NCBI RefSeq assembly: GCF_030756675.1
Contig: NZ_JAVBXD010000037.1
Span: forward strand, 1 to 44,047
From: Bacillus multifaciens
GTDB taxonomy: Bacteria; Bacillota; Bacilli; Bacillales; Bacillaceae_G
Direction of reading: 5' to 3'
DNA: 44,047 nucleotides
Under the pieces are notes generated by a model. That model saw only the letters and a list, made by a program, of their open reading frames with translations. It was not told the DNA's origin and ran no database searches. The position numbers and the translations under genes are program-made. Shown here in pieces: positions 1 through 44,047 of the stretch (within the stretch, counting starts at the first letter, position 1; each line of letters opens with the position of its first letter).

Positions 1-1
1 A

Positions 2-1114
2 GAGGGTAATGGAAGAGCTTGCAAGCCTTTTTTTTATGCACTCATGCTATGTGCGAATTCTTCGCAATACTCTGTACTTTTATTTTGCATTAAACAATAT
101 ACTCCCCCTAAGCAAGAAGAATATGTTGGTGATATGACGAAAGAAGAGATACTTACGAAAATGCTGAATACAGTTGATAATTTTGAAACTGCAAAAGGTG
201 AGTTTAGAGTTTATCAAGCAAATGCTCCAGGTGAAAGATTAATAAACTATGAACTCAGTTTGCATAATAAAGCAGGGGGTTATAGTAAAACTACTAATGT
301 GAACAATGAAATAGAGAAAGTAGCATCTCGTTATTACAAAAATGGTACAATATGGGACATTGAAGAAAATACAGGTATGTATAGAGAAATGAGAAATGCC
401 CATGAAGAAAAACGTTCCAAGCCATTAAAGATTGAAAATGCATTTTCAGTAAATAGTGAAGGGGAGGATGTAACAAATTATCGGGAGAGACCTCCTATTG
501 GTGAAGCAATGAGTTCACTATTCCCTTATGAAATAGCTTCAAACTATACAAGGAATTTGAATACTTGGGAGATTGAAAAACAAAACGAACAGTTATTGGG
601 GCATAATACGCTTGTCATTAAAGGGAATATCAATAAAAGAATCAACAAATCCTTCCGTTTTTGGGTTGATAAAGATACGGGAATTCTAGTGAAGTATGAA
701 ACGTACGATGCGGCTGGTAAGGTGGCTGATTATTTATATCCCACAAGCCTAGAAATCAATGTTCCTATTGATAGTAAAAGATTTACACCAGATTTAAAAG
801 GATACCAGAAAGAAGAAATGTTTAAAAAGAACCAGCCGCAAATGACGACTGGGAATATCGATAATCTCGTCCCTGAAGCAATTAAAGCACAATGGGAAGA
901 AGCAAAGAAAAAACCAAATGAAACAACGACTTTGCAGCACGACGGTAAGTGGTATATTCATGCTAAAAAGGGGTATTTGGTTAACTATATAAAAGTTAAT
1001 GGAAAAGAGGGGACGTTATTCTTAGCGAAAGTATCCCCGCAAAAAGAACACTCTACTTTCTCTGCCTTAGCGGAGGGATATAAGGTAGAGAGTCTTAAAA
1101 TTGTTTACGAGTGA
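2..1114 (+). CDS. membrane-anchored MucB/RseB- or LolA-like envelope protein, 5' end outside window
   Basis: The frame is open from base 2 to the TGA at 1114, so the true start probably lies upstream; the ATG at 44 has no good ribosome site. A moderately hydrophobic stretch near the window edge, just before KQYTPPKQEE, could be a membrane anchor. The rest is hydrophilic and would be extracytoplasmic. The segment FRFWVDKDTGILVKYETYD resembles the beta-sheet core of MucB/RseB and LolA-like proteins, which in Gram-positives often sit next to ECF sigma factors. That family link is an inference from the pattern, not from an alignment. An alternative start is ATG 134 (MTKEEILTKM), which would drop the anchor. 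Confidence 0.5.
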   Translation, partial: EGNGRACKPFFYALMLCANSSQYSVLLFCIKQYTPPKQEEYVGDMTKEEILTKMLNTVDNFETAKGEFRVYQANAPGERLINYELSLHNKAGGYSKTTNVNNEIEKVASRYYKNGTIWDIEENTGMYREMRNAHEEKRSKPLKIENAFSVNSEGEDVTNYRERPPIGEAMSSLFPYEIASNYTRNLNTWEIEKQNEQLLGHNTLVIKGNINKRINKSFRFWVDKDTGILVKYETYDAAGKVADYLYPTSLEINVPIDSKRFTPDLKGYQKEEMFKKNQPQMTTGNIDNLVPEAIKAQWEEAKKKPNETTTLQHDGKWYIHAKKGYLVNYIKVNGKEGTLFLAKVSPQKEHSTFSALAEGYKVESLKIVYE

Positions 1115-1166
1115 AGTGTAACCTTCTTTGAATGATAGGTAAAGAAAAAAACGCTCAGAGTTTTAA

Positions 1167-1304
1167 GCGGACTACTTACAAAGGATTTTAATTGTACCAG
1201 TAAAGAATCAAGCTGCTAAGATGCGAATAGATGGAATGGCAAGCATGTTAGATGCTTATGTTGGTCTGTTTGAGCATCATGATGAATTTTTAAGAGCTTT
1301 ATAA
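1167..1304 (+). pseudogene. remnant of an unidentified gene (C-terminal 45 codons)
   Basis: After an in-frame TAA at 1164, a 45-codon frame runs to TAA 1302-1304 and contains MRIDGMASMLDAYVGLFEHH near its end. The composition (mixed amphipathic, acidic) looks like real protein, but there is no start codon with a ribosome site and nothing upstream continues it. I do not recognise the family. It may be the 3' end of a deleted gene, or chance. Confidence 0.25.
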
Positions 1305-1331
1305 GAAGTGATGATTATAGTGGCCACAACT

Positions 1332-1370
1332 CAAAAAAAGGGGCTATCTTCCTGGTGGGAAGTCGCCCCT
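1332..1370 (-). terminator. intrinsic terminator of the lipoprotein gene
   Basis: GGGGC (1340-1344) pairs with GCCCC (1365-1369), with an inner CTTCC/GGAAG stem. On the minus strand the hairpin is followed by seven T (complement of the A run 1333-1339). It lies 45 bases past the stop of the minus-strand gene. Confidence 0.8.
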
Positions 1371-1414
1371 TATTTAAAACACAACAATTGGCGTATTTTA
1401 TCAAGAATCTATAG

Positions 1415-2218
1415 TTATTTTAATATTTCGAATTTCCCATGTTTATCCACGATAAACATGACATTATTATTACGACGATCATCCATTACTTCTGATATTT
1501 CATTAGGGCTGGAATAGATGGCCTTAACTGCTATGTTATAAATACCCTCTGTTAACACGTGGCTCTTTTCGAAATCATCCATAATATTTTGAGCATTGGG
1601 AACAGTTTCACTATTTTTGTAGGTATTGTAATAGTAACTAAAATTGATGACTCCTATATAATTAGCATGATCTCTAGGTGTACTATCTTTTAACGTTTTC
1701 ATTATGTTGTCAGTGTTTATTTTTTGATCACGTTTGAAATTTTCAATTAATTCCTTTTCTTGTTGTTCATCTATATTTATATGTAAATAGTAATAGAAAT
1801 TTTGTTTCCCTTTGTCATATTCGGTAGGAGATTCACTTAATAAGTTATACTTTTTTATCATCTTATCGGATTGTTTCAAAACATCACGATGCTGTTCGAC
1901 ATAAGCCCCTTTGAATATTTCTAGAAAAACATCATCGCTTTCATTTTTAACTACTTCATAATGGGAGTCACTGTTTACAATTAAATAAGCAACAGTGTGG
2001 TATGGTTTTTTTATTTCCACGTAAGTGTTATGATCAGAAACTCCAAACGCACTATCAGCAGAAAGAATTTTAAATTCCCCATTCTTTATCCCGTAGTTTT
2101 CGGACAAATAATCTCCTATTGGTTTTTCAAATAGTTTTGTGTCTGTAGAGCAACCATTTAATAGGAATAGTGGTATGCTCAGTAATAAGATAAAAACAGT
2201 TATTTTTAGTTTCCTCAT
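1415..2218 (-). CDS. putative lipoprotein of unknown function
   Basis: 267 residues. The N-terminus is a signal peptide with a lipobox: MRKLK, a hydrophobic core, then LLNGC with the lipid-modified Cys at residue 23. The mature part is hydrophilic and acidic with no motif I can name. The start is supported by AAGGAGG on the minus strand shortly before ATG 2218. It is a single-gene unit with its own terminator and is presumably anchored on the outer face of the membrane. Confidence 0.7.
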   Translation of the reverse strand: MRKLKITVFILLLSIPLFLLNGCSTDTKLFEKPIGDYLSENYGIKNGEFKILSADSAFGVSDHNTYVEIKKPYHTVAYLIVNSDSHYEVVKNESDDVFLEIFKGAYVEQHRDVLKQSDKMIKKYNLLSESPTEYDKGKQNFYYYLHINIDEQQEKELIENFKRDQKINTDNIMKTLKDSTPRDHANYIGVINFSYYYNTYKNSETVPNAQNIMDDFEKSHVLTEGIYNIAVKAIYSSPNEISEVMDDRRNNNVMFIVDKHGKFEILK

Positions 2219-2309
2219 TCTTCCCCCTCCTTAAACTACATTTTACCATTTTTAACTTAAGCTAGTAATATTTCTCGTTATTTAAAACGCAACAATTGTT
2301 GTGTTAACA

Positions 2310-2453
2310 TCATTTTGATACAGGTATGTGTTTGATTGTCACGATTTCGGAAAGTGGATTAAACCAATGTTCAGTGTCCGAAAGGGCTTGGAGTTGTATT
2401 TTTTTAAGTAATGAGATTGCTTGAAAATATTGATATAACAGCCTTTTTGGTGC
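2310..2453 (-). pseudogene. possible C-terminal gene remnant
   Basis: A minus-strand frame after an in-frame TAG at 2454-2456 reads like a real protein tail (ISLLKKIQLQALSDTEHWFN, then IVTIKHIPVSK and stop at 2310). There is no start or ribosome site. It fills most of the 319-base gap before lytS, in which I see nothing else. Possibly the end of a lost transposase or other gene; family not recognised. Confidence 0.25.
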
Positions 2454-2537
2454 CTATTTCCTTCTATTATATATAGACCTTGATAGGCATAATGATGTAA
2501 TATATTGAATGAAAAATACATGAAGGATGGACATAAA

Positions 2538-4304
2538 ATGAGTGATTTATTATTGATGATGATTGAACGTGTTGGTTTAATCGTTATTTTAGGATATTTA
2601 CTTTCGCATATTAAGACATTCCGTTGGCTGCTGCATAAGCAAGAGGGCTATAAAGGAAACTTTATGTTAATTGGCATATTTTCGTTATTTGCAATTGTAA
2701 GCAACTACACAGGGATTGAGATTTCTGGTAATACGATTTTGAATGATAACTGGCTGCGGGGCGTCTCTTCTTCTAGTACGATTGCAAATACGCGTATTAT
2801 GGGAATTGGGATTAGCGGGTTACTTGGAGGTCCAATTGTTGGAATAGGAGTAGGATGTATAGCTGGTATTCATCGTTATGTGCTAGGGGGAACGACTGCA
2901 TTGAGCTGCGCAATCTCTTCTATTTTAGCTGGAATTGTGACAGGTTATATTGGCTATTTATATCAAAAACGAAATCGTGTTGTAAGCCCTAAGTTTTCTG
3001 CAGTGCTTAGCATCTGTATGGTATCGCTGGAAATGCTTATGATTCTTGTCATAATCGATGACGGCTGGAGCATTGTGAAAACAATTGCAATCCCAATGAT
3101 TATCGTAAATGCTTTCGGAAGTTTTATTCTATTGTCAATGATTCAGTCCATTATACGACAAGAAGAACATGCGAAGGCATTACAAACGCATAAAGTATTG
3201 GGCATTGCTGATAAAACACTTCCGTATTTTCGCCAAGGATTAACGGAAGAATCATGTATGAATGTAGCACAAATTATCTATCGCTTTACAGGAACAGATG
3301 CAGTATCTTTAACAGATACAGAAAAAATATTAGCACATGTTGGATTAGGGTCTGATCATCATATTTCTTCCCATAGTTTAATTACTGAATTGTCAAAAGA
3401 GGTGTTAAAGAACGGGGAGATTATGAAAGCAAAGTCGCGCGAAGAGATTAATTGTCAGCATGGAGGGTGTTTATTACAAGCGGCAATCGTGATTCCGCTC
3501 ACATCTCGTGGAAAGACCATCGGTACGTTAAAGCTTTATTTTAAAAATCCCAATTCATTAAGCCCCGTAGAGGAAGAGCTGGCAGAAGGATTAGCGAAAA
3601 TCTTTTCAACGCAGCTTGAGCTTGGAGAAGCAGAACTGCAAAGTAAATTGTTGCAAGATGCGGAAATAAAGGCGCTGCAAGCACAAATTAACCCTCATTT
3701 TCTTTTTAATGCGATTAATACAGTCTCTGCTTTATGTCGTACAGATGTAGAGAAAGCAAGGAAATTATTGTTACAGTTAAGCGTGTATTTTCGCTGTAAT
3801 TTACAAGGTGCAAGGCAGCTTCTTATTCCATTGGAACAAGAATTAAATCATGTTCATGCGTTTATGTCGTTAGAACAGGCAAGATTTCCAAATAAATATG
3901 AAGTGAAAATGTATATTGAAGATGAACTGCATAATAGTTTGCTTCCACCGTTTGTGCTGCAATTATTAGTAGAAAATGCTCTTCGTCATGCATTTTCAAA
4001 AAAACAGCCTATATGTCAAGTTGAAATTCATGTTTATGCCAAGCAGGGCAGCGTGCATTTCAAAGTAAAAGATAACGGTCAAGGGATTGAACCGGAACGA
4101 TTAGAGCGGTTAGGAAAAGCAATTGTATCGTCAAAAAAAGGAACGGGAACAGCATTATTTAATATTAATGAACGGTTAATGGGTTTGTTTGGAAAAGATA
4201 CAACGCTTCATATTGTTAGTGAACTAGAAGTAGGGACGGAGATTTCCTTTACGATTCCAATTCAAAGAAAAGGAGGAAGTGATATTGAGAGTATTAGTAG
4301 TTGA
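2538..4304 (+). CDS. lytS: LytS-type sensor histidine kinase
   Basis: 588 residues. Order: five to six membrane segments of the 5TMR-LYT type (about 1-205), a GAF-like region (about 220-360), then the LytS/YehU-type kinase core with QINPHFLFNAINT (phospho-acceptor His about 387), VENALRHAF (N box, about 479) and DNGQGI (G box, about 512). ATG 2538 was chosen over ATG 2505 because AAGGATGG precedes it at the right distance and MSDLLLMMIERVG is the family's normal N-terminus. Its 3' end overlaps the regulator gene, so the two are translated together. Family members respond to extracellular pyruvate or to changes in membrane potential; the neighbouring transporter favours pyruvate here. Confidence 0.9.
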   Translation: MSDLLLMMIERVGLIVILGYLLSHIKTFRWLLHKQEGYKGNFMLIGIFSLFAIVSNYTGIEISGNTILNDNWLRGVSSSSTIANTRIMGIGISGLLGGPIVGIGVGCIAGIHRYVLGGTTALSCAISSILAGIVTGYIGYLYQKRNRVVSPKFSAVLSICMVSLEMLMILVIIDDGWSIVKTIAIPMIIVNAFGSFILLSMIQSIIRQEEHAKALQTHKVLGIADKTLPYFRQGLTEESCMNVAQIIYRFTGTDAVSLTDTEKILAHVGLGSDHHISSHSLITELSKEVLKNGEIMKAKSREEINCQHGGCLLQAAIVIPLTSRGKTIGTLKLYFKNPNSLSPVEEELAEGLAKIFSTQLELGEAELQSKLLQDAEIKALQAQINPHFLFNAINTVSALCRTDVEKARKLLLQLSVYFRCNLQGARQLLIPLEQELNHVHAFMSLEQARFPNKYEVKMYIEDELHNSLLPPFVLQLLVENALRHAFSKKQPICQVEIHVYAKQGSVHFKVKDNGQGIEPERLERLGKAIVSSKKGTGTALFNINERLMGLFGKDTTLHIVSELEVGTEISFTIPIQRKGGSDIESISS

Positions 4305-5022
4305 TGACGAAATGTTGGCACGGGATGAATTGAAATATTTATTATATCGAACGAAAGAGGTCGATATTATTGATGAGGCAGACAGTGTAGAAGAAGCGTT
4401 AGAGAAGTTGATAGAAAGTAAACCGGACCTTGTTTTTTTAGATATTCAGCTGTCGGATGAAAATGGATTTGAAATTGCTAATATACTAAAAAAGATGAAA
4501 AATCCACCTGCTATTGTATTTGCAACGGCCTATGATCAATATGCCATTCAGGCATTTGAAGTAGATGCTTTAGATTATATTTTAAAGCCGTTTGACGAAG
4601 AGCGCATTGTCCAAGCGATTAAGAAATTTAAAAAACGAAAGCAACATGAAATGGAGGAGAAACAAGAAGTACATGCGTCAGATGTATCTAGCAGAATGAA
4701 AAAATTAGCGCTGCCAATTGATGAATCGATTGTATTAGTGAATATAGAAGATATCGTATATGCTGGATTGGTGGACGGAAAAGTAATTGTGAAAACGATT
4801 TGTGATACGTATGTAACGTACGATACGCTTGCTATATTAGAAAAGAAATTGTCACAAATGAATTTTCTGCGTGTGCATCGTAGTTTTATCGTAAATGTAA
4901 ATCATATCTCTGAAATCCAGCCGTGGTTTAATTCTACCTATAATTTAATTATGAAAGAGGATTCAAAAGTGCCTGTAAGCCGTACTTATGCAAAAGAATT
5001 AAAGAAGCTGCTCCGTATTTAA
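4285..5022 (+). CDS. lytT: LytTR-family response regulator, partner of LytS
   Basis: 245 residues. Receiver domain (1-115) with the acidic pair D7-D8, phospho-acceptor D53 (VFLDIQLSD) and K101 (LKPFD). A LytTR DNA-binding domain covers about 135-245 (FLRVHRSFIVNVNHI). TTG 4285 is preferred: AGGAGG at 4271-4276 is 8 bases away, while GTG 4279 is only 2 bases from it. The gene overlaps the end of lytS by about 20 bases. In many Bacillus genomes the next genes are lrgAB; here the next gene is an OFA-type MFS transporter. Confidence 0.9.
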   Translation: MRVLVVDDEMLARDELKYLLYRTKEVDIIDEADSVEEALEKLIESKPDLVFLDIQLSDENGFEIANILKKMKNPPAIVFATAYDQYAIQAFEVDALDYILKPFDEERIVQAIKKFKKRKQHEMEEKQEVHASDVSSRMKKLALPIDESIVLVNIEDIVYAGLVDGKVIVKTICDTYVTYDTLAILEKKLSQMNFLRVHRSFIVNVNHISEIQPWFNSTYNLIMKEDSKVPVSRTYAKELKKLLRI

Positions 5023-5035
5023 CGGGCAGCTTTTT
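5005..5035 (+). terminator. terminator of lytST, overlapping the stop codon
   Basis: AAGCTGC (5005-5011) pairs with GCAGCTT (5026-5032), running into a T run to 5035. The lytT stop codon lies in the loop. Confidence 0.8.
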
Positions 5036-5088
5036 GCATTTCACCCTTCTTTTTCTGTAATTGATTTCATATATTTGACGCTCTGTGT

Positions 5089-5125
5089 TGTAAGTGCCTA
5101 CACAATCGTTTACATCCTATACAAT
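5089..5125 (+). promoter_or_regulatory. candidate control region of the MFS gene: cre-like site and -10 box
   Basis: TGTAAGTGCCTACA (5089-5102) fits the CcpA consensus with two mismatches, including the central CG. TATACAAT (5118-5125) is a good -10 without a good -35, as expected for a promoter that needs an activator such as LytT. I could not pick out the LytTR repeats with certainty. Confidence 0.35.
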
Positions 5126-5159
5126 AAAGGCATCAAATCGAAAGAGGTGGAAGGATAGT

Positions 5160-6362
5160 ATGAAAAAATCATCTATTAATCCATGGCTTGTTGTCCTCGG
5201 TACAGTCATTGTCCAAATGGGACTTGGAACGATATATACATGGAGCTTATTCAATCAGCCTTTAGTGAGTAAATACGGATGGAGTCTTAACGCTGTTGCT
5301 ATAACCTTCTCAATCACTAGCTTTTCATTAGCATTTTCAACTTTGTTTGCGGGTAAATTACAAGAGAAATTGGGGCTTCGTAAACTCATTATGATAGCCG
5401 GATTAGCTTTAGGAATTGGCTTGATGCTTAGTTCACAAGTTTCCTCATTACCAATGCTTTATGTACTAGCAGGCGTTGTTGTAGGTTACGCAGATGGTAC
5501 AGCCTATATTACGTCACTATCCAATTTAATAAAGTGGTTTCCAGAGCGTAAAGGCTTAATTTCTGGTATATCTGTCTCCGCGTATGGTGCGGGTAGCCTA
5601 ATTTTTAAATACATTAACGCAAAGTTCATTGGGTCATTTGGTGTATCACAAGCGTTTTTATATTGGGGCTTAATTGTTGCAGTTATGATAGTGATCGGTG
5701 CTTGTTTTATTCATAAAGCGGCTGAACAAGATACAGTTCATGAAACAAAAAGTCATGACTTTACAGTAAGAGAAATGCTGCGCACAAAAGAAGTGTATCT
5801 GTTATTTATTATGTTTTTCACATCATGTATGAGTGGTTTATACTTAATTGGTATGGTAAAAGATATCGGTGTTAAACTTGTAGGTCTTAACGCAGCAACA
5901 GCAGCGAATGCTGTCGCTATGGTTGCAATCTTTAATACGGTTGGTCGGGTTATTTTAGGGCCGTTATCAGATAAAATCGGTCGTTTAAAAATTATTTCCA
6001 CAACGTTTGTCATTATAGCTATGTCGGTTTTTGTTCTTAGTTTTGTGGATTTAAATTATGGTATCTATTTCGCATGTGTAGCGAGCGTTGCATTTTGTTT
6101 TGGTGGAAATATCACGATATTCCCGGCCATTGTTGGTGATTTCTTCGGTCTGAAAAATCATAGTAAAAACTATGGTGTCGTGTATCAGGGCTTTGGTCTT
6201 GGCGCACTCGCAGGTTCCTTTATCGGTGTAATTCTAGGTGGGGTTAAACCAACTTTTATGGTAATTGGCGCATTGTGTATTGTGTCATTTATTATCGCTA
6301 TTTTCATTCGACCACCTAGTCAGCAAAAAGAAAAACAAAAAGATTATCGTAGTGCAGCGTGA
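5160..6362 (+). CDS. OFA-family MFS transporter, probable monocarboxylate (pyruvate-type) carrier
   Basis: 400 residues with about 12 membrane segments. The N-terminal NPWLVVLGTVIVQMGLGTIY and the later YTWSLFNQPL are typical of the oxalate/formate antiporter (OFA) group, which includes E. coli YhjX. ATG 5160 follows AAAGAGGTGGAAGG; the upstream in-frame start at 5094 has no ribosome site. It sits directly downstream of lytST, separated by a terminator, so it is its own transcription unit. YhjX is the target of the LytS-like YpdAB pyruvate-sensing system in E. coli, so the same logic is likely here. The substrate is inferred from context only. Confidence 0.8.
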   Translation: MKKSSINPWLVVLGTVIVQMGLGTIYTWSLFNQPLVSKYGWSLNAVAITFSITSFSLAFSTLFAGKLQEKLGLRKLIMIAGLALGIGLMLSSQVSSLPMLYVLAGVVVGYADGTAYITSLSNLIKWFPERKGLISGISVSAYGAGSLIFKYINAKFIGSFGVSQAFLYWGLIVAVMIVIGACFIHKAAEQDTVHETKSHDFTVREMLRTKEVYLLFIMFFTSCMSGLYLIGMVKDIGVKLVGLNAATAANAVAMVAIFNTVGRVILGPLSDKIGRLKIISTTFVIIAMSVFVLSFVDLNYGIYFACVASVAFCFGGNITIFPAIVGDFFGLKNHSKNYGVVYQGFGLGALAGSFIGVILGGVKPTFMVIGALCIVSFIIAIFIRPPSQQKEKQKDYRSAA

Positions 6363-6417
6363 GTATTCCAATCTTCATTGTATTCTAAAAAGAGACTTAT
6401 TTAAAGTTTAAAGATAA

Positions 6418-6463
6418 AAGAAGAGGGATTCGCTTTTCTAATGAAAAGTAAATCCCTCTTCTT
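6418..6463. terminator. bidirectional terminator between MFS gene and lipoprotein pseudogene
   Basis: AAGAAGAGGGATT (6418-6430) pairs with AATCCCTCTTCTT (6451-6463), with an inner CTTTTC/GAAAAG stem. It serves two converging genes; the minus-strand stop codon touches its edge. Confidence 0.8.
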
Positions 6464-6913
6464 ATGTTGAAATTTCAGTTGTGAGAGATTCTAATATACT
6501 ACTAGTTTCCTCAAAGTTTTGATTATGTATAAGTTCTTCAATATAATCTAATCTAGTATTAATCTCACGTTGATATTCTTTTTTATCATTTAAATCTTTA
6601 AGATGCTGTTTCGATTTTGATACAATGCTATCTATGTTATTTTTATTATCTTTTAAATCATTAAATATGGATATGGCCGAATCAAATTCGTTTTGATCTT
6701 CAGCTTTTAAAGCATTTTGCATCTTTGTAATTTGCTCTTTAAGTGATTGTGCTTCTTTATTTTTTTTATCTTTTAAAGGTCCTTCTGATAAATTTATTGC
6801 TTTCTCATACTGTTCGCTTTGTATGAGACTTTCGACCTGTTTTAAAATCTCTTCTGACACCCTACTATTATAAGTAATAAAAAGATAGAAAAGATAAATC
6901 TAAGTGTTTTCAT
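6462..6913 (-). pseudogene. frameshifted small lipoprotein with TPR-like helical repeats
   Basis: The minus strand from ATG 6913 reads MKTLRFIFSIFLLLIIVGCQ, a complete lipoprotein signal peptide with lipobox IVGC, and then hits TAA at 6842-6844 after three more codons (KRF). In the next frame, starting within the same bases, 132 codons of an acidic, helical protein run to 6462 (EEILKQVESLIQSEQYEKAI and similar repeats). A single-base change near 6850-6858 would join them. A gene call beginning at GTG 6860 would give a leaderless cytoplasmic protein with a poor ribosome site, so I read this as one frameshifted lipoprotein gene. Repeats of about 35 residues resemble TPR-like helices. Confidence 0.6.
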
Positions 6914-7086
6914 CTTGATTCCCCTATAAACATAATGAAGCCCAATATAAAATTATAGCAGAATAAAAGAGGGATAGAAATTGGATAGTTCCATTGATAA
7001 CCAGTATGTATTAGTGGAATTATCAAGTCATTAGGATTAAACATTTTATTTCACAACACGTTATGTTTTTCTTATTTCTAGAAATG

Positions 7087-7115
7087 TTGAAAATTAATAT
7101 ATTTAAGGTTATATT
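7087..7115 (+). promoter_or_regulatory. sigma-A promoter of the HAD gene
   Basis: TTGAAA (7087-7092), 17 bases, then TATATT (7110-7115). The start site would be near 7122, leaving a leader of about 77 bases. The rest of the 6914-7198 gap shows only an imperfect inverted repeat (GATAGTTCCA / TGGAATTATC). Confidence 0.55.
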
Positions 7116-7198
7116 ATCAGAGGGGTTAATATTCTGATTTTTTAGTTTTTGGGAATTTGCCTTCTTATTTATATATTCATCTTTAAAGGAGCTACATT

Positions 7199-7972
7199 AT
7201 GAATTATAAGATTGTATTTTTTGATGTTGATGGAACTCTTACACATCATGAAAATGGTAGTATTTCAAATAATACGAAAGAAGCTATAAAAGCATTGAAG
7301 AATAAAGGGATAAGGGTAGTTGCAGCAACGGGAAGACCGTTATCGATGTGCGATGAAATAAGAGAATTAGGAGTTGATACATTTATTACAGCAAACGGAG
7401 CTTATGTGAAGCACAATCAAGAGGTTCTTTATAAAGTACCAATGGATAAAAATATTATTCGAGAAGTGGTTGAATTTGCATATATCGAGAATACCGGGCT
7501 GTCCTTCTTTACAGAAGATTTTAGTATGAACGGTGTAGAAGATAAAGAAATTCTAACAGCATTGAACGAAACATTGTCATTGAATGCTTATCCAACTATA
7601 AATAAACATATTTATGATCAAGAGGTTTATTTGATGTGTTTGTATGCTTCTGATGAAACAGTAGAGAAATATATTCATAAGTTTCCACATTTAACATTTA
7701 GCAGATGGCATCCATTTGTATTAAATGTATTACAAGAAGAAGTATCAAAATCTTTAGCAATCAAAAGTGTTTTACAGTATTTTGGCATTGATAAATCAGA
7801 GGCTGTTGGGTTTGGAGATGGAGGAAATGATATAGATATGTTGGAATTAGTAGGACTTGGGATTGCTATGGAAAATGGGAATGAACAATTAAAAGCCGTT
7901 GCAGATTTCGTCACGAAAAAGTCAGGTGAAGATGGGGTCGACTTTGCTCTTAGAAAGTACGGGATTATTTAA
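7199..7972 (+). CDS. Cof-type HAD-superfamily phosphatase
   Basis: 257 residues. FFDVDGTL places the catalytic Asp pair at D9 and D11. Further motifs are AATGRP (motif II region), a C2-type cap in the middle, a Lys near KSLAIKSVL, and GFGDGGNDIDML (motif IV Asp residues). Family members remove phosphate from sugar phosphates, nucleotides or flavin precursors; the substrate cannot be read from the sequence. ATG 7199 follows AAAGGAG. It is a single gene. Confidence 0.85.
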   Translation: MNYKIVFFDVDGTLTHHENGSISNNTKEAIKALKNKGIRVVAATGRPLSMCDEIRELGVDTFITANGAYVKHNQEVLYKVPMDKNIIREVVEFAYIENTGLSFFTEDFSMNGVEDKEILTALNETLSLNAYPTINKHIYDQEVYLMCLYASDETVEKYIHKFPHLTFSRWHPFVLNVLQEEVSKSLAIKSVLQYFGIDKSEAVGFGDGGNDIDMLELVGLGIAMENGNEQLKAVADFVTKKSGEDGVDFALRKYGII

Positions 7973-8044
7973 GGATTAATAAAAAAGGACATATAAACTC
8001 TTTAGATAATTGTCTTCTGCCCATTCGAGTATGGAAAAAGAATA

Positions 8045-8311
8045 TTATGTTTCTTCATAGAAAAAAGCAATTGGTTGAATTATAAAAGTTGAAATTAAGA
8101 TCCATATGGCAAGGATAAGAAATGGATTGGTCATTGGACTTATAAAAATTAATAGACAAGTTAGTAAATGAAATAGGACATAGATGAGAAAAGATTTTTT
8201 TGTTGCATGTAATGTTGTATTGCAGTTTGGGCAAACAAGCTTATGGGTGTTATTTCGTAAAAAGAGGGTTGTCATTTTTATTTTGATACTGCATTTAGGA
8301 CATGTTTTAAT
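8045..8311 (-). CDS. small membrane zinc-finger protein (TIGR04104-like), non-canonical start
   Basis: The ATG at 8275 gives 76 residues that contain only the second Cys pair (CPNCNT). The frame continues upstream with TCPKCSIKIK, giving two CxxC pairs about 20 residues apart, as in the cxxc_20_cxxc membrane zinc-finger family, followed by two hydrophobic segments. No ATG, GTG or TTG lies in frame ahead of the first pair. An ATT at 8309-8311 sits 8 bases after GAGGTG and is the best start, giving 88 residues. Function unknown; the paired ribbon probably binds one zinc. Confidence 0.6.
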   Translation of the reverse strand: MKTCPKCSIKIKMTTLFLRNNTHKLVCPNCNTTLHATKKSFLIYVLFHLLTCLLIFISPMTNPFLILAIWILISTFIIQPIAFFYEET

Positions 8312-8388
8312 TTTTATTTCACCTCATCGCTTCCTAATTTGAAAACTACAAAATCCTTTATATAAAATAAGAAAAGGAGTAGAGCAAT

Positions 8389-8595
8389 TCAATTTTTTTC
8401 TTTCACTATAAATTTACGTAAAAGAGAGTATATTGCTAGAAAAATGATGATATAAACCCCGAAATCTATTGTAAATAATAAAATGTCGAATTTATCTCGA
8501 AATACGTTGTAATTCAGGTCGATATAGGAATATATGAATTTGGAAATGAGATTGGAAAGCAGAATAGAAAAAAATATTACAATGAAGTCCCTCAC
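8389..8595 (-). CDS. small two-pass membrane protein, unknown function
   Basis: 68 residues from GTG 8595 (MRDFIVIFFSILLSNLISKF). AGGAGG lies six bases before the GTG; an ATG further upstream at 8619 would put this ribosome site inside the gene. Two hydrophobic segments surround a short acidic loop, and the C-terminus is basic (RKFIVKEKN). I do not recognise the family. Confidence 0.55.
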   Translation of the reverse strand: MRDFIVIFFSILLSNLISKFIYSYIDLNYNVFRDKFDILLFTIDFGVYIIIFLAIYSLLRKFIVKEKN

Positions 8596-8861
8596 AAGCA
8601 ACCTCCTATAAAATTCCATATGTTTATAATTATTGTACTGAAAATTTTAATTATATTCAATAGATGAATAATGAACCTTTGAAGGGCTGACTTAACCTTA
8701 AATTTTTTCTGCTCAGTCTGTGACCAAATGAACTTAATATAAGTAGAATACATATAAATGATTTTTTATCTAATTGTGAAACAGTAAAGATTCCATTTGT
8801 CGGGAAAAATGGCTAAATTCCGTGTCATATCTTTGCTATATTTATAAAGGAGGCTTTAGTA

Positions 8862-8915
8862 ATGAGGAAAATGTTAACCCTCTTTGGATTCTCCGGCAAG
8901 CCCTCTTATAAATAA
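8862..8915 (+). CDS. possible 17-residue peptide
   Basis: ATG 8862 follows a perfect AAGGAGG (8847-8853) with 8 bases between, and encodes MRKMLTLFGFSGKPSYK. The ribosome site is stronger than most in this window, which is the only reason to list it. No partner gene or export machinery lies nearby. It could equally be a decayed gene start. Confidence 0.3.
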   Translation: MRKMLTLFGFSGKPSYK

Positions 8916-9078
8916 AATTTGGGATATAAACGCCGAATTTAAAAAATAACCTCTTTGTTTGTATTGGTTTTCCAGAGTGCCCCTCATTCTTTGAATCGTT
9001 TTCGTCCCTCTTAAAGGCTTGCTTGCAATGCAAATAGCTAGAGATAGAAAAAAATGTTAAAAGGGTTTAAAAATCCTT

Positions 9079-9104
9079 TGTAATCGCTTACACATTGTTA
9101 TACT
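9079..9104 (+). promoter_or_regulatory. CcpA (cre) site overlapping a promoter
   Basis: TGTAATCGCTTACA (9079-9092) matches the cre consensus TGWAANCGNTNWCA at every fixed position. TATACT (9099-9104) is a -10 box just downstream; the cre site covers the -35 region, so CcpA binding should repress. The gene controlled is the desulfidase-like enzyme at 9316. Confidence 0.7.
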
Positions 9105-9315
9105 ATTAAATTATAATAATAAATTATCATGATGATTTATTATTATTGTAGTTAAATACAGGCGAGTATAGGAGTAATGAAGGATGAAGATGTTAAAAAC
9201 ATCTGAGCCAACTATATACTGTTATTTACAGAAGATTAAAGATAAAAACAATTTTTTTGCGAAAACTTGTTCATCATTTCACATGATGGGTAGTTGAAAG
9301 ACAGGGGGACAATTT

Positions 9316-10596
9316 GTGAACAAGAATAGTATGTTACGTGTGTTAGAGAAAGAATTAGTCGTTGCTTTAGGGTGTACAGAACCAGTGTCGATTGCGTTAG
9401 CCGCAGCTACTGCAAGAGATTATATAAAGGGCGACATACAGTCAATCGAAGTATTTGCGAGTACAAATGTCATTAAAAATGCAATGGCGGTTGGTATACC
9501 AGGAATGAGGGCTACTGGAATTGACTTTGTGGCTGCTTTAGGGGTGTTAGCAGGAGATAGCAAAAAAGATTTAGAAGTGTTAGCCGGAATCTCAGAAGAA
9601 GATGAAGAACAAGCAATCTCTTTAGTAGAAGCGGGGAAAGTTTCTGTAGAATTAGCAGATACGTCTAAAAAGCTATACATTGAAGTGAAGGTTACGACAG
9701 ACGAGGGATATGCAAGGGCTATTATTCGGGATAATCACACATTTATCGCATTAGTAGAAGCGAATGGGGAGCTTGTTTATAAGAATGGATGTGGAAATAC
9801 TCACTTTGCCACTTCTGAAGAAGAACGTGATGAACTTACGATTCCAGAAATATATGAATTTGTTACGACTGTAGATGTAAAGGAATTGGCACTTGTAAAA
9901 AAGAGTATTGAACTGAATCGTAATGTGGCACTAGATGGTTTGTCGAATGAATATGGCTTACAAGTTGGAAAAACATTAAAGGCAAATGTCTTGAAAGGAA
10001 TTTTATCAGATGATTTAACAACTCATGCGATGGCATTAGCAGCTGCTGGTTCAGATGCACGTATGGCCGGTTCGACAATGCCAGTAATGGCTAACTCAGG
10101 AAGTGGTAATCAAGGGATTGCTGTTACGATGCCTGTAGTAGCCGCAGGTGAGAAATTAAATGCTTCGGAAGAAGAGCTAATTCGTGCTGTTACGCTAAGT
10201 CATTTATTAGCGATTTATATTAAAAATCAGTTTGGACGTTTGTCTGCACTTTGCGGTGTAACAGTTGCTGGTGCAAGTGCATCGGCTGCTATTACGTATT
10301 TATTAGGTGGAGATATTGAAAAGATAAAGTATGCAATCCAAAATACACTTGGAAATGTGGCAGGAATGATTTGTGACGGAGCAAAAGCAGGATGTGCGAT
10401 GAAAGTAGCAACTTGTTCAAGTGCAGCTGTACAATCTGCACTGTTAGCTTCACAAGGAATGTGCATCTCTGCTACAGATGGATTTATCGAAGCAGATGTT
10501 GATAAAACAATTGAGAACTTTTGCCGATTAGGAAATGAAGGTTCACCTAATATGGATAAGATCATGCTAGAGATGATGATTAATAAAAGAAAATAG
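9316..10596 (+). CDS. L-cysteine desulfidase / L-serine dehydratase alpha-like enzyme (UPF0597, CyuA/YhaM family)
   Basis: 426 residues from GTG 9316, preceded by AGGGGGAC. Family hallmarks are LGCTEPVSIALAAA near the N-terminus (Cys 20), YKNGCGNTHF, TMPVMANSGSGNQG and MICDGAKAGCAMK; the conserved Cys residues are thought to hold a 4Fe-4S cluster. Characterised members release sulfide and ammonia from cysteine to give pyruvate, acting in the cytoplasm. The bacterial serine dehydratase annotation is older and less certain. It stands alone, with a roughly 200-base leader and a full consensus CcpA site, which fits an amino-acid catabolic gene shut off by glucose. Confidence 0.8.
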   Translation: MNKNSMLRVLEKELVVALGCTEPVSIALAAATARDYIKGDIQSIEVFASTNVIKNAMAVGIPGMRATGIDFVAALGVLAGDSKKDLEVLAGISEEDEEQAISLVEAGKVSVELADTSKKLYIEVKVTTDEGYARAIIRDNHTFIALVEANGELVYKNGCGNTHFATSEEERDELTIPEIYEFVTTVDVKELALVKKSIELNRNVALDGLSNEYGLQVGKTLKANVLKGILSDDLTTHAMALAAAGSDARMAGSTMPVMANSGSGNQGIAVTMPVVAAGEKLNASEEELIRAVTLSHLLAIYIKNQFGRLSALCGVTVAGASASAAITYLLGGDIEKIKYAIQNTLGNVAGMICDGAKAGCAMKVATCSSAAVQSALLASQGMCISATDGFIEADVDKTIENFCRLGNEGSPNMDKIMLEMMINKRK

Positions 10597-10625
10597 TAGT
10601 TAACAAAGTAAGGGTAAGATATAAA

Positions 10626-10672
10626 TATATAAAAGCTCAGATGATTTTTCTTATCAACTGAGCTTTTATATA
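10626..10672. terminator. bidirectional terminator
   Basis: TATATAAAAGCTCAG (10626-10640) pairs with CTGAGCTTTTATATA (10658-10672). It lies between converging genes and can serve both. Confidence 0.7.
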
Positions 10673-10753
10673 TATTTTATTTCATATAGAGGTTATAACA
10701 GCTGAGAGACCGATGAAAAAAGAACGTAAATTCATTGTTATTCTCCCTGCAGC

Positions 10754-11380
10754 TTATTTATATGCTAGTACGGCCCAGTGACATGGGGCTGTTTGTCTCC
10801 AATTTAAACTAGAAAAACCGCGCACTCTTAACATTGTATCAAGTTCATTGATTTGTGGGTAATCTTCAGTTGGATCCCACTGTTTTCCTATTCGTTGTTT
10901 TGCATCTTCCATAGCAGATTTGGATGCGAACATAATGTCTAATAAGAGAAAAGTCCCATTTGGCTTTAGGATGCGATATACTTCGCTGCATGCTTCTTCT
11001 CTTTGTTCAGGTAAAACTTCATGAAAACAAAAGCTTGAGATAACAGAATCGAAGCTCTCGCTTTTTTGTCCTGTATTCGTAAAAGTCCCAGTTTTCAAGT
11101 GGAAATTGGGATGTTTATTTTGACATTGTTCTAACATTTTTTCTGACAAGTCAATTCCAAAAATATTTGAATCATTTTTACTTACTAAAGCTGCAAAAGC
11201 ACCTGTACCGATTCCGATGTCAAGAATGCTATCTTTATCGCTAGTATGAAGCAAATGCTTTGCTTCATTCAAACTGTGATTGTATCCGTAAAGTGGGCCA
11301 TTTGGATTTTCTAAACTTTCATCATATGTTTTGGCCCAATCATTAAAAAGTTTTTGAGTAGTTTCAAACGTCCGTAGCAA
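10754..11380 (-). CDS. class I SAM-dependent methyltransferase (YrrT-like)
   Basis: 208 residues from TTG 11380, which follows AAGGAGG by 8 bases. SAM-binding motif I is ILDIGIGTGAF (about 52-62). Motif II is IFGIDLSEKML, and VISSFCFHEVL and RILKPNGTFLLLDIMF are motifs III and IV of the Methyltransf_11/25 type. Length and layout match B. subtilis YrrT, an AdoMet-dependent enzyme of the methionine-to-cysteine cycle, but the usual mtnN/mccAB neighbours are absent, so the substrate is unknown. Confidence 0.8.
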   Translation of the reverse strand: MLRTFETTQKLFNDWAKTYDESLENPNGPLYGYNHSLNEAKHLLHTSDKDSILDIGIGTGAFAALVSKNDSNIFGIDLSEKMLEQCQNKHPNFHLKTGTFTNTGQKSESFDSVISSFCFHEVLPEQREEACSEVYRILKPNGTFLLLDIMFASKSAMEDAKQRIGKQWDPTEDYPQINELDTMLRVRGFSSLNWRQTAPCHWAVLAYK

Positions 11381-11394
11381 ATAAATTTCCTCCT

Positions 11395-11448
11395 TTATAA
11401 ATGCGTTACCTCTGTTTCCAATGTATAAGTAATCTTCATGTTTATCAT
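11395..11448 (-). CDS. possible 17-residue upstream peptide of the methyltransferase gene
   Basis: On the minus strand GGAGTG precedes ATG 11448 by six bases. The frame reads MINMKITYTLETEVTHL and ends at TAA 11395-11397, immediately before the AAGGAGG of the methyltransferase. It may be a leader peptide or the start of a deleted gene. Confidence 0.25.
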   Translation of the reverse strand: MINMKITYTLETEVTHL

Positions 11449-11593
11449 TGTTATCACTCCAATCAATATGTACTAAATGAATAACTTCGATTTGAAATTT
11501 TGAAAACCTTCTGCACTTGTGTTAAAAATCAGTTCAAGGATTTTGGGTTTTACACTCTGAAAGGGTTTATATCTCTTATAAAGGTGGAAATCT

Positions 11594-11615
11594 ATAGTAA
11601 CACTGGTGATACTAT
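11594..11615 (+). promoter_or_regulatory. palindromic operator candidate upstream of the MDR gene
   Basis: ATAGTA-n-CAC-nn-GTG-n-TACTAT is a 22-base inverted repeat with 18 of 22 positions symmetric. A second pair, CTTACAT (11634-11640) and ATGTAAG (11672-11678), lies nearer the gene. The outer ATAGTA/TACTAT half-sites resemble operators of redox-sensing HxlR regulators such as YodB. No regulator gene is next to it. Confidence 0.45.
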
Positions 11616-11704
11616 GTGACATAAATGTGCCTTCTTACATAACTTGATTTTACAATTTATAATGTAAGGAGAAGTTCAATTTTTAGTAAGCGGAGGAAAT
11701 GAAC

Positions 11705-12724
11705 ATGAAAGCAGTTGGTTTATTAGAATATTTACCTATCGAAAATGAGAACAGTTTAGTCGATATTGAATTACCACGTCCAGTACCGACAGGAAGGGAT
11801 ATACTCGTAAAAATTCATGCTATTTCGGTTAATCCGGTTGATACAAAAGTTCGAGCACCAAAAGACAAGAAAGAGGAAGAGTATAAAATACTCGGATGGG
11901 ATGCTAGCGGCGTTGTTGTAGAAGTTGGGGAAGATTGCACGTTGTTTCAACCAGGTGATGAAGTTTTCTATGCAGGAAGTATTATTCGACCAGGTACATA
12001 TAGTGAATATCATCTAGTAGATGAGAGAATTGTTGGAGCGAGACCGAAAAATTTGACTCACGCACAATCAGCTGCTATTCCATTAACTGCAATTACAGCG
12101 TGGGAAGGAATGTTTGAACGCTTAGCAATTGATATTAATAATAAGGAAAAGAATAAACAGAAAAATATTTTAATCATCGGCGGTGCAGGTGGTGTAGGTT
12201 CTATTGCTATTCAATTAGCAAAATGGGCTGGCCTTAACGTGATTACAACTGCCTCTCGAAAAGAAACGAGAGAATGGGTGGGAAGTTTCGGTGCTGATTA
12301 TGTTATCAATCACCATGAATCATTTAAAGAACAATTATCCCAAATGAAAATAGATGAAGTTGATTATATTTTCTGCTTAAATAATACAGATCAACACTGG
12401 AACAGCATGGCAGAAGTAATCAAGCCGCAAGGAAAGATTTGTTCGATTGTAGAAAATGAGAAACCGTTAGAGTTAGGGTTATTAAAAAGTAAAAGTGCTG
12501 CATTTGTTTGGGAATTTATGTTTACAAGAGCTATGTACCAAACTGAAGATATGATTAACCAACATCTTTTGTTAAATCAAGTTAGTGAATTACTGGATCA
12601 AAAAGTGCTTAAGACGACTTTAAGCAGGACGTTATCACCAATTCATGCGGCTAATATTAGAAAAGCGCATGAGATAATTGAAACAGGAAGTACGATTGGA
12701 AAGATTGTTTTGGAGGCATTCTAA
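11705..12724 (+). CDS. zinc-free MDR oxidoreductase, quinone-reductase-like (adh_fam_1)
   Basis: 339 residues. GroES-like N-terminal domain (VDTKVRAP, GWDASGVVVEVG), then a Rossmann fold with IIGGAGGVGSIAIQLAK (about 157-173). The catalytic zinc ligands of classical alcohol dehydrogenases are absent, as in the TIGR02817 group and other NADPH quinone reductases. ATG 11705 is preferred over ATG 11699 because GGAGGA at 11692-11697 is at the right distance from the second ATG only. The family reduces quinones or enals in the cytoplasm. A palindromic operator candidate lies about 90 bases upstream, consistent with induction by electrophile stress. Confidence 0.8.
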   Translation: MKAVGLLEYLPIENENSLVDIELPRPVPTGRDILVKIHAISVNPVDTKVRAPKDKKEEEYKILGWDASGVVVEVGEDCTLFQPGDEVFYAGSIIRPGTYSEYHLVDERIVGARPKNLTHAQSAAIPLTAITAWEGMFERLAIDINNKEKNKQKNILIIGGAGGVGSIAIQLAKWAGLNVITTASRKETREWVGSFGADYVINHHESFKEQLSQMKIDEVDYIFCLNNTDQHWNSMAEVIKPQGKICSIVENEKPLELGLLKSKSAAFVWEFMFTRAMYQTEDMINQHLLLNQVSELLDQKVLKTTLSRTLSPIHAANIRKAHEIIETGSTIGKIVLEAF

Positions 12725-12767
12725 AAGTATATAAGTGAATATTGATGAGAATGAAATATGAAGAATG

Positions 12768-12793
12768 GAGCTGTATGTACTACAGCTCTATTT
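12768..12793 (+). terminator. terminator of the MDR gene
   Basis: GAGCTGTA (12768-12775) pairs with TACAGCTC (12781-12788), followed by TATTTTTATT. Confidence 0.75.
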
Positions 12794-12946
12794 TTATTAT
12801 GTGTAGGTTTTAAATATTGTTATTAATTTTGATAAACTACCAAAACAAGCTTTTTCCATGGTAAATTAAACTGTTGTTTTATAAAAAAGTTGGACTGCTT
12901 TGTATTCCTTCTTCAACTAATATACTGACTGATTTAATATTCTACT

Positions 12947-13141
12947 TTAAAAGACTTGTGGTTTTTCAACATATAAACCTAAAATATATCCACAATTCAA
13001 ACAAAAATGTGAAGATATTGGTGAAGATTGACTTCTTGGATTGTTATAGGAAAACATATGAACTACCCCGTTGCCTCCTTTTATAATCCCTTTCTCAATT
13101 TGATTACCATTACACTTAGGACATACTTTCTCTTTCAACAT
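12947..13141 (-). CDS. small zinc-ribbon protein, unknown function
   Basis: 64 residues. CPKCNG near the N-terminus and CLNCGY near the C-terminus form a four-Cys zinc ribbon, with a Gly/Ser-rich linker between. ATG 13141 follows GGAGTG. Such short ribbons are common single-gene units in the B. cereus group. I see no terminator directly behind it. Confidence 0.65.
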   Translation of the reverse strand: MLKEKVCPKCNGNQIEKGIIKGGNGVVHMFSYNNPRSQSSPISSHFCLNCGYILGLYVEKPQVF

Positions 13142-13195
13142 TTTTCACTCCATTCTTTTATTCACGTTCCATTTTATTTATATTTTAACAAAAAT

Positions 13196-13278
13196 TTGAA
13201 TGGGTAATATAAACTTTTATAAACCGAGAAGTATGATGATAATAACCTTTAGTCATAATTACGACTAAAGGTTTTTTT
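13196..13278 (+). ncRNA. promoter-terminator unit, possible small RNA or attenuator
   Basis: TTGAAT (13196-13201), 16 bases, TATAAA (13218-13223) form a promoter. About 20 bases after the expected start, AACCTTTAGTC (13244-13254) pairs with GACTAAAGGTT (13263-13273) and runs into a T tract ending at 13278. The transcript would be about 50 bases. No plus-strand gene precedes the terminator, so it either ends a small RNA or attenuates the peptide gene at 13324. Confidence 0.4.
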
Positions 13279-13323
13279 AGTATAAAAAATTAAACAAATA
13301 TAAAATTACAAGGAGACAATTTT

Positions 13324-13425
13324 ATGGAAAATAATAAGAATGTAATACTCGCTTTGACTGTTTTTGCTTTAGGTTTAGCATTTTTTGTTGGTGGTATGGT
13401 TTATTCATTATGGGGATCATTTTGA
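13324..13425 (+). CDS. 33-residue single-pass membrane peptide
   Basis: ATG 13324 follows CAAGGAG. The product starts MENNKNVILALTVFALGLAF and continues FFVGGMVYSLWGSF: a short polar head, one membrane helix and a tiny tail. It is followed by its own terminator. Function unknown; too short for most gene callers. Confidence 0.6.
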   Translation: MENNKNVILALTVFALGLAFFVGGMVYSLWGSF

Positions 13426-13489
13426 ATACTTAAATGGTCGGTTTGAAACAAAGATGCATCGTTTTAAAGAAAGTCGTACCGTTTATTAA

Positions 13490-13547
13490 AAAGATGAACT
13501 GAAATAACTTGTCTAAGTGGCGAAGGGATTTTAGTTCATCTTTTTTA
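13490..13547 (+). terminator. terminator after the membrane peptide gene
   Basis: AAAGATGAACT (13490-13500) pairs with AGTTCATCTTT (13533-13543) around a 32-base loop, ending in a T run. Confidence 0.65.
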
Positions 13548-13637
13548 TTGAACTAACTGGCAGTTTAGTTGAAGAAGGAAAACTTATAGTAAACATAGAA
13601 AATATTTATGAATTAAAGTTTTTGTGAGGTGAAAGTG

Positions 13638-14198
13638 ATGGTAATAAAACAAAACGAAATTAAAGTAGTAGTTGGAGCTGGAGCATTTAACAATAATCCA
13701 GGTTGGGTTCAAACTCAAGAAGCTGAACTTAACTTATTAGTTGAAACTACCTGGGAAGAAAGATTTGAATATAATTCCATTTCAGCTATTTTAGCTGAGC
13801 ATGTATGGGAACATCTTACTTTTGAAGAAGGTGTAAAAGCAGCTAAAATTTGTTATGAGTTTTTAAAACCATCAGGTCATATTCGTTGTGGTGTCCCTGA
13901 TGCATTTTTCCCAGATGAAACCTACCAAAATATAGTTAAAGTAGGCGGACCTGGACCTAAAGATCATCCAGCTGCAAGCCATAAAATAGTTCATAATTAT
14001 AAAACATTAACTAAAATGTTTGAAACTGCTGGATTTGAAGTAGTTTTACTTGAATATTGTGATGAAAATGGGCAATTTTATTACAACGAATGGGATGCGA
14101 ACGATGGTGTTATTTTCCGTTCAAAAAGGTATGATTCTAGAAATCAAGGAGATAAACTTGGTTTTCCATCGCTAATTGTTGATGCGATTAAACGGTAA
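13638..14198 (+). CDS. predicted SAM-dependent methyltransferase (COG4627-like)
   Basis: 186 residues. The recognisable parts are AILAEHVWEHLTFEEG and YEFLKPSGHIRCGVPD, the post-motif II and motif III segments of small class I methyltransferases in which the glycine-rich motif I is reduced. HNYKTLTKMFETAGF is the usual C-terminal helix. ATG 13638 lies 6 bases after GTGAGGTG; the upstream in-frame GTG 13629 overlaps that site. Substrate unknown. Confidence 0.7.
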   Translation: MVIKQNEIKVVVGAGAFNNNPGWVQTQEAELNLLVETTWEERFEYNSISAILAEHVWEHLTFEEGVKAAKICYEFLKPSGHIRCGVPDAFFPDETYQNIVKVGGPGPKDHPAASHKIVHNYKTLTKMFETAGFEVVLLEYCDENGQFYYNEWDANDGVIFRSKRYDSRNQGDKLGFPSLIVDAIKR

Positions 14199-14205
14199 GT
14201 AATTC

Positions 14206-14225
14206 AACTAACGCATGCGTTAGTT
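14206..14225. repeat. perfect 20-base palindrome
   Basis: AACTAACGCATGCGTTAGTT is fully self-complementary and begins 8 bases after the methyltransferase stop. It has no T tract of its own. It may be an operator or an RNA hairpin ahead of the following terminator. Confidence 0.6.
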
Positions 14226-14238
14226 CTATAAATTCATG

Positions 14239-14260
14239 AGTCGCAAATGCGGCTTTTTTT
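14239..14260 (+). terminator. terminator of the methyltransferase gene
   Basis: AGTCGCA (14239-14245) pairs with TGCGGCT (14248-14254), one G-T pair, then seven T. Confidence 0.6.
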
Positions 14261-14332
14261 GTTTGTGCTGTAATTATTGCGGTAAAGATATCTTCATTCA
14301 ATAAGGGGGAGGACGCACATTTTCCGAATTTC

Positions 14333-14398
14333 GTACGCTAAGCAATATTTCATAAAGAAAAAGCCTATTTCCTGTACGCTAAGGGAACAATCGGCTTC
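14333..14398. repeat. two copies of GTACGCTAAG in a hairpin-forming intergenic element
   Basis: GTACGCTAAG occurs at 14333-14342 and 14374-14383; the second copy lies in the loop of AAGCC(14361-14365)/GGCTT(14393-14397) with TTTCC/GGAA inside. A third, inverted copy is at 15248. It may be an intergenic repeat or the terminator of a lost minus-strand gene. The rest of the 14199-14844 gap shows only the hairpin at 14488. Confidence 0.45.
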
Positions 14399-14487
14399 TT
14401 AATGTTAAGTTGTTTGTAGTGGTCGTAGGGAGTCTAATGGTGTAATTTCTTTTTTACTAAAAATGAAAACTTAAATCTGTTTGATAG

Positions 14488-14527
14488 AAATCCATTTTGA
14501 TTAATCCTTTTTCAAAATGGATTTTCT
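14488..14527 (+). terminator. orphan terminator-like hairpin
   Basis: AAATCCATTTTG (14488-14499) pairs with CAAAATGGATTT (14513-14524), followed by TCTTT. No gene ends directly upstream, so it may mark a deleted gene. Confidence 0.45.
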
Positions 14528-14844
14528 TTACTTACCACAAAATAAGGGATTGGTAAGTACTTTTGAACAAACTTTATTTTTAAGAAACAACTAGAGCTAA
14601 CAATCACAACTATGAATGGTAGCTTTGAAATATAAAATACTTCCAAGTGTTTAAAAGGGTATTTGTCTTTTGGTGGATGATATAATTGGAAATATAAAGA
14701 AATGTTTTAGTTGTGTTTTGCAATTTAGGAAGCAGTATAAGTACAGAAGGCGCTGTACAGTATATAGGAAACAGTAGACTTTTGTTCGTAGAAGAAACAC
14801 TCTAACTATAAGTTTTAAACGATAAATATAGAAGGAGGAAACTT

Positions 14845-15198
14845 TTATCCTTCGCTACATCAGATTTTAAAGTTGAACAAGAATACGGAAAATATTTAAA
14901 ACTATTAAACCGAAAATTATATAGTTTTGAACTTGAAGGAGAAATTGTTGGCTGTATAGGTATTGAAATTACTAGTGTAAAAGAGTGCGAAATTAAGCAT
15001 ATTGCAGTATCTTCCTTTCAACGAGGTAAAGGTATTGGTAGCACTATGGTTAATTATTTCTCTAATAAATATTCACTGATTTATGCTGAGACGGATAATG
15101 ATGCAGTGGATTTTTATCGAAAATACGGTTTCGAGATAACAAGTTTAGGTGAAAAGTATCCAGGTGTAGAACGTTTTCTATGTGAATTTAGAAACTAA
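14845..15198 (+). pseudogene. GNAT acetyltransferase with no canonical start codon
   Basis: From TTA 14845 the frame reads LSFATSDFKVEQEYGKYLKL and continues through HIAVSSFQRGKGIGSTMVNY (acetyl-CoA binding R/Q-x-x-G-x-G/A motif) and AVDFYRKYGFEI, to TAA 15198: 117 codons, a near-complete GNAT domain. AAGGAGG lies at the right distance from the TTA codon, so this is where translation should begin. There is no in-frame ATG, GTG or TTG before the middle of the domain. One base change (for example TTG to TTA) would explain it. The gene is either silenced or uses an unusual start. Confidence 0.65.
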
Positions 15199-15247
15199 TT
15201 ATCTTATTGAACTTAATATTAAGCAAGAACATAAAAAAAGGCGGTTC

Positions 15248-15263
15248 CTTAGCGTACGTTAAG
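15248..15263. repeat. inverted copy of the GTACGCTAAG repeat
   Basis: CTTAGCGTACGTTAAG is a near-perfect palindrome (one mismatched pair) made of the inverted repeat CTTAGCGTAC and its variant GTACGTTAAG. It matches the two copies near 14333-14383. Confidence 0.45.
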
Positions 15264-15287
15264 ACAGAATCTCATCTTTGCTACTGT

Positions 15288-15323
15288 AAAAAAACAACTA
15301 GCCCTCGCAATAGGTGCTAGTTG
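15288..15323 (-). terminator. terminator of the CPBP protease gene
   Basis: On the minus strand CAACTAGC/GCTAGTTG (15295-15302 and 15316-15323) forms a stem followed by seven T. It lies about 95 bases past the stop codon. Confidence 0.7.
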
Positions 15324-15418
15324 ACGTAAAATTCGTTAACGGTAGTAAAAAATCTCAATTCTTATCTTTTTTTAAATAAGGTTTTAGTAATCCATTTATA
15401 AGCATAATAACTTATTTA

Positions 15419-16054
15419 TTAATTTGCTGTACTCTTTTTTGAGTAATATACTGAAAGTAAATTAAACTCCACATGCAAAAATATTGAAAAAATAATTGAT
15501 AGTGAGTAATCCGTAATCATACCAAATATGATTCCCCCGAAAAATGCGAACAGCATAAATTTTATGCTAGTCTGATTAAAGCTGTAATATTGTAAGTGAG
15601 CTATAGCGAATAGAAAGGAAGATATTAGGATCGGTACTGTAACTGGTATGTACGCTATTTCATAAAAAGGGTATATTGGGAATGAATTGTTAAGTATTGG
15701 TATAATCATCCCTCTGAAAATTACTTCTTCAAAAATAGGATATATAATTACAAAGTTTAAGATATTCTTTTTCCCGATCGGCTTATATCCTGAGTATCGC
15801 GAAATGAAAATATTCGTTATCGCGGTAATCAAGATTAATAGAACAATTGGTTCGTAGTGAATTGGTAAACGGAATACATAATTATCTTCATAAAAATAAC
15901 TAATTACTGTCAGCAGGGTTCCCCATATATAAATAATCTCATTTTCTATCTTTTGGTACAACGTTCTGCCAATAATAATGCCAACTGTAATATCAATAAT
16001 TTTATATGAAAAAGCTAATAAAACAGCAAGTACCAAAGCAATAAGGTAGCTCAT
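15419..16054 (-). CDS. CPBP-family intramembrane glutamic endopeptidase
   Basis: 211 residues, mostly membrane segments. Motif 1 EEVIFRG (E109, E110, R114) and motif 2 FAIAHLQYY (H153) are present, and HVEFN near the C-terminus fits motif 3 (HxxxN). These residues form the active site of the CAAX-processing and bacteriocin-immunity type of membrane protease. ATG 16054 follows GGGGTGA. In Gram-positives the family often acts in bacteriocin self-protection; no bacteriocin gene is seen nearby, so its target is unknown. Confidence 0.8.
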   Translation of the reverse strand: MSYLIALVLAVLLAFSYKIIDITVGIIIGRTLYQKIENEIIYIWGTLLTVISYFYEDNYVFRLPIHYEPIVLLILITAITNIFISRYSGYKPIGKKNILNFVIIYPIFEEVIFRGMIIPILNNSFPIYPFYEIAYIPVTVPILISSFLFAIAHLQYYSFNQTSIKFMLFAFFGGIIFGMITDYSLSIIFSIFLHVEFNLLSVYYSKKSTAN

Positions 16055-16254
16055 ATCGATTTATCACCCCATCTCACAAGGAACTCCTTTGCAATTCATG
16101 CATTTGATTCACATCCAGTATTATTTGATTTTAGAATATTTTCCCTCTATTTTAAAATTTTACCATGTTATGATGGTTTGAGGTTAGAAAAATTAGTTGT
16201 ATATCATATACATCTAAAGTGAACATAATGCAACATTATTAGTAGCATTCAAAA

Positions 16255-16294
16255 AATGTCACTTCTTATCCTTTTTCAGATAAGAAGTGACATT
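16255..16294 (-). terminator. orphan terminator, better T tract on the minus strand
   Basis: AATGTCACTTCTTATC (16255-16270) pairs perfectly with GATAAGAAGTGACATT (16279-16294). The minus strand continues with TTTTT. It follows the gene remnant at 16334-16453. Confidence 0.65.
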
Positions 16295-16333
16295 CTTTTA
16301 ATGAAACTTTATTTCAAAGCTATAATATACATA

Positions 16334-16453
16334 TTATTTTAAAGAAAGTTCTTGTAAGTAACGATTGATTGTTGCAAATGAGTAAGTTTCTTTATTTCTT
16401 AATGCGCAGGAAAATGAAGGGACGGTGTGAAAGAGTGCTATAAGGAACGAGAT
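16334..16453 (-). pseudogene. possible C-terminal gene remnant on the minus strand
   Basis: An open frame ends CALRNKETYSFATINRYLQE then LSLK and stop at 16334. It has no start, reads like a protein tail, and is followed on the same strand by a strong terminator, which suggests that a gene once ended here. Family not recognised. Together with the terminator this explains much of the 16055-16500 gap. Confidence 0.3.
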
Positions 16454-16500
16454 TCATAAAAAAGAAACGATTGCTTATTTATATCAAAGGAGGGAATTGT

Positions 16501-17061
16501 ATGTATATTGTGATCGGGGGTGGACTTTTAATTGTAGTTCTCGTTTATTTATTAGCAGAAAAAATCACTCCAAACTCTGCTATGATGGTAAGTTTTCAAG
16601 GGAAACAATTGAAAAAGTTTCTTTTAGGATTATCAGCAATTGGTGTTCTTTGTACTGCTTACGGTATATATCATAAAATGACGTATAAACTTCCCTATAT
16701 GGATATTACAGTAAGTAATGAGAAATATACTGTCTTTGGAAACATTGGGGAGTTAGGTTATTATTCTGATGAATTGATTAAAAAAGGAAAAGAAACGCAC
16801 ATGTATATAACACTTTGGGAAGATATTCGTCTAGCTCATGCTCGAATGGTTATCACTTATCCATCTGGAAAAGCAGAAGTTTGGGAGCCGCAAATGTCTT
16901 TGCTTACGGATACAGCGAAACAAGACGTGAATAAGAAGTTTAAAATCAAAGAAATTTATGAACTGTCTCCTTACACGTTTAAAGAATCGGGGAATGTAAA
17001 AGTAACTTTAAAAAATGGAGCGGATACGATTGGTAGTATGTCTGTGAAAGTGCAAGAATGA
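16501..17061 (+). CDS. membrane protein of unknown function
   Basis: 186 residues. Two hydrophobic segments (about 2-20 and 36-58) flank a short loop; the remaining 125 residues should be outside the cell and end with a beta-rich part (SGNVKVTLKNGADTIG). ATG 16501 follows AAAGGAGGGAATTGT. I do not recognise the family. The next two genes are on the same strand about 140 bases further, so a shared unit is possible but not shown. Confidence 0.6.
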   Translation: MYIVIGGGLLIVVLVYLLAEKITPNSAMMVSFQGKQLKKFLLGLSAIGVLCTAYGIYHKMTYKLPYMDITVSNEKYTVFGNIGELGYYSDELIKKGKETHMYITLWEDIRLAHARMVITYPSGKAEVWEPQMSLLTDTAKQDVNKKFKIKEIYELSPYTFKESGNVKVTLKNGADTIGSMSVKVQE

Positions 17062-17197
17062 TTTTCAGATAATGGTGTGTACATTTTGCTTTTTATGTAA
17101 AAGGATTCGATATACTTTTTGTTGAATTTACAGGAAATAGGTGGCGTAAATGTATGGTATTGCTAATTAAGTGTAAATAAGAAAGAAGGGGTTCGAA

Positions 17198-17548
17198 TTG
17201 AATTATGTAGTTATACAAAAATATAGGACGAATTATCCGAATCCTATTAGCTTAGTTCAGGGACAGTCATTTATTATTGGGGATAAATATAATGGACCTG
17301 AAAAATGGGATAATTGGTACTTTTGTATAACAGTAGATAAAAACAGTTCAGGTTGGGTTCCAGCGCAACTTATCCAATGGAAAGGAACAGAAGGTATTGC
17401 GAAGGGAAATTATACTGCAAAAGAGTTGAATGTTGATGAAGATGAACATCTGGTCGGGTTAAAAGAACTTAACGGATGGATTTGGCAAAGAGTTCTTACT
17501 CTAGAAAAAGGATGGGTACCAAAAGAAAATGTAAAGCTTACTATATAA
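17198..17548 (+). CDS. SH3-like domain protein, two repeats
   Basis: 116 residues from TTG 17198 after AAGAAGGGG. Two similar halves, each ending in a GW pair: GWVPAQLIQWKG (about 51-62) and GWVPKENVKL at the C-terminus, typical of small bacterial variant-SH3 domains. There is no signal peptide, so it should be cytoplasmic. It is followed 63 bases later by the interrupted histidine phosphatase gene and then by HAD and GNAT genes, likely an ancestral operon. Confidence 0.7.
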   Translation: MNYVVIQKYRTNYPNPISLVQGQSFIIGDKYNGPEKWDNWYFCITVDKNSSGWVPAQLIQWKGTEGIAKGNYTAKELNVDEDEHLVGLKELNGWIWQRVLTLEKGWVPKENVKLTI

Positions 17549-17686
17549 ATAGAAAGAAGAGCCATAAATCAGAGAAAATAAAAATTTGCAAGTAACGGGG
17601 AGGCTGAAGCAGTGATTTATGTAGTTAGACACGGACAAACAGATTTGAACAAAGAAGGAAGATTACAAGGAAGAGCGGGTTTACCT

Positions 17687-17945
17687 GTCAACTACCCACC
17701 ACTTAAACGCTAACATGTTTTGAAGTGGGGGCTTGAAAAAAGCCCTGGTTGTCTAGCTTTAGTCTTTGATAGACTCCGTTCGTAGGTTGCATACCCAAGA
17801 ATGATTCCCTAGTTCTTGGCTCTATGGTGGCTCTGTAACAGTTCTGATTGGGAAGGAACGGTCAACCACATGCCTTCTTGTATAAGAAGTTGCCAACACC
17901 TACAAACATTGGCGAAGGGAAACAAACTCTTAGGAGGGACAAAAC
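17687..17945 (+). ncRNA. putative omega-RNA scaffold of the IscB element
   Basis: The 259 bases between the left end and iscB have no long reading frame but several stems: GGGCTT/AAGCCC (17729-17745), AGTCT/AGACT (17761-17775), CCAAGAA/TTCTTGG (17795-17819) and CTTCTT/AAGAAG (17876-17891). Known IscB omega-RNAs lie in this position and carry their guide at the 5' end, taken from the sequence outside the left end. The guide here would be the last 16 or so bases of the phosphatase 5' part (aagagcgggtttacct, 17671-17686). Position and structure are seen; function is by family analogy. Confidence 0.6.
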
Positions 17946-19193
17946 ATGCGTGTATTTGTCAAGAATTTAAGGGGAGAACCGCTCATGCCATGCAGTTATC
18001 GTAAGGCGCGGCTTCTTCTCAAACAAGGAAAAGCAAAGATTATGGGATACACTCCGTTTACCATTCAATTGCAATATGCCACAGGTGAAGCGGTGCAATC
18101 CGTTACAATCGGTGTTGACAGTGGAGCAAAATATATCGGCATTGCGATTACCACTGAAGACAAAGTGTTAGCAAAAGGAACCATTGAGTTACGTCAAGAC
18201 GTCAAAGATAATCTTACATTGAGAGCTACATTACGCAGAGGTAGAAGACAACGAAAAACAAGGTATCGCAAAGCACGTTTTCTCAATCGGAAAAAGAAAG
18301 AAGGATGGTTGCCACCATCGATTCAAAGCAAAGTGGATAACCAAATTCATTGGATTGAAATATTCAAGTCACTCTTACCTTCACCAAAAGTGATTGTTGA
18401 AGTAGGGAAATTTGATGCGCAAAAGCTAAAAAATCCTGACATACAAGGGATCGAATATCAACAAGGAGATGCTTTTGGTTTTTGGAATACAAGATATTAC
18501 GTATTTGCGAGAGATAACTATACGTGCCAAATTTGCAAGAAACAAGGTGGCATCTTGCATACGCATCATATTATCGAACGCTGCAATGGTGGTTCAGATA
18601 TGGCAGATAATCTTGTAACAGTGCATGATGAATGTCATCAAAAATTTCATCAAGGAAAAATCAAACATGTTTTTAAGAAACCAAAACAATATAAAGAGAC
18701 CGCCTTTATGAATCTATTGCGTCTTCAGATCATAAAACGTTTGGATTGTGAAATTACGTATGGTAGTTACACCACGCCAAAGAGAAAAGAACTTGGATTA
18801 GGCAAAACACATATAAATGACGCAATTGCGATTACAAGTCCCAAACATTTGCAAGAATATGATCAAAGTGGTGAATTTCGCATCAAGCAATTTAGAAAGA
18901 AAAAACGGTCCCTACATGAAGCAACCGCAAGAAAAGGAAGGAAAACAAAGAATACAAGTGCAAAACGGAATAATAAAAATACACCGCATATAGATGGAAT
19001 CTATTTGGGTGATAAAGTGAAAGTGTTTGGTCAAATAGGATTTGTGACAGGGTTTACAGGGAAAATGATATACGTACAAGATATACATGGGCATTATATA
19101 CAAAATTCTTCCAAATCTTATAAACAAGTGAAGATATCGGATATAGAATGTATACACCATACGAACAATTGGAAGTTCTTACAAATCAGTTAG
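17946..19193 (+). CDS. iscB: IscB RNA-guided nuclease (RuvC-HNH)
   Basis: 415 residues. Order: PLMP domain (1-50, GEPLMPCSYRKARLLLKQGK), RuvC-I IGVDSGAKYIGIAI (D58), arginine-rich bridge helix LRRGRRQRKTRYRKARFLNR (96-115), RuvC-II VIVEVGKFD (E152), and HNH with CQIC (194-197), THHII (H207/H208) and DECHQKFH (230-235). RuvC-III HINDAIAIT follows (H289, D292), then a basic linker and a C-terminal KOW/SH3-like part GDKVKVFGQIGFVTG (about 355-369), the region that contacts RNA and target in known IscB. All catalytic residues are present, so it looks active. ATG 17946 follows AGGAGG. IscB is the ancestor group of Cas9; it cleaves double-stranded DNA guided by omega-RNA. Confidence 0.9.
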   Translation: MRVFVKNLRGEPLMPCSYRKARLLLKQGKAKIMGYTPFTIQLQYATGEAVQSVTIGVDSGAKYIGIAITTEDKVLAKGTIELRQDVKDNLTLRATLRRGRRQRKTRYRKARFLNRKKKEGWLPPSIQSKVDNQIHWIEIFKSLLPSPKVIVEVGKFDAQKLKNPDIQGIEYQQGDAFGFWNTRYYVFARDNYTCQICKKQGGILHTHHIIERCNGGSDMADNLVTVHDECHQKFHQGKIKHVFKKPKQYKETAFMNLLRLQIIKRLDCEITYGSYTTPKRKELGLGKTHINDAIAITSPKHLQEYDQSGEFRIKQFRKKKRSLHEATARKGRKTKNTSAKRNNKNTPHIDGIYLGDKVKVFGQIGFVTGFTGKMIYVQDIHGHYIQNSSKSYKQVKISDIECIHHTNNWKFLQIS

Positions 19194-19764
19194 GCTATGC
19201 TTAACCGAAATTCATCCCCACCTTACCGCTGGGCTCTTGCCCGTCACGCGCTTGAAGATGGAAACTTCTTTCGGAAATATGTTAAATGAACATGGTATAG
19301 AGCAAGCGAAAGGTTTAAGAGAAAAATTGAAAGATATAAAATTTGACTACATATTTTCATCTCCGCAAGAAAGAGCAATTCAAACAGCGGGGATAGCAAC
19401 AGGTATAAAAGTAATAATTGATGAAAGACTTAATGTTTTTGACTTAGGAGAAGCTGACGGACTAAAAAAAGGTGAAGTGAAAATAGCTGGAGCTGTTCCT
19501 GATTCTAGTGTTTATAATGGCGTTGAAGAGCCTAATAGCTATGTGAAAAGAGTTTTTGGTTTTATGAATGAACTTGAAAGTAAATATGGCAAAAAAGAGT
19601 TAAATATTTTATTATCCGGACATAGATGTACAACAGGTTGTATTGCTGCTTATTTTGAAGGGATACTGGAAGACAGTAATATTTTAAGAATTTCATCAAA
19701 TAATGGAGAATATAAAGTATACAACTTCAAATAATCTCAAAATTTTGAAATAAGGAGAAATTTT

Positions 19765-20436
19765 ATGATTAAAGCCGTTATTTTTGATTTAGATGGAACT
19801 CTATTAGACAGAGACCATTCTCTAAAACTTTTTATTAGAGATCAATATAAAAGGTATATCGATGAATTTAAGCATATATCTGAAGAACAATATGTAACTA
19901 GGTTTATTGAATTAGATAATAAGGGTTATGTGTGGAAAGACAAAGTATATGAGCAATTACTTAGAGAATATGCTATTTCCAGCTTAACTTGGGAGCAATT
20001 ATTAGAGGATTATATAAACAACTTTCAACATCACTGTACACCTTTTCCTCATATGGAGAATGTTTTACAAGAGCTCAAAAATAGAGGGCTATTATTATGT
20101 ATGATTACAAATGGATTTACTGAATTTCAATTACTGAATATTCGTTCTCTTGGGATTGAGAAGTATATGGATACCATATTAGTGTCCGAGCAAGAAGGAA
20201 TGAAAAAACCACAAGCTGAAATTTTCCTAAGAGCTTTAGAAAGATTAGGTGTCAAACCCGAAGAAAGTATTTACATAGGAGATCACCCAGAGAATGATGT
20301 AATCGGGGCTAGAAATGTAGGCATGTATGCAATATGGAAGAAGGACACATTTTTGGGACAGTCTTTTACGGATGAACATGTTATTGAGGATTTACAAGAG
20401 TTGTTGTCCAAAGTTAATACATTCCAAGAAGTTTAA
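19765..20436 (+). CDS. HAD-superfamily IA hydrolase (YjjG/phosphoglycolate phosphatase-like)
   Basis: 223 residues. FDLDGTLLDRDHS gives the catalytic Asp pair D8/D10, ITNGFTEFQ is motif II, KKPQAEIF supplies the motif III Lys and IYIGDHPENDVIGA is motif IV. The helical cap is at about 17-85, as in C1-type enzymes. ATG 19765 follows AAGGAG. It lies 30 bases after the broken phosphatase gene and before a GNAT gene on the same strand, so these probably formed one operon. Substrate unknown. Confidence 0.85.
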   Translation: MIKAVIFDLDGTLLDRDHSLKLFIRDQYKRYIDEFKHISEEQYVTRFIELDNKGYVWKDKVYEQLLREYAISSLTWEQLLEDYINNFQHHCTPFPHMENVLQELKNRGLLLCMITNGFTEFQLLNIRSLGIEKYMDTILVSEQEGMKKPQAEIFLRALERLGVKPEESIYIGDHPENDVIGARNVGMYAIWKKDTFLGQSFTDEHVIEDLQELLSKVNTFQEV

Positions 20437-20499
20437 TAAAGCAAAGGATACAGAGAAAAAAACGCTAAATTAAACAAAGTCGTATAGGGGGGGATTGAA

Positions 20500-21006
20500 T
20501 TGTTCATAAGAGAGGCAACAGAAAGTGATGCAGCGGAAATTTTATGTATTCGAAGGAGCATTATTTCTCAAAATGAGTTTTTTATTCCTACAAGCGAAGA
20601 GTTTCATGTTGATATTGAAGCGCAGAGAGAGAAAACCATTACAAACAGTCAGCAAGGCGGCGTAACATTTGTTGCAGAAGACGGTGGACGTATTGTTGGT
20701 TTTTTAGTGTTTACAAGAAATTCTATGAAACGCTTAAATCATACTGGCTTATTTGGAATGGGAATTTTAGAAGACTATCGTAATCAAGGTGTAGGAACAA
20801 AACTGCTTTCACAATTAATAGGCTGGGCAAAAACACAAGAAGGTATAGAAAAAATTTGTTTAGGAGTTTTCTCAACAAACGAAAGAGCAATAAAAGTATA
20901 TGAAAAATTTGGTTTCAAAGAAGAAGGAAGAGAGAAACGGCAGATTAAGTTTGAGGATGGACGATATGCGGATAATGTTTTGATGGCGTTGTATTTAAAG
21001 CAATAA
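20500..21006 (+). CDS. GNAT-family N-acetyltransferase
   Basis: 168 residues from TTG 20500, after AGGGGGGG. The core motif is GILEDYRNQGVGTKLLSQLI (acetyl-CoA pyrophosphate loop Q-x-x-G-x-G), followed by GVFSTNERAIKVYEKFGFKE and a C-terminal DGRYADNVLMAL. This C-terminus is common in the PhnO/RimJ-like groups that acetylate small amines or proteins. Last gene of the SH3 - phosphatase - HAD - GNAT cluster. Confidence 0.85.
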   Translation: MFIREATESDAAEILCIRRSIISQNEFFIPTSEEFHVDIEAQREKTITNSQQGGVTFVAEDGGRIVGFLVFTRNSMKRLNHTGLFGMGILEDYRNQGVGTKLLSQLIGWAKTQEGIEKICLGVFSTNERAIKVYEKFGFKEEGREKRQIKFEDGRYADNVLMALYLKQ

Positions 21007-21159
21007 CTCAAAGATATAATTTTATGTATTTTTTATGATTTAGACAGTCATGATTCTAAAATTTATTGTTTTATAAAAATATTTCAAACTGAGCATCGAT
21101 AATCTAATTAGATTTCTATATTTTTATTTGTTTAATTTCAATGAAATAAAATTAGTAGA

Positions 21160-21216
21160 TGAGATAGTAGAAATAATAATAAATAGAGAGTGACTATTTT
21201 GATTCAAACTATCTCA
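21160..21216. repeat. inverted repeat flanking a 39-base AT-rich loop
   Basis: TGAGATAGT (21160-21168) and ACTATCTCA (21208-21216) are perfectly complementary. It lies between converging genes; there is no clear T tract, so a terminator role is uncertain. Nothing else is visible in 21007-21245. Confidence 0.4.
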
Positions 21217-21245
21217 TTATAATATGAAATCTTAAATTGTAATTT

Positions 21246-21725
21246 TTATTTGTATTTCTTTTCTATCCAATTAATGAAAAGGTACGACATACTCAATTCA
21301 ATTACCATTAAAAACAGATGAAATGAGTAACGATATTCAATAAAAAGATATAATGCGCTAAATGGAACACTTAAAAAAATACTGCCGTATTTATTTTTAG
21401 TAAAGAAGTAAATAGCCGCTCCGCAAATCATACCGATTAATAATGATTCCATGGCTATAAATAGAAAGGAGTCTCTGGAGTAGAAGTCTAGTATGTAAGT
21501 AAATTCTCCTGGAAAGTTTGCATAAAAAATCCAAAGTAATATAATCCATATATTCAAAGAAATGATGAAATCTTTTCCGAAATGTATTGTTATAAATGCT
21601 TGCCAATTACGATGCCGTATAACTCTTACGCTTCTTATTAAGAGAAAAATAAGAGCAAAGAACCCAGCCCAAGTAATTATTATTTGTGTAATCTCTGAAA
21701 TGATAATCACTCCTTTAATTTTCAT
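21246..21725 (-). CDS. multi-pass membrane protein, unknown function
   Basis: 159 residues with four to five membrane segments (ITQIIITWAGFFALIFLLI, FIISLNIWIILLWIFYANF, FIAMESLLIGMICGAAIYFF and others). ATG 21725 overlaps the stop of the upstream frame as TAATG, an arrangement typical of translational coupling, though it lacks its own strong ribosome site. A good AAAGGAGTG lies inside the first codons and would fit a non-canonical ATT start a few codons later (MSEITQIIITW). I cannot decide between the two. Family unknown. Confidence 0.6.
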   Translation of the reverse strand: MKIKGVIIISEITQIIITWAGFFALIFLLIRSVRVIRHRNWQAFITIHFGKDFIISLNIWIILLWIFYANFPGEFTYILDFYSRDSFLFIAMESLLIGMICGAAIYFFTKNKYGSIFLSVPFSALYLFIEYRYSFHLFLMVIELSMSYLFINWIEKKYK

Positions 21726-21931
21726 TATTTTTCTTTTGGTTTGATGATTGTATCGAAGAATTGGAATAGAAATGCGTATATGAAAAGTGGAATTGTAATA
21801 TATAAGCTTATTGTATATGGTTTTAAAATAATTTTCCCGATTAATGGACAAAGAGCAAGTAAGAAACCAATATGCTGCAATATTTTTCGTTTTTTATCTC
21901 TAACACATCCTTTTTGAGGAATCTTACACTT
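21725..21931 (-). CDS. small membrane protein, start unclear
   Basis: Open frame of 68 codons after TAA 21932-21934. It contains KRKILQHIGFLLALCPLIGK and ISLYITIPLFIYAFLFQFF, two hydrophobic segments, and ends KPKEK. No ATG or GTG is in frame; TTG 21880 is the only standard start but has no ribosome site. It overlaps the next gene as TAATG. Either it uses an unusual start or it is the end of a frameshifted gene that began with the frame at 22047. Confidence 0.4.
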   Translation of the reverse strand, partial: KCKIPQKGCVRDKKRKILQHIGFLLALCPLIGKIILKPYTISLYITIPLFIYAFLFQFFDTIIKPKEK

Positions 21932-22047
21932 TTAATATACAATTCACCAACAGAAAACTCCTGCATTTTCACGAGAATATGCTTTTCTTCCCATAGAGAA
22001 TATTTCCATCTTTCTCCGTATAAGCTAAAATAAAGTAAAACTTTCAT
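21841..22047 (-). CDS. possible small protein, may be the 5' part of a frameshifted gene
   Basis: 68 residues from ATG 22047 (MKVLLYFSLYGERWKYSLWE). It overlaps the previous entry in another frame. A single frameshift near 21890-21900 (LKKDVLEIK) would fuse it with that membrane protein. The ribosome site is weak. Confidence 0.3.
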   Translation of the reverse strand: MKVLLYFSLYGERWKYSLWEEKHILVKMQEFSVGELYIKSVRFLKKDVLEIKNEKYCSILVSYLLFVH

Positions 22048-22093
22048 TTTTGAGGACCTGGGGGACAAAGATAAAATATAAGGAATGATGTAA

Positions 22094-22669
22094 ATGTGGA
22101 GAAAATTAGCAATTGTTGTTGTGTTATTAGGTTTAGCTGGTTATGCAATTTATGAGCAGTTTGGGAAAGAGAAAGTAGAAGTAGCAGATGATCAGAAGCA
22201 AAGTACAGAGGATGAAAAAGAAGTAATTGCACAAAATGGCATTGAAATTGGAAAAGTGGCACCTGAATTTGAATTGTCCAAGCTTGACGGTACTAAGGTA
22301 AAGCTTTCTGATTTAAAGGGTAAGAAGGTTATTGTGAACTTTTGGGCAACATGGTGCGGTCCATGTCAGCAAGAAATGCCAGATATGCAGGAGTTTTATA
22401 GTAAATATCAGAAGGATGTAGAAATATTAGCGGTAAATTATACAGTGTCAGAGGGAACTGATGGGAAAGAGAAGGTTCGGAAATTTGCAGAAGCGAAAGG
22501 GATTACCTTCCCGGTTCTTCTTGATACAGATATAAAAGTAACAACTACTTATAAAGTCATTACGATTCCAACGTCATATTTTGTTGATACAAATGGTGTT
22601 ATTCAAGATAAATTTATTGGACCAATGACGGTGCAGGAAATGGAGAAAAGAGTTGCAAATTTAAAGTAA
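22094..22669 (+). CDS. ResA-like extracytoplasmic thiol-disulfide oxidoreductase
   Basis: 191 residues. N-terminal membrane anchor (about 3-20), acidic linker, then an AhpC/TSA-type thioredoxin fold: GKVAPEFELSKLDGTKVKLS, active site FWATWCGPCQQEM (C88, C91) and IPTSYFVDTNG with the cis-Pro loop. This layout matches ResA/StoA, which keep haem-binding or spore-cortex proteins reduced on the outer face of the membrane. No cytochrome-maturation genes are adjacent, so the target is not known; the spore genes 1.3 kb downstream make a StoA-like role possible. Confidence 0.85.
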   Translation: MWRKLAIVVVLLGLAGYAIYEQFGKEKVEVADDQKQSTEDEKEVIAQNGIEIGKVAPEFELSKLDGTKVKLSDLKGKKVIVNFWATWCGPCQQEMPDMQEFYSKYQKDVEILAVNYTVSEGTDGKEKVRKFAEAKGITFPVLLDTDIKVTTTYKVITIPTSYFVDTNGVIQDKFIGPMTVQEMEKRVANLK

Positions 22670-22675
22670 AGATAA

Positions 22676-22713
22676 AAGTAGGAATGGAATGTGTACCATT
22701 CCTACTTTCTATT
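22676..22713 (+). terminator. terminator of the ResA-like gene
   Basis: AAAGTAGGAATGG (22676-22688) pairs with CCATTCCTACTTT (22696-22708), followed by CTATTT. Confidence 0.8.
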
Positions 22714-22782
22714 TAAAAGCTATATAAGGGAGTTAAAAAAAGACATAAAGGCCCCTTTCTTTTTATAGGTGGGCGAGAGCAT

Positions 22783-22815
22783 CTGGCCGTGCATAGAAGC
22801 GGTCAGGTCCTTTTT
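22783..22815 (+). terminator. terminator-like hairpin in the leader of the exonuclease gene
   Basis: CTGGCCG (22783-22789) pairs with CGGTCAG (22800-22806, one G-T pair), then GTCC and five T. An outer GGTGG (22769-22773) could pair with CCACA near 22819. The segment is clearly more GC-rich than its surroundings. No gene ends between it and the terminator at 22676, so it may end a short leader RNA. Confidence 0.4.
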
Positions 22816-22950
22816 CTACCACATGCAAGGTTTAAAAGAAAAGGAGTAAGCGAGTGCAGGTCATGTTGTAAAATGAAAATGGATATATATAATAGAGTTT
22901 CTTATATTATATTAAGTTATAATAGAAATAAAAAAGCTGAGGAGAAGGTT

Positions 22951-23841
22951 ATGGGGAATTTTACTGGAGATTATGTTGTAATTGATTTTGAAACAACGGG
23001 GTTCAATCCTTTTCAAGATAGCATTATTCAAATGGCTGCAATTCGATATCGAAATCATATCTGTACGGATCAATTTGTTTCGTATGTGAACCCAGAGAAA
23101 ATGATTCCAAGTCGTATTACAATGTTGACAGGGATTCGGAATTTTGATGTTGCAGTTGCGCCGACAATTGATATTGTTTTACCAGAGTTTGTTTCATTTC
23201 TTGGAGAAGATACAATTATTGCTCATAATGCTTCTTTTGATATGCGGTTTTTAAAGAGTAATATGGAACGATTAAGACTTGGCACACCGAAAAATACCGT
23301 GATTGATACACTTAGTTTAGCAAAACGATATATAAAACATGTACCGAATCATAAATTAGAAACTCTAAAGCGATTGTTACAAATTAAAGTTGCCTCTCAT
23401 AATGCATTAGATGATTGTTTCACTTGTGCAGCTGTATATCAAAAGTGTGTAGAGCTAAAGGATGGAAAAGTAAAAAAAGTGATTTCTGAAGGAGTAACAA
23501 AGGAAGAAGAAAGAGCATATGAGATTGTAAAAGAAATATTGGAAAAGCATAATAAAGATATAACAGGCATTTGTCAAGCCAGTGTCGGGAATTATTTGGA
23601 CATTAAAGCAATGAGTTCATTTGCAAGAATTAAGCTAAAGGGTAGAAAAAGATACGTATTAACAAATAAAGAGCAAGCTGAAATAGTAGCATTGTATCCG
23701 AACGTTTTATGTGAAGCTGCTACGAAAAGTGAATGGGGCCTTACAAGAATCATGATTGATCAGCCTGAAGATTTAATTGCTTTTGAAGCTGTGATTTTAG
23801 AGGCGTATGAGAGAGGAATGCAAACATTACAGCGCTCCTAA
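22951..23841 (+). CDS. DEDD-type 3'-5' exonuclease (DnaQ/PolC epsilon-like)
   Basis: 296 residues. Exo I VVIDFETTGF (D12, E14), Exo II IIAHNASFDMRF and Exo III SHNALDDCFTCAAVY place it in the DnaQ/DEDDh superfamily, with about 120 C-terminal residues of unknown role. ATG 22951 follows GAGGAGAAGG; the frame runs further upstream to 22789 but without a ribosome site. It probably trims DNA or RNA ends during repair; stand-alone members are common in Bacillus. Confidence 0.85.
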   Translation: MGNFTGDYVVIDFETTGFNPFQDSIIQMAAIRYRNHICTDQFVSYVNPEKMIPSRITMLTGIRNFDVAVAPTIDIVLPEFVSFLGEDTIIAHNASFDMRFLKSNMERLRLGTPKNTVIDTLSLAKRYIKHVPNHKLETLKRLLQIKVASHNALDDCFTCAAVYQKCVELKDGKVKKVISEGVTKEEERAYEIVKEILEKHNKDITGICQASVGNYLDIKAMSSFARIKLKGRKRYVLTNKEQAEIVALYPNVLCEAATKSEWGLTRIMIDQPEDLIAFEAVILEAYERGMQTLQRS

Positions 23842-23949
23842 AGTGAAATTAGTTGCATTGTAAGTACGAAAAATAAAATTTTCTCATAAATCTGATTAGA
23901 GTGTTTTTTTACTGTTCATACTAGTAACACGAAAGTGAGGGTGAACAGT

Positions 23950-24093
23950 ATGAGAAGAACTCGGCGAAAATCGTTTGAAGAGCTTGTGAAAGAAAATAAA
24001 CAACAACTGCTCAATGATCGTGATGCGATTGAACGGATTGAAGAAAAATTAGAGAAGCGCTACGAAATACGTATTTTTAAGCAGGCTGAATAA
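23950..24093 (+). CDS. fbpB: FbpB-family small basic protein
   Basis: 47 residues: MRRTRRKSFEELVKENKQQL, then an acidic/basic helix ending YEIRIFKQAE. The basic N-terminus and RKSFEELVKENK core match Fur-regulated basic protein B, which in B. subtilis works with the small RNA FsrA to spare iron. The family is found widely in the B. cereus group. ATG 23950 follows GTGAGGGTG. I found no convincing Fur box upstream, so iron regulation is not shown here. Confidence 0.75.
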   Translation: MRRTRRKSFEELVKENKQQLLNDRDAIERIEEKLEKRYEIRIFKQAE

Positions 24094-24095
24094 TT

Positions 24096-24128
24096 CTTAC
24101 AACTAGAATGATACTAGTTGTAAGGAGG
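24096..24128 (+). promoter_or_regulatory. 11-base-pair RNA hairpin overlapping the sspN ribosome site
   Basis: CTTACAACTAG (24096-24106) pairs perfectly with CTAGTTGTAAG (24114-24124). The second arm includes the first bases of AAGGAGG (24122-24128) of sspN. There is no T tract, so it is not a normal terminator of fbpB. It could limit translation of sspN. Confidence 0.5.
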
Positions 24129-24135
24129 CGATATT

Positions 24136-24270
24136 ATGGGTAATCCAAAGAAAAATCCAAAAGATTTTGCACCAAATCAGCTTGGGACGCAATCAAGAGC
24201 AGCAGGCGGTAATAAAGGGAAACAAATGCAAGATAAATCAGGGAAACAACCGATTGTTGATAACGGTTAG
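24136..24270 (+). CDS. sspN: small acid-soluble spore protein N
   Basis: 44 residues: [20 protein letters not shown] then a [13 protein letters not shown] segment. This matches SspN, a minor spore-core protein made in the forespore under sigma-G, in length and in the NQLGT and MQDKSGKQP segments. ATG 24136 follows AAGGAGG. In B. subtilis sspN and tlp form one operon; here a terminator separates them. Confidence 0.85.
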
Positions 24271-24272
24271 AA

Positions 24273-24306
24273 AGAGGGAGAATGGAATCATTCTCCTTCT
24301 TTTTTT
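24273..24306 (+). terminator. terminator of sspN
   Basis: AGAGGGAGAATG pairs with CATTCTCCTTCT (24289-24300), followed by six more T. Confidence 0.8.
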
Positions 24307-24375
24307 GCATACATAATTAAAGGTTTTTTTTACAAACTAATGTTGTATGTAATTTCAATAAAGGAGGAAGACAGG

Positions 24376-24609
24376 ATGCCAGAACAATATAAAACAAGTC
24401 CAAACCCAGATGATCGCAGTGATAATGTTGAAAAATTGCAAGAGGCGGTATATAACACAATTGAAAATATGAACGAAGCAAGGGAAGCTGCGGAGTTTTC
24501 TAATGAGAAAGACCGCGCGGCAATTGAAGCGAAAAATGAGCGCCGCATGGAAAGTATCGAAGGAATGCGAAAAGAGATTAAAGAGGAAGCTGCATATCGC
24601 AATCAGTAA
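24376..24609 (+). CDS. tlp: small acid-soluble spore protein Tlp
   Basis: 77 residues: [20 protein letters not shown], then [20 protein letters not shown] and [20 protein letters not shown]. The [13 protein letters not shown] start and the helical body match Tlp, a minor sigma-G dependent spore protein of unknown role. ATG 24376 follows AAAGGAGGAAGACAGG; an in-frame upstream ATG at 24340 has no ribosome site. sspN directly upstream supports the call. Confidence 0.9.
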
Positions 24610-24612
24610 GAG

Positions 24613-24638
24613 AAGGCTGACAATTGTCAGCCTTTTTT
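24613..24638 (+). terminator. terminator of tlp, overlapping the sleL stop
   Basis: AAGGCTGACAATTGTCAGCC is a self-complementary stem followed by seven T on the plus strand. The stop codon of the minus-strand gene (24627-24629) lies within it. Confidence 0.8.
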
Positions 24639-25916
24639 TGTAATAGAAAAGTTTTCAGTAAGGAGACGCCAATTTTGCGGGAAAGGTAAGCCGATTTTCC
24701 AATAACTGATACCGCGAATTCCTTGTTCTTTTATTAAATTAAATTTACTTTGAACAGACCGAGCATCTTCAAACCATACTTCATGTTTTACTCCATTTGC
24801 ATCGAAATAATTGAAATGAGGAGCTTGAGAAGTGAAATCGTATTGAATTGGGACATTATATTTCCGAGCAAGTGAAACAGCAGCAATAGAACTAAGCGCT
24901 TTTGCCGGAGGATTTCCTTGTTTAAACGGAACAATCCAATCAAATCCGTATAAGTTTTGCCCCATCATAATTTTCCGCGGCGGCATTTGTGATTTTGCGT
25001 ATTGAATGACTTGTTTGACAGGACCAATTGGAGATACTGCAAGAGGCGGTCCACCTTGCCATCCCCAGTCGTATGTCATAATGACAACGAAATCAACAAT
25101 TTCACCTTGTGCCTTATAATCATGAGCTGCAGCTGGACCTTTTTGGGTTGAACTTGTTTTTGGGACGACAGTTGTACTGAGTGTATATCCTTTTGGTAGA
25201 CGTGTTTTTACTTTGCGTAAAAACTGATTATATGCTTCGCGGTCTGCCGGTGCAAAGTTCTCGAAATCGAAGTGGATATCACGCATTCCGTATTTTTGAG
25301 CGGTTTGTAAAATGTTTGTAATAAACGTATTTTGAATGGTTTCGTTGCGTAAAATAATGCTTGCTAATTCAGAGCTAAAACTTCCATTTTCAAGATTTGT
25401 AATAACCAGCATTGGAATCGTCTGCCCTTGTTTGGCAATTGCGACAATTTCAGATGTTTGTGTAGGTTCTTTCAGTGTTCCGTCACGTTTGGCTTCAAAG
25501 CTAAAGTAAGCCAAATAGGTTAAATATGAATTGATCGCTTTGGTGGAAGCAATTAAGCTTTCTTTAATCGGGATTGTGGATGGCTGTAAGTAGGCAATCG
25601 ATTCAATAATTTTTTTTGTCCCTTTTGGTACATATAGTTGCTGTCCGACTTGGAGATTGGATTTTAATGATAAATGATTCACTTTTGCTAAACTGGCAAG
25701 AGGTACGTTGTAGGTTAAGGCAATTTTATATAAGCTATCACCTGGTTGTACATAGTAGGTATTTCCTTGTGTATTCACAATTAATGCTTGCCCGACGACG
25801 AGTGTTTCAGCTGGGTTTAACCCATTATCCTTCACAATTGTTTCAGCTGTTGTTCCGTACTGCTTAGCTAATTTATACACGTTATCGCCGCTTCGTACAG
25901 TTATGATTTGTAGCAT
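24627..25916 (-). CDS. sleL: SleL-type cortex-lytic N-acetylglucosaminidase (LysM-LysM-GH18)
   Basis: 429 residues. Two LysM repeats (ITVRSGDNVYKLAKQYGTTA at 4-23 and YYVQPGDSLYKIALTYNVPL at about 54-73), then a GH18 barrel with the catalytic segment MRDIHFDFENF and later MTYDWGWQGGPP and YGFDW. Length and order fit B. cereus SleL (YaaH family), a spore cortex fragment lytic enzyme used during germination after the spore takes up water. No signal peptide, as in SleL; LysM mediates attachment. ATG 25916 follows AAAGGAGTG. Confidence 0.85.
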   Translation of the reverse strand: MLQIITVRSGDNVYKLAKQYGTTAETIVKDNGLNPAETLVVGQALIVNTQGNTYYVQPGDSLYKIALTYNVPLASLAKVNHLSLKSNLQVGQQLYVPKGTKKIIESIAYLQPSTIPIKESLIASTKAINSYLTYLAYFSFEAKRDGTLKEPTQTSEIVAIAKQGQTIPMLVITNLENGSFSSELASIILRNETIQNTFITNILQTAQKYGMRDIHFDFENFAPADREAYNQFLRKVKTRLPKGYTLSTTVVPKTSSTQKGPAAAHDYKAQGEIVDFVVIMTYDWGWQGGPPLAVSPIGPVKQVIQYAKSQMPPRKIMMGQNLYGFDWIVPFKQGNPPAKALSSIAAVSLARKYNVPIQYDFTSQAPHFNYFDANGVKHEVWFEDARSVQSKFNLIKEQGIRGISYWKIGLPFPQNWRLLTENFSITKKG

Positions 25917-26026
25917 ATGCTCACTCCTTTAAGGGAAAAAGATCCATCGCTTCTATTTTATTTTCAGATTCTCTGTATTATGATTAAAGGTGTAGAAAGA
26001 AATGCAAGCGAGAAGGAGTTAAAATA

Positions 26027-26446
26027 ATGTTTATAGCAGAACAGGAGATTGACATCCGTTATGCAGAAACAGATCAAATGGGTGTTGTATATCACGCAAA
26101 CTATTTAGTATGGTTAGAACTTGGCCGTACGAAATTAATTCAAGATTTAGGATTTTCGTATGTGGAAATGGAGAATGATGGGGTTGTATCTCCTGTACTT
26201 GATTTACAAATTACATATCGAAAAGCAATGCGTTACGGAGAAAAGGCTATTGTGAAAACATGGATAGAGTCTGTGAGTCCACTACGCGTTGTATATGGCT
26301 ATGAAATTTATAATGGGAACGGTGAGCGTTGCATTACCGCGTTTACAACGAATATTTGTGCCAAAAAAGAAGGTTTTCGTCCGGTATCATTTAAAAAATT
26401 GTACCCAGAATGGTATGAGACGTACGAGAAAATTAAAAAGCAATAA
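26027..26446 (+). CDS. yneP: YbgC/YneP-type acyl-CoA thioesterase (hot-dog fold)
   Basis: 139 residues. RYAETDQMGVVYHANYLVWLE carries the 4HBT active-site Asp (D16) and the YHANY segment. ATG 26027 follows AGAAGGAG. The gene order tlp - yneP - (yneR) - plsY - yneT - parE - parC is that of B. subtilis. YbgC-type enzymes hydrolyse short or medium acyl-CoA and are linked to phospholipid metabolism, which fits the nearby plsY. Confidence 0.8.
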   Translation: MFIAEQEIDIRYAETDQMGVVYHANYLVWLELGRTKLIQDLGFSYVEMENDGVVSPVLDLQITYRKAMRYGEKAIVKTWIESVSPLRVVYGYEIYNGNGERCITAFTTNICAKKEGFRPVSFKKLYPEWYETYEKIKKQ

Positions 26447-26473
26447 AAAAACGTGGCGTAGGCCACGTTTTTT
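26445..26473. terminator. bidirectional terminator between thioesterase and HesB-like genes
   Basis: AAAAAACGTGGC pairs with GCCACGTTTTTT (26462-26473), loop GTAG. Both strands end in T runs. Confidence 0.85.
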
Positions 26474-26762
26474 ATTTTACATAATGAAATTGCGGGAACT
26501 CATCATCAGCGTTAAATGTAACAGATAAGTCATGCCCATCAAAGAACCACTCATCATCGCCTTCAATAAAGAAAATAATACCATCTTCTTGAAATTGTAC
26601 AACAGGAGTAGCTGGATCATCTTTACGAATTCCTAATGAAAGACCTTTTTGCACGGTGCTACATCCACCATATTGTACGAAAAAGCGAAGGCTATCGCCG
26701 GTTTGTAAACCAAGCTCGTTTTTATACCAGTTTAGTGCTTCTTTTGATACTGAAATGTTCAT
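26472..26762 (-). CDS. yneR: HesB/YneR-family protein
   Basis: 96 residues. MNISVSKEALNWYKNELGLQ and VQYGGCSTVQKGLSLGI match the YneR branch of the HesB/IscA-like fold. The usual C-terminal CGC of true A-type iron-sulfur carriers is absent (the end is FPQFHYVK), so cluster binding is doubtful. Synteny with B. subtilis yneR next to plsY supports the call. Confidence 0.8.
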   Translation of the reverse strand: MNISVSKEALNWYKNELGLQTGDSLRFFVQYGGCSTVQKGLSLGIRKDDPATPVVQFQEDGIIFFIEGDDEWFFDGHDLSVTFNADDEFPQFHYVK

Positions 26763-26802
26763 CTAGTATTCCTCCAACATAATCGCGTTTTCTTTTAGTA
26801 TA

Positions 26803-26855
26803 AAAAATAACGCAAAAAGACGCCATTTATATGCTTTGCGTTTTCTTTTTGCGTT
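26803..26855 (-). terminator. terminator of plsY
   Basis: AACGCAAAAAG (26809-26819) pairs with CTTTTTGCGTT (26845-26855); the minus strand then runs into T from 26808 down. Confidence 0.65.
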
Positions 26856-26870
26856 ATGTGGGTCGCAATC

Positions 26871-27464
26871 TTATTTTTGTTTTTTTGTTAATTTTGCTTT
26901 TGGTTCTGTTTTATTTATAATTCGTCCAATATTTGCACGGTGTCTATAAATAACCATACCAGCCAATAAGCACATGGCAATAATGAAGATTTTATCCCCG
27001 TTTATAAATGCTGCAATAACAGCGAAGACGGCTGTTATCATAGAAGAAAGTGATACGTATCTCGTCGTAAATAATAGGGTGAAAAAGATAGCCGCTAATA
27101 TGACAAAGGAAAGCGGTGCGTAGCATAATAGTACACCAGCAGAAGTAGCAACTGCTTTTCCGCCGCGGAACTTTGCAAAGATTGGGTATACATGTCCTAC
27201 CACTGCAGCTAATCCAAACCATAGGGGATGGATATTTAACCCGAACATGATCGGTAGGGCTGTAGCCAATGTCCCTTTTAAAATATCAGCAATTGTAACA
27301 ATAAAACCTGCTTTTTTCCCTAGTGTACGAAATGTATTCGTTCCTCCTAAATTTCCGCTGCCGTGTTCGCGAATATCGATTCCGTAACCAATCTTTCCAA
27401 CAACAAGTGCAGATGGAATCGAGCCAAGCAAATAGGCAACGATAAATAAAAGATATGTAAGCAT
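26871..27464 (-). CDS. plsY: acyl-phosphate:glycerol-3-phosphate acyltransferase PlsY
   Basis: 197 residues, five or so membrane segments. The conserved loops are [30 protein letters not shown] (GSGN...GxTN) and [12 protein letters not shown], all needed for glycerol-3-phosphate and acyl-phosphate binding. ATG 27464 follows AAAGGAGAC; a longer frame to 27533 has no ribosome site. It makes lysophosphatidic acid, the first step of phospholipid synthesis, in the membrane. In B. subtilis (yneS) it sits close to parE-parC; here nrdDG, a regulator and htrA lie between. Confidence 0.9.
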
Positions 27465-27654
27465 AAGTTCAGTCTCCTTTATACAAATGTGTTGATAAAG
27501 GGTAAAAAGAGTTTTTCCCGTATATTGTACCACACATTTGTAAAGATCACATTTCTTTTTTTCTCAAATTTCAATTCAGAAATATGAGAAAAAAAGATTC
27601 GATAGATTTTAAAAAAACTTTCACAGGAATGTTACATTTTTCACAGATTCACTC

Positions 27655-27670
27655 TTACTATATGTTGTAT
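27655..27670 (+). promoter_or_regulatory. NrdR box candidate upstream of nrdD
   Basis: The core CTATATGTTGT fits the NrdR consensus (CWATATaTwgtg) at most positions. NrdR represses ribonucleotide reductase genes when dATP is high. Only one box is clear; pairs about 31 bases apart are usual. Confidence 0.45.
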
Positions 27671-27713
27671 CATTTTGAGAGTAAATGAACAAGATGTTGT
27701 TGGGGGTTAAGAA

Positions 27714-29582
27714 ATGAATCAAGAAATGAAAAAAAACAGTGAATATGATGAGAATCTAAAGGGGATTTTTGCGAAAATTGTTCATGCAAATGAACAAGAT
27801 TTAATGCAAGAAAATGCAAACGTTGATGGTAGATCTCCAATGGGAATGATGGGGAAATTTGCTTCTGAAAGTGCAAGGTATTATGCGATAGAACAACTGC
27901 TTTCTGAGAAAGTGAAACAAGCAATTGATCAAAATATATTATATCCGCATGATTTAGACTTTTATGCAACAGGTACGACAACTTGTTCGCAAATACCGTT
28001 AGCACAGATGCTTCAAAACGGGTTTCACACAGGTCACGGGCATATGAGGCAGCCGCAAGATATTAAAAGTGCATTGGCGCTTTCTTCTATTATTTTCCAA
28101 GCAAATCAAAATATGCAGCATGGTGGACAATCATTTGCGCTGTTCGATGTAGAATTGGCGCCATATGTGAGAAAAACGTTTGAACGGAATAAAAAACGTT
28201 TAGCAACATATCCGTTAACAGCTGAACAAATAGAAGAGTTTGCGTGGAAAGAAACAGAAAATGATACGTATCAAGCATGTGAGGCGTTTATTCATAATTC
28301 GAATAGCATGCATAGCAGAGGCGGGGGACAAGTTCCATTCATCTCCATTAATTACGGAACAGATACATCAAAAGAAGGAAGATTATTAATTAGACAATTA
28401 TTAAAAGCGACTCAAGCTGGATTAGGAAAAGGAGAAACACCAATTTTTCCGATTCAAATCTTTAAGTTAAAAAAGGGAGTAAATTTTGAAGAGAAAGATC
28501 CAAATTATGATTTGTTTGAATTAGCAATAGAAACGACAGCGAAACGATTATTCCCTAATTTCTCATTTTTAGATGCACCATTTAATGCGGCGTATTATGA
28601 TGGACGTCCTGAAAGTGAAGTGTGTTATATGGGTTGTCGTACGCGTGTCATGTCTAATATTCATGGGGAAGAAACTGCGATTGGAAGAGGGAATTTATCG
28701 TTTACCTCTATTAACTTAGTGAAATTAGCATGTATTAGTGGATCAAAAGAAGCGTTTTTTGAAGCTTTAAATTATTATCTTGATCTAGGTATTGATCAAT
28801 TGTTAGAAAGACTTTCCTATCAAGCAACGAAAAAAGCAAGAGATTTTCAATTTTTATATTCTCAAGGAGTATGGCGCGGCGGTGAAAAACTGCAACCTGA
28901 GGATGCTGTTGCTGAAATTTTAAAACAAGGTACATTAAGTATAGGTTTTATAGGCCTTGCAGAATGTTTAGTTGCTTTAACAGGAAAACATCATGGGGAA
29001 GACGCAGAATCATGGAAGCTTGGATATGAAATTATCGAACATATGAGAAAGAAAATGGATCAAGCAACAGAGGAACATCAATTGAATTTCTCATTAATTG
29101 CAACTCCGGCAGAAGGATTATCTGGAAAGTTTATCAAACAAGATCGAGCTGAATTTGGAACAATTACAGGTGTAACAGATCATAACTTTTATACAAATTC
29201 ATTCCATATCCCTGTTTATTATCCTATTCAAGCTATTGATAAAATTCGTTTAGAAGGACCATTTCACGAACTTTGTAATGGTGGTCATATTACGTATATT
29301 GAGCTTGACGGAGCGGCTGTTCATAATCAAAAAGCTCTGCAGCAAATTGTGAAGGCAATGGCTCAGTATGGCGTAGGGTATGGATCGATTAATCACCCGG
29401 TTGATCGCTGTAAATGTTGTGGTTATCACGGGATCATTGGAAATGAATGTCCAAGCTGTGAGAATAAAAATGAACATGACTTTGAAAGAATTCGCCGCAT
29501 TACTGGATATCTTGTAGGAGACATGTCAAAGTGGAACAGTGCGAAACGTAGTGAAGAAAAGGAGCGGGTGAAACATTCATGA
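27714..29582 (+). CDS. nrdD: anaerobic (class III) ribonucleoside-triphosphate reductase
   Basis: 622 residues. Substrate-site segments include GTTTCSQIPL, the C-terminal zinc site CKCCGYHGIIGNECPSC and the glycyl-radical site RRITGYLVG (Gly about 598). It makes deoxyribonucleotides without oxygen, using formate as reductant, in the cytoplasm. It overlaps the nrdG start by four bases (ATGA). ATG 27714 follows GGGGGTTAAGAA. Confidence 0.95.
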   Translation: MNQEMKKNSEYDENLKGIFAKIVHANEQDLMQENANVDGRSPMGMMGKFASESARYYAIEQLLSEKVKQAIDQNILYPHDLDFYATGTTTCSQIPLAQMLQNGFHTGHGHMRQPQDIKSALALSSIIFQANQNMQHGGQSFALFDVELAPYVRKTFERNKKRLATYPLTAEQIEEFAWKETENDTYQACEAFIHNSNSMHSRGGGQVPFISINYGTDTSKEGRLLIRQLLKATQAGLGKGETPIFPIQIFKLKKGVNFEEKDPNYDLFELAIETTAKRLFPNFSFLDAPFNAAYYDGRPESEVCYMGCRTRVMSNIHGEETAIGRGNLSFTSINLVKLACISGSKEAFFEALNYYLDLGIDQLLERLSYQATKKARDFQFLYSQGVWRGGEKLQPEDAVAEILKQGTLSIGFIGLAECLVALTGKHHGEDAESWKLGYEIIEHMRKKMDQATEEHQLNFSLIATPAEGLSGKFIKQDRAEFGTITGVTDHNFYTNSFHIPVYYPIQAIDKIRLEGPFHELCNGGHITYIELDGAAVHNQKALQQIVKAMAQYGVGYGSINHPVDRCKCCGYHGIIGNECPSCENKNEHDFERIRRITGYLVGDMSKWNSAKRSEEKERVKHS

Positions 29583-30031
29583 GAGTAATGAATATCATTC
29601 ATGATAGTGTGGTAGATGGGGAAGGGTTGCGGACAGTCGTATTTTTTGCGGGCTGTCCGCATCGCTGTTTTGGCTGTCATAATCCACAGTCTTGGAATAT
29701 TTGTAATGGGACTGAGATGACAAAAGAAGAAATAATAAATGAGATTGAAAACAACCCTCTTACTGATGTAACATTTTCTGGTGGGGATCCATTTTTCCAA
29801 GCCACTGAAATAAAAGAACTAGCAAAAAACGTGAAAGATTTACAAAAAAATTTGTGGATTTACACAGGCTATACGTTTGAAGAGATACAGAATTCGCAAA
29901 AAAATGATATGATAGAGTTGTTACAATATGCTGATGTGCTAGTAGATGGAAGATTTGAGCTAGAGAAGCGAGATCTCACCCTGCCGTTTCGTGGGAGCTC
30001 GAATCAACGTATTATTCGATTGAAAGAGTAA
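29579..30031 (+). CDS. nrdG: anaerobic ribonucleotide reductase activating protein (radical SAM)
   Basis: 150 residues. CPHRCFGC (C26, C30, C33) binds the radical-SAM 4Fe-4S cluster, preceded by DGEGLRTVVFFAG; FSGGDPF is the GGE-like SAM motif. It installs the glycyl radical on NrdD. Overlap with nrdD shows co-translation; a response regulator gene begins 15 bases later. Confidence 0.95.
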   Translation: MRVMNIIHDSVVDGEGLRTVVFFAGCPHRCFGCHNPQSWNICNGTEMTKEEIINEIENNPLTDVTFSGGDPFFQATEIKELAKNVKDLQKNLWIYTGYTFEEIQNSQKNDMIELLQYADVLVDGRFELEKRDLTLPFRGSSNQRIIRLKE

Positions 30032-30046
30032 AAGGACGGGATAGGA

Positions 30047-30724
30047 TTGAATAAAACAGTTTTACTTGTTGAAGATGAAAGAAGATTACGAGAAATTGTC
30101 AGTGACTATTTTCGTAATGAAGGCTTTGAAGTGATTGAAGCAGAAGATGGCAAGCAAGCATTAGAACTGTTTGCGGAGCATACTGTGGATTTAATTATAT
30201 TAGATATCATGTTACCAGAAATTGACGGTTGGTCTGTATGTAGACGTGTAAGAAAGGAATCAGCCGTACCGATTATTATGCTAACAGCTCGCTCCGATGA
30301 AGATGATACTTTACTTGGTTTTGAATTAGGAGCGGATGAATATGTAACAAAACCGTTTAGTCCGAAAATTTTAGTTGCTCGTGCCAAGACATTACTAAAG
30401 CGTGCAGACGGTGCAGTAGGGCAAGCGGAGGAAAATATGCTTTCGCTTGCTGGTATTGATGTGAATCGTTTGTCACGTACGGTAACGGTAGATGGTGAAG
30501 AAGTAATATTAACACATAAAGAATTTGAGTTACTCGTTTACTTGATGGAAAATAAAGGGATTGTTCTATCTCGCCAGCATTTGTTAGATCAACTTTGGGG
30601 ATATGATTACTTCGGAGATGATCGTACAGTAGATACGCATATTAAGAAACTTCGTAATAAGTTAGGCGATAAGGCAACACATATTAGTACAGTTATTCGT
30701 GTAGGATACAAATTTGAAGAGTAA
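30047..30724 (+). CDS. OmpR-family response regulator without a partner kinase
   Basis: 225 residues from TTG 30047 (GGGATAGG before it). Receiver domain with VEDE (D10), phospho-acceptor D53 (ILDIMLPEID) and K102 (TKPFSP). The winged-helix output domain is at about 125-224 (LTHKEFELLVYLMENKG, VDTHIKKLRNKLG). No histidine kinase is encoded nearby. It is 15 bases after nrdG and so probably in the nrdDG operon, and it is followed by htrA, whose promoter holds a direct repeat of the OmpR type. Target and signal are inferences. Confidence 0.85.
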   Translation: MNKTVLLVEDERRLREIVSDYFRNEGFEVIEAEDGKQALELFAEHTVDLIILDIMLPEIDGWSVCRRVRKESAVPIIMLTARSDEDDTLLGFELGADEYVTKPFSPKILVARAKTLLKRADGAVGQAEENMLSLAGIDVNRLSRTVTVDGEEVILTHKEFELLVYLMENKGIVLSRQHLLDQLWGYDYFGDDRTVDTHIKKLRNKLGDKATHISTVIRVGYKFEE

Positions 30725-30751
30725 AATATCAGTTCCCATTTAAGCAGCTTT

Positions 30752-30813
30752 ATATTCATTGCATGTACAATTTTTTTTACTTTTATCTACAATGAATATG
30801 ATAGTATTTTTTT
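30752..30813 (+). terminator. terminator of the nrdDG-regulator operon
   Basis: ATATTCATTG (30752-30761) pairs perfectly with CAATGAATAT (30790-30799) around a T-rich loop, with eight T at 30806-30813. Confidence 0.6.
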
Positions 30814-30821
30814 GTTTGGAT

Positions 30822-30864
30822 TTCACGATGAGTTCACAGTAAGGACACACATCGTGTATATACT
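30822..30864 (+). promoter_or_regulatory. htrA promoter with OmpR-type direct repeat
   Basis: TTCACG (30822-30827) and TTCACA (30833-30838) are 11 bases apart, the spacing bound by OmpR/PhoB-type dimers on one face of the helix. TATACT (30859-30864) is a -10 box with no good -35, so the repeat may replace it, as at PhoB-type activated promoters. Confidence 0.5.
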
Positions 30865-30901
30865 AAAAATACGATATCAGCAGAGAGGGGATAAATAAAT
30901 T

Positions 30902-32110
30902 ATGGGATACTATGATCAACCAGAAACAAATGAAACTCGGACGGAAATTGTAAAAACACGCAGCAAAAAAGGATATTTTTTCACAGGAGTAGTCGGTGCT
31001 GTCATCGGTGCCGTTACAATTAGCGTTGCAGCTCCGTATATACCTTTGACAAATAACGGTATCGTTTCACAATCAAAAGTAGAGGGAACAGTGGTTCCAG
31101 TTGTGAATAAAACAAAAGGTGAAACGGATCTTCCTGGTATGATTGAAGGAGCGAAAGAGGTAGTTGTTGGTGTAATTAACTATCAAAAAACTGTAGATCC
31201 ATTTTCCACCGATCCACAAGTGCAAGAAGCTGAGGCAGGATCAGGATCAGGTGTGATTTATAAAAAAGTTGGAGATAAAGCGCTGATTGTAACAAATAAC
31301 CACGTTGTTGACGGTGCGAATAAATTAGAAGTAAAGTTAAGTAATGGAACAAAGGTTGAAGCGAAATTAGTAGGAAAAGATCCATGGCTAGATCTTGCTG
31401 TCGTTGAGATTGATGGAAAAAACATTAACAAAGTTGCCACTCTAGGAAATTCAGATAAAATCCGTGCTGGAGAATCTGCGATTGCAATTGGTAACCCACT
31501 TGGATTCGATGGAAGTGTAACAGAAGGGATTATTAGTAGTAAAGACCGTGAAATTCCAGTTGATATTAACGGTGACAAACGTCCTGACTGGCAAGCTCAA
31601 GTTATTCAAACGGATGCAGCGATTAACCCAGGGAATAGCGGCGGTGCATTATTCAATCAAAATGGTGAAGTAATCGGTATTAACTCTAGTAAAATTGCTC
31701 AGCAAGAAGTAGAAGGAATTGGCTTTGCGATTCCAATTAATGTAGCAAAACCAGTCATTGATTCTCTTGAAAAATACGGTGAAGTAAAACGCCCTGTAAT
31801 GGGTGTTCAAGTAAGAGGTCTTGATGAAATTCCAAGCTATGCATTAGGTCAATTAAAATTACCGAAAGATGTAACAGGTGGAGTTCTGTTAGCGCAGGTT
31901 GAACCAGCATCACCGGCAGAAAAAGCAGGATTGCAAAAATATGATATTGTTGTTAGCTTTGATGATCAAAAAATAGAAAATGCAGTGCAATTCCGTAAAT
32001 ACTTATATGAAAAGAAAAAAGTTGGCGATAAAATCGAAGTAACAGCGTACCGAAATGGTGAGAAAATAAAGAAAACAGTTACGTTAGCTGATAAAGGTAG
32101 CTCGAATTAG
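30902..32110 (+). CDS. htrA: HtrA-type membrane-anchored serine protease
   Basis: 402 residues. N-terminal anchor (about 24-46), trypsin-like domain with H134 (TNNHVVDGAN), D164 (LDLAVVEI) and S246 (NPGNSGGAL), then one PDZ domain (GVLLAQVEPASPAEKAGLQK). It degrades misfolded proteins outside the membrane. ATG 30902 follows AGAGAGGGG. It is alone on its transcript, with its own terminator, next to an orphan response regulator. Confidence 0.9.
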   Translation: MGYYDQPETNETRTEIVKTRSKKGYFFTGVVGAVIGAVTISVAAPYIPLTNNGIVSQSKVEGTVVPVVNKTKGETDLPGMIEGAKEVVVGVINYQKTVDPFSTDPQVQEAEAGSGSGVIYKKVGDKALIVTNNHVVDGANKLEVKLSNGTKVEAKLVGKDPWLDLAVVEIDGKNINKVATLGNSDKIRAGESAIAIGNPLGFDGSVTEGIISSKDREIPVDINGDKRPDWQAQVIQTDAAINPGNSGGALFNQNGEVIGINSSKIAQQEVEGIGFAIPINVAKPVIDSLEKYGEVKRPVMGVQVRGLDEIPSYALGQLKLPKDVTGGVLLAQVEPASPAEKAGLQKYDIVVSFDDQKIENAVQFRKYLYEKKKVGDKIEVTAYRNGEKIKKTVTLADKGSSN

Positions 32111-32111
32111 T

Positions 32112-32150
32112 AAAGAAAGTCTCTTTCATGTTGAAAGAGACTTTCTTTAT
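32112..32150 (+). terminator. terminator of htrA
   Basis: AAAGAAAGTCTCTTTCA pairs with TGAAAGAGACTTTCTTT (32132-32148), loop TGT. Confidence 0.8.
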
Positions 32151-32182
32151 CGGCTATACTAAATGAACAGGAGGGATTACAT

Positions 32183-32596
32183 ATGACAATTGAAAATCCA
32201 ACTCGAACGGAAATTGGTGAGATTTTGAAAAATAGTAAGACGATTGCTGTTGTCGGATTATCTGATAATCCAGAACGTACTTCGTATATGGTGTCAAAAG
32301 CGATGCAAGATGCAGGATACCGTATTATTCCTGTTAACCCAACGGTAGATACTGTATTGGGAGAAAAGGCGGTAAAATCGCTAACTGAAATAAAAGAGCC
32401 TGTTGATATCGTCAATGTATTTCGTCGTTCTGAATTTTTAATGGATGTTGCAAAAGAGTTTGTGCTGATTGAAGCGCGCACATTTTGGGCACAATTAGGT
32501 TTACAAGATGAAGAAACATATCACTTTTTGAAAGAAAAAGGCTATACTGTCATTATGGACCGCTGTATTAAAGTTGAACACGCAATGACAAGATAA
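32183..32596 (+). CDS. yneT: CoA-binding protein YneT (YccU family)
   Basis: 137 residues. A single Rossmann-like CoA-binding domain: IAVVGLSDNPERTSYMVSKA near the start, IIPVNPTVDTVLGEKA, VDIVNVFRRSE and a final VIMDRCIKVEHAM. ATG 32183 follows AGGAGG. It precedes parE in B. subtilis too. Biochemical role unknown. Confidence 0.85.
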   Translation: MTIENPTRTEIGEILKNSKTIAVVGLSDNPERTSYMVSKAMQDAGYRIIPVNPTVDTVLGEKAVKSLTEIKEPVDIVNVFRRSEFLMDVAKEFVLIEARTFWAQLGLQDEETYHFLKEKGYTVIMDRCIKVEHAMTR

Positions 32597-32608
32597 AGTG
32601 AAACTTTA

Positions 32609-32750
32609 ATCAGTGGGGTTTTCTTCATCCCCCACTGATTATTAGTTGAACCAATCGGGCTTTTACGGGCAGTTTATCTCCCACCTAACTTTTTTTGCTT
32701 TCGCTGAATTTTGAGGTGAGAGTATTACTGCCCGTTAATGCGGGATAAGT
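32609..32750. repeat. B. cereus-group intergenic repeat (bcr-like)
   Basis: Two nested structures: AATCAGTGGGG/CCCCACTGATT (32609-32640), and ACGGGCAGT (32665-32673) pairing with ACTGCCCGT (32727-32735), with CACCT/AGGTG inside. The segment with CCAATCGGGC and TTTTGCTTTCGCTGAATTTT looks to me like a dispersed repeat common in B. cereus genomes (the bcr1 type). Recognition is from memory, not from a search; ends are approximate. Confidence 0.5.
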
Positions 32751-32818
32751 ATAAATTGTGAAGTTTATTAGGCTCCTATTCATATAATAGGGAAAAGCAG
32801 ATGGACGAGGTGTTCATC

Positions 32819-32914
32819 ATGAAGTTTTTTAAAGGTTGTTTTTGGGGATTGCTGCTTGTCACTCCATTTTGGATGATTATCATTTTGTTGATTTTAAAAT
32901 GGTGGAGTATGTAG
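32819..32914 (+). CDS. 31-residue membrane peptide upstream of parE
   Basis: ATG 32819 follows GACGAGGTG. The product MKFFKGCFWGLLLVTPFWMI then IILLILKWWSM is basic at the start and forms one membrane helix with a Trp-rich end. TATAAT at 32783-32788 may be its -10. Function unknown. Confidence 0.5.
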   Translation: MKFFKGCFWGLLLVTPFWMIIILLILKWWSM

Positions 32915-32943
32915 TTGTTTTGGAATACATATCCATGTTTCGT

Positions 32944-33008
32944 TGACAAACGATTACTTTTCTGAAATAGTAGCGTAGAGGAATCCTTGTGACAAACAAG
33001 GATTTTTC
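32944..33008 (+). ncRNA. short promoter-terminator unit upstream of parE
   Basis: TTGACA (32944-32949) with a weak -10 near 32966, then a hairpin AATCCTTGT (32982-32990)/ACAAGGATT (32996-33004) and a T tract. It may simply be the terminator of the 31-residue peptide gene; the consensus -35 just before it also allows a very short RNA. The parE promoter appears further down (TTGCCA 33043-33048, 18 bases, TATTCT 33067-33072). Confidence 0.3.
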
Positions 33009-33121
33009 TTATGAAAATAGTATATAAAAGACATAACGTGACTTGCCAAAAGTAAGGGAAAGGCGTTATTCTATAATAAGAAACATATGTTCTGATTTTT
33101 GGATAGGAAGGGGCAAGGAGT

Positions 33122-35086
33122 TTGGCTAAGCGTCAGTTTCAATATGATGAAGATGCAATTCAAGTGCTAGAGGGGCTTGAAGCCGTTCGTAAACGCCCGG
33201 GTATGTATATTGGGAGTACGGATAGCCGTGGATTACATCATTTAGTATATGAGATCGTAGATAATTCCGTTGATGAAGCATTAGCGGGTTTTGGCGATGA
33301 AATTAAAGTGATTATACATAAAGATAATAGTATAAGTGTAGTAGATAAAGGGCGCGGTATGCCGACAGGAATGCATAAGCTTGGAAAACCTACACCAGAA
33401 GTTATTTTAACTGTACTTCATGCTGGTGGTAAATTTGGACAAGGCGGTTATAAAACGAGCGGAGGCTTACACGGTGTTGGTGCTTCGGTTGTAAACGCAC
33501 TGTCTGAATGGCTTGTTGTTACAATTAAACGAGATGGTTACGTATATGAACAACGCTTTGAAAATGGCGGTGTTCCAGTTACAACGCTTGAGAAAATTGG
33601 GAAAGCAAGAGATACTGGGACAACCATTCATTTTAAACCAGATCGAACAATTTTTAGCACAACGAATTATAACTATGAAACGTTATGCGAAAGATTACGT
33701 GAATCAGCATTTTTATTAAAAGGTATGAAAATTGTCCTTCAAGATAAACGTAACGATTTGGAAGATGTTTTTCATTATGAAACGGGAATTGAAGCGTTTG
33801 TTTCATACTTAAACGAAGAGAAAGACTCTTTACACCCGGTTGTATATTTTACTGGAGAGCAAAACGGTATAGAAGCGGAATTAGCTTTTCAATTTAATGA
33901 TGGGTATTCTGAGAACATTCTATCCTTTGTAAATAATGTACGTACAAAAGATGGCGGTACGCACGAAGCGGGGTTTAAAACTGCGATGACTCGTGTCTTT
34001 AACGAGTATGCACGCAAAGTTTCTTTGTTAAAAGAGAAAGATAAAAATTTAGAAGGAACGGATATTCGTGAAGGGTTAGCTGCAATTGTTTCCATTCGTG
34101 TTCCAGAAGAGTTGCTTCAATTTGAAGGGCAAACGAAAGGGAAACTTGGAACAAGTGAAGGACGTTCAGCAGTTGATGCTGTTGTATCAGAGCATTTAGC
34201 GTATTTTTTAGAAGAAAATCCAGATGTGGCAACGCTTCTTGTAAAGAAAGCAGTCAAAGCAGCGCAAGCACGCGAAGCAGCAAGAAAAGCGCGTGAAGAA
34301 GCACGAAGCGGTAAGAAGAAAAAGCGTTCAGAAGGAACGTTAAGTGGTAAGTTGACACCAGCACAATCACGTAATCCGCAAAAGAACGAGCTATATTTAG
34401 TAGAGGGCGATTCTGCAGGTGGTTCTGCAAAGCAAGGCCGTGATCGTCGTTTCCAAGCTGTTCTTCCGCTGCGCGGTAAAGTAATTAACACGGAAAAAGC
34501 AAAGCTTGCGGATATTTTTAAGAACGAAGAAATCAATACGATTATTTATGCAATTGGTGGCGGTGTTGGAACGGACTTTTCTGTAGAGGATATTAACTAT
34601 GATAAAGTCGTGATTATGACCGATGCTGATACAGATGGTGCGCATATTCAAGTGCTATTATTAACATTCTTCTATCGTTATATGAAGCCGCTAATTGAGG
34701 CAGGTAAAGTATTTATTGCACTTCCTCCTTTATATAAAGTGAGTAAAGGAAAGGGAAAAAGTGAAGTCATTGAATACGCTTGGTCTGATGAAGAGCTAGA
34801 TGGTGTCACGAAAAAGGTCGGAAAAGGTTATATTCTACAGCGTTATAAAGGTCTTGGTGAAATGAATGCGGACCAATTATGGGAAACAACGATGAACCCA
34901 GAGACGCGCACGTTAATTCGCGTTAAAATTGATGATGCTTCACGAGCAGATCGCCGGGTTGCTACATTGATGGGGGATAAAGTAGAGCCTCGTCGTAAAT
35001 GGATTGAGCGTAATGTTCAATTTGGTATGCAAGAAGAAGGTAACATTTTAGAAAATGAAATGATTATGGCAACGGAGGTGGAATAA
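33122..35086 (+). CDS. parE: DNA topoisomerase IV subunit B
   Basis: 654 residues from TTG 33122, after CAAGGAG. GHKL ATPase domain with [14 protein letters not shown] and [14 protein letters not shown], transducer domain, then TOPRIM with [16 protein letters not shown] and [13 protein letters not shown]-like residues, and a GyrB-type C-terminus ending near RKWIERN. Pairing with parC and position after yneT identify ParE rather than GyrB. It untangles daughter chromosomes using ATP. Confidence 0.95.
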
Positions 35087-35087
35087 C

Positions 35088-37511
35088 ATGCAAGCAGAGA
35101 AATTTCATGACCTCCCACTTGAAGACGTGCTTGGTGACCGCTTTGCACGTTACAGTAAATATATTATTCAAGATCGTGCGCTTCCAGATGCACGCGATGG
35201 CTTAAAGCCGGTACAACGTCGTATTTTATATTCCATGTATGTAGAAGGAAATATAAATGATAAACCGTTTCGTAAATCAGCCAAAACAGTTGGTAACGTA
35301 ATTGGTAACTATCACCCGCATGGTGATTCGTCCGTGTATGAAGCGATGGTACGTTTAAGTCAAGATTGGAAAGTACGAAATGTATTAGTTGAAATGCATG
35401 GAAATAATGGTAGTGTTGATGGTGATCCAGCAGCGGCGATGCGTTATACAGAGGCTCGTTTATCACCAATTGCTTCTGAGTTATTACGTGACATTGATAA
35501 AGAAACAGTGGAATTTGTTTCAAACTTTGATGATACAAGTGAAGAGCCAGTTGTACTACCTGCTATGTTTCCAAATCTTTTAGTGAATGGATCTACGGGA
35601 ATTTCAGCTGGTTATGCAACAGAAATTCCACCGCATCATCTTGGAGAAGTTATCGATGCGACGATGATGCGCATTGATCAACCAAACAGTACTGTAGACG
35701 ATTTATTAACGCTGATTAAAGGGCCAGACTTCCCGACAGGGGGGATTATCCAAGGGCTTGATGGGATTAAGAAGGCGTATGAAACAGGAAAAGGGAAAAT
35801 TATCATCCGCGGAAAAGCGGAAGTTGAGACGATTCGTGGTGGGAAACAGCAAATCGTAATTACTGAAATTCCTTACGAAGTAAACAAAGCAAATCTTGTA
35901 AAGAAAATGGATGAGTTGCGCTTAGATAAAAAATTAGATGGAATTGCTGAAGTTCGTGATGAAACGGATCGTACAGGTCTTCGTATTGTTGTCGAATTGA
36001 AAAAAGATGCAAATGCAGAAGGTATTTTAAATTACTTATATAAAAATACAGATTTACAAATACCATATAACTTCAATATGGTAGCGATTCATAATCGCCG
36101 TCCTACATTAATGACGTTACCAAAGATTTTAGATGCATATATTGGACATCAGAAAGAGGTTGTAACACGTCGTTCGCAGTATGAATTGCGAAAAGCGGAA
36201 AATCGTCAGCACATCGTGGAAGGTTTGATGAAAGCTTTATCAATCTTAGATAAAGTCATTGAAACAATTCGTGCTTCTAAAGATAAACGTGATGCGAAAA
36301 ATAATTTAAGTGCAAGATTCTCCTTTACAGAAGCACAATCAGAAGCAATTGTATCATTGCAATTGTACCGTTTAACAAATACAGATATTACAGCGTTAGA
36401 AAAAGAGGCTGAAGAGCTACAAACGAAAATTACAGAATTACAAGCGATTTTACAAAGTGAAAAAAGACTTCTTCAAGTGATTAAATCGGACTTAAAGAGA
36501 GTAAAGAAAACGTATAGTGATAATCGTCGTGCTGTAATTGAAGAGGAGATTGAAGAAATTAAAATTGATGTGGAAGTGATGATTCCACATGAAGATGTCA
36601 TCGTTACTGTAACGAAAGAAGGATATGTAAAGCGAACTGGTTGGCGCTCGCATAATGCATCGAACGGAAAAGACTTCGGTATGAAAGAGGGCGACATCTT
36701 ACTCGAACGCTTTGATACAAATACAACCGCGACAATTCTCTTATTTACAAATAAAGGAAATTATATTTATCTTCCAGTTTACGAAATGCCAGATATTCGT
36801 TGGAAAGACCTAGGACAGCACGTCGCGAATATAGTCTCACTTGACCGTGATGAAACGCTCGTCTTTGCAACTGTTGTTCCGAATTTTGAGGAAGAAAAGC
36901 GATTTATTACGTTTGTCACTAGAAATGGCATGATTAAGAAAACAGAATTGAATCAATATAAAGTGCAGCGTTATTCACGTGCATTTGTCGCGGTTAATTT
37001 AAAGAAAGATGATGTAGTCGTCGATATTTTTGTTACAGATGGAACGCAAGATATTCTTCTTGCTACGCACGGTGCCTATGCACTTGTTTTCAGTGAAGAA
37101 GAAGTAAGCCCAGTTGGTGTACGGGCAGCTGGTGTAAAAGGAATGAATTTGAAAGAGGATGACTTTGTTGCAAGCGGTCTTCCTATAAATCATAAGAAAG
37201 ATCAGCTCGTTCTAGTTACGCAACGAGGTGCGGTAAAACGATTAAAAGCAGCAGAAATTGAAAAATCGACAAGAGCAAAACGAGGTCTTGTTATCTTTAA
37301 AGAATTGAAAAAGAATCCATATCGCATTGTCGGTGTGGAAGTCGTTCGAGATGATGAAATTGTGTGTATGCGGACAGAAAAACAAATGATAGAAGAAATT
37401 GATCCGCAAACACTTCGGAATAAAGATCGTTATAGTAACGGAAGTTTATTAATAGATGTAAGTGATGTTGGTCTTGTTGTCGAAACGTGGCCGCAGAAAA
37501 AAGAACAGTAA
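35088..37511 (+). CDS. parC: DNA topoisomerase IV subunit A
   Basis: 807 residues, start one base after the parE stop; GGAGG of the ribosome site is inside parE. Catalytic Tyr 120 ([13 protein letters not shown]). The quinolone region [12 protein letters not shown] has Ser and Glu at the usual sensitive positions. The C-terminal beta-pinwheel has repeated blades ([36 protein letters not shown]). It cuts and rejoins DNA as a ParC2ParE2 complex. Confidence 0.95.
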
Positions 37512-37514
37512 GAA

Positions 37515-37549
37515 GACGCCCGACTTATATAATAAGTCGGGCGTTTTTG
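37515..37549 (+). terminator. terminator of parEC
   Basis: ACGCCCGACTTAT pairs with ATAAGTCGGGCGT (37532-37544), then TTTTT. Confidence 0.85.
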
Positions 37550-37574
37550 TCTAAATTTGTATGAGGAATAGTAG

Positions 37575-37625
37575 TTGTACAAATAAAACACTTCTATTAT
37601 TATTTAACTAAATATTTTAAAAATT
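37575..37625 (+). promoter_or_regulatory. liv promoter with CodY-like site
   Basis: TTGTAC (37575-37580), 17 bases, TATTAT (37598-37603) form a promoter. AATATTTTAAAAATT (37611-37625) matches the CodY consensus AATTTTCWGAAAATT with three mismatches and covers the likely start site, so CodY should repress when branched-chain amino acids are abundant. Confidence 0.5.
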
Positions 37626-37654
37626 AAGAAAAATAAAAATTCGGAGGTGTATGA

Positions 37655-38863
37655 GTGAGAAAACAGAATAATTTCGCTTTCTTTCTATCGGCGGTGTGTA
37701 TGTTTGGTTTATTAACAGGATGCAGCGATAAAACAACTGGTAATACCGATACAGCAAGTACGGGTGGCGGTGGTGGAAAAGTCATAAAAATAGCAACGCA
37801 ATCACCGCTTTCTGGTGGTTCTGCAACGCAAGGAGAAGCAATTAAACTTGGTGCACAATTGAAAATAGAAGAACAAAAAGAAGAGTTTAAAAAATTAGGG
37901 TATGAACTAAAGTTTGTGCCATATGATGATCAAGCGGATCCGAAAAAAGGTGTTGCAAACGCACAGATTATTGGTGCCGATAAAGAAATACTCGGTGTCG
38001 TTGGACATATGAATTCAGGAGTTGCAATCCCATCTTCTGAAGTGTATGAAAAAAATAATGTTGTTATGGTATCACCTACAAATACTGCTGTTGAAGTAAC
38101 GGATCGTAATTTGAAAATAGTAAATCGTATATGTACAAGAGATGATTTTCAAGGTCCTGCTGGGGCAGAGTTTGCATTGAAAACATTAAAGGCAAAAAGC
38201 GTTTTTATTATTGATGATAAAACAGCTTATGGAACAGGTTTAGCTAAAGCATTTAAAACAGAAGTTGAAAAATTAGGTGGAACCATAGCAGGTTATGAAT
38301 CTATTACGGTTGGGGAGAAAGATTTTAATGGTGTATTAAATAAAGTACTCGCGAAAAAACCGGATTTAATTTATTTTGGTGGTCTCTATGCAGAAGGTGG
38401 ACTGTTAGTGAAGCAAGCGCGTGAAAAAGGTCTTACGGTTCCGTTTATGGGCGGTGATGGTATGGATTCAGCAACGATGGTAGAAATTGCAGGTAATTCT
38501 ATTGAGAATACGTATTACACTTCTATCGCTGCTGACCCGAAAACGACGGGAAAAGGAAAGAAGTTTGCAGATGATTATAAGAGAAAATTTAATAAAGAGG
38601 TAGAAGGATATTCGGCTTATGGATATGATGCTGCGGGTGTACTCCTGCAAGGAATGAAAGATGCGATTAAAGCAAATAACAACAAAATGCCAACAAGGGA
38701 ACAAGTGCGTGACACTGTTCGGAAAACAAATAGTTTTGAAGGAGCGGTAACAAAAGTAGGATTTGATAGCAAGGGGGATAATAAGTTTGCAAAAGTATAT
38801 ATTTATAAATTTGCAGAGCAAAAATATCCAGGAAGACAAGAAGGAGAAGTAGAGAAAAAGTAA
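37655..38863 (+). CDS. livJ: branched-chain amino acid ABC transporter, substrate-binding lipoprotein
   Basis: 402 residues from GTG 37655, after GGAGGTG. Lipoprotein signal with LLTGCSDK, then a Gly-rich linker and a type I periplasmic-binding fold (IATQSPLSGGSATQGEAIKL, DDKTAYGTGLAKAF, DGMDSATMVEIAG). It captures Leu/Ile/Val or related amino acids outside the cell. A terminator between this gene and livH should give the binding protein more transcript than the membrane parts. Confidence 0.9.
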   Translation: MRKQNNFAFFLSAVCMFGLLTGCSDKTTGNTDTASTGGGGGKVIKIATQSPLSGGSATQGEAIKLGAQLKIEEQKEEFKKLGYELKFVPYDDQADPKKGVANAQIIGADKEILGVVGHMNSGVAIPSSEVYEKNNVVMVSPTNTAVEVTDRNLKIVNRICTRDDFQGPAGAEFALKTLKAKSVFIIDDKTAYGTGLAKAFKTEVEKLGGTIAGYESITVGEKDFNGVLNKVLAKKPDLIYFGGLYAEGGLLVKQAREKGLTVPFMGGDGMDSATMVEIAGNSIENTYYTSIAADPKTTGKGKKFADDYKRKFNKEVEGYSAYGYDAAGVLLQGMKDAIKANNNKMPTREQVRDTVRKTNSFEGAVTKVGFDSKGDNKFAKVYIYKFAEQKYPGRQEGEVEKK

Positions 38864-38872
38864 GGTGATATG

Positions 38873-38902
38873 GGTACGGTGCTTATGTTCCGTACCTTTT
38901 TT
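38873..38902 (+). terminator. internal terminator between livJ and livH
   Basis: GGTACGG (38873-38879) pairs with CCGTACC (38890-38896), followed by six T. No promoter is obvious between it and livH, so read-through probably supplies the downstream genes. Confidence 0.7.
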
Positions 38903-38929
38903 AGAGAAAAGTAAAGGGGAGGAATTTCT

Positions 38930-39916
38930 ATGTTCGGAGAAATAATGCATACCCTTCCTCAAGTGCTAATTGACGGATTAACACTTGGTGCAGTGTATGC
39001 GGTTGTTGCATTAGGATATACGATGGTATATGGGATATTAGAACTTATTAATTTTGCTCATGGAGAAATTTTTATGACGGGCGCTTTTATTGGTACAACA
39101 ATTTTTCTTGTTTTTATGGGATTTGGGTGGATGACGGTTATGCCAGCTCTGTTAGCATTGTTACTTGTTTTAGTTGTAACCTCTCTTATAACGGGTTTTC
39201 TTGGGATGGGCATTGAAAGGGTTGCGTATCGACCGCTTCGAAAAGCACCGAAACTGATTACGTTAATTACAGCAATTGGTGTTTCTTTTCTACTGCAAGA
39301 TATCGTTCGCTTTATTGCTGAATTAAAAAAAGGAAATTACATTATAACAGGTCCTACTTTATTCAATGATCAAATTACAGTACAGGCTTCAGCAATTATG
39401 TCTTCTTTTAATAATGCCAAGCTTAAAACATCGTCACTTATTCTACTCGTTCTTGCGGTTATTATGATGCTCTCTTTAGACTTTTTCATCAATAAAACAA
39501 AATGGGGAATGGCGATGCGCGCTGTTGCACAAGATCGTGATACTACTTCATTAATGTCAGTAAATGTGAACAAGGTAATTTCTCTTACGTTTTTTATCGG
39601 TTCAGCACTTGGCGGAGCAACAGGTGTACTGTTTGCTGTGCAATATGGAACAATAGATCCGTATATTGGATTTATTTTAGGATTAAAAGCTTTTACGGCA
39701 GCTGTTTTGGGGGGGATTGGTAATATTCGAGGTGCGATGGTGGGTGGTATATTACTTGGACTGCTAGAAATGTTCGCGGCTGCAAATTTATCCATTTTAT
39801 CTTCTGGAATATTGGGAGCTGAATATAAGGATGTTTTTGCCTTTGGAATTTTAATTCTCGTTTTAATTTTTAAACCAGAAGGCATTTTCGGCAAAGCAGT
39901 TGCCGAGAAAGTGTAG
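38930..39916 (+). CDS. livH: branched-chain amino acid ABC transporter permease LivH
   Basis: 328 residues, about eight membrane segments. GLTLGAVYAVVALGYTMVYG and ELINFAHGEIFMTGAF are the LivH signature, and GLKAFTAAVLGGIGNIRGAM near the C-terminus is the ATPase-contact loop. ATG 38930 follows GGGGAGG. It works with LivM in the membrane. Confidence 0.9.
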   Translation: MFGEIMHTLPQVLIDGLTLGAVYAVVALGYTMVYGILELINFAHGEIFMTGAFIGTTIFLVFMGFGWMTVMPALLALLLVLVVTSLITGFLGMGIERVAYRPLRKAPKLITLITAIGVSFLLQDIVRFIAELKKGNYIITGPTLFNDQITVQASAIMSSFNNAKLKTSSLILLVLAVIMMLSLDFFINKTKWGMAMRAVAQDRDTTSLMSVNVNKVISLTFFIGSALGGATGVLFAVQYGTIDPYIGFILGLKAFTAAVLGGIGNIRGAMVGGILLGLLEMFAAANLSILSSGILGAEYKDVFAFGILILVLIFKPEGIFGKAVAEKV

Positions 39917-39925
39917 GTGATTATA

Positions 39926-41209
39926 ATGACAAAACGGTTAGAAATGATAAGGAATAATACGAAGTTGCAACTTATACTGTTAGTCCTTTATTTGGGTATA
40001 ACTGCTGCAAGTTTATATTTTGCACAAAAGTCAGTAACGGCATTTCTTCTATTACTATTGTCTCTTTTATTATTGTATTACACAAATTTACACAGTAAAT
40101 GGAAGTGGTTAATAGGGTTATTTGTGTTAATTATATTACTTCCCTTCACAGCAAGCGGTGGCCCTGCTTATCAGTCTTATATGGAAGTGGCAACATTAGT
40201 TGGAATTTATATTGCAATGGCGCTGGGGTTAAATATCGTTGTCGGTTTTGCTGGATTGCTAGATTTAGGGTTTGTTGCTTTTTTTGCAATTGGAGCTTAC
40301 ACATATGGTATTTTTGCAACAGTGCAAGCAAATAACTTTATGCCATTTGGTCATTACCCATTGTCAGGAGAAAGTTTTTGGATTTTTATTTTACTAGGCG
40401 GTTTTATTGCGGCAGTGTTTGGGGTCCTACTAGGCATCCCGGTGTTGCGTGTGAAAGGTGATTACTTAGCGATTGTGACACTTGGATTTGGGGAGATTAT
40501 CCGTATTATTTTTAATAATTTAGATAAACCGGTCAATATTACGAACGGTGCAATGGGTTTATCTTCTGTAAAACCACCTTCTTTATTTGGATTTACATTT
40601 TTGCAATCGAGTCAAGTGTATTACATTGTGCTTTGTATTTTACTACTCGTAATCTTTATTGTAAAACGATTAGAGTTTTCAAAAATAGGCCGCTCGTGGA
40701 AGGCAGTTCGTGAAAATGAAATTGCAGCTCAAGCGATGGGAATTCCGCTTGTGAAAACAAAGCTGTTAGCGTTTGCAATTGGTGCTTCATTTTCTGGAAT
40801 GATGGGTGTTGTCTTTGCAGCAAAACAAACTTTTGTCGATCCAACAAGTTTTACATTACTAGAGTCGATTACGATTCTTGTTATGGTGTTGCTTGGTGGT
40901 ATGGGGAGTGTACCAGGGGTTATTTTGGGAGCAGCTGTTATGACAATTTTAAATTTACAAGTACTTACTGAATTAACAAACTGGTTAAACCAATTAAATC
41001 TAAGTGGAACGATTGCAATTCCGGATGCACTTTCTCCAGCTAAAATGCAGCGCTTCATCTTTGGTGGAATTTTAATTTTATTTGCTTTATATCGACCACA
41101 AGGACTCATACCTGCAAAAAATCGGAAATTTAATGAAGAGCAGCTGAAAAAAGGCGGGATAAAACAAATCGAATCGCAAACACAAAAAGAGAATGTATTT
41201 GAAGCTTAG
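39926..41209 (+). CDS. livM: branched-chain amino acid ABC transporter permease LivM
   Basis: 427 residues, about ten membrane segments. The core has ALGLNIVVGFAGLLDLGFVA and VTLGFGEIIRIIFNNLD, and the contact loop VLLGGMGSVPGVILGA. ATG 39926 is six bases after GGTGAT; the in-frame GTG 39917 lies on the livH stop. It ends ten bases before livG. Confidence 0.9.
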   Translation: MTKRLEMIRNNTKLQLILLVLYLGITAASLYFAQKSVTAFLLLLLSLLLLYYTNLHSKWKWLIGLFVLIILLPFTASGGPAYQSYMEVATLVGIYIAMALGLNIVVGFAGLLDLGFVAFFAIGAYTYGIFATVQANNFMPFGHYPLSGESFWIFILLGGFIAAVFGVLLGIPVLRVKGDYLAIVTLGFGEIIRIIFNNLDKPVNITNGAMGLSSVKPPSLFGFTFLQSSQVYYIVLCILLLVIFIVKRLEFSKIGRSWKAVRENEIAAQAMGIPLVKTKLLAFAIGASFSGMMGVVFAAKQTFVDPTSFTLLESITILVMVLLGGMGSVPGVILGAAVMTILNLQVLTELTNWLNQLNLSGTIAIPDALSPAKMQRFIFGGILILFALYRPQGLIPAKNRKFNEEQLKKGGIKQIESQTQKENVFEA

Positions 41210-41219
41210 GGGTGAGAAT

Positions 41220-41996
41220 ATGACGATTTTAACAGTTCGAAATATTACGAAGCGGTTTGGCGGACTTGTTGCAGTGAAAAGTGTTGATATGAAAGTAAAA
41301 AAAGGATCGATTACAGCAGTAATTGGACCGAACGGAGCAGGGAAAACGACGTTTTTTAATATGATAACAGGTGTGTATAAGCCAGATGAAGGTGACATTC
41401 TCCTTGGAGAAGAAAGGATAACTGGTTTGAAGCCGCATGATATTTCAAAGCATGGTATTGCTCGTACGTTTCAAAATATTCGTCTTTTTAACAATATGAC
41501 GGTACTTGAAAATGTAATGGTAGGACTTCACAATCATTTGAAAAGTAATCTTTTGGGGATTTTGTTGCATTTGCCAGGAGTAACAAGAGAAGAAGAACGA
41601 GCGCAGCAAAAAGCATATGGGCTTCTAGATTATGTTGGTTTAGCGCACTTATTAAATGAAGAAGCGCAAAATTTATCGTACGGGGCACAGCGTCGCCTTG
41701 AAATTGCTAGAGCTCTTGCGGCGAAACCGCAAGTATTACTATTGGATGAGCCAGCAGCCGGAATGAATCCAAAAGAAACGAAAGAATTAACAGCTCTTAT
41801 TTATCGTATGCGTGAAGAGCTGGACATTACAATTGTATTAATTGAACACGATATGAAACTTGTCATGGAGATTTCTGAGCATATCATTGTATTAGATCAC
41901 GGTGAAAAAATTGCAGAAGGAAGCCCGGAAGATATTCGTAACAATCCAAAAGTTATTGAAGCGTATTTAGGGAAAAGTGCCGTGTTAGAGAAGTAA
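41220..41996 (+). CDS. livG: branched-chain amino acid ABC transporter ATPase LivG
   Basis: 258 residues. Walker A GPNGAGKTT, signature LSYGAQRRLEIARAL, Walker B VLLLDEPAAGMNP and the LivG-type insertion LRNNMTVLENVMVGLHNH-like segment (NNMTVLENVMVGLHNH). ATG 41220 follows AGGGGTGAG. It powers import together with LivF in the cytoplasm. Confidence 0.95.
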   Translation: MTILTVRNITKRFGGLVAVKSVDMKVKKGSITAVIGPNGAGKTTFFNMITGVYKPDEGDILLGEERITGLKPHDISKHGIARTFQNIRLFNNMTVLENVMVGLHNHLKSNLLGILLHLPGVTREEERAQQKAYGLLDYVGLAHLLNEEAQNLSYGAQRRLEIARALAAKPQVLLLDEPAAGMNPKETKELTALIYRMREELDITIVLIEHDMKLVMEISEHIIVLDHGEKIAEGSPEDIRNNPKVIEAYLGKSAVLEK

Positions 41997-42059
41997 TACG
42001 GAATAAAATAAAAAATTGATAAAAAATCGTTCGAAAAAGATAAAAAAGGGGGGAGTATT

Positions 42060-42761
42060 TTGCTAGAGCTTACAAATATAAATGCGTATTATGGTGGGAT
42101 TCACGCGTTAAAAGGCGTTAATATTTCTGTAGGAAAAGGCGAAATTGTAACACTTATCGGATGCAATGGAGCTGGAAAATCAACAACATTAAAGTCGATT
42201 AGTGGCCTTGTTATACCGAAGTCAGGAGAAATTTCGTTTGAGGGTAAACAAATTACGAAACAATCTCCGCACGTAACAGCTTTATCCGGAATTGCTCATG
42301 TACCAGAGGGACGCCGTATTTTTTCACGCCTAACAGTAAAAGAGAATTTGGAGATGGGAGCATTTTCAGTAAAGGATAAGAGAATAGTGAAGGAACGGAT
42401 GGAGCGTACCTTTCACTATTTTCCAAAGTTAAAAGAACGACTAGAGCAAAAGGGCGGTACGATGAGTGGTGGTGAACAGCAAATGCTTGCAATTGGACGT
42501 GCGCTCATGAGCGGGCCGCATTTACTTATGTTAGATGAGCCTTCAATGGGGCTTGCGCCAATTATTGTTGAGCAAATTTTTGAAATTATTTCAGAGCTGA
42601 ATAAAGAAGGAATGACGATTCTACTTGTTGAACAAAATGCGTATCAAGCATTGCAAATTGCACATCGTGGCTATGTGATTCAGACAGGAGAAATTAAAAT
42701 GGTAGGAGAAGGGAAATCATTGCTGCATAATGAATTTGTGAAAGAAGCGTATTTAGCGTAA
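42060..42761 (+). CDS. livF: branched-chain amino acid ABC transporter ATPase LivF
   Basis: 233 residues from TTG 42060, after GGGGGGAG. Walker A GCNGAGKST, HVPEGRRIFSRLTVKENLEM (typical LivF), signature MSGGEQQMLAIGRAL and Walker B LLMLDEPSMGLAP. Last gene of the liv cluster, 63 bases after livG. No other amino-acid genes adjoin. Confidence 0.95.
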   Translation: MLELTNINAYYGGIHALKGVNISVGKGEIVTLIGCNGAGKSTTLKSISGLVIPKSGEISFEGKQITKQSPHVTALSGIAHVPEGRRIFSRLTVKENLEMGAFSVKDKRIVKERMERTFHYFPKLKERLEQKGGTMSGGEQQMLAIGRALMSGPHLLMLDEPSMGLAPIIVEQIFEIISELNKEGMTILLVEQNAYQALQIAHRGYVIQTGEIKMVGEGKSLLHNEFVKEAYLA

Positions 42762-42768
42762 TATGAGG

Positions 42769-42793
42769 GCTACCCTAGGTAGGGTAGCTTTTT
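42769..42793 (+). terminator. terminator of the liv operon
   Basis: GCTACCCTA pairs with TAGGGTAGC (42780-42788), loop GG, then five T. Confidence 0.85.
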
Positions 42794-42902
42794 GGCATGT
42801 TCATCTATGTTGCCATTATAAAAAGCAAAACATTATGTAGAAATAAGATAAGTTGATATAATAAAAATTCATTATAGTCTATACATAATTTGGAGGGGTT
42901 TT

Positions 42903-43931
42903 ATGAACAAAATAGGTGTTGGGATTGTAGGTTACGGGTTTTCTAGTACAACCTTCCATATTCCTCTGTTGCAAACAATCGAAGACTACGAAATCCGTGC
43001 GATTGTATCTTCACAAGAAGAGAAAGTAAAAGCATCATTTCCACATGTAGAAGTTGTGACAACAATCGATGAGCTTGTTATGCAAGAAAACATTGATCTT
43101 ATCATCATTACATCACCTAACACGACGCATTTTGAATTTACAAAAAAGGCAATATTGCATGGTAAACATGTTGTCGTTGAAAAACCTTTTGTTGTTTCTA
43201 TTGAAGAAGGAGAAGAATTGATAGAATTAGCGAAGCAGCATGGCGTTGTGTTAAGTGTATATCATAATCGCCGTTTTGATAACGATTTCAGAACAATTCA
43301 TAAACTGTTACAAGATAATAAAATTGGTAAAATTTTTACATATGAAGCTCATTTTGATAGATTTCGTCCACATGTTCGCGATCGTTGGAGAGAACACAAA
43401 TTGCCAGGATCAGGAATACTGTTTGATTTAGGTTCACATCTTATAGATCAAGCGTTACATTTATTTGGAATGCCGGAAGCAGTTTATGCAGATGTTGTCA
43501 ATCAACGTCCAGGAGCGCAAATAGATGATTATTTTCATATTATTCTTTCTTATGAAGAAATGCGTGTAATTCTTCATAGTGGTAGTCACGTTAAATATGC
43601 AGGACCGCATTTTAGCATTCACGGTGAGAAAGGATCGATTGTTAAATATGGAATGGATTCTCAAGAAGAACAGCTAAAGGCAGGAAAGAAACCTGGTGAT
43701 GAAGGATATGGAGAAGATGCTATGCCTATGTATGCTGTTCTTTCTACAGAGGAACAAGAGATTCGTGTTCCAACAGAAATAGGATGTTATGAGAACTATT
43801 ATAAAGGTGTCCGAGACGCAATAATGAACCGAGAAATGCCGCCTGTTACAGCAGAGGAAGCTCTAAATGTCATTCGTGTTATTACGGCTTGCTTACAAAG
43901 TAGTCAGCAAGGAATTATAGTGAAATGGTAG
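42903..43931 (+). CDS. Gfo/Idh/MocA-family oxidoreductase, IolW/YvaA-like
   Basis: 342 residues. NAD(P)-binding GVGIVGYGFSSTTFHIPLL, then VVEKPFVVS with the catalytic-site Lys, SVYHNRRFDNDF, and GILFDLGSHLIDQALHLFGM. These segments resemble B. subtilis YvaA (IolW), an NADP-dependent scyllo-inositol dehydrogenase. Substrate here is not proven and no inositol genes are adjacent. ATG 42903 follows TGGAGGGG. It stands alone. Confidence 0.85.
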   Translation: MNKIGVGIVGYGFSSTTFHIPLLQTIEDYEIRAIVSSQEEKVKASFPHVEVVTTIDELVMQENIDLIIITSPNTTHFEFTKKAILHGKHVVVEKPFVVSIEEGEELIELAKQHGVVLSVYHNRRFDNDFRTIHKLLQDNKIGKIFTYEAHFDRFRPHVRDRWREHKLPGSGILFDLGSHLIDQALHLFGMPEAVYADVVNQRPGAQIDDYFHIILSYEEMRVILHSGSHVKYAGPHFSIHGEKGSIVKYGMDSQEEQLKAGKKPGDEGYGEDAMPMYAVLSTEEQEIRVPTEIGCYENYYKGVRDAIMNREMPPVTAEEALNVIRVITACLQSSQQGIIVKW

Positions 43932-43990
43932 AGTCAGTGTATACACTGACTCTCAGGCTGTGGAGAAAGCCTTCTCCACAGCCTGTTTTT
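43932..43990 (+). terminator. palindrome plus terminator after the oxidoreductase gene
   Basis: AGTCAGTGTATACACTGACT (43932-43951) is a perfect palindrome touching the stop codon. AGGCTGTGGAGAA (43955-43967) pairs with TTCTCCACAGCCT (43972-43984) and runs into a T tract. Confidence 0.8.
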
Positions 43991-44000
43991 GTGTCTGAAC

Positions 44001-44033
44001 ATCTTTTTATCTGTCAACACTGATAAAAAAGAT
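44001..44033. terminator. second hairpin at the window edge
   Basis: ATCTTTTTATC (44001-44011) pairs with GATAAAAAAGAT (44022-44033) with one bulge. It may be the terminator of a minus-strand gene beyond the window. Confidence 0.4.
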
Positions 44034-44047
44034 GCAAAGGAGCGATG

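Follow-up and report, generated by a model that had tools for sequence, protein, structure and literature searches.

The closest described relatives of the locus considered here are the IscB nucleases of the OMEGA systems, among them OgeuIscB and OrufIscB. According to the available part of PMC9640706, the guide of IscB RNAs, about 16-17 nt long, lies at their 5' end, and OgeuIscB has D61, E193, H340 and D343 as catalytic residues and NNRR as target-adjacent motif (TAM); measured TAMs of NTAAA for OrufIscB and of TTGA for DtIsrB are given in the passages at hand of PMC13180657 and PMC9581776, respectively. Regarding their association with transposases, only a few HEARO nucleases are found near TnpA, and matches to the HEARO RNA family RF02033 occur in 65% of the 5' regions (PMC9755519, relevant sections), and a logic of nuclease-guided retention has been described for the IS200/IS605 nucleases (PMC11870625, in the part available).

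The window investigated, the whole stretch of 44,047 nucleotides of Bacillus multifaciens DNA, contains on its + strand at 17687..19281 a segment of 1595 bp that, judged by its identity, ends and target motif together, is very probably an intact, non-autonomous IS200/IS605-type IscB (OMEGA) element. The IscB element is real, complete and ordinary; it is an individual not known before, of a kind already known. Continued activity in this strain, which we infer from the sequence, is less certain than the identity, the ends and the target motif.

The iscB gene (17946..19193, +), preceded by a Shine-Dalgarno-like AGGAGGG read from the sequence at 17932..17938 (+), encodes a protein of 415 aa which matched NF040563, the NCBI model of the RNA-guided endonuclease IscB, with 360.4 bits against a cut-off of 175, and in which the Pfam families RRXRR (PF14239) and HNH (PF01844) were detected. 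Residue alignments placed the PLMP motif at residues 12-15, within EPLMPC at residues 11-16, and revealed a split RuvC domain with D58, E152, H289 and D292 and an inserted HNH domain with H207 and H208, together with C194, C197, C230 and H231. The residues L13, M14 and P15 are invariant in an alignment of 10 sequences, and the catalytic and zinc residues vary neither in this alignment nor in one of 18 sequences, the window protein included. The first-pass annotation had proposed an intact PLMP domain, RuvC residues D58, E152 and D292 and HNH residues H207/H208; all were found, with H289 completing the RuvC set, in a full-length reading frame that has no in-frame lesion and keeps every invariant residue. 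In the two printed alignments with solved IscBs, 11hr_A has identical residues at all named catalytic positions and 9k30_A (TbaIscB) has different residues at D58, H207 and H208, the latter perhaps reflecting an inactivated construct. Residues 297-415, the candidate C-terminal WED/TAM-interacting region, align with those of relatives, and the AlphaFold model (pLDDT 48.6, pTM 0.27) is too poor to show a fold there.

Investigation of the distribution of IscB revealed proteins above the curated cut-off in nine of 299 genomes in the order of genome G355, taken as Bacillales, and in none of 14 control genomes; two or more IscBs are held by six of the nine genomes, and at least seven by one of them. 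Intact IscBs are not rare. The proteins closest to the window IscB (64-70% identity) are encoded on four metagenome-bin contigs, and those of loci L225 and L226, from two genomes in the order of G355, share 57% and 52% identity with it. No DNA match to the element was detected among 72,556 plasmid records, 77 of which gave a protein match, always under 60% identity, or among phage records; the best long match of a viral relative was 47% (L120), higher identities being confined to short HNH stretches. The element was not described in the titles or abstract openings among the literature matches listed. One genome contains two distinct iscB matches separated by 395 bases (G892:C1:3311305-3313537), and in a Lactobacillus bin (L007, 1342-1653) pieces of a group II intron (RF02001, RF01998) were found at a distance of about 2 kb from an IscB element.

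A structured region in the position of the omega-RNA had also been noted, and running the covariance model gave a match to HEARO (RF02033) above gathering at 17687..17927 (+), with 99.3 bits against a gathering cut-off of 83 and an E-value of 2.3e-19 over the full length of the model (1-211); this is the sole Rfam match above gathering in the window. In an alignment of 16 related HEAROs, of which six belong to a single group of near relatives, 24 of the 36 consensus pairs have both partners changed in one or more of the sequences, a covariation to be read as support for the fold and not as a probability. The window RNA keeps 34 of these 36 pairs, the other sequences 31 to 36, and its first stem has a mismatch that is common to several relatives. 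Regarding match strength, 6 and 8 HEAROs were found in two Agrilactobacillus-group genomes, 13 of these 14 over the cut-off and two of them with lower scores than that of the window. HEARO above gathering was not found at six of the 19 fetched IscB loci. Among loci of this kind, L225 (G085, 186-515) has an IscB with neither a HEARO above gathering nor an upstream GTCAAC, despite a similar right end and a TTAAA flank, and its guide RNA may have been lost or be very different.

The left end of the element was placed by position 1 of the HEARO model and by copies with unrelated left flanks, and the right end by host homologues and comparison of right flanks; the coordinates of the complete element given in the first-pass annotation thereby proved exact. 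The left terminus is GTCAAC at 17687, the same as in the 11 Agrilactobacillus-group copies with a left end that could be read (L013 and L019 yielded none). The elements of Agrilactobacillus composti and a related Lactobacillus bin start, in these 11 copies, with GTCAACCGTGACCC after unrelated left flanks and end ahead of TTGAA, TTGAC or TTAAA. The right terminus is 19281, ahead of a host-derived TTAAAT. DNA folding suggests a candidate subterminal hairpin at each end. The left one has a z of -2.6, and the right one (19205..19274, +), with an outer stem of CCGAAA at 19205-19210 and TTTCGG at 19269-19274, is weak evidence alone, because its z is -1.6 and 14 of 200 shuffles fold into an equally stable structure; its sequence is common to relatives, similar right ends being present in L225, L226 and L002.

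Regarding the transposase, no tnpA was detected in the window by tblastn, where the queries (one Y1 transposase, one TnpB and three ORFs assigned to Y1 with a simple rule) had no match at E<=1. The test is insensitive, given that in its control two of the three matched the known tnpA at E<=1 and one of the three under 0.01; Pfam analysis of 16 distinct window ORFs named no transposase. The description of the locus as an iscB without tnpA stands to this extent, and did not hold as a peculiarity, since it is the usual state of IscB according to the available part of PMC9755519 and to the plasmid relatives. In an incomplete gene table, none of six annotated plasmid relatives has a tnpA listed within 1.5 kb, and for a seventh stretch no features are given. 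Y1 transposases are present in the genomes of L225 and L226, and the ends of the tnpA-tnpB element at L111 have no visible match to the IscB ends.

These results also bear on a reading in which the same IscB element would be structurally intact and silent, an old insertion that has lost its transposase or its transcription and persists in a dispensable gene. In its favour, the element is present once within the window, its HEARO score lies below those of all 11 relatives in one comparison (109-165 bits), a crude scan from 17400 to 17687 found no sigma-70-like site on the + strand just upstream, and tnpA was not found in the insensitive search above. Such a relic is nevertheless rather unlikely, as the ORF is full-length and retains all invariant residues, the RNA fold is nearly complete and both ends are intact.

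The intact element was inserted into a histidine-phosphatase gene, directly 5' of TTAAA and in frame. The 5' piece of this gene (17612..17686, +), identified by translation and homologues, consists of 25 codons with a GTG start, and its frame runs 8 codons into the element before a stop; the 3' piece (19282..19734, +) matches PF00300 (2.8e-20), the profile being matched from position 25 onward, and has homologues likewise. The two pieces join in frame, with no bases lost and no target duplication, as in IS200/IS605 tnpA-tnpB elements, and TTAAAT is host sequence because the pieces meet in this way. A scan with a sequence pattern over 40 loci (L060-L099), covering the homologues that fit the pattern, retrieved eight uninterrupted histidine phosphatases, all of which have GL(P/E)LNE across the insertion point, and the junction sequence is TTAAA in seven of them and CTAAA in one. 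The nearest sampled genomes have best long matches to the window of 72-76% identity, in a region named parC-like from its translation; as no close sister strain with the exact empty allele was detected among the sampled genomes, homologues at 72-76% were used. A further genome sample, seemingly of another order, gave a best match of 68%. The disruption of the phosphatase gene, and a TAM and guide that can be read from the junctions, add to what had been noted before. Directly upstream of the split gene, a small SH3-domain protein (PF07653) is encoded at 17198-17548.

Comparison of the flanks revealed TTRA directly to the right of the element in all 12 independent elements with a recognisable right end, that of the window included, and the information content of the first five positions in these 12 is 2.0, 2.0, 1.0, 2.0 and 1.35 bits. 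L225 and L226, selected because their proteins are the closest among 19 fetched, are also flanked by TTAAA, which brings the count to 14 of 14 scored elements. In the left flanks (10 sequences) there is no common motif, no position exceeding 1.1 bits. The count leaves out L001, L003, L004, L015 and L019, whose right ends were not recognised; L014, which shares its insertion with L010; L208-L214 and L220, where the right ends were not resolved; and also L219, L221-L224 and the plasmid relatives L113-L119. In L215-L218, which belong to other subfamilies, ATGAA was found by eye to be common at the right end instead. The element at L215 ends directly before ATGAA, the apparent start of what we take, from its reading frame, to be a tsaD-like gene.

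A motif constant in 14 of 14 scored elements could also belong to the element, as its conserved right terminus, and not be a host target or TAM. This is very unlikely, as TTAAA stands at the same place in seven of the eight element-free host homologues and the host reading frame needs the codon. It is further contradicted at the insertion site of L011, where the right flank aligned with two homologous places in the sister genome, from TTGAG in L108 (93% over 636 bases) and from TTGAA in L109 (79% over 198 bases); since both places carry TTGA in the aligned right flank, TTGA at this site is host sequence. The left junction of L011 does not align exactly, L108 having 6 additional bases there and L109 a larger number, and the left flank of L006 had no match in the sister genome.

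With TTRAA taken as host sequence, the constant TTRA of the right flank and the lack of a motif in the left flanks indicate that the guide most likely comes from the left flank and that TTAAA at 19282..19286 (+), TTRAA in the clade, is most likely the 3' TAM, which would also be the former insertion target, as right flanks of relatives and uninterrupted host homologues suggest. The 5' position of the guide in known IscB RNAs (PMC9640706, available part) would make the host sequence at 17671..17686 (+), found once in the window, the 16-nt guide of the omega-RNA; with the guide there, the right flank TTAAA would supply the motif required on the 3' side of a target. The predicted motif agrees with the measured TAMs of OrufIscB (NTAAA) and DtIsrB (TTGA), as far as these are given in PMC13180657 and PMC9581776.

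The element would most likely be maintained in the following way. A Y1 transposase encoded elsewhere would move it as single-stranded DNA, and read-through from the host gene would make an omega-RNA whose 5' end is the host sequence of the left flank. IscB with this RNA would cut a guide match followed by 5'-TTAAA (TTRAA in the clade), which is present only in the empty allele, and recombination with the occupied copy would then put the element back; the occupied allele would be spared because GTCAAC, and not a TAM, follows the guide match there. IscB together with TnpA from Geobacillus has reportedly been tested by Meers et al. in 2023. If such elements settle only 5' of TTRAA and aim the nuclease at the empty site, the junctions of the clade would record the TAM, and one genome would be enough to read off the TAM and the guide that any such element natively uses. 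At the phosphatase locus the element would behave as a gene drive, in which intact alleles brought in by transformation or transduction are cut and converted. We put forward this reading of the junctions and the locus tentatively, as a possibility on the doubtful side.

Domestication of the IscB, its guide serving the host, for example against intact phosphatase copies or incoming DNA carrying the phosphatase, is permitted by an anatomy in which host coding sequence occupies the guide position, and is most improbable given ends that are those of a mobile element, the ordinary genes among the neighbours examined and the eight homologous loci, all uninterrupted.

Knowledge of the IscB family is unchanged by this element. 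Since this IscB is compact (415 aa) and undamaged and comes with a natural guide and a predicted TAM, its activity and the model of empty-site cleavage are nevertheless directly testable, and comparison of junctions offers a cheap prediction of TAMs for uncharacterised IscBs.

Regarding the known systems, the element has the traits of the IS200/IS605 type in its fixed TTRA on one flank, the absence of target duplication and host halves that meet in frame. With tnpA-tnpB elements such as that at L111 it would share the logic of nuclease-guided retention (PMC11870625, in part), whereas these elements carry tnpA, which was not found with the window element, and their TnpB RNA comes from the right end (PMC9956272, available part). 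The IscB/OMEGA systems (NF040563; OgeuIscB, OrufIscB) are alike in domain order, catalytic residues, a 5' HEARO omega-RNA and an A-rich motif on the 3' side of the target; about 495 aa are found in solved IscBs (7utn and 7xht, for example), in contrast to 415 here, and the TAM of the window element, unlike that of OgeuIscB/OrufIscB-type systems, is predicted from junctions. L226 (genome G764, same order as G355) is near-identical at the left terminus and at the 3' end of the RNA and similar at the right end, and has a TTAAA flank, but occupies a different insertion site and its HEARO is below gathering. The elements of Agrilactobacillus composti and the related Lactobacillus bin (L005-L015, L019, L020) differ in a protein identity of 46-50% to that of the window and in their many copies per genome, and share with the window element the GTCAAC left end, the HEARO and a right flank of the TTRAA type.
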